A DNA stretch of 64,000 nucleotides from positions 62,001 through 126,000 of the forward strand of contig JAQTZV010000004.1 of NCBI GenBank assembly GCA_028687585.1, read 5' to 3'. Position 1 is the first letter of the stretch. The number at the start of each line of letters is the position of its first letter. The translations under genes and the position numbers were made by a program. This stretch comes from Desulfuromonadaceae bacterium (lineage in GTDB: Bacteria; Desulfobacterota; Desulfuromonadia; Geobacterales; Pseudopelobacteraceae). Shown here piece by piece: positions 1-64,000 of the stretch. The notes beneath the pieces are model-generated. The model saw nothing but the letters and a program-made list of their open reading frames with translations. It was not told the DNA's origin and did no database searches.

Positions 1-76
1 GACCGGCTTCGCCGGGAGCATAAGCAACTGCGCACTATTTGTATTTTTACCTACTGACAACCATCCGGAGATAGCT

Positions 77-1039
77 ATGGCAACGTCGGAAATTTTATTG
101 GAAACAGGCACCAACGAGCTGGAAATACTTGAGTTTTATGTTGACGAAACCAGTGCTGCCGGGGAGCAGGAGCGGGTCTATTTCGGCATGAACGTCGCGA
201 AGGTGATGCAGGTGATCGAGAATCCGAACCTTGCCCCATGCGATTATGCGCAGCATCCGTCGTTTCTGGGAGTCATTCCGCTTCGCGAGCATATTCTGCC
301 GATAATCGACCTGAGCGTCTGGTTGGGTATGGCTCGAACGAACAGCAATTTTGACCTGATCATCGCCACCGAGTTCAGCCAGGCGGTCAACGGTTTTCTG
401 GTCTCCGGTGTTACAGAGATTCTCCGGGTAGGCTGGGGTCAGGTCAAACCGCCCGGCACGTTTTTGTCGAAATTTGCCAAAGCAGCCATCATCGGCACGG
501 TCGAGCATAATAACCGCTTCATCCAACTGCTTGACATGGAGAGCATCATTTCCGATCTCGATCCAAATATGATGAAGGATGCCGGGTTCAGCGAAGTGCG
601 TGCCAAACAGCAGTATCCGGTACTTGTCGCCGATGATTCCCAGACGATACTCGACATGGTCACCCGGAATCTGCGAGCAGCCAACTTCATGCCGATAACC
701 GCTTCGAACGGCCAGGAAGCATGGGATCTGCTCTGTCAACTTCGAGAACGTGCCGAGAATGAGCATCTGGATATCCATGATCTGGTGCGTATCGTGATCT
801 CCGATATCGAGATGCCGATGCTTGACGGATTCACCCTGACCAAGCGTATCAAGGAAGATCCGCTGCTGGGCACAATTCCGGTCATCCTCTATTCATCCAT
901 CATCACCGACGAACTTCGCCACAAGGGTGAATTCGTCAAGGCTGACGATCAGGTGTCAAAGCCGGAACTGCATGAAATGGCCCGGCGGGCAATTGATCTT
1001 ATTGAAGCGGCAGCAGCGGCAGCGACGGTAACCGTATGA
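77..1039 (+). CDS. cheV: CheV-type chemotaxis protein (CheW domain + receiver)
   Basis: N-terminal CheW-like fold (GVIPLREHILPIIDLSVWLG) followed by receiver (VLVADDSQ...VISDIEMPMLDG...SKP). Confidence 0.88.
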   Translation: MATSEILLETGTNELEILEFYVDETSAAGEQERVYFGMNVAKVMQVIENPNLAPCDYAQHPSFLGVIPLREHILPIIDLSVWLGMARTNSNFDLIIATEFSQAVNGFLVSGVTEILRVGWGQVKPPGTFLSKFAKAAIIGTVEHNNRFIQLLDMESIISDLDPNMMKDAGFSEVRAKQQYPVLVADDSQTILDMVTRNLRAANFMPITASNGQEAWDLLCQLRERAENEHLDIHDLVRIVISDIEMPMLDGFTLTKRIKEDPLLGTIPVILYSSIITDELRHKGEFVKADDQVSKPELHEMARRAIDLIEAAAAAATVTV

Positions 1040-1443
1040 AGAGAATCGACCATGAATTGCTTGCGTCATTTGCAGAGGAATCCGCTCTCCGCCTGACCAG
1101 GATAGCTGACAAACTGGAGCTTCTTGCCGGCACAAGACCGGTAGACATGGAGCTGCTGCACGCTATCTTCAGAGACACGCATTCCCTGAAAAGCGCGGCA
1201 AACCTGCTTACGCTCGGGGCGGTGGAGCAGATCGCCCATAAGCTCGAAGATATACTGGAGTCGCTCCGCATCGGGCAGGATCTGCCCGATGAACAACTCA
1301 TCGACATCCTGAGCGCCGGTTACACCCGAATTGAGCAGCTTTTGAAAAACACGCACGTGTTGCCGTTGATAGACTCGGGCAAAGAAATAGCCGCCATTGA
1401 CGCCAGGCTCCTTGCCCGCCGTATAAAAAATCAGGATGCGTGA
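1036..1443 (+). CDS. Stand-alone Hpt (histidine phosphotransfer) domain protein
   Basis: IFRDTHSLKSAANLLTLGAVEQIAHKLEDILESLR, CheA P1-like; overlaps cheV by 4 bp. Confidence 0.82.
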   Translation: MKRIDHELLASFAEESALRLTRIADKLELLAGTRPVDMELLHAIFRDTHSLKSAANLLTLGAVEQIAHKLEDILESLRIGQDLPDEQLIDILSAGYTRIEQLLKNTHVLPLIDSGKEIAAIDARLLARRIKNQDA

Positions 1444-1497
1444 CATCAGGTAACTGCTTGGACATCGCATCAATTAAACGAATGGAGGATTGGCATT

Positions 1498-1677
1498 ATG
1501 AAACTGGAAGAGATCAAGGCAATCGCGCAACAGCACAGTATCAAGGTGGGCAAGATGAAGAAAACGGAACTGGTGCGGGCCATCCAGAGCGCCGAGGGAA
1601 ATGAACCCTGTTTTGAGGCCGGAAAATTGGCGTCCTGCGGTCAGGCCGGCTGTAGTTGGCGTGGAATCTGTTCGTAG
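1498..1677 (+). CDS. Small (59 aa) SAP/Rho-N-like protein with Cys-rich tail
   Basis: Read directly, below the ORF-track size cutoff: MKLEEIKAIAQQHSIKVGKMKKTELVRAIQSAEGNEPCFEAGKLASCGQAGCSWRGICS; RBS-like ggagg upstream. Confidence 0.7.
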   Translation: MKLEEIKAIAQQHSIKVGKMKKTELVRAIQSAEGNEPCFEAGKLASCGQAGCSWRGICS

Positions 1678-1714
1678 GTAGCTGGGCGATAAATCCATAT
1701 CGAAAGGAAAGCTT

Positions 1715-3124
1715 ATGAATAAAACCTGTATGACTTCCTGGTTGATAATGTTTCTTCTGGCCCTGGCGAGCTTTGCCGACCCGGTGTTTGCGACGCATCC
1801 CGATCTTGTCGTACCGGAGAAAGTCTCTTCAACTCATAAAGCGTGTCAGGAAATCATGCGTATCGGAAAGAAGTATCAGGTCGAGGGTCTGTTCTCCAAG
1901 GAGTTCGCCCTAGGGCAATGTCAACTCGCCCGGCTGGATGTAGCGGTAGCGGTGCAGCTGTTGACCGAAAAGATGGCCGAAAAGGCTGCCAAGGAAGGCG
2001 CCGGAGCGATCGACAAGGAAGACCTCGCTATGTTGAGCGACCTCAAGGAAGAGTTGCGCGGCGAGATGCTTCTGGCGCAGTCACGCGCCTTCCAGACCCG
2101 TTACACAGAACTGGGGACCAATCTCCATGCGCTAACCAAGAACATCACCTTAAGCGGTGGAATGACCGGTGTGCTGCAAGGTTCGTTCAACAATACGCCG
2201 AAAGATCACTCCGATGCGGTTGGGCGGGCGGACCTTGTCTTCAGTTTCAAGGTCGGAGAAAACACCATTGCGGTAATAGACGTTGAATCTACCGGCGGCT
2301 ACGGCATCGACGCCCATATCGGCAATTACTCCATTTTGAACAATATTCCCATGGCCCCGACCGACACGGTCCGTTTCCGGACCGCCTGGGTCGAGCACAC
2401 CGCTTTCGATGACCGGCTCGTAATCACGGCCGGCAAGATCAGCCTGACTGACTACTTTGACAACAACAGCATTGCAAACAATGAGACCGCCCAGTTTCTG
2501 GCGGGCGCTTTTGTAAACTCGATGGTCCTCGGCGCCCCCTCCAACGGTCCGGGAATGAGGGTAACCGCCAAGCTTGGCGACCAGCTTACCGTTAGTCTCG
2601 GCTATGGAAGCGGTGACGCCACGGCGGCCAATATCCTTGACCACGGCTACGGCATCGCGGAGTTGGACTATAAACTGAAGATTGGAGAGCTGGAGGGAAA
2701 TTACCGCTTCTACGGCAGCCTGGACGGCTCATTACCGGTGGTTGACGGGATAAAAAGTGACAAAGAGAACGCCTGGGGAGCCGGATTGAGCATTGATCAG
2801 CAGCTGACCGGGCAGCTTGCCCTGTTCGGCCGGTTCGGCTGGCATGACGAAGATGCGTATGTGACCAGATCCGCCTGGAGCGCTGGTTTTCAATATACCG
2901 GCCCGATCCCGCAGCGTAAGGATGACCTTGTCGGATTCGCTTACGGGCAGATCCTGGTCAATAACGCTACCGCACAGGAAAAATTGCTTGAAGCCTATTA
3001 CAAGGTAACGGTCAGCGACCAACTGGCGATATCGCCTCATTTCCAGTATTTGATCAACCCGTTGGCGGATACGGGCGCCGACAATGTTTTCGTGGCCAGC
3101 TTGAGAGCGCAACTCATCTTTTAA
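1715..3124 (+). CDS. Outer-membrane porin-like beta-barrel protein with signal peptide
   Basis: Signal peptide, alternating beta-strand pattern (VGFAYGQILVNN..), C-terminal ...FVASLRAQLIF ending in an aromatic residue. Confidence 0.7.
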   Translation: MNKTCMTSWLIMFLLALASFADPVFATHPDLVVPEKVSSTHKACQEIMRIGKKYQVEGLFSKEFALGQCQLARLDVAVAVQLLTEKMAEKAAKEGAGAIDKEDLAMLSDLKEELRGEMLLAQSRAFQTRYTELGTNLHALTKNITLSGGMTGVLQGSFNNTPKDHSDAVGRADLVFSFKVGENTIAVIDVESTGGYGIDAHIGNYSILNNIPMAPTDTVRFRTAWVEHTAFDDRLVITAGKISLTDYFDNNSIANNETAQFLAGAFVNSMVLGAPSNGPGMRVTAKLGDQLTVSLGYGSGDATAANILDHGYGIAELDYKLKIGELEGNYRFYGSLDGSLPVVDGIKSDKENAWGAGLSIDQQLTGQLALFGRFGWHDEDAYVTRSAWSAGFQYTGPIPQRKDDLVGFAYGQILVNNATAQEKLLEAYYKVTVSDQLAISPHFQYLINPLADTGADNVFVASLRAQLIF

Positions 3125-3145
3125 CTACTGAGAAGGAGGAACGTT

Positions 3146-4846
3146 ATGCAATGGTTCAATAACATGAAAATAGGTACGCGGTTGGGTGGTGTGTTCGGAT
3201 TTATGCTTTTTCTTCTGCTCGCGGTAGCAGCTACGGGATACTGGGGCATGAACATGATCGACGAAGAGGTGTCCAGCGACCTGGACAGCGACGGCGTCAT
3301 CGCCCAGCATGCCGGCAGGGCGCGCGCCAATATTCTCGGACTGCGGCGCTATGAGAAGGATACGTTCATCAACATCGGTTCCGCTGAGAAGGTGGAAAAC
3401 TACCACAAACAGTGGAGCGAAGAGTTAGCTAGTGTCGATGAGCGGCTCAAAGCCCTGGAGAAGGTTGCTGTAGATCAGAAAGACAAGGAGCAGGTCAAAC
3501 TGATGAGGGATAATTTTGCGCTCTATACTGCAGGATTCAACAAGGTCTACGCCATGATCCGTGACGGCAGGGTAAAAACAACTACCGAGGCCAACACCGC
3601 CATTGGCGAATACAAGGACGAAACTCACAAGATGGAGAAGATTGCCTCCGAGTTTGCCGCTGATGGCTATAAACGGCTGGATCACATCAAGGAGCTGATC
3701 GATATCCAGATGAAGGAGGTGTTGCAGGTCATGATTCCGATTGTCGTGATTTCCTTTATCATCGGCATTGTGGCCGCTCTACTGATCACGCGCAGCATCA
3801 AAAAACCGGTCAGCGAGGGAGTGGCAGTGGCCAACGCTCTTGCAGAGGGTGACCTGACCGTGGACATAGAAGTTACCAGTAAGGATGAAATCGGCCAACT
3901 GATGGGATCACTGAAAAACATGGTGGATAAGCTGAAGCAGGTGGTCGGCGATGTGATCAGCGCCACCGATAATGTTGCTTCCGGCAGCCAGGAACTCTCC
4001 GCCACTGCCCAGCAGATGTCCCAGGGGGCCACCGAACAGGCTGCCTCTGCCGAAGAGGTTTCTTCCTCCATGGAAGAGATGGCCTCCAGCATTCGCCAGA
4101 ATACCGATAACGCCATGCAGACGGAAAAGATCTCTATCAAGAGTGCCAAAGACGCCAATGAAGGTGGCAAGGCAGTGGTCGAGACGGTTGCGGCAATGAA
4201 GGAGATCGCTACCAAGATAGGAATAATTGAAGAAATCGCCCGACAGACCAATCTGCTGGCTTTGAACGCCGCTATTGAGGCTGCCCGTGCCGGAGAACAT
4301 GGCAAGGGGTTTGCGGTGGTCGCCTCCGAAGTCCGAAAACTGGCCGAACGGAGCCAGTCGGCCGCTGGAGAAATATCAAGCCTTTCCTCTCGCAGTGTAG
4401 CGATTGCCGAGCAGGCGGGCGAGATGCTGACTAAAATGGTACCGGATATTCAGAAGACCGCCGAACTGGTGCAGGAAATCACCGCTTCGAGCCGCGAACA
4501 GGATACCGGCGCCGAGCAGATCAACAAGGCGATCCAGCAGTTGGACCAGGTTATCCAGCAGAACGCCTCGGCTTCGGAAGAGATGGCCTCAACCTCGGAA
4601 GAACTCGCCAGTCAGGCTGATCTGCTGAAAGACTCGATCAGCTTCTTCCGCATCGATAATAGTGGTGGCAGACAGACATCCCGCACGGTGCGCCCTCCGC
4701 AGCACAAAGCCCAGGTGGCCCATATTGGCCACGGTCATAAAGACGCGGAGGCGACAGAAAAGAAAAAGGGGAGCAGCAAAGGTGTTCATCTCCAACTTGG
4801 CCAGGCCGGGCCGGATCACCTGGATGATGAGTTTGAGAAATTCTGA
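3146..4846 (+). CDS. Methyl-accepting chemotaxis protein
   Basis: 4HB-type N-terminus, HAMP, signalling hairpin [42 protein letters not shown]. Confidence 0.97.
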
Positions 4847-4849
4847 CGG

Positions 4850-4955
4850 CAACCCCCCCCCAACCCCCTCCTTACCAGAAGTAGGCGTTTCTAAGCGAAA
4901 ACAGGAGGGGGGGTAAAAGCCCCCTCCTTCCTTTCAAGGAGGGGGTTGGGGGTGG
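4850..4955. repeat. GGAGGGGG/CCCCCTCC palindromic repeat (family B)
   Basis: aaccccctcctt...aaggagggggttgggggtgg inverted arms between MCP and cheW. Confidence 0.7.
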
Positions 4956-4989
4956 TGATTTTGGCTATAGACATAAGGAGGAGAAAACC

Positions 4990-5472
4990 ATGAGCGTTTC
5001 ATCAATCACGGAAACAACCCAGTACCTGACCTTCAAGCTCGACGAGGAGATTTTTGCCCTCGACGTTGCCAAGGTACGGGAAATTCTGGAATACAGCAGT
5101 GTCACCAAAGTGCCGCAAACTCCGGATTTCATGCGTGGAGTCATCAACCTGCGCGGCAGCGTGGTGCCGGTAATCGACCTGCGCCTGAAGTTCGGCATGA
5201 GCGCAACCGAGCAGAGCGTCAACACCTGCATCATCGTAACGGAGGTGGCAATGGAGGGTGAAACCATCCTGCTCGGTGCATTGGCCGATTCGGTGCAGGA
5301 GGTGAACGAGATGGAGGCGGAACAGATAGAGGCCGCGCCACATATCGGCACGCGACTCAACACCGACTTCATCAAGGGGATGGGGAAAAAGGACAACGCC
5401 TTCGTGATGATCCTTGATATCGACAAGGTGTTCAGCTCGGGAGATCTGTCGATGATTGCCGATGCGGCGTAA
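4990..5472 (+). CDS. cheW: CheW chemotaxis coupling protein
   Basis: YLTFKLDEEIFALDVAKVREILEY...FMRGVINLRGSVVPVIDLRLKFG. Confidence 0.95.
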   Translation: MSVSSITETTQYLTFKLDEEIFALDVAKVREILEYSSVTKVPQTPDFMRGVINLRGSVVPVIDLRLKFGMSATEQSVNTCIIVTEVAMEGETILLGALADSVQEVNEMEAEQIEAAPHIGTRLNTDFIKGMGKKDNAFVMILDIDKVFSSGDLSMIADAA

Positions 5473-5473
5473 G

Positions 5474-5512
5474 GCCAATTACAAATCAAAGATGATATCA
5501 AGTCGACGAGTA
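5474..5512. repeat. Partial copy of AATTCCAAATCAAAG repeat (family C half-element)
   Basis: ggccaattacaaatcaaagatgatatcaagtcgacgag resembles one arm of the full copies at 10142, 21749 and 28111. Confidence 0.5.
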
Positions 5513-5587
5513 GCGAGTCCCCGGTTTGCGGCGCCAGCCTCAAACAGAATCCACGTATGAATCTGACAATGACAAAGGAGAAACGTA

Positions 5588-7282
5588 ATGCAATGGCTCA
5601 ATAACATGAAGATAGGAAAAAGAATGGCGCTCGGCTTTGGTTTGGTACTGGTGATTATGTGCGTTTTGATCTGGGAAGGCATATCCAGTATGTCCGGAAT
5701 CCAGCAGAATCTGGATCGAATAGTCAAGGTAAATAATGTCAGACTGGAACTGCTGACTGATGTCGACGACAGTTCTATGAATATATTTATTAATATTCGC
5801 AATATACTTGTCAATACCAATCCGGAAAAACGTCTGGAATATCAACAAAGAATTACAAAATACAGGGAAGACTATGTTGCCAATTTAAAAAAAGTTGAGG
5901 AGATGACAAGCAAAGACGACAAGAAATCCCATGAAATTATTGCAAAAATAAAGGAAGCGACCACTGTAGCCTCTGCCCTGAACGCAAAAGTAGTCGAACT
6001 TGCATTGGCCGGTAAGGATGCTGATGCTGCGGCATTACTCTCCAAGGAAGCGGCTCCGGCAGGACGTGTAATGGAAGAGGCGCTCGGTGAGTTGTCCGAC
6101 CATAACAAAGAACGCAACAAGATACGCTTTGAACAAGCATCCAAAGAGTACAATAATTCCCGTACTATAATGTTCGGCCTGGGTGCCGCTGCTATCCTGA
6201 TCGCCCTCATTACCGCCTTTTTCCTGACCCGTGGCATCACCCATCCGATCAACGAGGCTCTGGCTGTTGCCAACGCCCTGGCAAAAGGCGATCTGACCAT
6301 CTCGGTGGTATCGAGATCAAAGGACGAAACCGGCCAGATGATGACGGCTATCGCCAACATGGTTGAAAAACTGAAGCAGGTTGTCGGTGAAGTCATGGGC
6401 GCTTCCGATAACGTTGCTTCGGGCAGCCAGGAACTTTCTTCCACGGCCCAGCAGATGAGCCAGGGGGCTACTGAACAGGCAGCTTCAGCCGAGGAAATTT
6501 CGTCCAGTATGGAAGAGATGGCCTCCAGTATCCGCCAGAATACCGACAACGCCATGCAGACAGAAAAGATCTCCATCAAGAGTTCTGTCGATGCCAAAGA
6601 AGGGGGCAAGGCGGTGGTTGAGACGGTTGCCGCGATGAAGGAGATCGCTTCCAAGATCGGCATTATCGAGGAGATCGCCCGCCAGACCAACCTGTTGGCT
6701 CTGAATGCTGCCATTGAAGCGGCCCGTGCCGGCGAGCATGGCAAAGGTTTTGCGGTGGTTGCATCCGAAGTCCGCAAACTGGCAGAGCGGAGCCAGTCGG
6801 CCGCCGGAGAAATTTCCAGCCTCTCCACCCGCAGTGTGGCAATTGCCGAACAGGCGGGCGAGATGCTGACCAGGATGGTGCCGGATATTCAGAAAACCGC
6901 CGAACTGGTGCAGGAGATCACCGCTTCCAGCAAGGAACAAGATACCGGTGCCGAGCAGATCAACAAGGCCATTCAGCAGCTCGATCAGGTCATCCAGCAG
7001 AATGCTTCCGCTTCCGAAGAGATGGCATCTACCTCTGAAGAACTATCCAGCCAGGCTGAACAGCTGCAGCACTCCATCAGCTTCTTTGATATCGGCAACG
7101 CGGGGCGGCGCACAGCATCCGCTGCAACGGCACATAAACCGGCCCACAAGGTTCAGGTTGCCCACGCCAAAAGCGGTGCTGCTGCGCAGTCGCAGGCAAA
7201 ACGCACCCCTGGCGGCGGCGTAAACCTGCAGCTTGGCCAGGCCGGTCCGGATCACCTGGATGATGAGTTTGAGAAATTCTGA
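5588..7282 (+). CDS. Methyl-accepting chemotaxis protein
   Basis: HAMP + MCP signalling domain nearly identical to 3146..4846; same C-terminus [19 protein letters not shown]. Confidence 0.97.
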
Positions 7283-7290
7283 CAATAGCT

Positions 7291-7420
7291 CCCCCCCCCT
7301 TGACGGACCCTCTGGGGCCTAAAGGAGGGGGTCGGGGGGTGGGTGAAGCTGCAATGTACTACTCCGTGGCAAAGTCCCCCCCACCCTAACCCTCCCCCGC
7401 CAGGGGGGAGGGGACTTTGC
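7291..7420. repeat. Family B palindromic repeat
   Basis: Contains ggaccctctggggcctaaaggaggggg, whose reverse complement occurs in the nifEN linker. Confidence 0.75.
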
Positions 7421-7440
7421 ACTCTAATATAGGAGCTTTT

Positions 7441-7923
7441 ATGTCCATATCAACAATATCCGAAACAACCCAATACCTGACCTTCAAACTCGACGAGGAG
7501 ATTTTTGCCCTTGATGTGGCCAAGGTACGGGAAATTCTGGAATACAGCAGCGTCACCAAGGTACCGCAAACCCCCGAATTTATGCGGGGGGTCATTAATC
7601 TGCGCGGCAGTGTCGTTCCGGTGATTGATCTGCGTCTTAAATTCGGCATGACAGCAACCGAGCAGAGCGTAAACACCTGCATCATCGTGACGGAGGTGGC
7701 GATGGAAGGTGAAACCGTCCTACTGGGGGCGTTGGCCGACTCGGTGCAGGAGGTGAACGAGATGGAGCCTGCCCAGATCGAGGCCGCCCCCCATATCGGC
7801 ACAAAGCTCAATACCGATTTTATCAAGGGGATGGGAAAGCAGGACAGCAATTTCGTGATGATCCTGGATATTGACACGGTGTTCAATTCAGGAGATCTGG
7901 AGGATATACGGAGTGCAGGTTAA
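7441..7923 (+). CDS. cheW: CheW chemotaxis coupling protein (second copy)
   Basis: Nearly identical to 4990..5472; start placed at ATG 7441 after aggagc. Confidence 0.93.
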   Translation: MSISTISETTQYLTFKLDEEIFALDVAKVREILEYSSVTKVPQTPEFMRGVINLRGSVVPVIDLRLKFGMTATEQSVNTCIIVTEVAMEGETVLLGALADSVQEVNEMEPAQIEAAPHIGTKLNTDFIKGMGKQDSNFVMILDIDTVFNSGDLEDIRSAG

Positions 7924-7976
7924 CCGGAAGTCTAACGATACAAGCGGTAAAACAAATGAGAAAGGAGCAAATACCA

Positions 7977-8201
7977 ATGTCGTTGGCTCAATTATCACCG
8001 ATCAGCGTTCAAGGCAACTCTTCACAATTCAATCCGCAGGTAGCGGCTTACAAAAATTCACCCCCTGCCCACGCCGTGAATACAGCCCAGAAAGCGGTAC
8101 AGGCAAGTAATACGGACACCGTTACAATCTCAAGCCAGGCGCTGCAGATGGCAGGCAGGAATGCTGCTGTTGAAAAAGAATCCACAAAAAATGTCTCTTA
8201 A
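7977..8201 (+). CDS. Small hypothetical protein (74 aa)
   Basis: RBS aaaggag; MSLAQLSPISVQGNSSQFNP...DTVTISSQALQMAGRNAAVEKESTKNVS. Confidence 0.55.
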   Translation: MSLAQLSPISVQGNSSQFNPQVAAYKNSPPAHAVNTAQKAVQASNTDTVTISSQALQMAGRNAAVEKESTKNVS

Positions 8202-8258
8202 TTCTAATTAGTCCCATGGATCATACAAGAGGGACAAAATTTTTAGGACTGGACTCCA

Positions 8259-9413
8259 ATGAAAATCCTGGTTGTTGACGACAACAATGATGATCGTAAA
8301 GTGCTTCGCTACGTTCTGGAGGCCCATGGGCACGAAGTCATTGAGGCCGTCAACGGAGTGGAAGGTCTTCAGGCGGCCTCTGCTTACGGATTTGACCTGG
8401 TACTGTCCGACGTGATGATGCCGGTCATGGACGGTTTCCAGTTTTTGCGAAATATCAGAGTATCAAGTTCTGTACCGTTTATTTTCTACTCGGCGGTATA
8501 CGACAGCAGCAACGACATGCAGCTTGCCACCTCTCTGGGGGTGAACGGCTACATAATCAAACCGAAGTCCCCGATCGAGTTAATGGAAGAAATCGAACGG
8601 ATCGTCTGCGCAGAGCAAAAGGAGAAATCCGGAGTTATTGAGGGTGATGCCCAGTACCTGAAGAGATACAGTCAGGTTGTGGTGTCAAAGCTTGAAGAAA
8701 AAGTTCGGGCGCTGGAAGAGGCCCTGGCCGAGCGCAAGAAGATGGAGCAGCGCCTGTCTGACATGACGGTGGAGCTCTCTCTGGCCGAGGAGCGGGAACG
8801 GCGGCGTATCGCTGCAGAACTTCACGATAATATCGGACAGACCCTGTTGCTCGGGAAGATAAAACTCGGTTCGTTGATCAAAGCGATTCCCCCGGGCATC
8901 GACAAGAATGAGTACGAAGAGATTCTGACGCTGCAAGAACAGGTAATCCGGGCCATCCGCTCGCTGACCCAGCAGTTGTCTCCACCGATCCTGTCCGGGG
9001 CCGGGCTGGAAGCGGCGCTGGAGTGGCTGGGCAAACGGATGGATGATGATTTCGGTCTGCAGGTGACATTTGTTGACGATCGAAAACCGAAGCCGCTTAG
9101 CGAGGATATACGCGCCATCGTTTTTCAGGCATGTCGTGAGTTGCTCATCAATGTTGCCAAGCACGCGGAAACCGAATCAGCGCGGGTTACTGTCGGCAGA
9201 GAGGGCGATATGCTCTATCTCACGGTCGAGGATAACGGAAGGGGCTTTGATCCGGTAAAAGGTGCAATCGGCGTTTCGTGGGACAGCGGGTTCGGGCTCT
9301 TCAACATCCGGGAGCGGCTCAAGCACCTGGGTGGCGAGCTAATGCTTGAATCCGCTCCGGGCCAAGGGACGCGTGTTACCCTGCGGGTGGGGCTGACGGT
9401 GAAAAATGGGTAA
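8259..9413 (+). CDS. Receiver + NarX-type (HisKA_3) histidine kinase
   Basis: ILVVDDNNDDRKV...SDVMMPVMDG; ERERRRIAAELHDNIGQTLLLGKIKLG; HATPase VEDNGRGFD. Confidence 0.92.
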   Translation: MKILVVDDNNDDRKVLRYVLEAHGHEVIEAVNGVEGLQAASAYGFDLVLSDVMMPVMDGFQFLRNIRVSSSVPFIFYSAVYDSSNDMQLATSLGVNGYIIKPKSPIELMEEIERIVCAEQKEKSGVIEGDAQYLKRYSQVVVSKLEEKVRALEEALAERKKMEQRLSDMTVELSLAEERERRRIAAELHDNIGQTLLLGKIKLGSLIKAIPPGIDKNEYEEILTLQEQVIRAIRSLTQQLSPPILSGAGLEAALEWLGKRMDDDFGLQVTFVDDRKPKPLSEDIRAIVFQACRELLINVAKHAETESARVTVGREGDMLYLTVEDNGRGFDPVKGAIGVSWDSGFGLFNIRERLKHLGGELMLESAPGQGTRVTLRVGLTVKNG

Positions 9414-9417
9414 AATG

Positions 9418-9467
9418 TAGGGGCGCTGCTTGCCGCGCCCGGATTGGGCGGAGCAAGCGCCGCCCCT
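9418..9467. repeat. GTAGGGGCG...CGCCCCT palindromic repeat (family A)
   Basis: gtaggggcgctgcttgccgcgcccggattgggcggagcaagcgccgcccct. Confidence 0.65.
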
Positions 9468-9489
9468 GGGATTTTCAACGGGAGTTTTT

Positions 9490-10140
9490 ATGAGCATCAG
9501 ACTGTTGCTGGTGGATGACCATACGATAATGCGGCAGGGATTGAAGGCTCTTCTGAAAAATGAGGCTGATATCGAGGTGATAGCCGAGGCCGCCAACGGC
9601 CTGGAAGCGATCCGGCTGGCGCGGGAGTTCTCCCCGGACGTGATCGTCATGGACATGACCATGCCGGAGGTAAACGGTATCGAGGCGTCACGACAGATCC
9701 TGGCGGAGAACCCCGCCATCAGAATCATCATCCTTTCCATGGTGCTGGATCGGACGTGCGTGGCGGAGGCGCTGAAGTCCGGAGCCACGGGATATGTCCT
9801 CAAGGATTGCGCCTCCGATGAACTGGTTTTGGCCATCCGTACCGCCATGGGGGGATTCCCCTACCTCTGCCGCGAGGTTACTGCACTGGTTATCAAAAAC
9901 TTCACCCAGGACGATGCCGATCGCCCCGGCGACCAGCAATCGCCGCTTTCCAAACGTGAACTGGATGTGCTGCGACTCATCGCCGACGGCAAGAACTCCA
10001 AGGAAATGGGCTTTCACTTCGGCGTCAGTGTCAAGACCATTGAGGCCCAGCGCATGAACATCATGAAAAAACTGAATCTGTACAGTGTGGCAGGACTGAC
10101 CAAGTATGCCTTGCGCGAAGGTTTGACCAGCATCGAATAA
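9490..10140 (+). CDS. NarL/LuxR-family response regulator
   Basis: IRLLLVDDHTIMRQG...VMDMTMPEVNG...GYVLKDC; HTH LSKRELDVLRLIADGKNSKEMGFHFGVSVKTIEAQRMNIMKKL. Confidence 0.94.
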   Translation: MSIRLLLVDDHTIMRQGLKALLKNEADIEVIAEAANGLEAIRLAREFSPDVIVMDMTMPEVNGIEASRQILAENPAIRIIILSMVLDRTCVAEALKSGATGYVLKDCASDELVLAIRTAMGGFPYLCREVTALVIKNFTQDDADRPGDQQSPLSKRELDVLRLIADGKNSKEMGFHFGVSVKTIEAQRMNIMKKLNLYSVAGLTKYALREGLTSIE

Positions 10141-10141
10141 T

Positions 10142-10265
10142 TTCCAATTCCAAATCTAAGCGCTATCATTGTTGGCTCGTCTTCGGCACTTCAACGTACG
10201 GATTAGTACGTTTCAGCGCCTCAATCCTCGCCGCCTTGATTTCATCTTTGATTTGAAATTGGTAT
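10142..10265. repeat. Family C ~125-bp palindromic repeat
   Basis: TTCCAATTCCAAATC...GATTTGAAATTGGTAT inverted ends; near copy at 21749..21875. Confidence 0.85.
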
Positions 10266-10395
10266 ACCCCCCCGTTTTCACAGATCCTTCATACCCCTCT
10301 CATGAGCCATTCCCTTACTCTCTCATTAAGGTTATTCGAACCCGTTTTTCCCTATCGCCTGATATCAATTGAAGCAGCGCAGAGGATAGAATGAA

Positions 10396-10428
10396 GTCGT
10401 GGGAATGTTTTGTTCCACGGCTTTTTTG
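10396..10428 (+). terminator. Intrinsic terminator-like hairpin
   Basis: gtcgtgggaatgttttgttccacggcttttttg. Confidence 0.6.
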
Positions 10429-10460
10429 TATCTAACCACACAAGCGATCCGAGGCGTTCC

Positions 10461-10982
10461 ATGAACAAACAGCTACGGACGAAGAGCGGGAAAATCCGGA
10501 ATAACAGGAAATATCGCCGGACGCATCAGGAGTCGGCAGACAATTACGCCTATTCCGTCACCGTCAAGGACGGCGTACCGGTGGAAACAATCCATCAGCC
10601 GGGGTGCGAACGGATAACCGGCCATACTCTGGAGGAGTTCAACACCGATTCCGGTCTTTGGTACCGGATCGTTCATGAGGATGACCGCCCTCTGGTATTT
10701 GGCATGGCGAAACTCATGCTGGCCGATCCGGACAACCACACTCTGGAGTACCGTATCCTGCACAAGGACGGGTCCATACGCTGGGTCTCGAACACCCTGG
10801 CTCCCAGCCCTGCCAGGCAAAACGCTCCGCTTCAGAACAACGACCATTCAGGCGGCACCCTCATGTTCTATGACGGGATTGTCACCGAGATCACCCGGCG
10901 TAAGACGATCGATGAAGAGTTGACGCGCCGGATGGAGAAAAAGACCTTCTTCCGACACGGAGGATGCCATGCGAACAGATGA
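10461..10982 (+). CDS. PAS-domain protein without a visible output domain
   Basis: RITGHTLEEFNTDSGLWYRIVHEDDRPLVFGMAKLMLADPDNHTLEYRILHKDGSIRWVSN. Confidence 0.75.
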   Translation: MNKQLRTKSGKIRNNRKYRRTHQESADNYAYSVTVKDGVPVETIHQPGCERITGHTLEEFNTDSGLWYRIVHEDDRPLVFGMAKLMLADPDNHTLEYRILHKDGSIRWVSNTLAPSPARQNAPLQNNDHSGGTLMFYDGIVTEITRRKTIDEELTRRMEKKTFFRHGGCHANR

Positions 10983-13662
10983 TTCGAGCCAGCTGTCCGG
11001 GCAATCCCCGATCAAGAAATTCTTCATCGCCGCTCTTCTTGCCTGGTCCACCCTCGCCATTATCGCGACAATATGGGAATGCCTGGACAACAAGGCGATC
11101 ATGACCACCAACGCCAAGACCATGGCTCGCGCCAGCATTGAAAAGGATATTATGTTCCGTCGCTGGGCTGCCGAACATGGCGGAGTGTATGTCCCGGTAA
11201 CCGGCAAAACGCCTCCCAACCCCTGGCTGAAGGTTCCGGAACGGGATATCGTCACTCCGTCGGGGAAACTGCTGACCCTCATGAATCCAGCCTATATGAC
11301 CAGACAGATCTTCGAGATCGGCCAGTTGTCCCCCAACTTCCCGCAAGGGCATATCACCAGTCTGAAACCGATCCGCCCGGAAAACGGCCCCGACCCCTGG
11401 GAAACCGGAGCATTGACCGCAATCGAGAAAGGGGTGGAACAGCAGGGGGAGTTTCAGGTCATAGGAGGGAAAACGGTTTTCCGCTACATGTACCCGCTTG
11501 TGACTGAAAAACCTTGTCTGAAATGCCATGCGTCACAAGGGTACCGGGAGGGGATGATGCGCGGCGGTATCAGCGTTGCCATACCGACAGCGGAGCTTGA
11601 TCGCGCGTTACGGCAAAGTAATGTGAACCATGTTTCCATCATAGGCGTTGTCTGGCTCATGGGACTTGGCGGAATCTGGGTCGGCTTCCGCAGGATCAGC
11701 TCCGACGCCATCTCGCTCACGGCCCAACGGGACAATCTCAACGCCGTTTTTGACGCATCGCCGATGCCGATGCTGCTGGTTAATGAGCAGATAACGGTTG
11801 TTCGGTGCAACCAGGCTTTCAAGGAGTACTGCATCAATTACGATGCTCTCTCCGACAAGCGCTGCGGAGCACTCCTGAAATGCACCAACGCCGAAGCGGA
11901 GCCGGACGGATGCGGCACTACTCCTTCGTGCAAGTCATGCAATCTCTTGCGCGCTCTGCAAGAGGGAGTGAGAAACGGACAATCTACCAGCGGCGAGACA
12001 ACTATTATTCGAGACGAATATGACGGAAGCGCATCGGAGGCCTGGGTGCTTTTCGGCGTGCAAGCGGTTTCTTTAGATGGTCAACGCCATGCACTGCTGT
12101 CGTTCATGGATATTACCGGCCGTAAGCATCTTGAGGAGAAACTCGCCTCTCGCGAGCAGGAGTTTCGCGCTCTGGCGGAAAACTCGCCCGATGTCATTGC
12201 CCGCTACGATCGTTTCTGTCGCCGTCTCTACGTCAATCCAGCCATGAAACATTTGGCAGAAGAATCAGCCGATCTCCTGACCGGCGCTACTCCCACCGAG
12301 AAATTCGTCGTTAATCGGGAGGTGGGTGCGCAGGTACAGAACGCTGTGGAACGGGTTCTTGAGTCGGGCGTTGCGCAGGAGAGCGAACTGGTATGGAAGG
12401 ATTCCAGTGGAGTGATGCGTTATTTCCAGGGGAGGTACGTGCCCGAATTCGGTACGGATGGAACGGTTGAGAGCGTTCTTGGCATAACGCGGGATATTAC
12501 TTCGCTGCGGAGAACTGAGGCTCAATTACTGCATGTGCAGAAGATGGAATCCATCGGCACCCTGGCCGGTGGTGTGGCTCACGATTTCAACAATATTCTT
12601 ACCGTAATCGGCGGTTATGCCGAATTGCTCTGCATCTCACTCAAGGACGATGAGCGCAGGTTTTCATTTGCTCATGAAATATCCGCATCCGTCGTTCGGG
12701 GAGCAGAGATGACCAAGAGTCTTCTGATGTTCAGCGGCAAGCACGAACCTCAGAAGCAGTATGACAACCTCAACAGAATTGTCGCCAATCTGCAAAAAAG
12801 CATGTCACGGCTGCTCCGATCCGACATTACTCTCACCTTCATGCTTTCAGCCGACCAGCTCCCGATTTTCGCAGATCGGATCCAGATCGAACAGATATTG
12901 ATCAATCTTATCGTAAACGCGAGGGACGCCCTCGCCTCCGGCGGCAGGATCCATATTGAAACATCACGTGTGGATATAGACGAAGAGCTTGTAGCCGGCG
13001 GCGCAACCCTTTCTCCGGGAAGCTACGGGCTCGTCACCGTTGGGGACGACGGGACCGGAATGGACGCTGAAACGGTGGGAAGAATCTTCGAACCGTTTTT
13101 CACCACCAAAGAGCTTGGCAAGGGAACCGGCCTCGGTCTGGCCATCGTCTTTGGCATCGTAGGGAATAACAATGGCCAAATCTCCGTGGAAAGTGAGCCG
13201 GGCAAAGGTTCGACCTTCGGGCTTTATCTGCCGATTTATACGGGGGATGAACCGCAGAAAAATGTGCCGGTTCCGGACGCCGCTGAATTTTATGGCAATG
13301 AGACGATATTGGTTGTCGATGATGATCAGACGGTGCTGACGGTAACCGTTAAATTACTTAACATGTTTGGCTACACAACCCTTACCGCCACCGACGGAGT
13401 GGAAGCGGTGGCGGTTTTCGAGGCGCATCGCGATGAAATCCAGGCTGTGGTCACCGATCTTATGATGCCGCGCATGAACGGCCGAGAGGCCATTGAACTG
13501 ATCCGACGTCAAAAACCGGGTCTGCCGGTTATCCTCGCCAGCGGGTACACCGACGACATCATTGACCTCGCAGCAATCGAAGCGCTGGATGTCATATTTC
13601 TGCAAAAGCCGCTGCTGCTGAAAAAACTGCTGGCGGCGATCCGCGACGGGCTGAACAGATAG
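10969..13662 (+). CDS. Hybrid histidine kinase with N-terminal DUF3365/Tll0287-like domain carrying CxxCH
   Basis: [50 protein letters not shown]; HATPase; C-terminal receiver VVDDDQ...TDLMMPRMNG. Confidence 0.92.
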   Translation: MRTDDSSQLSGQSPIKKFFIAALLAWSTLAIIATIWECLDNKAIMTTNAKTMARASIEKDIMFRRWAAEHGGVYVPVTGKTPPNPWLKVPERDIVTPSGKLLTLMNPAYMTRQIFEIGQLSPNFPQGHITSLKPIRPENGPDPWETGALTAIEKGVEQQGEFQVIGGKTVFRYMYPLVTEKPCLKCHASQGYREGMMRGGISVAIPTAELDRALRQSNVNHVSIIGVVWLMGLGGIWVGFRRISSDAISLTAQRDNLNAVFDASPMPMLLVNEQITVVRCNQAFKEYCINYDALSDKRCGALLKCTNAEAEPDGCGTTPSCKSCNLLRALQEGVRNGQSTSGETTIIRDEYDGSASEAWVLFGVQAVSLDGQRHALLSFMDITGRKHLEEKLASREQEFRALAENSPDVIARYDRFCRRLYVNPAMKHLAEESADLLTGATPTEKFVVNREVGAQVQNAVERVLESGVAQESELVWKDSSGVMRYFQGRYVPEFGTDGTVESVLGITRDITSLRRTEAQLLHVQKMESIGTLAGGVAHDFNNILTVIGGYAELLCISLKDDERRFSFAHEISASVVRGAEMTKSLLMFSGKHEPQKQYDNLNRIVANLQKSMSRLLRSDITLTFMLSADQLPIFADRIQIEQILINLIVNARDALASGGRIHIETSRVDIDEELVAGGATLSPGSYGLVTVGDDGTGMDAETVGRIFEPFFTTKELGKGTGLGLAIVFGIVGNNNGQISVESEPGKGSTFGLYLPIYTGDEPQKNVPVPDAAEFYGNETILVVDDDQTVLTVTVKLLNMFGYTTLTATDGVEAVAVFEAHRDEIQAVVTDLMMPRMNGREAIELIRRQKPGLPVILASGYTDDIIDLAAIEALDVIFLQKPLLLKKLLAAIRDGLNR

Positions 13663-13694
13663 AAGAAGGATCATAGATTGAAGAACAATATGTC

Positions 13695-13728
13695 CGGCAG
13701 GCGATCAATAAGACGCCTGCCGTTCTTT
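13695..13728 (+). terminator. Intrinsic terminator
   Basis: cggcaggcgatcaataagacgcctgccgttcttt. Confidence 0.7.
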
Positions 13729-13761
13729 ATTCCGGTGATAATCAAATATTATCTGCCTGTC

Positions 13762-13789
13762 TTGACTTTCACTTAACAAGAGATATGAT
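13762..13789 (+). promoter_or_regulatory. Sigma70-like promoter (TTGACT-N16-TATGAT)
   Basis: ttgact at 13762, tatgat at 13784; followed by palindrome at 13793. Confidence 0.55.
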
Positions 13790-13792
13790 TTT

Positions 13793-13810
13793 GTTTAAAC
13801 CGGTTCAAAC
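13793..13810. promoter_or_regulatory. 18-bp near-perfect palindrome, candidate operator
   Basis: GTTTAAACCGGTTCAAAC, one mismatched pair, directly downstream of the -10. Confidence 0.5.
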
Positions 13811-13820
13811 GGGGTAATAC

Positions 13821-14486
13821 ATGCTGAAGCAGGTCATGAGCCAATATAACGAAGCGATCATGGACACTGACCGTGACAGGGCGCTGCAGATAGTGCACGT
13901 TGCCGTTGATCTGGGGATTTCACCGGAAGAGATTGTATTCAATGTCGTGGTGCCTGCCATTGAACTGATGATGCAATCAATCAGCGAAAATCAGGGCATC
14001 AGTCTGGCCCAGCACTTCATGGCCGCCCAGATTGCCTCGGAAGTGGTCGATGAGATGGTGCCGCTATTTGCAAAAGCTCCTGAAATTGTCGGCACGGTTG
14101 TTATCGGTACTTCCCAGGGGGATTTTCACGGCCTGGGCAAAAGGATCGTCAGCGGCTGTCTGAAAGCAATGATGGTAGAAGTGATCGATCTCGGACTCAA
14201 CGTGGCTCCGGAACGCTTCATTGATGAGGCGCTTGCCCGGAATGCCCAGGTTATTGCCATATCGTCCATGATGGTACACACGGCAACAGGCGAAAACGGC
14301 TGTCGCCGGGTACGCAAGCTTCTGAAGGAACGTGACCTGGAGGATCGTATCCGGATCGCCGTTGGGGGGGCGCCGTATCGCTTTGATCCGGACTTATTCA
14401 AGAGTGTGGGGGCGGATGGCTGGGCCGAAAACGGCGTGACGGCCGGGAGAGTTATCACCGATCTGATCCGGGAGGTGCGGAGATGA
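13821..14486 (+). CDS. Corrinoid (B12-binding) methyltransferase-associated protein
   Basis: Cap-domain-like N-terminus; TSQGDFHGLGKRIVS (DxHxxG) and C-terminal VGGAPYRFDPDLFKSVGADGWAENG. Confidence 0.9.
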   Translation: MLKQVMSQYNEAIMDTDRDRALQIVHVAVDLGISPEEIVFNVVVPAIELMMQSISENQGISLAQHFMAAQIASEVVDEMVPLFAKAPEIVGTVVIGTSQGDFHGLGKRIVSGCLKAMMVEVIDLGLNVAPERFIDEALARNAQVIAISSMMVHTATGENGCRRVRKLLKERDLEDRIRIAVGGAPYRFDPDLFKSVGADGWAENGVTAGRVITDLIREVRR

Positions 14487-15520
14487 TGACAGGCATGGAA
14501 CGGCTTGTCGCTGCAATCGACGGCACCCCGGCCGATCGGATTCCGGTATTTTGCAACCTGCTGGACCAGGGGGCGAAAGAGTTGGGACTACCCCTGGAGG
14601 AGTATTATTCCAGTGGTGAGCATGTAGCCGAGGCGCAGCTCAAGATGCGCGCAAAATACGGTTACGACTGTCTATGGAGCCTCTTTTACGTCGGGAAGGA
14701 GGCCGAACTGCTGGGGTGCCGCAAGATAATCTTTGCCAAGGACGGCCCCCCGAATGTCGGCGAGATGGTCATCAAGAAATACGACGACATCGCCAGGCTG
14801 CAGGTGCCTGACGACATCACCTCGCATCCCGCCTTCGCCGAAGAGCTGAAATGCCTCCGTATCCTCAAGGCCGAAGCAGGTGGCAAGTATCCGATCTGCG
14901 CCTATCTGACCGCCTCCATGACCATGCCCGCCATCTTGATGGGAATGGAAAAATGGCTGCAGATGCTCATGATGGGGCCGAACGACCTGCGCGACGAACT
15001 GCTGACCAAATGCTCGGATTTTTTTCAGAAACAGGTCGCCGCCTACCGCGCTGCCGGCGCTGATGTCCTCGTCTATTCCAATCCCTTCGGTTCAACCGAC
15101 GTTATCCCGCGCACGTTCTTCAACGAATTATCACTCCCCTGGATGGTACGGGATCTGACGCCGGGAGGTACATCCGGGATTGTCTACTACTGCGGCAGCG
15201 CCCGTTTCAACAACGTCATCAGATCGGTAATTGAGCATCTGGGGATCGGTGTGTTCTATCTCAGCCCGATGGACGATATTGCCGAGGGGAAACAACTTGT
15301 TGCCGGGCGTGGCCTGACCTGCGGGGTGATTAACGATATCATGCTCCTCGAATGGTCAAAAGAGGAGATTCGGGCTGAGGTCAAGCGGATGATTGCGGCC
15401 GGCAAGCAGGGGGGGAAGTTCCTGTTCGGCACGCTGGTCATGCCGTATAACATCCCTGAGGAGAATATCCGGACAATGCTGGAGGCGGCCTACGAATACG
15501 GGAGTTTTGAATGCCCATGA
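14483..15520 (+). CDS. Uroporphyrinogen decarboxylase-like/MtaA-type methyltransferase
   Basis: RLVAAIDGTPADRIPVFCNLLDQ...; 4-bp overlap with the corrinoid protein gene. Confidence 0.85.
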   Translation: MMTGMERLVAAIDGTPADRIPVFCNLLDQGAKELGLPLEEYYSSGEHVAEAQLKMRAKYGYDCLWSLFYVGKEAELLGCRKIIFAKDGPPNVGEMVIKKYDDIARLQVPDDITSHPAFAEELKCLRILKAEAGGKYPICAYLTASMTMPAILMGMEKWLQMLMMGPNDLRDELLTKCSDFFQKQVAAYRAAGADVLVYSNPFGSTDVIPRTFFNELSLPWMVRDLTPGGTSGIVYYCGSARFNNVIRSVIEHLGIGVFYLSPMDDIAEGKQLVAGRGLTCGVINDIMLLEWSKEEIRAEVKRMIAAGKQGGKFLFGTLVMPYNIPEENIRTMLEAAYEYGSFECP

Positions 15521-16125
15521 CACCTGCCGCCCCCCCACCTCCGCTCATTCTCGGTTGCGGAATTCTGCAAAAGGAGATCCGTTTTCTGATTAAGAAAAAC
15601 GGCTGGGCGCTCGAGACACATTTTCTTGATTCGGCACTGCATATCGACTTTGACAAGCTTTCCCTGGCGCTGACTTCGACCCTCAGTCACCTTGCCGGAC
15701 GTGAGGGTTTTGTGTTCTATGGCGCCTGCCATCCGCTGATGGGATCTATACTGCATGCTGCCGGGACATACCGGACCGCGGGCCAGAACTGCGTAGAGAT
15801 GCTCCTGGGAGAAGAACTATTCACCAAAGAGCTGGAACAGGGGGCTTTTTTTCTCCTTGAGGAGTGGGCGCACCGCTGGGAGCGGATTGTAACCGCAACC
15901 ATGGGGACAAACCGGGAGGTCATTCGGGAGATGTATCAAGGGGACCGGGGCTATCTGCTCTGCCTCTCGACTCCCTGCTCGGGAGATTTCAGGAAAGAGG
16001 CAGAGGAGGCCGGCAGGCTGGTGGGGCTTCCCCTCCGCTGGCTGGATGTGTCGCTGGATCATCTGGAAATGGTGCTGCAGGAAGCAATAGACAGGAAAAA
16101 GCGGGAATCGCCATGTCGGAGATGA
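15511..16125 (+). CDS. DUF1638-like protein
   Basis: LILGCGILQKEIRFLI...FYGACHPLMGSIL...NCVEMLLGEELF..., family assigned from memory; overlaps upstream methyltransferase. Confidence 0.7.
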   Translation: MPMTPAAPPPPLILGCGILQKEIRFLIKKNGWALETHFLDSALHIDFDKLSLALTSTLSHLAGREGFVFYGACHPLMGSILHAAGTYRTAGQNCVEMLLGEELFTKELEQGAFFLLEEWAHRWERIVTATMGTNREVIREMYQGDRGYLLCLSTPCSGDFRKEAEEAGRLVGLPLRWLDVSLDHLEMVLQEAIDRKKRESPCRR

Positions 16126-17660
16126 CAGCCATAGCCACAGAAGAGCTGCTGCACCTGAAAGAACGTGCCGGGAAACTGGCCATGGACAAGTCGTACCTCC
16201 AGTTGGTCATTAACCTGATGAACAAGGTCAGCGCCGCTCAAGGGCTTGATAATACGATCGATAGCCTGCTGAATAATATCCTCAATGTCCTGGGCGGTGC
16301 CAACATTATCCTCTACTATCTGATCGATAATGAACTGTACTATGCGGATATCTTCGGGAAGCGAATGAAGCCCGATCGCATCGACGATGCGCTCGTCAGA
16401 AGGGCAATGGATTCCGGCGAACCATGTGAACATGAGCACGATTTCGAAGATACACAGATGCAGACCACCGCGTTCTCCAAGGCCTACACCTGGGTATTTC
16501 CTCTGCTGGCGGGGAGTGAAAAAATAGGGGTGATCAAGCTGGAGTGCCTGCATATCGGCATGCGTGAGTTGTATGGCACATTGCCGACCTTTTTCAATTA
16601 TGTTGCAAGTGTCATCAAGAACGAAATACAGAGCCACACCCGTCTCCAACTGGCATTTGATCAACTGGAGGAGATGAATGAAGAACTTGAGATGGAGATT
16701 GATGAGCGCGAACAAGCCGAGAAAAAGCTACAGGAAAATACCGACGAGCTGATGGCCGGCAATATCGAGCTGCAACGGGCGTATGACAACCTGAAGATGG
16801 TCCAGTCCCAACTTCTCCAGCAGGACAAGATGGCATCCATTGGTCAACTGGCGGCTGGAGTGGCCCATGAGATCAACAACCCGATGGGATTTATCATCAG
16901 TAATCTGGGGAGCCTCGAAAAGTACGTTGAGAAGATGACCTCCTACCTGGATGCAAATGAACAGTACTTTGCCGGCTGCGAACCGGCCGTCCTGGAGTTT
17001 CTGGTTCAGGAGAAAAACAGATTCAAAATCGATCGAATCCGCAAGGATCTTCCGGACCTGATACGTGAATCCCTTGAAGGGGCGGAGCGGGTACGCAAGA
17101 TTGTTCAGGATCTGAAGAGCTTCTCCCGGGTGGACGGTACGGCGTTTGCCACTGCCGACATCAATGAAGGGCTTGACAGCACCATTTCCATTGCCTGGAA
17201 CGAACTGAAATACAAAGCGACCGTGATCAGGGAGTATGGTTCGCTGCCGCAGATTCGGTGCAATATGGGGCAGCTGAACCAGGTCTTTTTGAACATTCTG
17301 GTGAACGCCGCTCATGCTATTGACGATCATGGGGAAATCCGCATATCAACCCGGGAAGAGAACGGCACAGTCATAATTGCCATCAGCGACAGCGGCAGTG
17401 GTATTGCCCCTGAAAATATACCGCGTATCTTCGACCCGTTTTTTACCACCAAAGAGGTCGGGAAGGGAACCGGGCTCGGTCTTGCCATAGCCTACGACAT
17501 TGTTGTCAACAAACACGCGGGGAGTATCGAGGTTACGAGCGAAGTCGGCGTCGGAACGACCGTTACCATCATGCTGCCGATGAGAGAGCAACGTGTTGAC
17601 GATGCAGTTACTTCAGACGAAATCGTCAGCAGGGAGATGCATACATGCCTGAAACCGTAA
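16113..17660 (+). CDS. GAF-like sensor histidine kinase
   Basis: GAF-like N-terminus, coiled coil, [23 protein letters not shown], HATPase; start ATG 16113. Confidence 0.9.
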
Positions 17661-19240
17661 CCATATCTGCAGGTAAACTGACATATCTGGAGGAGCGCGC
17701 CAGGATTCTGGCCCAGGAGAAGTCGTACCTCCAGATGGTTATGCGGCTGATTAGCCGGGTCAGCGAAGCCTCGGGAGTTGAAGACACGGTCGACTGCATA
17801 ATGCGCAACATTCTTGATGTCATCGGTGGCGTCAACATTATCCTCTATTACTGGATCGACGGCGATATCTTCTCTGCTGACGTCTACGGAACGAAGGAAA
17901 AGCATGACGCCATCGACGACGATCTGGTCCTGAAAGTACAGACAACCCGCGAACCGATCGAGGTTGAGCACGACTCCAGCGACACCCGGATGATACTGCC
18001 GGTGATCTCCAATGCTTACACCTGGGTCTATCCGCTCCTGGTGGGGAATGATCTTGTCGGCGTGCTCAAGATGGAGAGCCTCCATATCAGTATGCGGAGG
18101 TTGTATGAACAGCTGCCGACCTTTTTCAACTTCACCGCACTGGTATTGAAGAACGAGTTTTTCGGACAGTCACGTCTCAAACTGGCTAATGACCAATTGA
18201 GCAAGATAAACGATGAGCTTGAGGAGGAGATCAAGGCACGTAAGCTTGCCGAGGAGGAGCTCAAACAGTCCCGTGATGATCTGGAATATCAGGTTTCAGA
18301 GCGGACAGCAGAACTGGAGGCGCAGCATGTTCGTCAGGAAGAGCAGATCCGGCAGCGCACTGCGGAATTGCTGGAACGGGGCAGCGAACTGCAGGGCAAC
18401 CAGCAGGCACTGATGAATATTGTGGATGATCTTAACCAGAAGACCGACGAACTGGAACAGGCAAATGCCAAACTGATGGAGCTGGACCGTTTGAAATCGA
18501 TGTTCATCGCCTCGATGAGCCACGAATTGCGGACTCCGCTCAACTCGATCATCGGTTTTTCCAGTATCATCCGTGATGAATGGCTCGGCCCGGTCAACCT
18601 GGAACAGAAGGAGAACCTTGATACCATCCAGCGTTCGGGAAAGCATCTGCTCAGCCTGATCAACGACGTGATCGACGTTTCCAAGATCGAGGCCGGCAGG
18701 ATTGAGACCTGTTTTGAGGAGTTTGACCTGTACGACCTGTTGACGGAAGCGGTTCGGTATGTGGAAAAAGATCTTAAAGACAAGGGGCTGGAACTGCACC
18801 TGGACATCAATCATCACGCCGTTTTCACCGACAAACGCCGGCTTATGCAATGCGTCATCAATCTGCTGAGCAATGCGGTGAAGTTTACCGAACATGGCAC
18901 GGTTTCCGTAGTTTCTGCCATGAACGACAGCGGACCGTGTGCCGGGGGACGGAGCCAGTCCGGCACAGCCGCCTCGTGGATCGATATTGCGATTGGCGAC
19001 ACCGGGATCGGCATCACCAGTGAAGACGTTCCCCGGCTCTTTGAGCCATTTGTGCGTCTGGAATCTCCGATGAAAGTCATCGTGCCGGGAACCGGACTCG
19101 GCCTTTATCTGACCAAAAAGCTTGTTGTGGAAGTTCTTGGCGGTGATATACTCTGCAAAAGCACAATCGGCGTGGGAAGCACCTTCATTCTGACGTTTCC
19201 GGAGCGAGTTTATGAAAAGAGTACTGGTAGTAGAGGATAA
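17645..19240 (+). CDS. GAF-like sensor histidine kinase (paralogue N-terminus of the preceding gene)
   Basis: NIILYYWIDGDIFSADVYG...; SMSHELRTPLNSIIGFS; HATPase. Confidence 0.92.
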   Translation: MPETVTISAGKLTYLEERARILAQEKSYLQMVMRLISRVSEASGVEDTVDCIMRNILDVIGGVNIILYYWIDGDIFSADVYGTKEKHDAIDDDLVLKVQTTREPIEVEHDSSDTRMILPVISNAYTWVYPLLVGNDLVGVLKMESLHISMRRLYEQLPTFFNFTALVLKNEFFGQSRLKLANDQLSKINDELEEEIKARKLAEEELKQSRDDLEYQVSERTAELEAQHVRQEEQIRQRTAELLERGSELQGNQQALMNIVDDLNQKTDELEQANAKLMELDRLKSMFIASMSHELRTPLNSIIGFSSIIRDEWLGPVNLEQKENLDTIQRSGKHLLSLINDVIDVSKIEAGRIETCFEEFDLYDLLTEAVRYVEKDLKDKGLELHLDINHHAVFTDKRRLMQCVINLLSNAVKFTEHGTVSVVSAMNDSGPCAGGRSQSGTAASWIDIAIGDTGIGITSEDVPRLFEPFVRLESPMKVIVPGTGLGLYLTKKLVVEVLGGDILCKSTIGVGSTFILTFPERVYEKSTGSRG

Positions 19241-19613
19241 CAGCGACAACCTGCGGCTCATCTCCTATGCCCTGCGACGCTACGGCTACGAGGTAATTGC
19301 CGCCGATACCGGGGTGAAGGGGGTGGATATGGCCACATCGGAGCACCCCGTTTTCATCATCATGGACATCAACCTGCCCGACATCGATGGCCTTGAAGCC
19401 ACCCGGCGCATTCGCCGGAGCGGGGCAAACGGGGATATTCCGATCATAGCCATTACCTCCAATGCGATGGCCGGAGATATGGCCATGGTTCTGGCCGCCG
19501 GCTGTACCGGTTATTTCGAAAAACCGATCGATCCGTTGATCATCATGGATAAGATCCATGCCCTGCTAGGTTGGCCCGTGGGGAGGGAACACCATGAATG
19601 TCCTAATCGTTGA
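19212..19613 (+). CDS. Single-domain response regulator
   Basis: KRVLVVEDNSDNLRLI...IIMDINLPDIDG...GYFEKPIDP. Confidence 0.93.
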   Translation: MKRVLVVEDNSDNLRLISYALRRYGYEVIAADTGVKGVDMATSEHPVFIIMDINLPDIDGLEATRRIRRSGANGDIPIIAITSNAMAGDMAMVLAAGCTGYFEKPIDPLIIMDKIHALLGWPVGREHHECPNR

Positions 19614-21744
19614 AGACAATTCCGCCGCCAGGAAACTTCTGCGCATTACTTTTGAACACTACAAATGTACTGTTATCGAAGCAGAGGATGGCGTGGAAGG
19701 TCTTGAGCTGGCCGCTCGCCATAAGCCGGACATTATCATTTCCGACGCGCTGATGCCTCGCATGGACGGTTTTCAGCTGCTTCGGGCGCTTAAGGTCGAT
19801 CCGGAGCTCAAATCAATCCCCTTTGTTTTCTATTCATCCACCTATACCGGCGAAAAGGAGATAGAGCTGGCTCTGTCGCTCGGCGCGGAAACATTTGTTT
19901 CCAAACCGGTAGAACCTGCCGTACTCTGGGAAAAGACCTGCTCCATCATGAACGATTGGGAGGCACGGCAGAGAAAACCTGCGCACCAGGCAACAGGCGA
20001 TACTGATGAACAGTACCTTCGCGAATACAGCCGGATTGTGGCGAACAAGCTGGAAGAGAAGGTGCATGAGCTGGAAGAGGAGCTGGCTCTGCGCGCACAG
20101 GCCGAAGAAGAATTGCGCCGCCTGAATGCAGAGTTGACCAGGGAAATCGACGAACGCGGAAAAGCAGAAAGGGCCCTCAGGGAGCAGGAAGAGGAGCTGG
20201 CAATGATCTTTGAGGCTGCCCCGTTCATCATGTTGCTGCTTGACGGCGAACGAAAGGTCTGCCGGGCCAACGGTATGGCATACTCTTTTACCGGTACAGC
20301 AATCAGTGACATGATTGGCCGCCGGAGCGGCGAAGCGTTACGCTGCCTTCACTCCGTCGACTCCCCGGAGGGATGCGGTTCCGGCATATCCTGTCGCGAC
20401 TGTAACATCCGAAAAACAGTTATGGACACTTTTGAGAGCGGGAATAGCCATCATCAGGTGGAGACGAGTTTGCCGTTCTCTGTTCAGGGAAAGGAACAGA
20501 CTATTCAGTTTCTCCTTTCAACGACAAAAGTAATGGTTGGACGTCAGACGATGGTTCTGATCAGCCTTCAGGATATCAGCGAGTACAAAAAACTTGAAGC
20601 AGAGCTGCGTCATGTACAAAAAATGGAATCTATCGGTACCATGGCTGGCGGTATAGCCCATGATTTCAACAACATTCTTACCGTTATCATCGGCTACAGC
20701 CAGATTGCCCTCTTGAAAATGAGCGACGACGATTCCCAGCAGGAGAATGTCAAACAGATACTTGCGTCGGCGGAGCGGGCTGCCAATCTGACGAGAGATC
20801 TTCTTCTTTTCAGCAGGAAAAAGGTTGGCGACAAGAAGAATGAGGATCTGAACGATATTGTGCGATCATTGGAAAAGTTCCTGCATCGGATTATCGGCGA
20901 GGATATTGCCTGCACGGTTAATCCGGGTAACGAAGCGATGCCGATCCTCGCCGATGCTCACCAGATTGAACAGGTTCTGATGAACTTTGCCACCAATGCA
21001 CGGGACGCCATGCCGAATGGCGGCTCCTTGTCAATCGCCACCGAACGGATCCAGCTTGATGAGGAGGATATTACATCACTTGGCTGCGGCGAGTGCGGTG
21101 AGTATGCCGTACTGACCGTTACTGATACCGGTATTGGTATGGATGACAAAACGCGCCAACAAATCTTCGACCCGTTTTTTACGACAAAAGAGGTCGGTAA
21201 GGGGACAGGTCTTGGACTGGCGGTCGTCTACGGTATTATCAGGCAGCATGACGGGCAGATAACTGTTGACAGCGAGCCAGGTCACGGGACGACATTCCGG
21301 GTATACCTGCCGGTAACCAGAGCAGCGGCGAAAGAAAATAAAATCGATCAGAATCATAAACAATCTGTCAGGGGCGCTGAGACGATACTTCTGGCGGAGG
21401 ATGAAGAGAGCCTTCGGAATATGTCTCAGTCGCTGCTTGAAAGTTTCGGTTATACGGTTATAAGTGCGGTAGACGGGGAAGATGCGGTGAAAAAATTCCG
21501 TGAGAACAGGAAACAGATCCGGCTTCTTCTGTTCGACGTGGTCATGCCGAAAAAAAACGGGATAGATGCCTACGATGAAATCAGGGCGATCAAGCCGGAC
21601 ATAAAGGTGATATTTGCAAGTGGCTATTCAACTGAAGCTGTTCAGCAGAAAGCTCTGACCAACGAAAATGTCATATCGATCGCCAAGCCCTATTTACCAT
21701 CCAATCTGCTTGCTTTGGTACGAAGTGTGCTGGACAAAAAATGA
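19594..21744 (+). CDS. Receiver-PAS-HisKA-HATPase-receiver hybrid kinase
   Basis: [61 protein letters not shown]-terminal LAEDEES...[10 protein letters not shown]. Confidence 0.94.
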
Positions 21745-21748
21745 AGTT

Positions 21749-21875
21749 ATTCCAATTCCAAATCAAAGCGCTATCATCGTTGGCTCGTCTTCGGCACCTC
21801 GACGTACTGAATCAGTACGCCTCGGCGTCTCAATCCTCGCCGCCTTGATTTCATCTTTGATTTGAAATTGGTATT
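21749..21875. repeat. Family C palindromic repeat
   Basis: ttccaattccaaatcaaagcgctatcatcgttggctcgtcttcggcacctcgacgtactgaatcagtacg...gatttgaaattggtatta. Confidence 0.88.
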
Positions 21876-21888
21876 AGCACTCCCCTCC

Positions 21889-24774
21889 TCAGTTATGCGC
21901 AAGCTTCTGCGCCTCTTTCGCGTTGGCCTGAAACAGATTGGCGGTCTCAAACACGAGATTCAAGGTTCCACGATACCCCACCCAGACCTTCTGGTGGGCT
22001 CCCAGACGATCAAACACCGGTAGGCCGGCCCGCAGGTGGGCCCCGATTTTAAGCTTGTTAGCCGCCTGGCGGCCATTTGAGTTTGCCACGATCAGGTCAG
22101 CCCCGATTGCCGTCGTCTCCAGATCCTCCAGATCACCAACAAACACATTCCCCCCCGGCAGAGTATCAAGACCTCTGGTGCGGGTGGCAGAAAGCGCCCC
22201 TTGAATTTCACACCCCATTCCGGCTAGGAAACCGGTCAAGGTCTTGAGGTTGTCCGACTCCAGGGCGAGGGCGACCTTCTTGGTACCGAACTGGTAGTGA
22301 CTGTCCACCATGGCATCCATGAGGCGACTGCGCCAGCGGCGATGTTTTTCCGGTATCGGCCTGCCGCTGATGGCAGACAAGGCTGCCATGAACCGGTCAG
22401 TCTCGGCCAGTCCGGTTAGCGAGGTGAAGCCGTAGGCCGGAATAGCAAATTTTCCTTTGAGCTTGAGGGCGGCTTTCGCCAGCGAATCTCCGACGTACAG
22501 TGTCGCACAGCTGCACCCGGCTTTCCTGATCTCTGCAACGGTAATACCGCCGGTTGAAAGTGGTGATACGACGTCGTCAATATGACCGTCCATGGCATTG
22601 GAAATATCCGGAATTGTCAGTGCCTTCAGGCCGAATGACTCGACCAGCTCTTTCAGCTCTTCCACATCCGCCGGAGTCAGATGTGCTCCCGGCAGCAGAT
22701 TGACCTGATTCGGTACGACCGCACCACCTTCCGCCAGAGTAGAGACAATTGCCTCCACCGCTGCGGCGTAGCCCTCCTGCAGCGAACCGCAGTAATCCGG
22801 AGTAGAGGCCCAGATAACCGGGACAGCATCATGTTCCGGATGTTCTGACCGGAACTCTGTTATGATTTTATGAACATCATCACCCATGGTTTCCGTCAAG
22901 CCGGTGGTCATCACGCCGACTACTTCAGGATGAAACTTCTCGATCACCCGCCCGATCCCCTTTTTAAGGTTTTCCCAGCCGCCGAAGATCGCACTGTCCT
23001 CGCTCATCGCGGTAGCATTCAGGGCGATCGATTCCTTGTAATGCCGCGACAACTGCAGCCGTATAAAGGTCGAGCACCCCTGGGCACCGTGCAGCAGGCC
23101 AAGCATGTTGTTGATACCCAGATAGGCCATGGTGGCCCCGAGTGCCGGCGAATTCTTCTGCGGGTTTACGGTTGCCGCTTTTCCCCCTCCCCCTTGACGG
23201 GGGAGGGCCGGGGTGGGGGTGACGCTGCAATTTTCAGCATTGCTGCTAATGGCAACTTCCCCCTCCCCCTGTCCCCCTCCTTTAGGCCCCAGAGGGTCCG
23301 CCGGGGGAGGGGGAAATGCCATCGATTCCGCCGACGGCATCGGCAATGCCAGAAACGTCTCGGCGTGGTGTAGGGGCAATTCATGTATTGCCCCGGCGCC
23401 ATACCCTTCTTCCCACGGAGCGGGAGTATTCAGGGTCGGCCAGATCGGGTTGTTGACGGTCATATCCAGCTGCCGGGAAAACGTTACCATCCCCTCGTAC
23501 CCGGCATAGGGATGACTGCGGCCATGATTGATGTCCATGAACGGTGTTTTGGTTTTGAGCGCCAAAAACTTGGTCTTGCCGCCGGCAACGATCAGATCCG
23601 GCCGCTTGGCATGCATGACTTCCAACAGGCCGGCGGTGGAGGTGTCCTCGATGATCTGGGCATCCTTGTGCATCAACCCTTTCATGCGGTAAAAATCCTC
23701 CAGGGTCGAGTTCTGCGTCCCGGCCGCCAGCACTTCTACCCCCAATTCACTCAAGGCATTGACCATCGACCAGGTTTTGACACCGCCGGTGAACAGCACC
23801 GCCGTCTTCCCTTCCAGGCGCGCCCGGTACGGTGCAATGGCCGCGCGGCATTTCGCCTCTTCCTCATGAATCAGCCGCTCCACCCGATCCTGCATGGTCC
23901 GTTTTTCCAGCCCGCCCACGATGTTGTCCAGTTCACGGGCTATATCACGCAGAGCCTTTGCCGTATCGGTCATACCGTAGAACGATTCCTCCAGATAGGG
24001 CATGCCGTAGGTTTTCTGCATTTTCTTCGCAAGATTGGTCAGCGACTTGGAGCAGATGATGATATTGAGCTTTGCCCGGTGCGCGTAGCGCAGCTCTTCA
24101 AATTTTGCATCTCCGCTGAAGCAGGAGAGAACCTGGATCCCCAGCCGGTCAAAGAGCGGCAGCATGCCCCACAGGTCGCCGGCGATATTATACTCGCCAA
24201 TGAGATTTATCGGGTATTCACCCAGGCTTGGTGGTTCGGTTGTGCCGATGACGTATTTAAACAGGATCTCTCCGGCCAGTCGGTTGCCGATGTTCTTGTC
24301 GCCGATAAACCCGGGTGTGTTGACCGGTATGATCGGAATTGCGATTTTTTCTGACGCGGCGGTACAAACCGCCTCAATATCATCGCCGGTCATGGCGGTT
24401 ACACAGGTTGCATAGACGAAAATTGCTCTGGCCTGATCCGCATAGCGCTCGGCCAGTTCGAGGATCGCTTTATAGAGCTTCTTTTCCCCGCCGAAGATGA
24501 CGTCATTTTCCAGCATCTCGGTGGTGAAACCACGCCGGTACAGCTGAGCATCACTGGAACGGGCCCCCCGGTTGTCCCATGAATTGCCGGCGCAGCCGAT
24601 CGGGCCATGCACCAGATGGATTACGTCAGTGATCGGCATCAGCACGACCCGCGCACCGTCATAGGCACAGGAACGCTCCGTTCCTTCGCCCGGTTCTGAT
24701 TTTTTGCAGAACTTTGGTGCGCCCTTGTCGTTTGTTTCGCAGTCGGTTACGTCGTAATAATCGGGCTTTGCCAT
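21889..24774 (-). CDS. nifEN: Fused nitrogenase cofactor scaffold protein NifE-NifN
   Basis: NifE part: GCAGNSWDNRGARSS, NPIWPTLNTPAPW; NifN part: VNPQKNSPALGATMAYLGINNMLGLLHGAQGCSTF; one 961-aa ORF. Confidence 0.95.
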   Translation of the reverse strand: MAKPDYYDVTDCETNDKGAPKFCKKSEPGEGTERSCAYDGARVVLMPITDVIHLVHGPIGCAGNSWDNRGARSSDAQLYRRGFTTEMLENDVIFGGEKKLYKAILELAERYADQARAIFVYATCVTAMTGDDIEAVCTAASEKIAIPIIPVNTPGFIGDKNIGNRLAGEILFKYVIGTTEPPSLGEYPINLIGEYNIAGDLWGMLPLFDRLGIQVLSCFSGDAKFEELRYAHRAKLNIIICSKSLTNLAKKMQKTYGMPYLEESFYGMTDTAKALRDIARELDNIVGGLEKRTMQDRVERLIHEEEAKCRAAIAPYRARLEGKTAVLFTGGVKTWSMVNALSELGVEVLAAGTQNSTLEDFYRMKGLMHKDAQIIEDTSTAGLLEVMHAKRPDLIVAGGKTKFLALKTKTPFMDINHGRSHPYAGYEGMVTFSRQLDMTVNNPIWPTLNTPAPWEEGYGAGAIHELPLHHAETFLALPMPSAESMAFPPPPADPLGPKGGGQGEGEVAISSNAENCSVTPTPALPRQGGGGKAATVNPQKNSPALGATMAYLGINNMLGLLHGAQGCSTFIRLQLSRHYKESIALNATAMSEDSAIFGGWENLKKGIGRVIEKFHPEVVGVMTTGLTETMGDDVHKIITEFRSEHPEHDAVPVIWASTPDYCGSLQEGYAAAVEAIVSTLAEGGAVVPNQVNLLPGAHLTPADVEELKELVESFGLKALTIPDISNAMDGHIDDVVSPLSTGGITVAEIRKAGCSCATLYVGDSLAKAALKLKGKFAIPAYGFTSLTGLAETDRFMAALSAISGRPIPEKHRRWRSRLMDAMVDSHYQFGTKKVALALESDNLKTLTGFLAGMGCEIQGALSATRTRGLDTLPGGNVFVGDLEDLETTAIGADLIVANSNGRQAANKLKIGAHLRAGLPVFDRLGAHQKVWVGYRGTLNLVFETANLFQANAKEAQKLAHN
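23182..23316. repeat. Family B palindromic repeat inside the nifEN coding region (linker)
   Basis: ccccctcccccttgacgggggaggg...gtccccctcctttaggccccagagggtccgccgggggaggggg; homologous to 7291..7420. Confidence 0.8.
23370..23394. repeat. GTAGGGGCAATTCATGTATTGCCCC palindrome in the nifEN linker (family A-like)
   Basis: Encodes GAIHELPLH on the minus strand. Confidence 0.7.
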
Positions 24775-24870
24775 ACCTTATCTCCACCTTGTCACCAGTG
24801 CCTTGACTGCCATCGCCGTTGTCGCTGATCACAGGATACTCTTTAAAAAGCTGCCGTATTCTTTCAGTTA

Positions 24871-24886
24871 GCACGTGCCATGCCAA
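24871..24886 (-). promoter_or_regulatory. Sigma54-like promoter upstream of nifEN
   Basis: Minus strand TTGGCATGGCACGTGC (GG-N10-GC). Confidence 0.65.
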
Positions 24887-25082
24887 CAGTTGCCAAGTAG
24901 ATAACAGCTTGAAAATACAGCAATTACAATCATATCATGGCAATTGCTATTCTGAAGGTGCCGTTTTATTGTGCAGATACGCCCGGAGCTCTGTAAAAGC
25001 GGTATCCAGCTTGCTCAACCGCACAAAATAATGTAGGTTGCGTCAGTTTTTCTTTTCCCAAACGTTTCGAATGGAGGATCAG

Positions 25083-25928
25083 ATGAGGAAGCTTAAAAAA
25101 CTGGCTCACGGGATGATCTGCTTGACTGGGCTGATCCTGGTTGCTCCCGGTTTCTGCCCGGCTACGGAAACAATTACCATCAATGGCTCCGGCAGTGCTC
25201 TTGATATGATGAAGCCGCTGATTGCGGCTTATCAAAAAACCGATAAAAATGTACGCATCATCATGGATAAACCGTTGGGTAGTTCCGGAGGGATCAAGGC
25301 ACTGCTGGCCGGAGCTCTGGACGTAGCCATAAGCAGCCGTCACCTCAAGCCGGAGGAGCTGTCAAAGGGGGCGCAACTGCAGCAGTACGGAAAGACCCCT
25401 CTGGTGATCATCACGGGAAATAACGTCCGTACAAAAAACCTCTCTACGCGGGAACTTGAAGATATCTACAGCGGCAAAACCGCTACCTGGAAGGATGGCG
25501 AAAACATCCGGGTGATTCTGCGCCCCCAGGAAGATATTGACAGCAAAATACTCGGCGCCCTTTCCCCCGGAATGGCAGCCGCCATGAATTCGGCCCGTTC
25601 CCGTTCCGGCATGATCGTCGCTGTCACCGACCCGGAGGCATACGCCGCCGTGATAAAGACTCCCGGTGGAGTGGGAGCAACCGGCATGACCAGTATCATT
25701 GTTGAAAAGCTTCCGGTTGCTTCAGTGCCGCTGAATGGTGTTGCAGCCTCTCCACAGGCACTGGCCAGCGGTGCCTATCCGCTTGCAAAGGAAATCAGTA
25801 TTGTCACCACGCTGAAAACGCCCCCCTCTGCCCAAAAACTAATCAGCTTTATGAACTCTCCGAAAGGTCGGGCCATTGCCGCCAAAAACGGCGTTCTTGT
25901 CACCTCCGGGGCGGCGACACATAAATGA
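25083..25928 (+). CDS. PstS-like phosphate/oxyanion substrate-binding protein
   Basis: Signal peptide; TITINGSGSALDMMKPLIAAY...GSSGGIKALLAGALDVAISSRHLKPEE; no permease genes adjacent. Confidence 0.85.
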   Translation: MRKLKKLAHGMICLTGLILVAPGFCPATETITINGSGSALDMMKPLIAAYQKTDKNVRIIMDKPLGSSGGIKALLAGALDVAISSRHLKPEELSKGAQLQQYGKTPLVIITGNNVRTKNLSTRELEDIYSGKTATWKDGENIRVILRPQEDIDSKILGALSPGMAAAMNSARSRSGMIVAVTDPEAYAAVIKTPGGVGATGMTSIIVEKLPVASVPLNGVAASPQALASGAYPLAKEISIVTTLKTPPSAQKLISFMNSPKGRAIAAKNGVLVTSGAATHK

Positions 25929-28111
25929 TCCGGCAGAGCAGCAATAGTATGCAGAGGATCACCCTTGCTCTTGCCTGGGGTATTTCTCTGCTGATTGCAC
26001 TGTTGGCTCCGAGTACCTTTTTTCTGGTTTCCTACCAAAGCCTGCAGAATTCACTCAAGTCTCAGACTGAACTCACTGTCTACGCCGTGAATGATATCAT
26101 TGTTTCTAATCCGAAAATGTGGCGTTTCGCAGAGATCAGACTCTCGGAACTGCTGGAACGGCCGGCATTCGACCGTGTGCCGCAGGCCGTGAAATTGCTG
26201 GACGATACGGGTGAAGAGGTTGCAAAAAACCGCACACCCCTGGCTACGCCGCGAATATCTCATATTCACGAAATCCATGATGCCGGTACCGTTGTGGGGC
26301 GTGTCGTGGTAGCCCGTTCACTCCGGCCATTGCTGAAAAATACCGCTCTGGTCGCTCTTGGTTCAATCCTATGCGGGGCGCTCCTGTTTTACTTTTTCCG
26401 GAAATTACCGATAGAGGCCATCAATACGGCGTTTAAGACTCTGGAAGATAGTGAAAATAAATATCGTTCGCTCTATGAAACCATGAAAGAGGGAATGGCG
26501 CTGCACCAAGTGGTTCTTGACGGAGACGGAAAGATCTCCTCTCTTACCGTTATTAACGCCAATCCAAGTTGCGCGGCCATGTTCGACGGTGACCTGGACA
26601 GTGTTATCGGCAAAGACAGTTTTGAGTTGTTTGGCGATACCTTCAGAGAGTTTTTGCTGGAAATGCGTGCGGTAGTCGAGCATGGCGATGCCATTTCGTT
26701 TGAAATCTGCCTGCCGGGGACCGATTATTACTACAATGTCCAGACCTTTTCCCCCGACACGGGGCTCATCGCAACCCTGTTCGAAGACATTACAGAAACG
26801 AGAAAATCGGAACAGCAAATTCAGAAAATGGCGTATTTCGATACCCTGACGGGATTGCCAAACCGGGCACTTTTCTATGATCGGATAAACCAGGGTATTG
26901 CACTTGCCAGTAGAGACAAAAGTGGACTTGCGGTGCTTTTTCTCGACCTGGATCGCTTCAAGAACATCAACGACACACTGGGGCACTCAGTCGGGGATCA
27001 GCTTCTCATCGAAGTGGCAGAGCGCCTGAACCGGCATATCCGTACCAGCGACACACTTGCCCGTCTGGGTGGCGACGAATTTGTCGCAGTAATCAATCAA
27101 CTAAGTGATCAATTTAACGCAACAATCGTTGCCAGGAATCTGATTGAATCACTTCACGCCTCCTTCTCAATTATGGGAAAAGAGCTGCATATTACCGGAA
27201 GCATCGGTATCGCACTGTTTCCTGATGATGGCAACGATGCAGAAACTCTCGTCAAACATGCCGACATGGCGATGTATACTTCCAAGGAAACCGGTCGCAA
27301 TGCGTTTAATTTCTTCTCCCCGATAATGAACCAGAAAGCACTTATGCGCATGGAAATTGAGACGGCTTTGCGCCTTGCCATGGAACGGAAAGAGTTCTTT
27401 ATCGAACTGCAACCGATCATGTGTGCCGATTCCCTGACCATTACCGCTGCTGAAGCGCTTGTTCGCTGGAACCACCCGACCCGCGGCAGGATTCCGCCCA
27501 ATGATTTTATTCCGCTTGCTGAAGAAATGGGGCTGATTCTTCCCCTCGGAGAGTGGGTGCTGCGAACCGTCTGCACCATGGTAAAGTCCTGGAGTGATGC
27601 CGGTCTCCCGGCGATCAGATATTGTGTTAATGTTTCAAGTCTGCAGATAGAACAGCAGAACTTCCCGGAATTGGTGCATACGATTCTGAAAGAATCGGGC
27701 GCAAACCCTGCGCAGCTTGAGATCGAACTAACCGAAAGCTGTCTGGTCACAAACTTCGGTGGCAGCATCCCTGATATATTCGGCATGAGAGCGTGGGGTA
27801 TCGCCATTTCTATTGACGACTTCGGCACCGGCTATTCATCTCTGGGCTATATTAAAACACTTCCGATTGATCACATTAAAATAGACCGGTCATTTGTCTC
27901 TGACATCAGTACTAATTTTCAAGATCAGGCGATTGTTGAAGCAATTATTGCCATGTCACAAAAACTCGGCATCAAGAATATTGCTGAAGGGGTCGAGACA
28001 TCTGAGCAGCTTGAATTTCTGCAGGAACAGGGGTGTGACGAAATTCAAGGGTATTATTTCCATAAGCCCCTTTCATTGGAGGCATTCGAGACGTTACTGC
28101 GGAGTCAGTAA
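25925..28111 (+). CDS. Membrane GGDEF-EAL protein with PAS
   Basis: FDTLTGLPNRALFYDR; RLGGDEFVAVI; EAL domain AEALVRWNHPTRG, IDDFGTGYSSLGYIKTLPIDHIKIDRSFV. Confidence 0.95.
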   Translation: MIRQSSNSMQRITLALAWGISLLIALLAPSTFFLVSYQSLQNSLKSQTELTVYAVNDIIVSNPKMWRFAEIRLSELLERPAFDRVPQAVKLLDDTGEEVAKNRTPLATPRISHIHEIHDAGTVVGRVVVARSLRPLLKNTALVALGSILCGALLFYFFRKLPIEAINTAFKTLEDSENKYRSLYETMKEGMALHQVVLDGDGKISSLTVINANPSCAAMFDGDLDSVIGKDSFELFGDTFREFLLEMRAVVEHGDAISFEICLPGTDYYYNVQTFSPDTGLIATLFEDITETRKSEQQIQKMAYFDTLTGLPNRALFYDRINQGIALASRDKSGLAVLFLDLDRFKNINDTLGHSVGDQLLIEVAERLNRHIRTSDTLARLGGDEFVAVINQLSDQFNATIVARNLIESLHASFSIMGKELHITGSIGIALFPDDGNDAETLVKHADMAMYTSKETGRNAFNFFSPIMNQKALMRMEIETALRLAMERKEFFIELQPIMCADSLTITAAEALVRWNHPTRGRIPPNDFIPLAEEMGLILPLGEWVLRTVCTMVKSWSDAGLPAIRYCVNVSSLQIEQQNFPELVHTILKESGANPAQLEIELTESCLVTNFGGSIPDIFGMRAWGIAISIDDFGTGYSSLGYIKTLPIDHIKIDRSFVSDISTNFQDQAIVEAIIAMSQKLGIKNIAEGVETSEQLEFLQEQGCDEIQGYYFHKPLSLEAFETLLRSQ

Positions 28112-28310
28112 TACCGACTCCAGATCAAAGCCCCATCTTCGTTGGCGCGTCTTCGGCTCCTCAACTCTCTCTCACTCTATCTCTCTCCCGGAGGGAGAGA
28201 GCAACCTGTTTACCCTCTCCCTCCGGGAGAGGGTGGCCGAAGGCCGGGTGAGGGCCTTCGTCGCCTCACTCCTCGCCGCCTTGATGGCATCTTTGATTTG
28301 GAATCGGTAT
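28111..28310. repeat. Family C repeat carrying a nested palindromic insertion
   Basis: Family C ends; internal ctctctcccggagggagagag...accctctccctccgggagagggtggccgaaggccgggtgaggg at about 28163..28258. Confidence 0.8.
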
Positions 28311-28317
28311 AATACGT

Positions 28318-28357
28318 ACAAAAGGGGCGTCTCCTATTCGCGGAGAGCGCCCCTTTA
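28318..28357 (-). terminator. Intrinsic terminator downstream of nifK
   Basis: acaaaaggggcgtctcctattcgcggagagcgcccctttat hairpin, T-tract on minus strand. Confidence 0.75.
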
Positions 28358-28387
28358 TCATCTGTGTGCGACAGTGTTGTTTATCGA

Positions 28388-29857
28388 TTAGCGCATCAAT
28401 TCAAACTGCCGGTCCTCACATGTCTCATCCTTGATATCGATAAACTTGTTGCAGATCTCCGTCACCATATTGACCATACCCTGATAGCCGATCAGCGGGT
28501 AGCGGTGCTTGTTGACCCGGTCGAATACCGGAAAGCCAAAGCGGAACAGCGGTACCTTGGCGTCGCGGGCGGCAAATTTACCGTGGCTGTCGCCGATGAC
28601 GGCATCGACCGGATCGGTCATCAGCAGGCTGCGCAGGTGCCACAAGTCCTTGTTCATGTGGATTTTGCCCTCCTTGCCGTACATGGAGGTGTCGAGCAGC
28701 GCCTGAAGTTCCTTCTCAACCTTTTTGCTGCCGCGGCTGCAGAGAATATGATACGGAACTGCACCCATCTCCAGCAGGAAGGAAACATACCCCATCAGAT
28801 AATCCGGGTCACCGTAGACGGCAAACTTTTTGCCGTGCATGTACTGGTGCGAGTCGGTAACGGCATCCACTGCCCGGCCGCGCTCGTTTTTCAGTGAAGC
28901 CGGAACTTCCTTGCCGAACAGTTCGGCGACTTTCATGACGAAATCATCCGTCTTTACGATACCGATCGGCATCGGCATGGAGACATGTTTGCCGGAGTAA
29001 TTGTCCTTGATCCAGCCGAAGGTCTTCGGCGTCGCGTACGGGCCGATGGCGATGGTGGCCTTGCCGTTGATCGAATCGGCGGCGTCTTCCAGCTTGGTGC
29101 CGCCGGCATAGATATGATACGTGCCGTCTGCGGGTGAATCAAAGGTGTCGGAAATGTCTGCCAGCATCGTGAACGGAATACCGAATTCCTTCAGGATGCG
29201 CTTGTACTCGCGATAGTCACCGGTATTGAAGTCACAGCCGGGGATCAGGTTCAACTTGCCGGTACAGCGCCCCTCGATCTGTTTCCCCTCGGTGAGGGTC
29301 TGCAGGATAGAAACCAGCATCGAGTCGTAGCCGTAGATATGAGTGCCGCTGAAGCTGGGGGTGTTGGCATAGGGGAGCGGCAACTCTTTTGGCACGCAGT
29401 TTTTATTCTTGGCATTTTTGATGAAAGCGGTCAGGTCATCCCCGATAACTTCCGGCATACAGGAGGTGAAGATCGCAATCATTTTTGGCTTGTAGATGGC
29501 ATAGGCGTTCTCCAGCCCTTCGTGGAGGTTGTTCTGGCCGCCGAACACCGCGCCGTCCTCGGTCATTGAATCGGACACCGCCGGAGCAGGTTCGCGGAAA
29601 TGACGGTTCAGGGTCGAGCGGTAGTAGGAAGCACACCCCTGGGAGCCGTGCACAAAGGGAAGCGTCCCTTCAAAACCGTGGGCAGCCAACTGGGCGCCCA
29701 GCGGCTGACAGGCGTGAACCGGGTTGATCACCAGCGCCTGGCGGGCAAAGTTCTTCTCTTTATATTCCACGGTGTTGATCCAATTCTGGACTTTTTCAAT
29801 TTCTTCAGGTGTGGTTTCGACAATTTTTTTGACTTCAAGTCCTAGTAAGTTTGACAT
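28388..29857 (-). CDS. nifK: Nitrogenase MoFe protein beta chain
   Basis: NPVHACQPLGAQLAAHGFEGTLPFVHGSQGCASYYRSTLNRHFREP. Confidence 0.97.
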   Translation of the reverse strand: MSNLLGLEVKKIVETTPEEIEKVQNWINTVEYKEKNFARQALVINPVHACQPLGAQLAAHGFEGTLPFVHGSQGCASYYRSTLNRHFREPAPAVSDSMTEDGAVFGGQNNLHEGLENAYAIYKPKMIAIFTSCMPEVIGDDLTAFIKNAKNKNCVPKELPLPYANTPSFSGTHIYGYDSMLVSILQTLTEGKQIEGRCTGKLNLIPGCDFNTGDYREYKRILKEFGIPFTMLADISDTFDSPADGTYHIYAGGTKLEDAADSINGKATIAIGPYATPKTFGWIKDNYSGKHVSMPMPIGIVKTDDFVMKVAELFGKEVPASLKNERGRAVDAVTDSHQYMHGKKFAVYGDPDYLMGYVSFLLEMGAVPYHILCSRGSKKVEKELQALLDTSMYGKEGKIHMNKDLWHLRSLLMTDPVDAVIGDSHGKFAARDAKVPLFRFGFPVFDRVNKHRYPLIGYQGMVNMVTEICNKFIDIKDETCEDRQFELMR

Positions 29858-29913
29858 GGTGTACTCCTTTTGGCCGCCCGGAACTCATCTGTTCACGTAG
29901 CGGGAATTGTTTC

Positions 29914-30009
29914 GTAGGGGCGAATCTTGTATTCGCCCGTTGTTGCTTGTATTCGCCCGATGTTGCAATTTGCCGCATTGTCGGGCGATCACAAGGATCG
30001 CCCCTACAT
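29914..30009. repeat. Family A palindromic repeat between nifD and nifK
   Basis: gtaggggcgaatcttgtattcgcccg...gggcgatcacaaggatcgcccctac. Confidence 0.85.
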
Positions 30010-30011
30010 TG

Positions 30012-31457
30012 TCAAAACGGCGCCTTCACCAGTTTCCACGTCGGGCTGTTGATTGCCATGTCCACGTCGCGGGCAAAGACCTCGAAGCCCTTGTAGCCGT
30101 GGTAAGGGCCGGAATAGTCCCAGCTGTGCATCTGGCGGAACGGAATACCCATCTTCTGGAACACATATTTTTCTTTGATACCGGAACCGATCAGGTCAGG
30201 CTTCAAGGCATCGGCAAACTTCTCGAACTCGTACTCGGACGGGTCATCGTAGACTACCGTGGCATCGGGCATTTCTGGAGCTGTGCGGTCGTAGTCATCG
30301 TTGTGGGCAAATTCATATCCGGAACCGACACAGTCCATGCCCAGATCTTCATAGGCGCCGATCGTGTGGCGAGGGCGGAGGCCGCCCACCAGCAGCATGA
30401 CCTTCTTGCCGTCCAGGCGCGGTTTGTACTCTTCAACGATCGCCTGCATGATCGGATCGTACTTGGCGATCACCGCTTCCACCTTGGCCTTGATGTTGTC
30501 GTCGAACAGCTCGGCAAGTTTGCGCAGGCTCTCCCTGATCTTGGTCGGGCCGAAGAAGTTGAGCTCAATCCACGGAATGCCGTATTTCTCTTCCATCACC
30601 TTGCACATATAGTTCATGGAACGGTAGCAGTGGATGACGTTGAGCTTGACCGTGTGGGTGGCGGCGATTTTTTCAAGTTCGCCATCGCCGGTCCAGACCG
30701 ACTTGACATTGAATCCGCACTCTTCCAGCAGCGGCTTGGTTGACCAGGCGTCGCCACCGATATTGTATTCACCGATCAGGGAGATGTCGTAAGGGCTTTC
30801 CGGTTCAGCGAACTCGCGGGTTCCAATGATATAGTCGCGGATAGTATCATTGGAGATGTGGTGTCCCAATGACTGGGAAACGCCGCGGAATCCTTCGCAA
30901 CTGCACGGGACAACCGGAATGTCCAGCTCTTTGGCGCTGGCTTTGGCAACGGAGTTGATATCGTCACCGATCAGACCGACCGGGCATTCGGACAGTACCG
31001 AGATCCCCTTGGCCAGCGGAAACAGCTCATGCGCTTCCTGCAAAAGCGTTTTAAGCTTTTTGTCGCCGCCGTAGACAATATCTTTTTCCTGAAAATCGGA
31101 GGTAAACTGCATGGCGAAGTTGGTAACACCGGTGATGCCGCTCATCATGTTACGGCGCGTACCCCATGAATACCAGCCGCAGCCGACCGGGCCGTGGGAG
31201 ACATGCACCATGTCGCGGATCGGGCCCCAGACAACTCCTTTGGCTCCCGCATAGGCGCAGCCACGGGCGCTCATCACGCCGGGGACGGTTTTTTTGTTGG
31301 ACTTGACGCATGCGGAGCCGGATCCCTGATCATTGGCGGCAAGGTGCGGGGCACGCTTCTTTCTGGCTTTTTCCGGATATACCGACAGGGTCTTGGCGAT
31401 CAAGGCCTCTGTTGATTCTTTGGTGATACCTTCTATTTTGCGTATGTTGTCTGACAT
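30012..31457 (-). CDS. nifD: Nitrogenase MoFe protein alpha chain
   Basis: [74 protein letters not shown]. Confidence 0.97.
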
Positions 31458-31489
31458 AATATGTCTCCTTGAAAATATGTATGGATTCC

Positions 31490-31580
31490 GTAGGGGCGAA
31501 TTTTGTATTCGCCCGATGCTGCAATTTGCCGCGTTGTTGGGCGATCACAAATCTGGGCGAACACAAGGTCTCGCCCCTAC
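31490..31580. repeat. Family A palindromic repeat between nifH and nifD
   Basis: gtaggggcgaattttgtattcgcccgatgctgcaatttgccgcg...tcgcccctac. Confidence 0.85.
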
Positions 31581-31587
31581 AACCATT

Positions 31588-32472
<885 letters not shown>

Positions 32473-32571
32473 TCATCTGTGGCCCGTTGGGGTTTTAGTA
32501 AGTTGGAAAATTTCTGCGGATCGTTGCAGAAACTTTCGTGAACGAACTATGTTGTTTTGTTTGGGGGCAAC

Positions 32572-32610
32572 AAAAAAGGCGCCCCATTGCGTGAATGGAG
32601 GCGCCTTTGC
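32572..32610 (-). terminator. Intrinsic terminator inside the nifHDK 5' leader
   Basis: Minus strand AAAGGCGCCTCCATTCACGCAATGGGGCGCCTTTTTTG, between sigma54-like promoter and nifH ATG. Confidence 0.75.
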
Positions 32611-32667
32611 CTGGTAATGATTTCAGCCGTATCTGATGAAGCGGTAATGGTATCTGTTTATCCTAAA

Positions 32668-32683
32668 GCATTTGCCGTGCCAA
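32668..32683 (-). promoter_or_regulatory. Sigma54-like promoter upstream of nifHDK
   Basis: Minus strand TTGGCACGGCAAATGC (GG-N10-GC). Confidence 0.72.
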
Positions 32684-32803
32684 GATTGATAAATATAGTA
32701 ATAACAGTCTGTTGGTGCGAAATGTGTAAAAATGAGGCGGGCAAAAGGGTGGTCTGTCGGGTAGGTGAAGCGCCAGCATTGCAGGCAGATGCTAAAAAAA
32801 TAA

Positions 32804-33862
32804 TCAGCCGGGCAGGATGCGAAATGCCGAAGCCTTGACGGCGGCAAAAACGGTGCTCCCCGGAATGATGCCCAGCTCGTTGACCGCGTCCTGAACGACC
32901 TCCGAAATCAGTGTATTTCCGGCACAGTCGAGTTCCACACCGATTCTCCTCCCCGTATTGAACAGGGAGCGAACCGTACATTGCAGGAGATTTCGGGCGC
33001 TGATGGCTTCCGGGTGCTGCTTGAAGAGAATGATATCTTTGGAAGAGAGCTCTGCCATGGAGTGGTCACGGTCCGAGGCGGCTGAAAGCAGCAGGCGCGC
33101 GGCTCCCCAGGGATAGGCGTAGAGGCTGCCGTTATCAGATGCGCGCCCCAGATTCAGCAGGTTGATATACCCCACCTGGCTGCTTCCCATACGGTCTCTA
33201 GCCAATTGTTCGCTGGTGGTCTGTCCGACCATGGCCCCCTTGTCAAATGCCAGGACCGTATCGGTCATGAGGCGCATTTCAACCAGGGAATGGGAGATAA
33301 ACAGATAGGGAATGCCAAACTCGCTGCTGACGCTTTTCAGGTAGGGAATGATCTGGAAGCGGAGCGTATCGTCCAGAGCGGAGAGCGGTTCATCCATCAG
33401 CAACAGGCGGGGGTTGGCGAGAATCGCGCGGCCGAGGGAAACCCGCTGTTGCTGGCCACCGGAAAGCGTGGTGATGTCCCGCTCCAGCAGGTCATCCAAC
33501 TGCAGCACTGCAACCAGTGTGTCGAGGTGGATTGAGCGTTGGTCAACCTGGCAGCGGCGGTAGCCATACAGCAGGTTGTTTCGGACATTCATGTGGGGAA
33601 ACAGGGAATGCTGCTGGAATACCATGGCAATGCGGCGCTGATCGGGGCGCACGTTGATCTTTCGGGAAGTGGAAAAGAGCGTATCGCCATTCAGGAGTAT
33701 CTCGCCGGCATCAGGCTTCAGAAACCCGGCCAACATACCGACAAGAGTTGATTTGCCGCTGCCGGATGGTCCGAAAACTCCGACCCGGTCGCCGCTCAGA
33801 GAGACATCTGCAGCGAGGTGGAATCCAGGGAAATTTTTCTGTACGTTCAGTGTAAGGTGCAT
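32804..33862 (-). CDS. modC: Molybdate ABC transporter ATP-binding protein
   Basis: GPSGSGKSTLVGMLAG; TLSGGQQQRVSLGRAILANPRLLLMDEPLSALD; C-terminal TOBE/Mop-like segment; next to modBA. Confidence 0.92.
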   Translation of the reverse strand: MHLTLNVQKNFPGFHLAADVSLSGDRVGVFGPSGSGKSTLVGMLAGFLKPDAGEILLNGDTLFSTSRKINVRPDQRRIAMVFQQHSLFPHMNVRNNLLYGYRRCQVDQRSIHLDTLVAVLQLDDLLERDITTLSGGQQQRVSLGRAILANPRLLLMDEPLSALDDTLRFQIIPYLKSVSSEFGIPYLFISHSLVEMRLMTDTVLAFDKGAMVGQTTSEQLARDRMGSSQVGYINLLNLGRASDNGSLYAYPWGAARLLLSAASDRDHSMAELSSKDIILFKQHPEAISARNLLQCTVRSLFNTGRRIGVELDCAGNTLISEVVQDAVNELGIIPGSTVFAAVKASAFRILPG

Positions 33863-33863
33863 A

Positions 33864-34544
33864 TCAGGAACGTTTCCCGTTATCCGCACGCCAGGCGTAC
33901 AGCGCAAGGAGGGTAAGGAATGAAAACAGGAGCATGATTGCCGCCATGCGGTGGGCTGAGGCATATTCCAGCGCTTCAACATGGTCGTAGATCTGTACCG
34001 ATGCCACCCGGGTGACACCGGGAATGTTTCCGCCGATCATCAGCACCACGCCAAATTCGCCAACGGTGTGGGCAAAGGTCAGGATGGAGGCGGTCATAAA
34101 GCCGCGTCGCGAGAGCGGCAGTACGACGGAAAAAAAAGCGTCGAGCCGGGAAGCACCCAGAGTGGCGGCTACTTCCAAGGGTCGGTCACCGATGGACTCA
34201 AATACATTCTGCAGTGGCTGTACCATGAACGGTAGCGAGTAAAAGACGGATGCCAGCGCCAGTCCCCAAAAGGTAAACGGCAGATTGCCGAGCCCCAGCG
34301 CTCTAGTCAGATGGCCGACCGGGCCATTCGGACCCATGGCGAGCAGCAGGTAAAAGCCCAGCACTGAAGGGGGGAGCACCAGCGGCAGTGCCACGACGGC
34401 ACCGATCATCCCTTTCAGCCGTGATCGGGATCGGGCCAGCCACCAGGCAACCGGCGTTCCCACTAACAGCAGGATTACCGTCACAACGGTTGCCAGTCGT
34501 ACGGTCAGCCAGATCGCCTGCAGATCACTTTCTGTCAAAATCAT
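33864..34544 (-). CDS. modB: Molybdate ABC transporter permease
   Basis: LPLVLPPSVLGFYLLLAMG...AATLGASRLDAFFSVVLPLSRRG...FAHTVGEFGVVLMIGGNIPG. Confidence 0.94.
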   Translation of the reverse strand: MILTESDLQAIWLTVRLATVVTVILLLVGTPVAWWLARSRSRLKGMIGAVVALPLVLPPSVLGFYLLLAMGPNGPVGHLTRALGLGNLPFTFWGLALASVFYSLPFMVQPLQNVFESIGDRPLEVAATLGASRLDAFFSVVLPLSRRGFMTASILTFAHTVGEFGVVLMIGGNIPGVTRVASVQIYDHVEALEYASAHRMAAIMLLFSFLTLLALYAWRADNGKRS

Positions 34545-34548
34545 TGCA

Positions 34549-35310
34549 CTATTTCTCTCCCGGCAGAACAAAGCCGTACCTGGTCATAATCCGGCGGGTC
34601 TCTTTAGATGTCATATACTGTGCAAACTGTTTTGCCAAGAGTTTATCGGCTCCATGCTTCGTAATGATGTACGCCTGCTCCAGCGGTAGATGCAGCGTGT
34701 CGGGAATCAGGTAATAGCCGCCTTTTTTGGAGAGCTCCGGGTTGAGCACCAACGAGAGCGCGATGATACCGATCTGGGCGTTACCGGTCTGCACAAACTG
34801 GGCGGTGTGCGCAATGTTTTCGCCAAATACCAGCTTGCTTTGCACCGTGTCCCACATTTTTCCTGCCCGCAGCGCTTCTTCAGCACGCTTGCCGTAGGGA
34901 GCGTGTTTCGGATTGGCAATGGCAATTTTGGTTATCCGTGGATCAGCCAGACTGGCCAACGTCATGTGTGTCGTATCCATGCTGTTGCTCCAGAGTACAA
35001 TCCGGCCGACAGCGTATGGCGTAACATCTGATGCGGCCAGACCTTTTTTTGCCAGTGCGCGAGGATAGGCGATATCAGCCGAAAAATAAAGGTCGAAGGG
35101 AGCCCCCTGCTGGATCTGGGTGAAAAATTTGCCGGAAGAACCGTAGATGACCTCTACCACAACGTCGGAATGGTTCTTGTTAAAGCCGGTAACAATCTCA
35201 TCCATGGCGAATTTGAGGTCAGCGGCGGCGGCCACGGTGATTTTTTCGGCAAGGGCATTCGTGGATAAGAAAAAGGAACAGACTATAATCAGCAGCTTGG
35301 TTAATCTCAT
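34549..35310 (-). CDS. modA: Molybdate-binding periplasmic protein
   Basis: ITVAAAADLKFAMDEIV...YGSSGKFFTQIQQGAPFDLYFSADIAYP. Confidence 0.94.
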   Translation of the reverse strand: MRLTKLLIIVCSFFLSTNALAEKITVAAAADLKFAMDEIVTGFNKNHSDVVVEVIYGSSGKFFTQIQQGAPFDLYFSADIAYPRALAKKGLAASDVTPYAVGRIVLWSNSMDTTHMTLASLADPRITKIAIANPKHAPYGKRAEEALRAGKMWDTVQSKLVFGENIAHTAQFVQTGNAQIGIIALSLVLNPELSKKGGYYLIPDTLHLPLEQAYIITKHGADKLLAKQFAQYMTSKETRRIMTRYGFVLPGEK

Positions 35311-35548
35311 GGTTGTTTCCTTTCAAATGAAATGACAGCGAATCCGGTGTTTCAACCGCCGGTTAAATATAAAATACACAATACATGCCAAAAACAGGTA
35401 CCAATCTCATGCTATATTTATCCGAACGAAAAACACAATCAGCACGTTTCTTTACATGTGAGCTAAATTACGATGCAGCTGTTTGAACGTATTGCTTTGA
35501 GTTGAGGCAGGAATACGTAAAATCAAGTCATAACATAACCACTCAACA

Positions 35549-35585
35549 AAAAGAGGGGAAAGCATTGGCTTCCCCCCTCTTGTAT
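35549..35585 (-). terminator. Intrinsic terminator downstream of second nifH
   Basis: Minus strand AAGAGGGGGGAAGCCAATGCTTTCCCCTCTTTTTG. Confidence 0.7.
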
Positions 35586-35672
35586 CACTTTTTTGCCTGC
35601 AGGTAACCTGATCCCTCTCTCAAAAATCAACATTTTTTTACAATGAGAAATGGATCCGGGCAGAAATCAGTG

Positions 35673-36758
<1,086 letters not shown>

Positions 36759-36773
36759 TTACAATATTGATCT

Positions 36774-36789
36774 ACACTATCCGTGCCAA
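36774..36789 (-). promoter_or_regulatory. Weak sigma54-like promoter upstream of nifH2
   Basis: Minus strand TTGGCACGGATAGTGT (GG-N10-GT; -12 is not the canonical GC). Confidence 0.4.
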
Positions 36790-36926
36790 CAAATATGAAT
36801 TTCCATTAAACCGCATATCCACTGCTCTATGGATGTTGCCGTGTTCACATCGGCAGTAAAATTTATCGAACTACATGATCATGTTCTATGCAGAGTGACT
36901 GGAATCATGCAGGAGATTCTTCACAA

Positions 36927-39755
36927 TCAACCGGAGTTATCGGCAATTAACAGTGATACTTTCCGTAAAAAGGCCTCCACGGTAAAAGGTTTCGAGATGA
37001 AATTTGCTTCTTCCCCCAGATTGCCGTTATATGTGGTGACAACTCCGGCATACCCGGACATGAACAGAACCTTGAGCCCCGGCATCTGTTCAATGGCCCG
37101 TTCATAAAGTTCGGTACCGTTCATCTCCGGCATGACCACATCAGACACCAGCAGGTCAATGGATTCTCCGCAAGAGCGTATGATATCTAATGCCTGAGAT
37201 GGCTCACCTGCAGTGATAACATGATGCCCGACGCCTTCAAGAATATCATGAACCATGGTCAACACCAACGGATTGTCCTCGACCACGAGTATCGTGCCGA
37301 CCGGCTTATCGGAATGTTTGGCAACGAGGGTTTCTACCGGAGTTTCCTCCCCTTCGACTTTCTCCGGAAAGAACAGCGTAAATGTTGTGCCCACGCCTTT
37401 ACGGCTGTTAACGTCAATTCTGCCTTCATGTTGTTTGACAACCCCGAAAACCGTTGAAAGCCCCAGTCCGGTACCAAGACCGGTCGGTTTGGTGGTGAAA
37501 AACGGATCGAAGATGTACGGCAAGGCCGCTTCATCGATGCCGCTGCCGGTATCCAAGAAGGAGATCATGACATATCGCCCCGGGATAGTGCCGGGATGAT
37601 GCAGGCAATATTCATGATCAAAGTACAGATGCCCGGTTTCAATAGTGATGCCGCCGGTGCCGACAATGGCATCCTGGGCGTTAACTGCCAGGTTAAGCAA
37701 TGCCTGCTCTATCTGGGTTCTGTCTGCCAGAATCCGGCACGGTTCCGTACTCAGTTGAAGACCGATGGCGATGTTTTCCCGTATGGTTCGCTTCAGAATC
37801 ATCATGAATGAAGTAATGACTTCGTTGAGGTCCAGTTTCTCAAGCTTGAAGGTTTGCTTTCTGCTGAAACTGAGCAGTCGGCCGACAAGATCCTTTGCTT
37901 GAAGGGCCGCTTTCAAAATCGTTGCCGAATAGCCGGCAGTCTTGTTGTCAGAGGCGTGCCTCGTATTGATCATTTCTGCATAACCGAAGATAGGGACAAG
38001 CAGGTTGTTGAAATCATGAGCAATCCCGCCGGCAAGCAGCCCGATGCTCTCCAGTTTCTGCTGCTGTGAAGCCTGACGCTCGAGCATGCGTTGATCCGTT
38101 ACATCGGAATCAACCCCGCGGTATCCGATCAGTTCCCCCTGCGCGTTCAGTATCGGGACTCCGTTTGACAGCAGGCAGACTCGCCTGCCATCTCTGGCGA
38201 TTTTCCAATGCTCCAGGTTTTTGATAGAACTCTTGTTGATGCTGTTCTCTTTCAGCACTTCTCTTACCCGTTCAACATCAAGCGGATCAATAAACTCGTA
38301 CACAGTTTTACGGATGATTTCATCAGGGGTGTATCCGAGAAGTCGCAGCGACGATTCAGAAGAAAACATGAAGCGGCCTGCGGTATCCATTTCCCAGATC
38401 CAGTCCGCCAAACTCTCCGCAATTCCTTTGAAGCGCTCTTCACTTGCACGGAGTGCTTCGACAGAATGTTTCAATTCGGTCACATTTCGAGTAATGCCAA
38501 GGGCTGCGACAACAGTACCATGTTCGTCCCTGAACGGAACAGCCGTGGTGTGCAGCCATACCCTGCGACCTTTGAGTCCGACAATTTCAAACTCTACATT
38601 ACCGGAAAGCCCCTGAAATGCTTTTCGAGTGAGATCTTCAAATGAGCCCCGGTACTTTTCGCACACCAGCGGCAAGATACAGATCCCCTTTACCTGTTCG
38701 AAGGAGTCGGCCCCGATCATCTCCAGTCCGGCCCAGTTCATCAAAAGCAGGTTGCAATCCGCATCGACGAGTTTAACGCATTCCGGCTCAGAGTCGATTA
38801 TTGTATGGAGAAACTGTTCTGCCTTCTGGAGAGCTGACACTGCCAACTGACGTTCATTATTCTCCTCTTCCAGCAGTATGGCCTGCTCCTCAAGCTGTTC
38901 CTGAGTGATCCGTCTTTCCGAAATTTCCTTTTCAAGCCTGATCGCCTTCTCTTCAAGCTCCCCCTGAATCCGCTGTCGTTCAGTAACCTCTGACTCCAGC
39001 TTCACCGTATATTCGCGGAGAGTCATCTCCTGCTGATGTCTTCTTGTTGAGGAGACGGTGATGCCTGCAACACCCATACACCACAACAGGGCAAAACCAG
39101 CGAAAAGCGAATTCTTTCGTTCAGCCTCCAAGGCCAGATACCCGCTCATGGGAATGGCAATGCTCATGCCTCCACGAACATCTCCGATCGTATACCCCTG
39201 GTGCGCATGGCACTTGAGACAGCTTTCTTCCGTAATAAATGCTGCCATGAATTGAAAATACGGCTGATCACCAATTGATAAAAGTTGGAAGCGCTCACCG
39301 ACCGCTTTATTTTCAAAGACTTTGAGCGTTTCACTCTCCCAGGCATTGGGTATATTTTCGGGATTCAGCGGTTTGAGACTCACCAGCCTGTTAATGATAG
39401 GCAGCTTTGATTCTCTCCGGATAATGTCAAATACCATTCTCGTCATGTAGGCCGGGTTTACAAGAGTGAGAGACTTCCCGGATCCGGTTGTTACATCACG
39501 GTCAGGAACGGCAAGATGCGGGTTTGGGGAGACCTTGTCAGTAGAGACATAGACGCCACCGGCCCTGGCGCCCCACTTCCGGTACCGGAGGTTGAGGTCA
39601 TGATAGTCCTTGGCCTCCCTTGTGACCTCTTTGATCGTATCTTTATGATATTCGTCGATTATAAATGTTAAAATTGCCGCAAGAATACACGTCCAGACAA
39701 TCGTCAGGCCGATACCGTATTTTCTGGATGCAACTATCTGCCCTGCCTTGTTCAT
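36927..39755 (-). CDS. Hybrid histidine kinase with DUF3365-like CxxCH domain, PAS domains and receiver
   Basis: ESCLKCHAHQGYTIGDVRGGMSIAIP; PAS x2; [21 protein letters not shown]; receiver VVEDNP...SDVVMPEMNG. Confidence 0.93.
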   Translation of the reverse strand: MNKAGQIVASRKYGIGLTIVWTCILAAILTFIIDEYHKDTIKEVTREAKDYHDLNLRYRKWGARAGGVYVSTDKVSPNPHLAVPDRDVTTGSGKSLTLVNPAYMTRMVFDIIRRESKLPIINRLVSLKPLNPENIPNAWESETLKVFENKAVGERFQLLSIGDQPYFQFMAAFITEESCLKCHAHQGYTIGDVRGGMSIAIPMSGYLALEAERKNSLFAGFALLWCMGVAGITVSSTRRHQQEMTLREYTVKLESEVTERQRIQGELEEKAIRLEKEISERRITQEQLEEQAILLEEENNERQLAVSALQKAEQFLHTIIDSEPECVKLVDADCNLLLMNWAGLEMIGADSFEQVKGICILPLVCEKYRGSFEDLTRKAFQGLSGNVEFEIVGLKGRRVWLHTTAVPFRDEHGTVVAALGITRNVTELKHSVEALRASEERFKGIAESLADWIWEMDTAGRFMFSSESSLRLLGYTPDEIIRKTVYEFIDPLDVERVREVLKENSINKSSIKNLEHWKIARDGRRVCLLSNGVPILNAQGELIGYRGVDSDVTDQRMLERQASQQQKLESIGLLAGGIAHDFNNLLVPIFGYAEMINTRHASDNKTAGYSATILKAALQAKDLVGRLLSFSRKQTFKLEKLDLNEVITSFMMILKRTIRENIAIGLQLSTEPCRILADRTQIEQALLNLAVNAQDAIVGTGGITIETGHLYFDHEYCLHHPGTIPGRYVMISFLDTGSGIDEAALPYIFDPFFTTKPTGLGTGLGLSTVFGVVKQHEGRIDVNSRKGVGTTFTLFFPEKVEGEETPVETLVAKHSDKPVGTILVVEDNPLVLTMVHDILEGVGHHVITAGEPSQALDIIRSCGESIDLLVSDVVMPEMNGTELYERAIEQMPGLKVLFMSGYAGVVTTYNGNLGEEANFISKPFTVEAFLRKVSLLIADNSG

Positions 39756-39995
39756 GAGTTAGCCCTATATGTGGAGAAGTCTGCATGTTCATATCAGTAA
39801 AGCGGGATCATCTCCCCAAAATCCTGAAAACATCCCTATTGTATAAATTATCACAAGTTAGCGATAACACAACCTGCCGTTACTAAATTTCATTAAACTT
39901 AAAACTGGATGCCTCCTCGTCTGACACAACAGAATCATGCACCTTCGGTGCTATTTGGCGCGAATGGTGCACAGAGCAAGTCAGGGAGAAATACC

Positions 39996-40346
39996 ATGCA
40001 GCCACTTGACAGGGATACGGCAAAAAAATTATTCCAACGATTTCGCACCAAACGCGACGGTATCAGGAACTCAGCGGAGATGGCCTCCGTCTGCCTGATC
40101 TGCGGGTCCATGCATATCATTGCCAAGCCGGGCGATGATCGAAAACTTATGTGTCGTGACTGTGGCTTTCCTTTCTTCCGCTATAGCTGTTCCGCCTGCG
40201 GAAAAACAGTTGACGGTCGAGACCCTATGAACCCCTTATGCCGTGAATGTGGCTTCAGGGTCTGTACCTGCGGGGCATGCGGCTGTCAAACGAACATAAA
40301 TCAGATATCGGAAAAGGAGAACAGAGATGACTCAGGTAGCGACTAA
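39996..40346 (+). CDS. Zinc-ribbon protein
   Basis: CLICGSMH...CRDCGFPFFRYSCSACGKTV...CRECGFRVCTCGACGC. Confidence 0.7.
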   Translation: MQPLDRDTAKKLFQRFRTKRDGIRNSAEMASVCLICGSMHIIAKPGDDRKLMCRDCGFPFFRYSCSACGKTVDGRDPMNPLCRECGFRVCTCGACGCQTNINQISEKENRDDSGSD

Positions 40347-40755
40347 CAGCACCGTCACAATCAGTTATATCGGCACTCTGGATAACGGCAGAATCTTTCA
40401 CAGTACCGATGAACAGGGGCCGCTCACCTTCACCATCGGCGCTGACCAGGTCTTTCCTGCCCTTGAGCAGGCGATTCTTGGTATGCGTGCCGGCGAGGTA
40501 AGGAATGTCGTCCTTTCTGCCGCAGAGGCCTATGGCCCCCGGCTTCAGGAAAACACCATTCAGGTCTCCCGGCTGTCGTTTCCTGCCGGGAAAGATATCA
40601 CCGTTGGTCAAAAATTAAGCATTGATTTCAAAGGTGGTGTTTCCAAGGTGATGGTTGTAACAGCGGTGAATGAAACTGATGTGACGCTTGATGGCAATCA
40701 CCCGTTGGCGGGATGCGATCTTACCTTTGCCCTCAGGGTTGACGCGGTGCAATAA
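40327..40755 (+). CDS. FKBP/SlyD-type peptidyl-prolyl isomerase
   Basis: VTISYIGTLDNGRIFHSTDEQGPLTFTIGADQVFPALEQAILGMRAGEVRNVVL...NHPLAG. Confidence 0.92.
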   Translation: MTQVATNSTVTISYIGTLDNGRIFHSTDEQGPLTFTIGADQVFPALEQAILGMRAGEVRNVVLSAAEAYGPRLQENTIQVSRLSFPAGKDITVGQKLSIDFKGGVSKVMVVTAVNETDVTLDGNHPLAGCDLTFALRVDAVQ

Positions 40756-40761
40756 AAGAGG

Positions 40762-41463
40762 CTATGGGGGGGAAATGCTGCGAGAACAAAATGCGGAGAG
40801 TTGCTGAACAAAATTGGTAACCAGGCGGCAGGAGGTTGCGCGGTACTCTTCAGCGATACTCGAAAAATCTGCCGCCAGTGTGTCTGCTTTATCAGAGGTT
40901 GGCCGATTCCATGCGCACCAGTCCCGGATTATGGACTCTGTTACCTCAGGATGAAACTGGAATCCCCAGGCGGAGTTGCCTGCCCGGAAGGCCTGATGCG
41001 GGCAGGCTGCTGAAGATGCCAGCAGCACCGCGCCGGCAGGGATGTCGAAACTGTCATGATGCCACTGGAAAGTGGTAAAGGTCTCCGCGATGCCGCTGAA
41101 CAGATGGTCTTCTTCCCCTGCGGATGTCAGTGTCACCGGCAAGGTTCCCAACTCTTCCCAGCGATGAGAAACTACCTCTGCCCCGAGTGCTGCAGCCAGC
41201 AGTTGACCACCGAGACAAATGCCCAGATAGGGAATCCGGGCTGCGACGATCGAACGAATGAGATTTTTCAACTCTGTGAGGAACGGATAACGAGCGTCGT
41301 CATTAGCCCCCATGGCGCCACCCATGACAATCAGCGCGGAAATATCGCCAATCTCGGGGAGACGATCACTTGTGTACGGGCGATGAACGGTGTACGGAAT
41401 GGTGAGATGATCGAGCAGGTTTCCCGGTGGTACTTCGGGATCATTCTGGATAATGTGCAGCAT
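40762..41463 (-). CDS. Class I glutamine amidotransferase-like protein
   Basis: LIVMGGAMGANDDARYPFL...YLGICLGGQLLAAALGAEV...WGFQFHPEVTE. Confidence 0.9.
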   Translation of the reverse strand: MLHIIQNDPEVPPGNLLDHLTIPYTVHRPYTSDRLPEIGDISALIVMGGAMGANDDARYPFLTELKNLIRSIVAARIPYLGICLGGQLLAAALGAEVVSHRWEELGTLPVTLTSAGEEDHLFSGIAETFTTFQWHHDSFDIPAGAVLLASSAACPHQAFRAGNSAWGFQFHPEVTESIIRDWCAWNRPTSDKADTLAADFSSIAEEYRATSCRLVTNFVQQLSAFCSRSISPP

Positions 41464-41464
41464 A

Positions 41465-42409
41465 TTACGCCTTCCTGTTCACCCGCAGGATCAGATCGCC
41501 CTCAAAGAGCAGCGGATGCCGGCGGATGCCGGTAAGCAGGCCTGCTACCGGCGCGATGACCTTTTCGATCACATTGCCGCTGAAACTGTCATAGATATAG
41601 CCCAGTTCCTGCCCCGAACCGACCCAGCGTCCGACCTGTCGGTCGGAAACAAAAGTACCCGCCTTTTCGGCATAGACGCGGAAGGCGCTTGCTTTGTCAA
41701 AACAGCAGATTTCCTCATCTTCAGCCGCAATATCGACCCCCTCCAGAATTCCAACCCTGCCGAGGAATGCCACCAGCGAACGAAAGAGCCGCTGACAGTG
41801 ATCGAGCTGGACAAGACCGGCCTGCCCTACCCGCAGGACAAAACTCTGGCCGGGCCATACTTTCCAGGAAGCCATCATGGTGGTGGTAAAGACGGGAGAA
41901 AGTGAACGTTCCATGATAGCCGGAAGTCCGAACAACCGGGCGGTTTCACGTTCTGCAGCGCTTGGGCCGTGAAGTCGTACCTGTGGAATCTCTTCGAAAT
42001 CGGCGCTGGCGGTATGGACATCGATACGGAAATCGGCGCGCTTGGTCGCTTCAAGGACAGCATAGGCGATGCGCTGGGTCGTTTCGCCCGTGGTGCTGCC
42101 GGGGAACATGCGATTGATATCCGATTTGTCGAACGGCCAGGTGCGGGTGCGCAGGTTGGCTCCGAGCACATTGACTGCCGGAATGATCAGCACCCGTTTG
42201 ACGAGTCGCAATTCCGGATATTTTCCCTCATTAACTCCGTTCAGAAAATCTGCCAGGCGGGATAGTATGAAAATGCCGTTAATTTCATCACCATGGAGTC
42301 CGGCTACCAGGGCGGCGCCTGGATGTGACCCTTTTGGGCCGATCTCGTGGCAGGGGATATCGAATCCTTCCCGTACCGGTGCGGTCATGCAGAGCAGATC
42401 GCGAATCAT
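41465..42409 (-). CDS. Succinylglutamate desuccinylase/aspartoacylase (M14-like) family protein
   Basis: AALVAGLHGDEINGIFIL...DVHTASADFEEIPQVRL. Confidence 0.88.
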   Translation of the reverse strand: MIRDLLCMTAPVREGFDIPCHEIGPKGSHPGAALVAGLHGDEINGIFILSRLADFLNGVNEGKYPELRLVKRVLIIPAVNVLGANLRTRTWPFDKSDINRMFPGSTTGETTQRIAYAVLEATKRADFRIDVHTASADFEEIPQVRLHGPSAAERETARLFGLPAIMERSLSPVFTTTMMASWKVWPGQSFVLRVGQAGLVQLDHCQRLFRSLVAFLGRVGILEGVDIAAEDEEICCFDKASAFRVYAEKAGTFVSDRQVGRWVGSGQELGYIYDSFSGNVIEKVIAPVAGLLTGIRRHPLLFEGDLILRVNRKA

Positions 42410-43380
42410 GCCGCACCCCCTTTGCGCGCCATTACCCTCGCCATGAGTGACCCTTCGTACACCAACGGATATTCCCGCAGGGTAAAAAGGATGCCGTCGA
42501 CCGGCGAACGGACTTCGGATAAAATATCGCCACGAAACGGGGAAACAATTGTCCCGAGGATTTCACCCCGGCGGACGTCGGTCCAATGTGACGCTGCCGG
42601 GACAAACAGGCCGGATGTCTGGGCATTCAGGTAATGCACATTGCTGTCGTCAGCAATCAGTGGCGTATGGTTTATCTCCGGGGTTTCAACGTCGGCTGCC
42701 AGTATCCCCAGATCCTTCCAGACGTTCAGAATACCGGCCATTAACTGGCTGCAGTACTCCGGAGTGATACGCATGCCGACCCCCATTTCCGCCACCAGGC
42801 AGGGGGTGCCGCAACAGTTGAGACTGTGGGCAACCGTGGTCTCAAGTACTGTGGCAGCGCCATGCAGCCAGATCAGGTCAAGATTCATGTGCCGGGCGAG
42901 CGGCACCAGCAGATCGTCAAACTCCTGATTGATACGCACCTGGGGAATCTCGCGCAGATAGATATTGCTGGCATGGATATCGACGACCAGTGCCGACCCT
43001 GAAAGCGCCGTCATGAGAGCGGCGGCCAGACGTTCCGGCAGCGGTCCTCCGGATGAGCCGGGGAAGGAACGATTGAGGTCGGTATCAAAGACCGGCAGCC
43101 CCCGGGTCAGGGTGTCCAGTCCCAGAGTGTTGATCGCCGGATAGAGTTCGACAGTTCCGAGCAGGCCGTCGGGACTGGTACGCAGCAGCTGTTCCAGCCA
43201 GGCTGCCAACAGGTGAGAGACATACAGTCCCTCCAGTTCGTCGCCATGAACTCCGGCAACAACGGCACCCCGGGGGCCGTCACCCCCGGTGAAAACAACC
43301 CGGCGGATTTCCATCCGTTCGCGATACGGCATTTCTATGGTGAAAAAAGTTTCAATTTTCATGGATGGCGGTAAGGGCAT
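42406..43380 (-). CDS. Succinylglutamate desuccinylase/aspartoacylase (M14-like) family protein (tandem paralogue)
   Basis: AVVAGVHGDELEGLYVSHLL...DIHASNIYLREIPQVRI; start placed at MPLPPSMKIE. Confidence 0.87.
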   Translation of the reverse strand: MPLPPSMKIETFFTIEMPYRERMEIRRVVFTGGDGPRGAVVAGVHGDELEGLYVSHLLAAWLEQLLRTSPDGLLGTVELYPAINTLGLDTLTRGLPVFDTDLNRSFPGSSGGPLPERLAAALMTALSGSALVVDIHASNIYLREIPQVRINQEFDDLLVPLARHMNLDLIWLHGAATVLETTVAHSLNCCGTPCLVAEMGVGMRITPEYCSQLMAGILNVWKDLGILAADVETPEINHTPLIADDSNVHYLNAQTSGLFVPAASHWTDVRRGEILGTIVSPFRGDILSEVRSPVDGILFTLREYPLVYEGSLMARVMARKGGAA

Positions 43381-43411
43381 CGTTGGCCTTTCACAATAAA
43401 ATACGCAAAAT

Positions 43412-43650
43412 ATTACCACGGAGACACGGAGATACGGAGAAAAGCGATAAAATCTCATGTTATTCAGGAGGAAGCATATAAATAACAATCAGGTACAATA
43501 TGGTTTGCCTGCAAAGATATTGAATTTTAATCATGGTTTTCCTTGCGTCTTATCGACTTTGCGCGAAAATGGTTACGGCGTTTCGTCTTCGTCTCTCTCT
43601 GTGCCTCGCTTAATAGCGCCTACTTTTGGCCGTGTCTCTGTGGTGGATTT
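43412..43650. repeat. Element bounded by CCACGGAGACACGGAG / CCGTGTCTCTGTGG inverted ends
   Basis: accacggagacacggagatacgg at left, ggccgtgtctctgtggtgg at right. Confidence 0.6.
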
Positions 43651-43663
43651 TCGTTAGGGTTCT

Positions 43664-44533
43664 CTACTGTTGCTCCTGCATCGTCACCGACACCGCCGGT
43701 TGTGCTCCGGAAGCTTCACCTTTAAAACTGCCCCGCTGGGGAGCAGCATCGTAGGAATCCCGACCGACGGCAACGGCGACGTAATGATCATTTGTCAGCA
43801 GGTTGTGCGTGGCATCAAAACCGATCCAGCCGGCGCCCGGCACCAGCGCTTCTGCCCAGGCATGGGTCGTCAGAGTATCTCCGGCCTGGCTGATACCCGG
43901 ATCGAGATATCCCATAACATAGCGGGCGGGTATCTCCCAGGAGCGGGCGACCGTGATAAATAGATGGGCAAAGTCCTGACAGACGCCGCCACCCTGTGCC
44001 ACAGCGGTTGTCAGCGAGCCATGGACTTCTGTGGAGCCGGAACGATATTCCATAACCGTGGGTACCCATGCCAGCAGTTCCTGAAGCGACTCCAGCACCG
44101 GCCGTTCTTTTTCCCGTCTCGGGAACGCATGCGAGGTGGCTTCGGCCAGTTTCATGGCGGTGGGAGTCAGCAGGCTTCGATGCAGGACAAAATCGTTCAT
44201 GGGCGGCGCGTTTCTAATCGCTTTATGCAGCCATTCCTGCTCTTCTCCCGGTTGAACCGCCTCGAAGCTGAAGGGGTTTTCCTTCACGGTCTCCACGTCG
44301 CTTCTCAGGCGTGTTATCAACCTGGTGTGGGGTGGGATCACGCAGAAGTAATCGACCCGGTTGCCAAAATAGTCAGTATATGTTGCAAGCTCAGCGGCCG
44401 GTTCCGTTTCGATGCTGCAGGAAAGAACCTGCTGGTGCCTGTCGGAGCGGGGTGCAAGGCGCAGCTCAATGTGGTGCTCGCGCACGGTTTGGGGATAGTC
44501 AAGGATTGTCTCGTGCTCTATCAGATACCGCAT
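43664..44533 (-). CDS. Transglutaminase-like protein
   Basis: GSLTTAVAQGGGVCQDFAHLFITVARSWEIPARYVMGYL...HAWAEALVPGAGWIGFDATHN. Confidence 0.93.
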   Translation of the reverse strand: MRYLIEHETILDYPQTVREHHIELRLAPRSDRHQQVLSCSIETEPAAELATYTDYFGNRVDYFCVIPPHTRLITRLRSDVETVKENPFSFEAVQPGEEQEWLHKAIRNAPPMNDFVLHRSLLTPTAMKLAEATSHAFPRREKERPVLESLQELLAWVPTVMEYRSGSTEVHGSLTTAVAQGGGVCQDFAHLFITVARSWEIPARYVMGYLDPGISQAGDTLTTHAWAEALVPGAGWIGFDATHNLLTNDHYVAVAVGRDSYDAAPQRGSFKGEASGAQPAVSVTMQEQQ

Positions 44534-44544
44534 GTGGACTCCGT

Positions 44545-45483
44545 TTATTGAAAAAACTCTTCTGAAAGTGCTCCATGGAACATTGCCAACTGCAGCAGCA
44601 GGTTTTCCAGATACTCATGCAGACCGGTATCCAGAATCTGCTGCCGTGTCACATTCACCAGTGCGGAAAGCCCGGAAAAGGCAGTGTCTGTGGCATCCTT
44701 CCGCTCCAGGCCGATTATTCCCAACGCATTTTCCATGCGCTCTACCGAAAACGCAATCGATCGGGGAAAAGCCCGGTTCAGCACGACAAATTCGGCAACA
44801 TCGGCCGGCATGAAACCGGAGTGGTAGCTGCGCCGGAACGCTTCGAACCCGGAGAGCGATTTAAGCAGCGCCGCCCATTGGTAATAGTCGAGGGCGGATC
44901 CGACCATGGAAAGATCAGGGAGGATAATATGGTACTTGACATCAAGAGTGCGCGAGGTCATGTCAGCCCGCTCGAAACAGCCGCCAAGCTGGTAGAAGGC
45001 ATACGCCTCCCCCCGCATCATGGTTGATGCCACCAGGCCGTTAAAACGTGCAACCTGATTGCGCAGTTCTACAAAAAGGGCACCGGTCCGCTCTGCGGAA
45101 AGCGATCCCTTGAGCCGTTCATCAAAGCTCATCCAGATTTCGTTGACCGCCTCCCACATCTCCTTGGAAATCCGGTCACGGGCAACCCGGGCGTTCTCGC
45201 GGAACAGCCGCAGGCAGGTGCGGATCGAGCTGGGATTGGAGCGGCCGGCACTGATAAACTGCAGTACGCGCGGGGTGCTGATGCTCCCGCCGCCAAACTG
45301 TTCATCAAAGAGCGGTTCTGATGAATTTATCTGCAGGATCGGACGCCATTTGTCCTCTTCCCCCATATCCTCTTCCGCTTCTACCAGATAGAGCAGATTG
45401 ATCTCCATCAGACGGGCGGTTTCTCCGGCACGCTCGAGATAGCGGGCCATCCAGTACATAGAATCAGCTATGCGGCTTAACAT
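44545..45483 (-). CDS. Alpha-E domain protein
   Basis: MLSRIADSMYWMARYLERAGETARLMEINL...; between transglutaminase and ATP-grasp genes. Confidence 0.92.
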   Translation of the reverse strand: MLSRIADSMYWMARYLERAGETARLMEINLLYLVEAEEDMGEEDKWRPILQINSSEPLFDEQFGGGSISTPRVLQFISAGRSNPSSIRTCLRLFRENARVARDRISKEMWEAVNEIWMSFDERLKGSLSAERTGALFVELRNQVARFNGLVASTMMRGEAYAFYQLGGCFERADMTSRTLDVKYHIILPDLSMVGSALDYYQWAALLKSLSGFEAFRRSYHSGFMPADVAEFVVLNRAFPRSIAFSVERMENALGIIGLERKDATDTAFSGLSALVNVTRQQILDTGLHEYLENLLLQLAMFHGALSEEFFQ

Positions 45484-45514
45484 GAGTTTGTCCTTTTTAC
45501 GAATCCGATAAATG

Positions 45515-45615
45515 TCCATCTGCGGCGTTGCACTCGTCGCGGAACACTCGACGTAGCGGTGCTACGCCTCGCGCCCCGCTTCTCGCGCGCCTTGCAGCTG
45601 GCGCATTTCTCGAAT
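45515..45615. repeat. GC-rich palindromic intergenic repeat (family D)
   Basis: ctgcggcgttgcactcgtcgcggaacactcgacgtagcggtgctacgcctcgcgccccgcttctcgcgcgccttgcag. Confidence 0.65.
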
Positions 45616-45767
45616 CCGGCAGGTTTATTCTACTTTCGGTATCAATCGGAGTGTGATTTTTTCGTCATGTCAAGGCGCCCAAGGATTTCGGAGGAGGCGT
45701 AGCGCCGCTCCGTCGCACGACGATAATCCGCAGGGCAACGCCGAGATGGCGGAAAAGGCACGCTCCT

Positions 45768-47213
45768 CTATTCAGCCAACACCCAGGTGTCTTTGCTTCC
45801 CCCCCCCTGCGAAGAATTCACCACCAGCGAGCCTTTCCTCAGTGCCACTCTGGTCAGGCCGCCCGGCACAACCTCAATATCCTCACCGTAAATCACGTAG
45901 GGGCGCAGGTCGAGATGACGTGCTTCCAGTTCGCCGTCCATGTAGCAGACGTGGCGCGACAGGTAGACCACCGGCTGGGCAATATAATTGCGCGGATTCT
46001 CCTGCACCAGTCCCATGAATTCCTTGCGCGAGGCGGGAGTTGAGGAGGGGCCCATCAGCATGCCGTATCCTCCCGATTCGCTGACCGCCTTGATCACCAT
46101 GCGCTCCATGTTGTCAAAGACATACTCGCGATCTGCTGCATTGGTCATCTGGAACGTGGGGACATTTTGCAGGATCGGTTCCTGGCCGAGATAATAGCGG
46201 ATGATGTCCGGAACGTATGGATACACTGCCTTGTCATCGGCGATACCACTGCCCGGGGCATTGACAATGGCGACGTTCCCGGCGCGCCAGGCGTTGATAA
46301 CCCCGGCGATGCCGAGGGAGGAATCGGAGCGGAACACCAGCGGGTCAAGAAAATCGTCATCGATGCGGCGATAGATAACATCCACCCGCTGCAGGCCGGT
46401 GGTGGTTTTGAGATAGACAACATCGTTGACGACCACCATGTCACGCCCTTCAGCCAGCTCAACTCCCATCTCCTTGGCCAGAAAGGTGTGTTCGAAATAG
46501 GCTGAGTTATAGATACCGGGTGTGAGCAGCACGATCTCAGCGGTATCCTTGCCGCGCGGCGAGAGTGAACGTAGTGCCGCCAGCAGTAGAGAAGGGTAAT
46601 GTTCGACCCGGCGGACGCGGTATTTGCTGAAAAACTCCGGCAGAATGCGGCGCTCGATGACCCGGTTCTCGATCATGTAGGAAACGCCGGACGGCGTACG
46701 GAGATTATCTTCAAGAATCAGGAATTCACCTTTTTCGTCCCGGATAATGTCGATGCCGCTGACATGGGTATAAATACCGCCCGGCGGTACGATGCCGACG
46801 ATCTCTCGGCGAAAGTCGCGCCCCTGGTAGATCAGCTCGGGGGGGATGACGCCGTCCTTGATGATACGCTGTTCCCCGTACAGATCGCCCAGAAAAAGGT
46901 TCAGCGCCCGTACCCGCTGCTTGAGACCGGACTCAATTTTCACCCATTCCGCTGCGGTGATGATGCGCGGAATCAGGTCGAAGGGCCAGATGCGCTCAAT
47001 TCCCTCTTCGCTTTCACCGTAGACGGTAAAAGTGACCCCTTCTGCCTGCAGCGCCAGCTGGGATTCGTGAGCCTTGGCCTCCAGGGCACTGTTGCCGGTG
47101 GCCTTGATGTGATTCCAGAGCAGGCGGTAGTGGTCGCGCGGGGTGAAATCATCAGCGTAGAATTCATGGTAGGGGGTGCGGGGTTTGCTGCCCTGCATGC
47201 CGGCGTTATACAT
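45768..47213 (-). CDS. Circularly permuted ATP-grasp protein
   Basis: YHEFYADDFTPRDHYRLLWNHI...YQGRDFRREIVGIVPPGGIYTHVSGIDIIRDEKGEFLILEDNLRTPSGVSYM. Confidence 0.93.
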   Translation of the reverse strand: MYNAGMQGSKPRTPYHEFYADDFTPRDHYRLLWNHIKATGNSALEAKAHESQLALQAEGVTFTVYGESEEGIERIWPFDLIPRIITAAEWVKIESGLKQRVRALNLFLGDLYGEQRIIKDGVIPPELIYQGRDFRREIVGIVPPGGIYTHVSGIDIIRDEKGEFLILEDNLRTPSGVSYMIENRVIERRILPEFFSKYRVRRVEHYPSLLLAALRSLSPRGKDTAEIVLLTPGIYNSAYFEHTFLAKEMGVELAEGRDMVVVNDVVYLKTTTGLQRVDVIYRRIDDDFLDPLVFRSDSSLGIAGVINAWRAGNVAIVNAPGSGIADDKAVYPYVPDIIRYYLGQEPILQNVPTFQMTNAADREYVFDNMERMVIKAVSESGGYGMLMGPSSTPASRKEFMGLVQENPRNYIAQPVVYLSRHVCYMDGELEARHLDLRPYVIYGEDIEVVPGGLTRVALRKGSLVVNSSQGGGSKDTWVLAE

Positions 47214-47280
47214 GGCGCACTCCTTTTGTTCTAAGAGGTTTGACGAGTATACGTGTAATTTTAAACTGTGGCAAAAATTG

Positions 47281-47769
47281 TTATCTGTTCTGGCTGATAA
47301 CGACGAAGCGCTCATCAAACCACGGTTCGAGAAGCGGCTTGACATCCTCCCATGCAAGACCGCCGCCACCGCAGCCGGGCCGGGGCACGATAATCTTCTG
47401 CCACCCGGAGAGGTCCGTCAGTTGCCGCAATTCCTGCGCCGAACGGGCTATTAAACGCGGATCAGGGAGCGACCAGGGAGTCTCTTCAACCGGGAAGGTA
47501 ACGATGCCGTCGCCAAGATCAAGAACATGGTTGCCCTTTTCATTGAGCAGTCTGCCTAATTTGTGAGCAAGACCAGGGGAATGAAGAGCCGCCTGACGCG
47601 CCACACCACGACCGAAGATAGCCCGCCCGTCCGGTGTCAGCGACCCGTTGGTAGTGATGACAATGATACTTGTAGCGGCGTACGCCCAGATTTCTCCCGC
47701 AATCTCAAGCAAAGGTTTTCTCCGTGAGTGCCGCGTTTCAAAAATAGTCAGCGTGTATTGTATGCGCAA
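47281..47769 (-). CDS. Macro-domain-like (ADP-ribose-binding type) protein
   Basis: IIVITTNGSLTPDGRAIFGRGVARQAA...RPGCGGGGLAWEDVKPLLE. Confidence 0.65.
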   Translation of the reverse strand: MRIQYTLTIFETRHSRRKPLLEIAGEIWAYAATSIIVITTNGSLTPDGRAIFGRGVARQAALHSPGLAHKLGRLLNEKGNHVLDLGDGIVTFPVEETPWSLPDPRLIARSAQELRQLTDLSGWQKIIVPRPGCGGGGLAWEDVKPLLEPWFDERFVVISQNR

Positions 47770-47921
47770 TCACCGTGCCAATGTGCAATCAATTGCATGT
47801 TTTTATTCATTGAAATTGCATTGACGCTGATGTAGTACGGGTGGTAAGCAGAAACATCATCCGGCTATACATTCAAACATTTTCTGATATGATCAACCAA
47901 TACATCTACTGAGGTGCCGCT

Positions 47922-48554
47922 ATGACAGCCGCCATGCCCAAAATTCTGATTATCGATGATGAAACGATGAATGCGCGTATTCTTGAGATGACGCTGGAGG
48001 ATGATTACGAGACTATGATTGCATATACCGGGGATGATGCCATTCGCCTGGTCACCGAGTGGCAGCCTGATCTGCTGCTGCTGGATGTCATGATGCCGGA
48101 GCTAAGCGGTTTTGATGTGTGCCGGATTATCAAGTCAGAGACTGTTTCTGCATCGATTCCGATTATTTTCGTTACGGCCCTCGACAAACCGTCCGATGAA
48201 TCAATAGGGTTGACGCTTGGTGCCGTAGACTACATTACCAAGCCGATTAACCCGGATATCGTGAAGCTCAGAGTAAAAAATCATCTTGCCCTCAAGTTCC
48301 AACGGGACGAACTGCGGCAGCAGCGGGATACTCTGCAGCGCCAGAAGTGTGAACTTGAAGAATCAATTGATCGGGTAAAACGCCTGGAGGGCATAATCTC
48401 CATCTGCATGTACTGTAAAAAAATCCGTAACGAAGAAAAGCTGTGGGAGCAGATGGAAAAATACATCTCCGAGCATTCAGACGCACTGTTCAGCCATGGC
48501 GTTTGCCCTGACTGCATTGGTGAGTTTAAAAAATCAATGTCGCGGTTCGCGTGA
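47922..48554 (+). CDS. Response regulator with Cys-containing C-terminal region
   Basis: KILIIDDETMNARIL...LLDVMMPELSG...GAVDYITKP; C-terminal ISICMYCKKIRNEEKLWEQMEKYI...GVCPDCIGEF. Confidence 0.92.
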   Translation: MTAAMPKILIIDDETMNARILEMTLEDDYETMIAYTGDDAIRLVTEWQPDLLLLDVMMPELSGFDVCRIIKSETVSASIPIIFVTALDKPSDESIGLTLGAVDYITKPINPDIVKLRVKNHLALKFQRDELRQQRDTLQRQKCELEESIDRVKRLEGIISICMYCKKIRNEEKLWEQMEKYISEHSDALFSHGVCPDCIGEFKKSMSRFA

Positions 48555-48585
48555 GAAGACAATTATATAACAAGGAACTCTTTGA

Positions 48586-48676
48586 CTATCTCAAGCATTC
48601 CCTGGCCGATCCCTGAAGATAATCAAAAACCTCCCCGCGGGTGGTGATGAAACCCGGCATCTGGTTCAGGATGTCC
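48586..48676 (-). pseudogene. 3' fragment of a second copy of the 60103..60390 gene
   Basis: Minus strand encodes ILNQMPGFITTRGEVFDYLQGSARECLR*, vs ILNDMPGFITTRGEVFDYLSGSARECLR* at 60103. Confidence 0.85.
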
Positions 48677-48938
48677 CCCCGTTGTCTCAATCGTTCTCAT
48701 TCCCTTTCTTTGAGCGGACTCATCACGCGATTAACCGTATCAACAGCTATCCCCAAGTCAATCTTACATGAAATCATCAGCGGACATCCGACGTTATTAT
48801 TTCTGATACAGAAAACGTGACAACACCTCAATGGTTTGTTGCAATTTATTCATTATTGGCACACTATCAAAGCAGTGTTGTCAACGATAATTTAAATAGT
48901 AAATAGTTACTGTTTTTGCGAATAAGGAAAACTACTCC

Positions 48939-49586
48939 ATGAAAATAAAGATACTTCTTGCCTTTAAGCAGAAAAAAATGCGCGAAGGCCTCCGCAGCCT
49001 TCTGGAAAAGTACGACGACTTTGAGGTGGCGGCCTGGGCCGACAATGGTGAAAACACGGTCGCCCTCACCGGAGAGCACAAACCGGACGTAGTCGTAATG
49101 GATACAGCGCTGCCCGGCTTGGACGGCATCGAGACTATCCACCGCATTATCGCCAAAGCCCCCGGCGCCAAGGTGATCGCCTTGACGATGAGCCTGGAAA
49201 AATGTTCGGTAGTTGAAATGCTCAAAGCAGGAACAAGCGGTTACGTGCTGATGGAGAGTGCCTTCGAGGAGGTGGTTGACGCCATCCATGAGGTTGTCTC
49301 AGGCAGCACCTATCTGAGTACTCCTGTTATCAAAATGGTACTCGGCGATTATATTCACAAGCAGCTGAGCGAAAAAGCCACCATCTTTTCGATTCTTACA
49401 CCCAGAGAGAGTGAGGTACTCAAGCTTGTTGCTGAAGGGCGCAGTACCGCACAGATTGCATCCGACATTGATATCAGCATGAAAACCGTTGATACACACC
49501 GTCAGCACATCATGGACAAACTTAACATACGGGGCATAGCCGATCTCACCAGATATGCAATCCGCGAAGGAATCTCACCTCTCTAG
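48939..49586 (+). CDS. LuxR-type regulator with atypical receiver domain
   Basis: IKILLAFKQKKMREGL...VVMDTALPGLDG...GYVLMESA; HTH LTPRESEVLKLVAEGRSTAQIASDIDISMKTVDTHRQHIMDKL. Confidence 0.92.
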   Translation: MKIKILLAFKQKKMREGLRSLLEKYDDFEVAAWADNGENTVALTGEHKPDVVVMDTALPGLDGIETIHRIIAKAPGAKVIALTMSLEKCSVVEMLKAGTSGYVLMESAFEEVVDAIHEVVSGSTYLSTPVIKMVLGDYIHKQLSEKATIFSILTPRESEVLKLVAEGRSTAQIASDIDISMKTVDTHRQHIMDKLNIRGIADLTRYAIREGISPL

Positions 49587-49907
49587 CAATACTCTCTCAT
49601 CACGGTATTTCTTTCCGTCACCCGAACTATCCGACACGTCGTATCAGTACTTCCCCCGATAGTAATAATCTATCAAAATACGTAAATATACATATTGCAG
49701 TTAAATCGGACTCAAGCGCCAGACCAAGGCAGGTGATCCCTGTTGAGCATGGCCGCGACTCCGTGGCCTCCGGTTCGGGGCACGCATGTCGCCGCGGCAT
49801 TATCGACAGCCACCAGCGCAAGCTGCGTTGGGGATGCATCTGTTTCTACAAAAGAGGTTTTTACTATCTGCACATACGGTGAAAATGGAAACACGTGAGG
49901 GTTGCCA

Positions 49908-51974
49908 ATGGTAATCGACAAAGACGCGGGGGTGTCAACAACAGCCGCCGAAATGTGCCGACCACGGATCGAGGAGGGGGCACAGAGATTCGACCATGTC
50001 CCCGATGTCTCCCGGATTGAACTGGAGACGCAAATGGCAGAGTTGCGCGGTGCCCATGCGGAGCTTGAGTTGTCCCGGAATAAGTATGCCGAACTATATG
50101 ACTGTGCCCCCGTCGGCAATTTCACCTTTGATATGCGCGGAGTGATACGGGAGGTAAATCTTGCCGGCGCGCAGCTGTTGGGAATAGAGCGACGACTGCT
50201 GACCAATAAATCTATTATCAATTTTATTGCTGATGCAGACGGGAGGGAGATATTTTCCAGACACCTCGAACATGTTTTGCAACGAAAGGGCATGCAGAGA
50301 TGTGCAATCAGACTCAGCGTAAAAGACGGCACGGAGATCTATGGCCAACTACAGAGCGTTACGGTGGGCAATGTCGGAAGCAAGGGCGGTTATGTCCTTA
50401 CCTCAATAGTTGATGGCACGGTTGGCAAAAAATTGGAAACGGAAATCCAGGGTGCCCGGGAATTTGCCGAGAATATTGTTGAAACCGTGCGTGAACCGCT
50501 GGTGGTACTGAATTCCGACCTGAAGATCCTCACCGCCAACCACAGTTTCTACGACACCTTCAAAGCAACGCCCGAGGAAACTATCGGCAATTTTATCTAT
50601 GATCTCGGCAACCGGCAATGGGACATTCCCAAACTGCGGGTACTCGTTGAGGAAATCCTCCCCCATGATACCGTGATCAATGGTTATGAAGTCGAGCATG
50701 ATTTTCCCGGCATCGGCCGCAAGATTATTCTGCTCAATGCACGGGAGATATTCAGGGAAAACATCGGCTCGCATATTATCCTGCTGGCAATGGAGGACAT
50801 CACCGAGCGCAAACAGCTGGAAGCGGAAATCCTCGATGCCCGGGAATATGCCGAGAACATTGTCGAAACTGTGCGTAAACCGCTGGTAGTGCTGAATTCC
50901 GACCTGAAGATCCTCACCGCCAACCACAGCTTCTACGACACCTTCAAAGCAACGCCCGAGGAGACAATCGGCAAGTTCATCTACGATCTCGGTAACCGGC
51001 AATGGGACATTCCCAAGCTCCGGGTACTCTTTGAGGAGATCCTCCCTCTTGAAACCGTGTTCAATGGCTATGAAGTCGAGCATGATTTTCCCGGTATCGG
51101 CCGCAAAACTATTCTGCTCAATGCCCGCCAGATTTTCCGGGAAAACATCGGTTCACACATAATCCTGCTGGCTATGGAAGACATTACCGAACGGAAGAGG
51201 GCCGAGGAGGAGATCCAAAACCTCAATCGTGATTTGGAACTACGTGTAATGGAACGAACCTCCCAGCTCCAAGGCGCAAACCAGGAACTGGAGGCCTTTG
51301 CCTATTCGGTATCCCACGACCTGCGTGCGCCGCTGCGGGCCATGGGTGGTTTCAGCCAGGCCCTGATGGAAGATTTTGGCGACACGCTGGAGGCGGAGGC
51401 GCACGACTATCTCAACGAGATCGTCATCGGGAGCCGGCATATGGGTCAGTTGATAGACGGACTGCTCACCCTGTCGCGCAGCACCCGGGGAGAACTGCGC
51501 CACGACCGGATAGACCTCTCCCTCATGGCGGATCGCATCCGCACTGAACTCGAGCGGTTGGAGCCGCTGCGCCGGGTGGAGTGGCGAATCGAACCTGGTT
51601 TAAGTTCAGGTGGAGATGCACGTATGATCGAGGTGATCATGAGAAACCTTCTCGACAACGCCTGGAAGTACACCACGGGCACGGCGGAGGCGATAATTCG
51701 TGTGTATGCCGAAACGGAGGGAAGTGAACTCTATTTCTGTGTCGCGGATAACGGCGCCGGATTCGATATGGCCCACGCCGGGAAACTCTTTCAACCGTTC
51801 CAGCGTCTGCATCGACAGGACGAATTTCCCGGCATAGGCATCGGTCTGGCAACGGCCCAGCGCATCGTACACCGTCATGGCGGCACATTCCATGCGACAG
51901 GTATTCCCCATAAGGGGGCAACATTCAGGTTTTCACTGCCATACGGAGAAGATCAGCAAAGGGAGCAACTATGA
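49908..51974 (+). CDS. Multi-PAS sensor histidine kinase
   Basis: PAS domains, two near-identical; FAYSVSHDLRAPLRAMGGFSQAL; HATPase VADNGAGFDMAHAGKLFQPFQRLH. Confidence 0.92.
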   Translation: MVIDKDAGVSTTAAEMCRPRIEEGAQRFDHVPDVSRIELETQMAELRGAHAELELSRNKYAELYDCAPVGNFTFDMRGVIREVNLAGAQLLGIERRLLTNKSIINFIADADGREIFSRHLEHVLQRKGMQRCAIRLSVKDGTEIYGQLQSVTVGNVGSKGGYVLTSIVDGTVGKKLETEIQGAREFAENIVETVREPLVVLNSDLKILTANHSFYDTFKATPEETIGNFIYDLGNRQWDIPKLRVLVEEILPHDTVINGYEVEHDFPGIGRKIILLNAREIFRENIGSHIILLAMEDITERKQLEAEILDAREYAENIVETVRKPLVVLNSDLKILTANHSFYDTFKATPEETIGKFIYDLGNRQWDIPKLRVLFEEILPLETVFNGYEVEHDFPGIGRKTILLNARQIFRENIGSHIILLAMEDITERKRAEEEIQNLNRDLELRVMERTSQLQGANQELEAFAYSVSHDLRAPLRAMGGFSQALMEDFGDTLEAEAHDYLNEIVIGSRHMGQLIDGLLTLSRSTRGELRHDRIDLSLMADRIRTELERLEPLRRVEWRIEPGLSSGGDARMIEVIMRNLLDNAWKYTTGTAEAIIRVYAETEGSELYFCVADNGAGFDMAHAGKLFQPFQRLHRQDEFPGIGIGLATAQRIVHRHGGTFHATGIPHKGATFRFSLPYGEDQQREQL
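50436..51203 (+). repeat. Tandem duplication of a PAS-domain segment, 384-bp period (128 codons)
   Basis: LVVLNSDLKILTANHSFYDTFKATPEETIG.FIYDLGNRQWDIPKLRVL.EEILP occurs twice in the same ORF. Confidence 0.9.
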
Positions 51975-52432
51975 ATATCAACAGGTCGATACTGATGGTG
52001 GAAGATAACCCGCAGGATGAGAAGCTGATGCTGCGCGCATTGAACAAGGTCAATCTGGCCAATCGGGTGGTTGTGGTACGCGACGGGCAGCAGGCGCTCG
52101 ATTACCTGTTCCGGGAGGGGGAGTTTGCCGGTCGTGAAGGAGACGACTTTCCGGCCATTGTTCTGCTCGACATCGGCCTGCCACGCGTCAGCGGTCTCGA
52201 AGTTCTGAAGAGGCTACGCGACGATCCGAGGACCCACCTTCAGCCGGTGGTGATTTTGACCTCCTCCGACGAGGAGCGGGACCGGCTTGCAAGCTATGAG
52301 GACGGCGCCAACAGTTTTGTGCGCAAACCGCTCGACTTCAGCGAATTTGCCGAAACGGTGGCACGTCTCGGCATCTACTGGCTGGCGGTCAATAAACCGC
52401 CTCAGGAGAAGTATCATGTCCGAACCCCTTAA
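51971..52432 (+). CDS. Rcp1-like single-domain response regulator
   Basis: ILMVEDNPQDEKLMLRALNKVNLANRVVVVRDGQQALDYLF...VLLDIGLPRVSG. Confidence 0.94.
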   Translation: MNINRSILMVEDNPQDEKLMLRALNKVNLANRVVVVRDGQQALDYLFREGEFAGREGDDFPAIVLLDIGLPRVSGLEVLKRLRDDPRTHLQPVVILTSSDEERDRLASYEDGANSFVRKPLDFSEFAETVARLGIYWLAVNKPPQEKYHVRTP

Positions 52433-54509
52433 TATCCTGGTTATCGAGGACAGCAATGCCGACTTCCTGATGGTCGAGCGCCATCTGAAACAGAACGGAG
52501 TGGCAGCCACCTGTTGTCGTGTAGACACGCTTGCCACGTTGAAAGATGCCATTGGCAGGGGGAAATGGAACCTGGTGCTGGCCGACTACAGCGTGCCTCA
52601 GCTCGGTTTTCAGGAGAGCCTTGACCTGATCCGGACGGCACTCCCCGATCTGCCGGTGATTATGGTCACTGGTTCCCTGAGTGAGGAAGTGGCGGTGGAA
52701 CTCCTTAAACGGGGAGTTTGTGATTTCGTGCTCAAGGGCAATCTGGCCCGCCTGGTTCCCGCGATTCAGCGGAGTCTGAATGAGGCGGAGATTGACAAGC
52801 TGTACAAGGAGGAGATGAAGCGGAACGAAACACGTCTTAGAAGTCTGGTGGATATATTGCAGTATCCCTCCGAAACTATTCAGGAATTTCTTGATTATGT
52901 GATGAATAAAACCCTTCAACTGACTGAGAGCAAGATCGGTTACATTTATCGTTACCATGAAGATCGAGCAGAGTTTGTTCTTAACTCCTGGTCCAGAGAG
53001 GTAATGGCCGAATGCACCGTTCTCAATCCTTCCACCTGTTACGAATTGGACAAAACCGGGATCTGGGGTGAGGCTGTCCGGCAGCGCCGATCTATCATCG
53101 TTAATGACTACCAAGCAGCTCACCCTCTGAAAAAGGGCTACCCCAAAGGCCATGTCCAACTTCTGAAATTTATGACCGTCCCGATCTTCAAGGGCAATAG
53201 CATTGTCGGCGTGATCGGTCTGGCAAACAAAGAAACCGATTATGATGCAACCGATATTCTTCAAGTGTCGCTGCTGACGGAGGTTCTTTGGAAAACCGTC
53301 GAGCGTATGCAGTCTGAGACGGAGCGGGAGAAACTCGAAGAACAGTTCCGCCAGACACAGAAAATGGAGGCAATCGGCCAGCTGGCCGGAGGTGTGGCCC
53401 ATGACTTCAACAATATCCTTCAGGCGATCTTCAGCTATTCGCACCTGATTCTGGCTAAAGCGAGGGACAACGAACCGGTTAAACATTATGTAGAAGAGCT
53501 GTTGAAAGCATCCAACAGAGCTGCCGATCTTACCAAAAGCCTCCTGGCTTTCAGCAGAAAACAGGAAGTAACTCTGACCGTGATCGATATCAGCGAAGTT
53601 ATAAAGGGAAACGAAGCGTTTCTCCGCAGGCTGATCAGAGAAGATATTGAGCTGAAGGTAACCTGCACAGGGGAGCCACTTACTGTGCTGGCTGATCGGG
53701 GGCAGATAGAGCAGGTGTTCATGAACCTCGTCACCAATGGCCGCGACGCCATGCCGAACGGCGGCATGCTCTCCATTGAAACGCAACGCGTAACCCTGGG
53801 GCAGGATTTTATCGATACCCACGGCTACGGCACGGCTGGTGTCTATTCTTTCTTCTCGGTTTCCGATAGCGGCTTTGGCATGGACAAGGAGACGCAGTCC
53901 CACATATTTGAGCCGTTCTTCACCACGAAAGAGCAGGGGAAGGGAACGGGGCTCGGCCTTTCGATGGCGTACGGAATCATCAAGAAACATGACGGCCTTA
54001 TCACGGTCTACAGTGAACCCGGTTCGGGTACAATCTTCAAAATCTATTTGCCCCTCGTACAAGCATCGGCACTCGCGGGAGAAAAAAATGTTCAGGAGGC
54101 GGTTTCCCTGCGAGGCGGAACCGAGACCATTCTTGTGGGCGAGGACGATGCCGCTCTGCGGAGGTTGTCAAAAAATGTACTGGGTCACTATGGCTATCAG
54201 GTGATAGAGGCGGTAGATGGCCAGGATGCGGTGGACAAGTTTATTGAATACGGTGATAGCATTGATCTTGTTATCCTTGATGCGATCATGCCGAAAAAAA
54301 ACGGCAAAATGGCGTGCGACGAGATGAGAACAGTACGCCCCGACCTGCAAGTGCTTTTTGTCAGCGGCTACGCGAAGGATATTTTTGCGGATGACAAGGC
54401 GCTTGATGAGAACTCCGTATTTATCCAGAAGCCGGTCTCACCCGATGTGCTTTTGGCAAAGGTACGGGAGATGCTGGATAAAAGAATATCCGCCGGAGGT
54501 AGCATTTGA
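52416..54509 (+). CDS. Receiver-GAF-histidine kinase-receiver hybrid
   Basis: [22 protein letters not shown]-like; [23 protein letters not shown]-terminal [10 protein letters not shown]; start at MSEPLN. Confidence 0.92.
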
Positions 54510-56104
54510 ATGCATTAAACCCCGTCATACTGTGCGTTGATGATGAGCCGGGCAACCTGAAACTTCTGGAAAGAACGCTTGGCACGTCCGGTTATCTGGT
54601 TATCAAGGCCAGTGATGGCCGGGAAGCGCTCGATATAATCGCCAGCCGCACGGTCGATCTGGTGCTCACCGATGTCATGATGCCGCGGGTCGACGGGTTT
54701 GAGATCTGCCGCCGGATCAAGGGGGATGAACGCTACCGGCATATACCGGTGGTCATGATAACCGCCCTTGATTCCAAAATGGACCGCATCCGCGGGATCG
54801 AGGCAGGAGCGGACGAATTCCTTGCCAAACCGTATGACCATGGCGAGGTGCTGGCACGGGTGAAGATGTTGCTCAGAACCAAACAGCTCGATGAAAAGCT
54901 TGGTGATTCGTACAGCAACATCCAGAACCTGACTTCCTTCGGCAGCCATATCATGACCTCTTTCCGCCCTGCGGGGTTCGACCTCATGACACAGATAGAC
55001 AGCCTCGCCAATCAGGTCATCAGGAAAGACATTGTTGGGGCAGGGCGGCCGTCGACAGTGCTGGTGCGCATTCTCACCGGCCATGTGTTTGCATGGTACA
55101 TCTACGAATATGATTCCGGGGAGTTGAAGAGGAGCGGCATTGACCTGAACATGCTGCTGTGCATATCGGACAAAGACCCTACCGCATGCTTTTCAAATTG
55201 TCCCCTGTCGTTGCCTCAATTCAGGTCGCTCGTAGAAATCCTTGCTTTCAGTGACATCACAGTCGCTAACATGACCTGCTATCTCAGCGAAATGGCCTCG
55301 GTTTTTGCGCTTAATTACGACAGGGAAGTGACGCGCTTTGACGCCGCAGTGCTGGAAAGCCTTGCAATGCAGACCCTCTTTTTCATGCACCTGGCTATCC
55401 AGATCAGGGAAAGTGATGATGCGTTCGCCTATACGGTGCACTCACTCGCCAGGGCCTCGGAGGCAAATGACGAGGACACCGGCGACCACATTCTCAGAGT
55501 AGGTGAATACTGCTCCATTGTGGGGCAAAGACTCGGCAAGGGGGATCAATGGGTACAGAGTATTAAACTGCAGGCGACGCTGCACGATGTCGGCAAGGTA
55601 CACACTCCTTCGGAAATCCTGAAGAAGCCTGGTGAGCTCACCCCGGAAGAGTGGAATATCATGAGACGTCATACGGTGAAGGGGGCGAAAATTATCGGCG
55701 ACCATCCGAAATTCAGTATCGCCAGGCAGATCGCGCTCTCGCACCATGAACGATGGGACGGGAGCGGTTATCCGTTCGGCTATTCCGGGGAGCGGATTCC
55801 TCTTGAGGGAAGAATCATGAATATCGCCGACCAGTATGATGCCTTGCGGAATGTGCGGGTCTACAAACCGGCACTCGATCACGCCACGACGGTGAAAATC
55901 ATCACCGAAGGGGATGGGAGGACCATGCCGCATCACTTTGACCCGCAGGTGTTGAAAGCCTTTGTGGATACCGCATCTCTGTTTGAGGAGGTGTATGAAA
56001 AATTCACCGAAAATGCCAGCCTGGAGCGGCAGGCCTCCGAGGTTTTGACCAAAACCGCTGACCTTGGGAACATCTCGGATGCCGGCATGGTAGCTATATT
56101 ATGA
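54506..56104 (+). CDS. Response regulator with HD-GYP phosphodiesterase domain
   Basis: [17 protein letters not shown]...[21 protein letters not shown]...[10 protein letters not shown]...[12 protein letters not shown]. Confidence 0.94.
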
Positions 56105-58587
56105 AATCCCTGCTGTCAACTCGGAACAGTGCGTATCTTCGCAACTTTGTCATCGCGATTATTCTGACCATCGCAGCCGGCTGGATGCTCACCAATTTGC
56201 TCGTCAGGGTTGCGGAAAACGAATTCAAAGAGAAGATTGACCGGGAAGCAAACCTTACGCTGTCCTACATTCATGAACAGCTTGACGACGTGGAAAATGC
56301 GGCCAATGTGCTGAGCCAGTCAGAACAGACAGGTGCCGTTCTCTCCTCCGGCGGTCCCGTTGAGCTGGAGCGTGCGAACAGGATGCTTGACCGCGTCAAT
56401 AGCAGCATGAAGTTGTCGGTATGCTATCTTCTGGACAGAAACGGCCTGGCTGTTGCCTCGTCGAACAGAAACGAAAAGACCGGCTTTGCCGGTAAAAACT
56501 TCGCATTCAGACCGTTTTTCACCGGTGCAATGACCGGCAGACTCACCACGTATTTTGCTCTCGGCCTCCTCACCCGTGAAAGGGGCTATTTTGCGGCTGC
56601 GCCGGTTGTCGATCATGGCACCATTTCCGGTGTTGTCGTCGTCAAGAGAAATATTGCCCCGGTCGGAGAGTTTTTCAGAAAGTACACCCACGCATATCTG
56701 GTCAGTCCCGACGGAATAATTTTTGTATCCAACAAGGAGAATTACCTTTACCGGAGCTTATGGCCGGTTGATGAAGGGCGGCGGAGCACATTGCGGTCAT
56801 CGCAACAGTTCGGGACCATCACGTTTGAACCTCTGTTGGCGTCAGAACCACGGACGGGGACCTATGTCAGGTTTGAGAAAGAGAAGCATTACGCCGTACG
56901 CCTGCCGTTCGGCAGCGATGGCTGGTCACTTGTATTATTTGATGCCCCCCATATCGTATCAACCTACCGCTTGTTCGGCATCGTACTCACCACGGTGTTT
57001 GCTCTCCTGCTTCTGTTCTTCTTTTATGCACTACTGAACAAAAGCAAGTCACTGGAGATGGCAAGAGATCTGCTTAAATCCAGGGACGACTGGAAACGGA
57101 CGTTCGACACGGTGCCGGACCTCATCGCGATCATTGATGCAGATTACCGCATATCAAGTATGAACCGGGCAATGGCGGAACGCCTCGGCATCTCCCCGCA
57201 GGAGGCGGTCGGCAGGCATTGTTATGAACTGCTGCATGGTTCTCAGGGACCGCCCTCCTTCTGTCCTCATCAAAGAATGCTTGAGTCGGGGAGGACCGAA
57301 TCAGGGTGCCATTTTGAGAAGAATCTGAATTGCGATTTTAGCATCACCGCGGCTCCGATCCTGGCTGAAGACGGCACAATCGAGTCGTCTGTCCATGTGA
57401 TGCATGATGTCAGTGAACTTAAGCAGGTTGAAATGTACCTGCGCGAGACCGAACACCGACTCTCCAATGCCATGAGCTTGGCGGAGCTGTTTGACTGGGA
57501 ATATGACGTGGCAGGCGGATTCTTCGTCTTCAACGATCGCTATTATTCTCTCCACGGCACGACTTCCGAACGGGAAGGGGGCAACATGATGTCCGCAGAG
57601 GCTTTTGCCCGTAATTTTGTGCATCCGGACAACGCTCATGCTGTTGGCGAAGAAATTGCCAAGGCTTTGGCGGCGACTGATCCAGATTACCATTCGCAAC
57701 TTGAAACGTCCATTTTGCGCCGGGACGGTGAGGTTCGGCAGCTGTCTGTACACATTGCCATTAGCCAAAATGCCGCAGGGCAAATCATTCGGCTCCACGG
57801 TGCAAATCAGGACATCACCAAAACGAAACGGCTCAGTGATGAAGTCAACAGGATCAATAACCTGGAATCGATCGGCCTCCTCTCCGGCGGGCTGGCCCAT
57901 GACTTCAATAATGTGTTGAACATAATTTACGGCAACATAACCTTTGTCAAGATGCTTGCAGAGGGCAATGCAGCCCTTGTTGAGCCACTCGAAGACGCGG
58001 AAGAAGCGTGTGAACGCGCCAAAGAGCTCGGCACCCGCCTGCAGGCCTTTTCGCAGGGGGGCACTCCGTTCAGGGAGCCGATAGCGCTTCCCGCTCTCAT
58101 TGAGAATGCCGCAGAAGCTCTGTTCAAGGCCTCAAGAATCTCTCACAGCATATCCGCGGCAGATGGCGTCCACCAATTGGAAGCAGATCAGCGCCAGATC
58201 AGACAGCTGTTCGAAAATCTGCTGTCCAATGCCAAAGATGCCATGACCGGGGGGGGGACAGTCACAATCGCTATTGAAAACTGCGAAGTCGATGAAAAAA
58301 TGGGGCTGTCCCTCAGACCAGGCCCCTATGTCTGTATGACAATCCAGGACAACGGCGCAGGTATACCGGAGGTGAACCTTCCGAAGATCTTTGATCCCTA
58401 TTTTTCGACCAAGGATACCTACAGTCAACGAGGGCTGGGGCTTGGGCTCTCGATCTGCCATGCCATCATGAAACGGCACAACGGACACATATCCGTAGAA
58501 TCCTCAGTGGGAATCGGCACCAGAGTTACGCTGTATCTGCCTGCTGCCATGAATGAAACAGAACATTCAGCAGAGGAGAAATACTGA
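56101..58587 (+). CDS. Cache-PAS-type membrane histidine kinase
   Basis: TM + extracytoplasmic sensor; [23 protein letters not shown]; HATPase [24 protein letters not shown]. Confidence 0.92.
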
Positions 58588-58588
58588 A

Positions 58589-59875
58589 ATGATGAACGAG
58601 GTTTATACTATTCTGATAGTGGATGATGAAGAGCCGGCTCTTAAGCTGCTGTCACGCCTGTTGTCATGTGACCAGTATACCCTGTACTGCGCCGGAAACG
58701 GCAGAGAGGCTATCGAGCTGGCGGGGAAGATTAATCCTGATCTTATCCTGCTCGACGTAATGATGCCGGGGCTCGACGGTGCCGAGACCTGCAGAATACT
58801 AAAGAATACCGAAGGAATAAAGCTGATCCCGGTGATCATGCTGACTGCCCACCCGGACAAGGATATGAAATTACGCTGCCTCACTGCCGGGGCCAATGAT
58901 TTTCTTGCCAAACCGGTTGATAATGCCGAGCTTCAATTGCGGGTGCACAACATGCTCGAGTTCAGGAGGCATACGGAAACAAGGAAGTGGAACACATTGC
59001 TGGAGCAGAGCAAGGCGACTCTCGAAGCAAAAAACCGGGAACTCGAGGTCGCCCTGCAGGAGATCGAAAGAACACAGGCTCAGATCATCCAACAGGAGAA
59101 AATGGCATCCATCGGCCAGATAGCCGCGGGGGTGGCTCATGAGATAAACAATCCAATCGGATATATCAGCAGCAATATGAATTCGCTCTGGAAGTATGCC
59201 GAAAAGCTGGTTCAGTTCATAGAAGTTCAGGAACAGGCAATTGAAAGATGTTCCGATGTGGAGACGAAGAAATCGATTGTCGAACTTAAACGGCAGATCA
59301 AGCTGGATTTTGTCATGAAGGATTTTCGCGATTTGATAACTGAATCTCTTGAGGGTTCAACGCGGGTCAGCAAGATCGTGCATGATTTGAAGAGTTTTTC
59401 GCGGGCTGAGGGGGCCGAAGCGATTTCTGCGGACCTTAATGCGTGCATACAAAGCACTATCAACGTGGTGCGAAATGAAATCAGATATGTAGCGGAGCTG
59501 GACATCCATTTTGGTGATATTCCGCTGGTAGTCTGCCGGCCACAGCAGATAAGCCAGGTTGTTATGAACCTGTTAGTAAACGCCGCGCACTCTATTTGTG
59601 ACAAGGGTGTAATCACTCTTGTCACATCATTGGTAAACGATTCGGTCGAAATCAGCGTCACCGATACCGGCTGCGGTATTTCACCACAAAATATTGAAAA
59701 AATATTCGAACCGTTCTTTACCACCAAAGAGGTGGGCAAAGGGACCGGACTGGGACTGGCCATCAGCCGCGAAATTGTCAGGAAACATGGCGGTGAGCTG
59801 CTGGTTGAAAGTGAAGTAGGCAAGGGTACGATGTTCACCTTCCGGCTGCCGATTCAACAAGAAGAAACAAAATGA
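58589..59875 (+). CDS. Receiver-histidine kinase
   Basis: TILIVDDEEPALKLLSRLL...[32 protein letters not shown]; HATPase. Confidence 0.93.
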   Translation: MMNEVYTILIVDDEEPALKLLSRLLSCDQYTLYCAGNGREAIELAGKINPDLILLDVMMPGLDGAETCRILKNTEGIKLIPVIMLTAHPDKDMKLRCLTAGANDFLAKPVDNAELQLRVHNMLEFRRHTETRKWNTLLEQSKATLEAKNRELEVALQEIERTQAQIIQQEKMASIGQIAAGVAHEINNPIGYISSNMNSLWKYAEKLVQFIEVQEQAIERCSDVETKKSIVELKRQIKLDFVMKDFRDLITESLEGSTRVSKIVHDLKSFSRAEGAEAISADLNACIQSTINVVRNEIRYVAELDIHFGDIPLVVCRPQQISQVVMNLLVNAAHSICDKGVITLVTSLVNDSVEISVTDTGCGISPQNIEKIFEPFFTTKEVGKGTGLGLAISREIVRKHGGELLVESEVGKGTMFTFRLPIQQEETK

Positions 59876-59988
59876 ACAATGCTCCGCGCATACTTTTTGT
59901 CGATGATGAGTGCAATGCCAGCGGAAGAGCACGCGTCCGGACTGCAGGGATATTTACTTACCGTGGAACTTTTGTCCGGAACCTTTGA
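59872..59988 (+). pseudogene. Truncated response-regulator remnant
   Basis: ATGA overlap with upstream kinase; MNNAPRILFVDDECNASGRARVRTAGIFTYRGTFVRNL*: starts like a receiver, then diverges and stops. Confidence 0.6.
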
Positions 59989-60102
59989 GTTAATGGAAAA
60001 CCGTCTATGGGTGTACATCAACTACGCGGAATAGTGACTCATCAAACGTGGGCACGTTCAGCACGGTATATGTTCGGAAACAAACATCCATTGCCCCCTT
60101 CA

Positions 60103-60390
60103 CTATCTTAAACATTCCCGCGCCGAACCGGACAGATAATCAAAAACCTCGCCACGGGTGGTGATGAAACCCGGCATGTCGTTGAGAATGTCCTCGATCA
60201 GATGCAGCACCTCGCCGTCAACGCTCTCCAGTTCATCCATGACGGCTGACAGTATGGGCAGAATCTCGTACAGGTCGTGACGGTTGAAGGGTGCAGGGTC
60301 TGGCATGCCTGCAAACTTGGGCTCTGCCCGATTGGCGACGTCGCGCGGGTATTTGAATTTCAGATCGGATGCTTTGACTATGATGGACAT
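60103..60390 (-). CDS. Conserved hypothetical protein (95 aa)
   Basis: MSIIVKASDLKFKYPRDVANRAEPKFAGMPDPAPFNRHDLYEILPIL...; second partial copy at 48586. Confidence 0.7.
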   Translation of the reverse strand: MSIIVKASDLKFKYPRDVANRAEPKFAGMPDPAPFNRHDLYEILPILSAVMDELESVDGEVLHLIEDILNDMPGFITTRGEVFDYLSGSARECLR

Positions 60391-60437
60391 AAATTTCCTC
60401 CCTTGACAGGTGAGCCACTTTTTGGCACCATATTGAC

Positions 60438-60692
60438 ATGAAACGAAAACAGCTCAAGACTATTGAATCTCTCTTTGTGCATCCTCCAAGCGCAAATATA
60501 AAATGGAGTGCCATTGAAGGGCTGTTAAGAGAGTTGGGCGCTGAAATCACTGAGCGTGAGGGATCACGCATTGGTGTCAGGCTTTTTGGCGAGCGTCGGG
60601 TATTCCATCGACTTCATCCGTCGCCTGATACTGATAAGGGTGCTGTAGCCAGTATCCGCAAATGGCTTGAAGATAACGGGGTGAAACCATGA
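60438..60692 (+). CDS. hicA: HicA-type toxin
   Basis: MKRKQLKTIESLFVHPPSANIKWSAIEGLLRELGAEITEREGSRIGVRLFGERRVFHRLHPS; overlaps HicB. Confidence 0.88.
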   Translation: MKRKQLKTIESLFVHPPSANIKWSAIEGLLRELGAEITEREGSRIGVRLFGERRVFHRLHPSPDTDKGAVASIRKWLEDNGVKP

Positions 60693-61033
60693 TGAATGTA
60701 ATGGAAATTAATGGCATACGCGCAGTAATTGCATTTGATCCTGAAATCAATATGTTTCGTGGCGAATTTGTAGGCCTGAATGGCGGGGCAGATTTTTATG
60801 CCACCGATATTGACGGACTTCGCCGTGAAGGAGAAACATCCTTGAAAGTTTTTCTGGAAATGTGCACCGAGGAAGGTGTGTCCCCATATATAAAAGCTTC
60901 CGGACGATTCAACCTTCGACTTCCTCAGGATCTTCATGCCAAGGCAGTTGCTTTGGCAAAAGCATCCGGCAAGAGTGTTAATAACTGGATTGCCGATGCC
61001 ATCAGACAGGCCGACGGACAGCCTGTGCATTAA
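60689..61033 (+). CDS. hicB: HicB-type antitoxin
   Basis: AVIAFDPEINMFRGEFVGLNGGADFYATDIDGLRREGETSLKVFLE...GRFNLRLPQDLHAKAVALAKASGKSVNNWIADAIRQA. Confidence 0.92.
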   Translation: MMNVMEINGIRAVIAFDPEINMFRGEFVGLNGGADFYATDIDGLRREGETSLKVFLEMCTEEGVSPYIKASGRFNLRLPQDLHAKAVALAKASGKSVNNWIADAIRQADGQPVH

Positions 61034-61114
61034 AGCTTCCCTGGATCGGGATATTCCTCCATTCAAGCGCGACAGCAACTGACACAGCACCATCACGTCC
61101 ACATTTTCCAGTAA

Positions 61115-61348
61115 TTAATGCCCGCCGCAGCCGCCACCACAACCGCCACCGCAACCAGGTTTGACAATGTCTGCCGCTTTGGGCGTGCTGCACAGTTGTA
61201 GTGAGGCACGATCCACATACCAGGTATCATCCTCGCTTTTCCCCTGCAGTTCATTTTTCTTGAGCATCATCAACACCCGCGTTTCAGTTGTTTCCAAAAG
61301 CTGCGCCGCCTCGGCAATCGATACAAACGAAGTTCCCGCTTCACACAT
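61115..61348 (-). CDS. Small HTH-like protein with Gly/Cys metal-binding-like tail
   Basis: FVSIAEAAQLLETTETRVLMMLKKNELQGKSEDDTWYVDRASLQ...KPGCGGGCGGGCGGH; downstream of nifV. Confidence 0.7.
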   Translation of the reverse strand: MCEAGTSFVSIAEAAQLLETTETRVLMMLKKNELQGKSEDDTWYVDRASLQLCSTPKAADIVKPGCGGGCGGGCGGH

Positions 61349-61362
61349 GATATTTCTCCTTT

Positions 61363-61448
61363 GGTTCGACTCCGCTCACCAACCGGAGTCTGGTTTCCAT
61401 TCACGATTTCTGACTTCCATCGGGTGGTCCCTGAGCGGAGCCGAAGGG
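61363..61448. repeat. GGTTCGACTCCGCTCACC / GGTCCCTGAGCGGAGCCGAAGG inverted repeat (family E)
   Basis: Abuts the nifV stop codon. Confidence 0.65.
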
Positions 61449-62603
61449 TTATGCCGCCTTTGGTAGTGATTCTTCGCCCAGGTAGATGGCCATAAGCTCG
61501 CAATTGGTCAAATCCCGCTTCCGTTTGCACGACATGGCCCGCGTCTGAACCAGCAGCGGATCCGCCCGCTTCCGGTCAACAACGATTCCCATACTGCGAT
61601 AGCGCTCGATCAAACCGCCCGTGCCGGAATGCTTGCCGACGATAATGCTGCGGGTGAGCCCCACTTCTGCCGGGTCAAAGCCTTCATAGTTATGGGGATC
61701 CTTGATAACGCCATCGGCATGGAGCCCTGATTCGTGGGCAAAGACCCGGGAGCCGACCACCGGCTTGGAAACCGAAAGCGGCCGGTCGGAAGCTTTGGCG
61801 ACAAAGAGCGACATCTCGCGGAAGCGATGGGTATCGATCCCGGTTTCAATGCCGCAGGCATGCTTCAACCCCATAATCACCTCTTCGAGCGCCGCGTTGC
61901 CGGCACGTTCACCGAGACCGTTAATCGTGGTGTTGACAAACTTCGCTCCGGCGCGGATACCGGCAATGGCATTGGCTGTGGCCATACCCAGATCGTTGTG
62001 GGTATGCACCTCAATATCGATTTCCGGAACCGCGTGGCGGAGATAGGTCACTTTATCGAACATGGTGAACGGATCCATGATGCCGAGGGTGTCACAGAAG
62101 CGAAAGCGGTCGCCACCCTGGGAGCGGGTGATTTCCATCAACTCCACCAGAAAGGCCATGTCAGCCCGACTTGCATCCTCACCGCCAACTGAGACATAGA
62201 GATTATGCTGTTTGGCAAAGCCGAGTGCGACCTTCAGCTGTTCCTTCACTGCATTACGATTCTTGCGCAGCTTATGGTGGATCATCTGGTCGGAGACCGA
62301 CAGCGAAATGTCTACCGCCTGCACACCGCAGGCAATACTTGCCTCTATTTCAGGCACCAGTGCCCGGTTCCAGGTAATCAGCCGGGCGTTCAAGCCGAGG
62401 TCAACCAGCGTACGGATACTAGCCTGTTCTTCCTCGCCCATAGCGGGAATGCCGCATTCAATTTCCCCGACGCCGATGGAGTCAAGCATCCGGGCGATGG
62501 CTATTTTTTCGCGTTTGGAGAAGACCACTCCGGCGGTCTGTTCGCCGTCGCGCAGGGTGGTGTCATCGATGATTACTCTTGCCTGTCCGGTTATTAATTC
62601 CAT
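61449..62603 (-). CDS. nifV: Homocitrate synthase
   Basis: VIIDDTTLRDGEQTAGVVFSKREKIAIARMLDSIGVGEIECGIPAMGEEE; VHTHNDLGMATANAIAGIRAGA; HESGLHADGVIKDPHNYE. Confidence 0.94.
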   Translation of the reverse strand: MELITGQARVIIDDTTLRDGEQTAGVVFSKREKIAIARMLDSIGVGEIECGIPAMGEEEQASIRTLVDLGLNARLITWNRALVPEIEASIACGVQAVDISLSVSDQMIHHKLRKNRNAVKEQLKVALGFAKQHNLYVSVGGEDASRADMAFLVELMEITRSQGGDRFRFCDTLGIMDPFTMFDKVTYLRHAVPEIDIEVHTHNDLGMATANAIAGIRAGAKFVNTTINGLGERAGNAALEEVIMGLKHACGIETGIDTHRFREMSLFVAKASDRPLSVSKPVVGSRVFAHESGLHADGVIKDPHNYEGFDPAEVGLTRSIIVGKHSGTGGLIERYRSMGIVVDRKRADPLLVQTRAMSCKRKRDLTNCELMAIYLGEESLPKAA

Positions 62604-62650
62604 CTTATCTCTCCCTATTCCCCTGATACTCATGTCCACTCTTACTAAAA

Positions 62651-62686
62651 CGAAAAACGCCGCATACCCGAAAGTCTGCGGCGTCG
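62651..62686 (-). terminator. Intrinsic terminator inside the nifV 5' leader
   Basis: Minus strand ACGCCGCAGACTTTCGGGTATGCGGCGTTTTTCGTTTT. Confidence 0.75.
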
Positions 62687-62740
62687 TTGCCACTTATCTG
62701 AACAATTGCGAATATAAATGCCAAGTAACTTAATCTACAA

Positions 62741-62756
62741 GCATTGTACATGCCAA
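62741..62756 (-). promoter_or_regulatory. Sigma54-like promoter upstream of nifV
   Basis: Minus strand TTGGCATGTACAATGC (GG-N10-GC). Confidence 0.68.
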
Positions 62757-62881
62757 AATCACGATCCAAGCAAATTAATATTTTTGGATTGTAATTATTT
62801 GTGGTAGACAAAAAATATCGAGCCATGTATTTTAATTAAAGGTAGAACCGCATTTTAAAACCGCGAAAGGTGCGAATAGCC

Positions 62882-64000
62882 ATGGCACAGATGAAGGTAA
62901 GAACCAAGCTGTATTCTATCGTGGGGATCATGTCGATTGTTCTGGTTATAGTCGGGGTGGTCGGGCTCTTTGTTGCAAAGTTCAGTGACGATGGGTTGGA
63001 CTCGGTATATCAGGATCGGGTGGTTCCGCTGGAACAGCTCAAAGTCATCTCCGATATGTATGCCGTCAATATTGTTGATACCTCCCATAAGGTGCGCAAC
63101 GGCGGCCTTAACTGGAGCGAAGGGCGCAAAAACGTAGATGAGGCGTTGAAGACCGTCAGCGATAAATGGAAGGCGTATCTGGCGACCACACTGGTGCCGG
63201 AAGAGAAAAAACTGGTCGAAGAAATTACACCGCTGATGAAAAAAGCGGATGAGGCCGTTGCTAAACTGAAGGGATTGCTGGTAAAAGAGGACAAGGTTGG
63301 CCTTGCCGTCTTTACCATCAGCGAAATGTATCCAGCCATAGATCCGCTGGGCGATAAGATATCCGCGCTGGTTAATGTTCAGCTGGTTGTAGCTAAGAAG
63401 GTGCACGAAGAGAGCGGGGCGCTTTATGAGAAGGGCAAGTTGCTGAGTATTATCCTGATAATTGCCGGCGTACTTGGTTCGATACTATATGCGACATCTA
63501 TAATCAGAGGGATCATGCGGGAGCTCGGCGGCGAACCGGCGGATGTCCGTGAGGTTGCCGAAGCGGTCGCGGGCGGCGACCTTACAGTTACGGTCAGAAC
63601 TGATGAGCGCGACACCGGGAGTGTCATGCTGGCGATGAAACATATGACCGGGAACTTGCGCTCCATCATCGGGCAGGTCTCAGCTACCTCGTCCCAGGTG
63701 GCTGCGGCCAGCAGCCAACTACACTCCACCGCAGAACGGATTGCCACCGGCGCCGAAGAGGTAGTGGCCCAGGCCGGCACTGTTGCCACCGCAGGTGAAG
63801 AGATGTCGGCTACTTCGGGTGATATCGCTCAAAATTGCCAGGGAGCTGCAGAAGGGGCGCAGCGGGCATCGAAAGCCGCCCTGAATGGCAGTGCGGTGGT
63901 AGACAAGACTGTTTTGGTCATGGGGCAGATAGCGGAGAAGGTTCAGGTATCTGCTAGAACGGTGGAGAGCCTGGGGGCGCGGAGCGACCAGATCGGCGAC
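62882..64000 (+). CDS. Methyl-accepting chemotaxis protein, truncated by window end
   Basis: Read directly (open to window end): MAQMKVRTKLYSIVGIMSIVLVIVG...ELGGEPADVREVAEAVAGGDLTVTV...TGAEEVVAQAGTVATAGEEMSATSGDI. Confidence 0.9.
   Translation, partial: MAQMKVRTKLYSIVGIMSIVLVIVGVVGLFVAKFSDDGLDSVYQDRVVPLEQLKVISDMYAVNIVDTSHKVRNGGLNWSEGRKNVDEALKTVSDKWKAYLATTLVPEEKKLVEEITPLMKKADEAVAKLKGLLVKEDKVGLAVFTISEMYPAIDPLGDKISALVNVQLVVAKKVHEESGALYEKGKLLSIILIIAGVLGSILYATSIIRGIMRELGGEPADVREVAEAVAGGDLTVTVRTDERDTGSVMLAMKHMTGNLRSIIGQVSATSSQVAAASSQLHSTAERIATGAEEVVAQAGTVATAGEEMSATSGDIAQNCQGAAEGAQRASKAALNGSAVVDKTVLVMGQIAEKVQVSARTVESLGARSDQIGD

Follow-up and report, generated by a model that had tools for sequence, protein, structure and literature searches.

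The methylcobamide:coenzyme M methyltransferases MtaA and MtbA (structure 4ay7) have the UroD fold and work with a corrinoid protein as partner. In the chloromethane methyltransferase CdmBC, as in other MT1 systems of the UroD family, a corrinoid protein has a zinc-free UroD protein as its partner; the UroD-family member CdmB, which transfers methyl from chloromethane to the corrinoid, is active without zinc and able to methylate cobalt (PMC13222342). In the mec cassette for dichloromethane, genes for a kinase and a response regulator accompany those for a corrinoid protein and for UroD/MtaA-family methyltransferases (PMC9768040), and the kinases MsmS and RdmS of Methanosarcina are linked to corrinoid methyltransferases (PMC11784639). 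A DUF1638 protein partners a corrinoid protein in the split B12 methionine synthase of Phaeobacter, where DUF1638 mutants show the same phenotype as mutants of the synthase (PMC5764234), independent support for joint action of DUF1638 and corrinoid proteins. UroD and corrinoid proteins are also encoded in type 1 mlp gene clusters (PMC10418091), and in the B12 photoreceptor CarH a corrinoid domain serves signalling.

In the window, a stretch of 64,000 nucleotides from a Desulfuromonadaceae bacterium, genes for a corrinoid protein (COR), a UroD-family protein (MTA) and a DUF1638 protein, together called the trio below, are followed by four genes for signalling proteins. From sequence comparison we estimate a probability of about 0.7 that the trio provides sensory input by means of a corrinoid and that the last four genes form a phosphorelay driven by it; that the trio is a sensory input module of some kind we hold with still greater confidence. 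The features of the region are the following:

13762..13789, + strand: promoter-like site TTGACT-16-TATGAT, 5' of the first gene (10/12 matches)
13821..14486, + strand: COR, corrinoid protein with a four-helix cap (PF02607) and a B12-binding Rossmann domain (PF02310), cobalt-ligand motif DFHGLG
14483..15520, + strand: MTA, methyltransferase-like protein of the UroD superfamily that lacks the HxC...C zinc triad of MtbA (PF01208; match to 4ay7; zinc positions)
15511..16125, + strand: DUF1638 protein that probably links the corrinoid pair to the kinases as an adaptor (PF07796; conserved residues; joined to a kinase or GGDEF domain in relatives)
16113..17660, + strand: HK1, cytoplasmic GAF histidine kinase (Pfam; GAF by fold; boxes)
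17645..19240, + strand: HK2, second GAF histidine kinase, N-terminal domain paralogous to that of HK1 (Pfam; boxes)
19212..19613, + strand: single-domain receiver without output domain (Pfam; receiver aspartate)
19594..21744, + strand: hybrid kinase REC-PAS-HisKA-HATPase-REC (Pfam; boxes)

All seven open reading frames were intact and co-directional and lay where the original prediction of an overlapping operon had placed them, and the Pfam domains agreed with the proteins it had named. Each gene overlaps the next, by 4 bp between the corrinoid and UroD genes (14483-14486), 10 bp between the UroD and DUF1638 genes (15511-15520), 13 bp between the DUF1638 gene and HK1 (16113-16125), 16 bp between HK1 and HK2 (17645-17660), 29 bp between HK2 and the receiver gene (19212-19240), and 20 bp between the receiver gene and the hybrid kinase (19594-19613). 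A single promoter had also been proposed. The promoter-like site is present and stops 31 bases ahead of the first start codon, but sites of this kind show no excess in the region (5 seen, 6.0 expected from shuffles); a single transcript for the seven genes is plausible. The next gene 3' of the operon is a convergent fused nifEN, which adjoins the operon only in the window and in three other loci (L008, L010, and L018). Regulation of nitrogenase as a general link was dropped, nifEN being absent beside the operon in other carriers.

The corrinoid protein matches the Pfam families B12-binding_2 and B12-binding, and this pairing of a cap with a B12-binding domain carrying DxHxxG is that of the MtaC/MtbC/MtgC type. 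The DxHxxG cobalt-ligand motif was kept in each corrinoid protein read in trio loci, so that a corrinoid is probably bound. Among methyltransferase corrinoid families the best match was TIGR02370, at 102.9 bits, below the curated cut-off of 215.3. The UroD protein (Pfam URO-D) resembles MtaA/MtbA in family and in sequence: its best solved relative is 4ay7 (E 2e-14; by profile E 7e-25), at a score under the NCBIfam cut-offs (100 bits vs 235). At the three aligned zinc columns it has Y, S and a gap, with a YYCG motif and one Cys nearby. The zinc triad HxC...C was found in 0/63 kinase-linked UroD proteins (a few contigs counted twice) and in 15/15 UroD homologues away from kinases. With the triad missing from every kinase-linked member, an MtaA-like methyl transfer to a thiol was not borne out. 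The missing triad does not imply lost catalysis, since CdmB works without zinc and metabolic UroD proteins of the same genome also lack the HxC motif. The earlier remark that no substrate-specific methyltransferase is visible presumed that the UroD protein is an MT2 of the MtaA type; as the triad is absent, the UroD protein may itself be the substrate-binding partner.

Both kinases following the trio contain HisKA and HATPase_c, preceded by an N-terminal domain that matches no Pfam family. The label "GAF-like" proved sound for both: AlphaFold2 predicted a GAF fold for this domain (pLDDT 82.8), with Foldseek GAF matches down to 7e-7, and fused or paralogous homologues gave weak Pfam GAF matches. 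As in two-component histidine kinases, the H, N, G1, and G2 boxes and the receiver aspartates were present where searched, except that a motif search left the N-box pattern unmatched in the hybrid kinase. The protein encoded at 19212 is a receiver domain only, with no DNA-binding domain, and the operon as a whole encodes no DNA-binding output.

The product of the gene at 15511 is a DUF1638 protein (88.8 bits; gathering cut-off 27). Four residues, C16, H44, C73, and C94, are common to kinase-linked and metabolic DUF1638 proteins, the most divergent fused members excepted, and because they are kept in both kinds they may form a metal or cluster site. Naming the family by its fold failed despite a good predicted structure (pLDDT 86.3): the model had no fold match in the PDB below E 1e-3, and the sequence had no PDB match.

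A search of named genomes with the UroD protein gave 14 relatives, 60-94% identical, in Geobacteraceae and in metagenome-assembled genomes labelled Nitrospirae, Verrucomicrobia, Hydrogenedentes, Methylomicrobium, and Methylicorpusculum, labels in which binning may err, most so for the Hydrogenedentes contig (77% identity); the two methanotroph contigs, each from its own assembly, are mutually consistent. By direct scan the gene order was kept in the relatives, with corrinoid protein, UroD protein and DUF1638 followed by kinases with the same GAF domain; in L014 a hybrid kinase sits between DUF1638 and the GAF kinases. The trio was followed by a histidine-kinase core in 63 of 73 related loci, and most of the others stop at the end of a contig, have a kinase core that was missed, or have a different output. 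Kinases after an unfused DUF1638 mostly have one common GAF domain. In a tree, the kinase and no-kinase labels were separated by 6 changes, as against about 20 in shuffles, and several "no kinase" labels within kinase clades are contig ends (L016, L081, and L146) or missed kinase cores (L132).

Across 141 genomes of the order the UroD protein was present in 48 (E < 1e-40), DUF1638 in 65, and the GAF domain in 33, with 42 matches. All 33 genomes with the GAF domain were among the 48 carriers of the UroD protein (Fisher 7e-21, kinship not removed), and 36 of the 42 matches lay less than 3 kb from DUF1638. The distant matches were a kinase cassette 14 kb off on the same contig (L135, genome G068), a complete kinase cassette in a genome whose trio lies on a different contig (L124, genome G098), and four GAF proteins in one genus (g10), two of which were examined and are GAF-PAS-SpoIIE phosphatases. 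The genes for these phosphatases adjoin a gene that by eye resembles trpS. In a phylum-wide sample the UroD protein was rare (7/395 genomes). Five new carriers were found outside the order, in other Desulfobacterota families: two loci with the trio, GAF and a kinase core (L136 and L137), one with a DUF1638-PAS protein (L138), one with a DUF1638-kinase fusion by profile, its DUF1638 half below the Pfam reporting level (L139), and one with a Tll0287-GGDEF protein downstream (L140).

DUF1638 is also fused to signalling domains. A profile search placed DUF1638 and a kinase core in one open frame in 16 loci, and Pfam scans of five fusions found DUF1638 with HATPase_c/HisKA in a single protein (L067, L070, L090, L096, and L100, the last with DUF1638 just below the gathering score). 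In L089 it is fused to a GGDEF domain whose GGEEF motif is of the diguanylate cyclase type. L088 has a DUF1638 protein with a C-terminus lacking a domain assignment, and L017 is without DUF1638. The same order also has a second kind of DUF1638, in loci that encode several UroD proteins and mostly have no kinase beside them (L105-L115); some of these loci also have a corrinoid protein and the reductive activator RACo. The 15 UroD proteins with the zinc triad come from this second kind of locus. By gene-fusion reasoning, one input domain on differing outputs, as seen for DUF1638, is a classical sign of a sensory module. The role best supported for DUF1638 would be that of an adaptor from the corrinoid protein to the kinases.

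Taken as a whole, the joint conservation of trio and output, the DUF1638 fusions and the restriction of the GAF domain to trio-carrying genomes of the order argue strongly for a link between the trio and signalling. Wherever enough sequence was available, trio and output domain were with few exceptions found side by side, and the opposite pattern, the trio without kinases and the kinases without the trio in relatives, was not seen. The wider proposal that the kinases read a corrinoid or methyl state, or a methylated ligand, is thus supported in part, for the link; each of these signals is a candidate. In the proposed mechanism the UroD protein would be the receptor for a small C1 or methylated ligand and act on the cobalt of the corrinoid protein. 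The state of the corrinoid, methyl-Co(III) vs Co(II)/Co(I) or ligand-bound vs free, would alter its contact with DUF1638, which would hand this state to the GAF domain and so switch autophosphorylation. Phosphate would then pass to the receiver-only protein and the hybrid kinase and on to an output encoded elsewhere; in other species the output may be a c-di-GMP enzyme.

The identity of the signal was considered in the light of the neighbouring genes. RACo lies directly upstream of the trio in three loci (L014, L019, and L064), and in the genome of the window RACo genes lie outside the operon, at C51 and C33. Among the genomes of the order RACo was not enriched with the trio (37/48 carriers vs 74/93 others, p 0.83), and 11 of the 48 carriers had no RACo at all. 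We therefore rejected the trio as a system of obligatory RACo-dependent methyl transfer, and obligatory cycling through Co(I) by RACo appears unlikely. With no gene for a methyl acceptor, the corrinoid could stay methylated and act as the signal, which the three loci with adjacent RACo would fit. That the methyl (alkyl) state of cobalt is the signal is a tentative proposal; ligand binding or the redox state of cobalt without methyl transfer is put on the same footing, given the carriers without RACo and the lack of enrichment, and a signal of another kind seems improbable. Clustering of the neighbours of 57 loci gave kinases, receivers, chemoreceptors, a few periplasmic binding proteins and, in three, RACo; no shared pathway enzyme, methyl acceptor enzyme or transporter recurred beside the trio, so that the ligand could not be named through a common metabolic neighbour.

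The same data bear on the view that this is an ordinary regulated enzyme system, in which the task of the trio is to demethylate a C1 compound and that of the kinases merely to induce the genes. The mec cassette is a precedent for such a grouping of genes, CdmB shows that a UroD protein can work as an MT1 without zinc, and both RACo and methyl-transfer genes exist elsewhere in the genome of the window. Against these stand the fusion of DUF1638 to kinases and GGDEF, a regulator without a DNA-binding domain, the want of a recurring acceptor, transporter or other pathway enzyme, and the carriers without any RACo, and we regard an enzyme system as unlikely. Chance adjacency in a kinase-rich genome, for which the kinase density of the window and its relatives could be cited, is barely credible given conservation across distant groups, strict co-occurrence and fusions, which already contradict it.

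The original prediction had offered as a second possibility that the methyltransferase acts on a signalling partner, and nothing was found in its support. Methylation of a kinase or receiver, in the manner in which CheR acts on chemoreceptors, would explain the tight linkage of a methyl-transfer cassette to kinases; the zinc site for a thiol acceptor is absent, however, and the conserved partner domain is a ligand-type GAF domain rather than a methylation helix. We know of no corrinoid methyltransferase of the UroD-type family that acts on a protein side chain, and we consider this explanation very improbable. Sensing of light or oxygen by a photolabile or redox-labile cobalamin on the corrinoid protein agrees with the DxHxxG domain, with the carriers without RACo and with the existence of B12 photoreceptors such as CarH. 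It would leave the conserved UroD methyltransferase-like partner superfluous and does not suit the three loci with RACo beside the trio; Geobacterales are mostly anaerobic, with little reason for light sensing, and we consider this rival quite improbable.

The trio thus appears to sense the state of a B12 cofactor, in a manner not described before, and not to be an ordinary metabolic pathway. No description of the coupling of trio and kinases was found in a partial literature search, so that an earlier one may exist, and the literature searched on DUF1638 contained no link to kinases. Geobacter and its relatives have very many two-component systems, for few of which the signal is known; with the cofactor of this recurring input module defined, spectroscopy can be used to search for its signal. 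If DUF1638 is an adaptor, this may also be relevant to its part in methionine synthesis and corrinoid reactivation, which is so far unexplained. If the sensory reading is true, methyltransferase-type corrinoid proteins would join the short list of B12-based sensors, and enzymes of C1 metabolism would have been reused for sensing in anaerobes and possibly in methanotrophs. More speculatively, the trio may be a modular bacterial input device in which a former methyltransferase pair converts a methyl donor into an alkylation state of cobalt and DUF1638 plugs into interchangeable outputs, histidine kinases or diguanylate cyclases; enzymatic chemistry on B12 would then be used as a sensor.

Set against the described systems, the locus differs from each. 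MtaA/MtbA are separated from it by the zinc triad and the NCBIfam cut-offs, and CdmBC is a metabolic operon with MT2, whose CdmB matches the UroD profile weakly (1.3e-11). Type 1 mlp clusters comprise several Mlps (Mlp2 and Mlp3), a corrinoid protein and a reductive activator, with no signalling genes, whereas the operon here has one UroD protein and no RACo; the multi-UroD DUF1638 loci L105-L115 resemble these clusters, and mlp-like loci with a DUF1638 gene nearby (L109, L111, and L113) occur separately in the same order. The Phaeobacter DUF1638 protein stands in a metabolic context without a kinase, with a proposed but unspecified part in B12 reactivation. CarH is one light-triggered protein with its own DNA-binding domain and no methyltransferase partner, and no B12 domain is fused to a DNA-binding domain here. 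The mec cassette has several methyltransferases including MT2, a transporter, a transcriptional regulator and a PocR-domain kinase, and the text consulted (PMC9768040) reports no DUF1638-kinase fusion; the present operon has a receiver without output domain and no further enzyme. MsmS and RdmS are without an H-box, and heme or thiol redox sensing has been proposed within the kinase itself, whereas the kinases described here carry the H-box.

The genome carrying the operon contains two additional sets of the same kind, in which corrinoid, UroD-family and DUF1638 proteins are encoded together with a kinase:

Contig C3, 134.8-137.7 kb: corrinoid-UroD-DUF1638-kinase set (L030), UroD-protein identity 49%
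Contig C56, 62-66 kb: corrinoid-UroD-DUF1638-kinase set (L032), UroD-protein identity 23%

The operon is flanked in the window by two genes:

10969-13662: hybrid kinase whose sensor domain is Tll0287-like, immediately upstream of the operon
21889-24774: fused nifEN gene, oriented convergently to the operon

The Tll0287-like domain contains a CLKCH motif, a possible c-type heme site. A Tll0287-GGDEF protein also adjoins the UroD protein in locus L140. The nifEN-operon neighbourhood recurs in L008, L010, and L018 and is absent from the remaining loci with a trio-type UroD protein. In L018 (10001-10986) and L013 (about 4594-5619), both contigs of metagenome-assembled genomes, the UroD gene is broken by a stop or frameshift, and these interruptions may reflect assembly error or decay.

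Inspection of related loci revealed other proteins that lie beside the trio or share the GAF domain of the operon kinases:

L015, 13931-16234: MEDS-domain kinase, immediately following the trio and the GAF kinase that accompanies it
L070, 6930-8093: second B12-binding protein, which has a long N-terminal extension
L125, 9368-11113: GAF-PAS-SpoIIE phosphatase, same GAF domain
L126, 2558-4345: GAF-PAS-SpoIIE phosphatase, same GAF domain

The MEDS domain is associated with DcmR sensing in methylotrophs. The second B12-binding protein is also found in L100, downstream of the trio, and in both loci it belongs to a block of genes, common to the two, that follows a DUF1638-kinase fusion. Both phosphatases adjoin a trpS-like gene, and the trio is not alongside.

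Three loci of the operon's own genome are likely metabolic corrinoid methyl-transfer clusters:

Contig C51 (L141): corrinoid protein, corrinoid reductive activator (RACo), UroD protein without HxC; pterin-binding domain confirmed
Contig C33 (L142): corrinoid protein, RACo
Contig C35 (L143): corrinoid protein, UroD protein without HxC

The compound sensed by the trio could be one that these clusters are able to use. In the genome-level RACo search, many matches contain a single in-frame stop, which may mark where the gene ends. Elsewhere, L109, L111, L113, and L115 each encode two UroD proteins, RACo, and DUF1638, joined in three of the four by a corrinoid protein (none was found within the stretch of L115 examined). 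Every UroD protein read from these four clusters retains the zinc triad (HxC...C), and the clusters are similar to type 1 mlp clusters.
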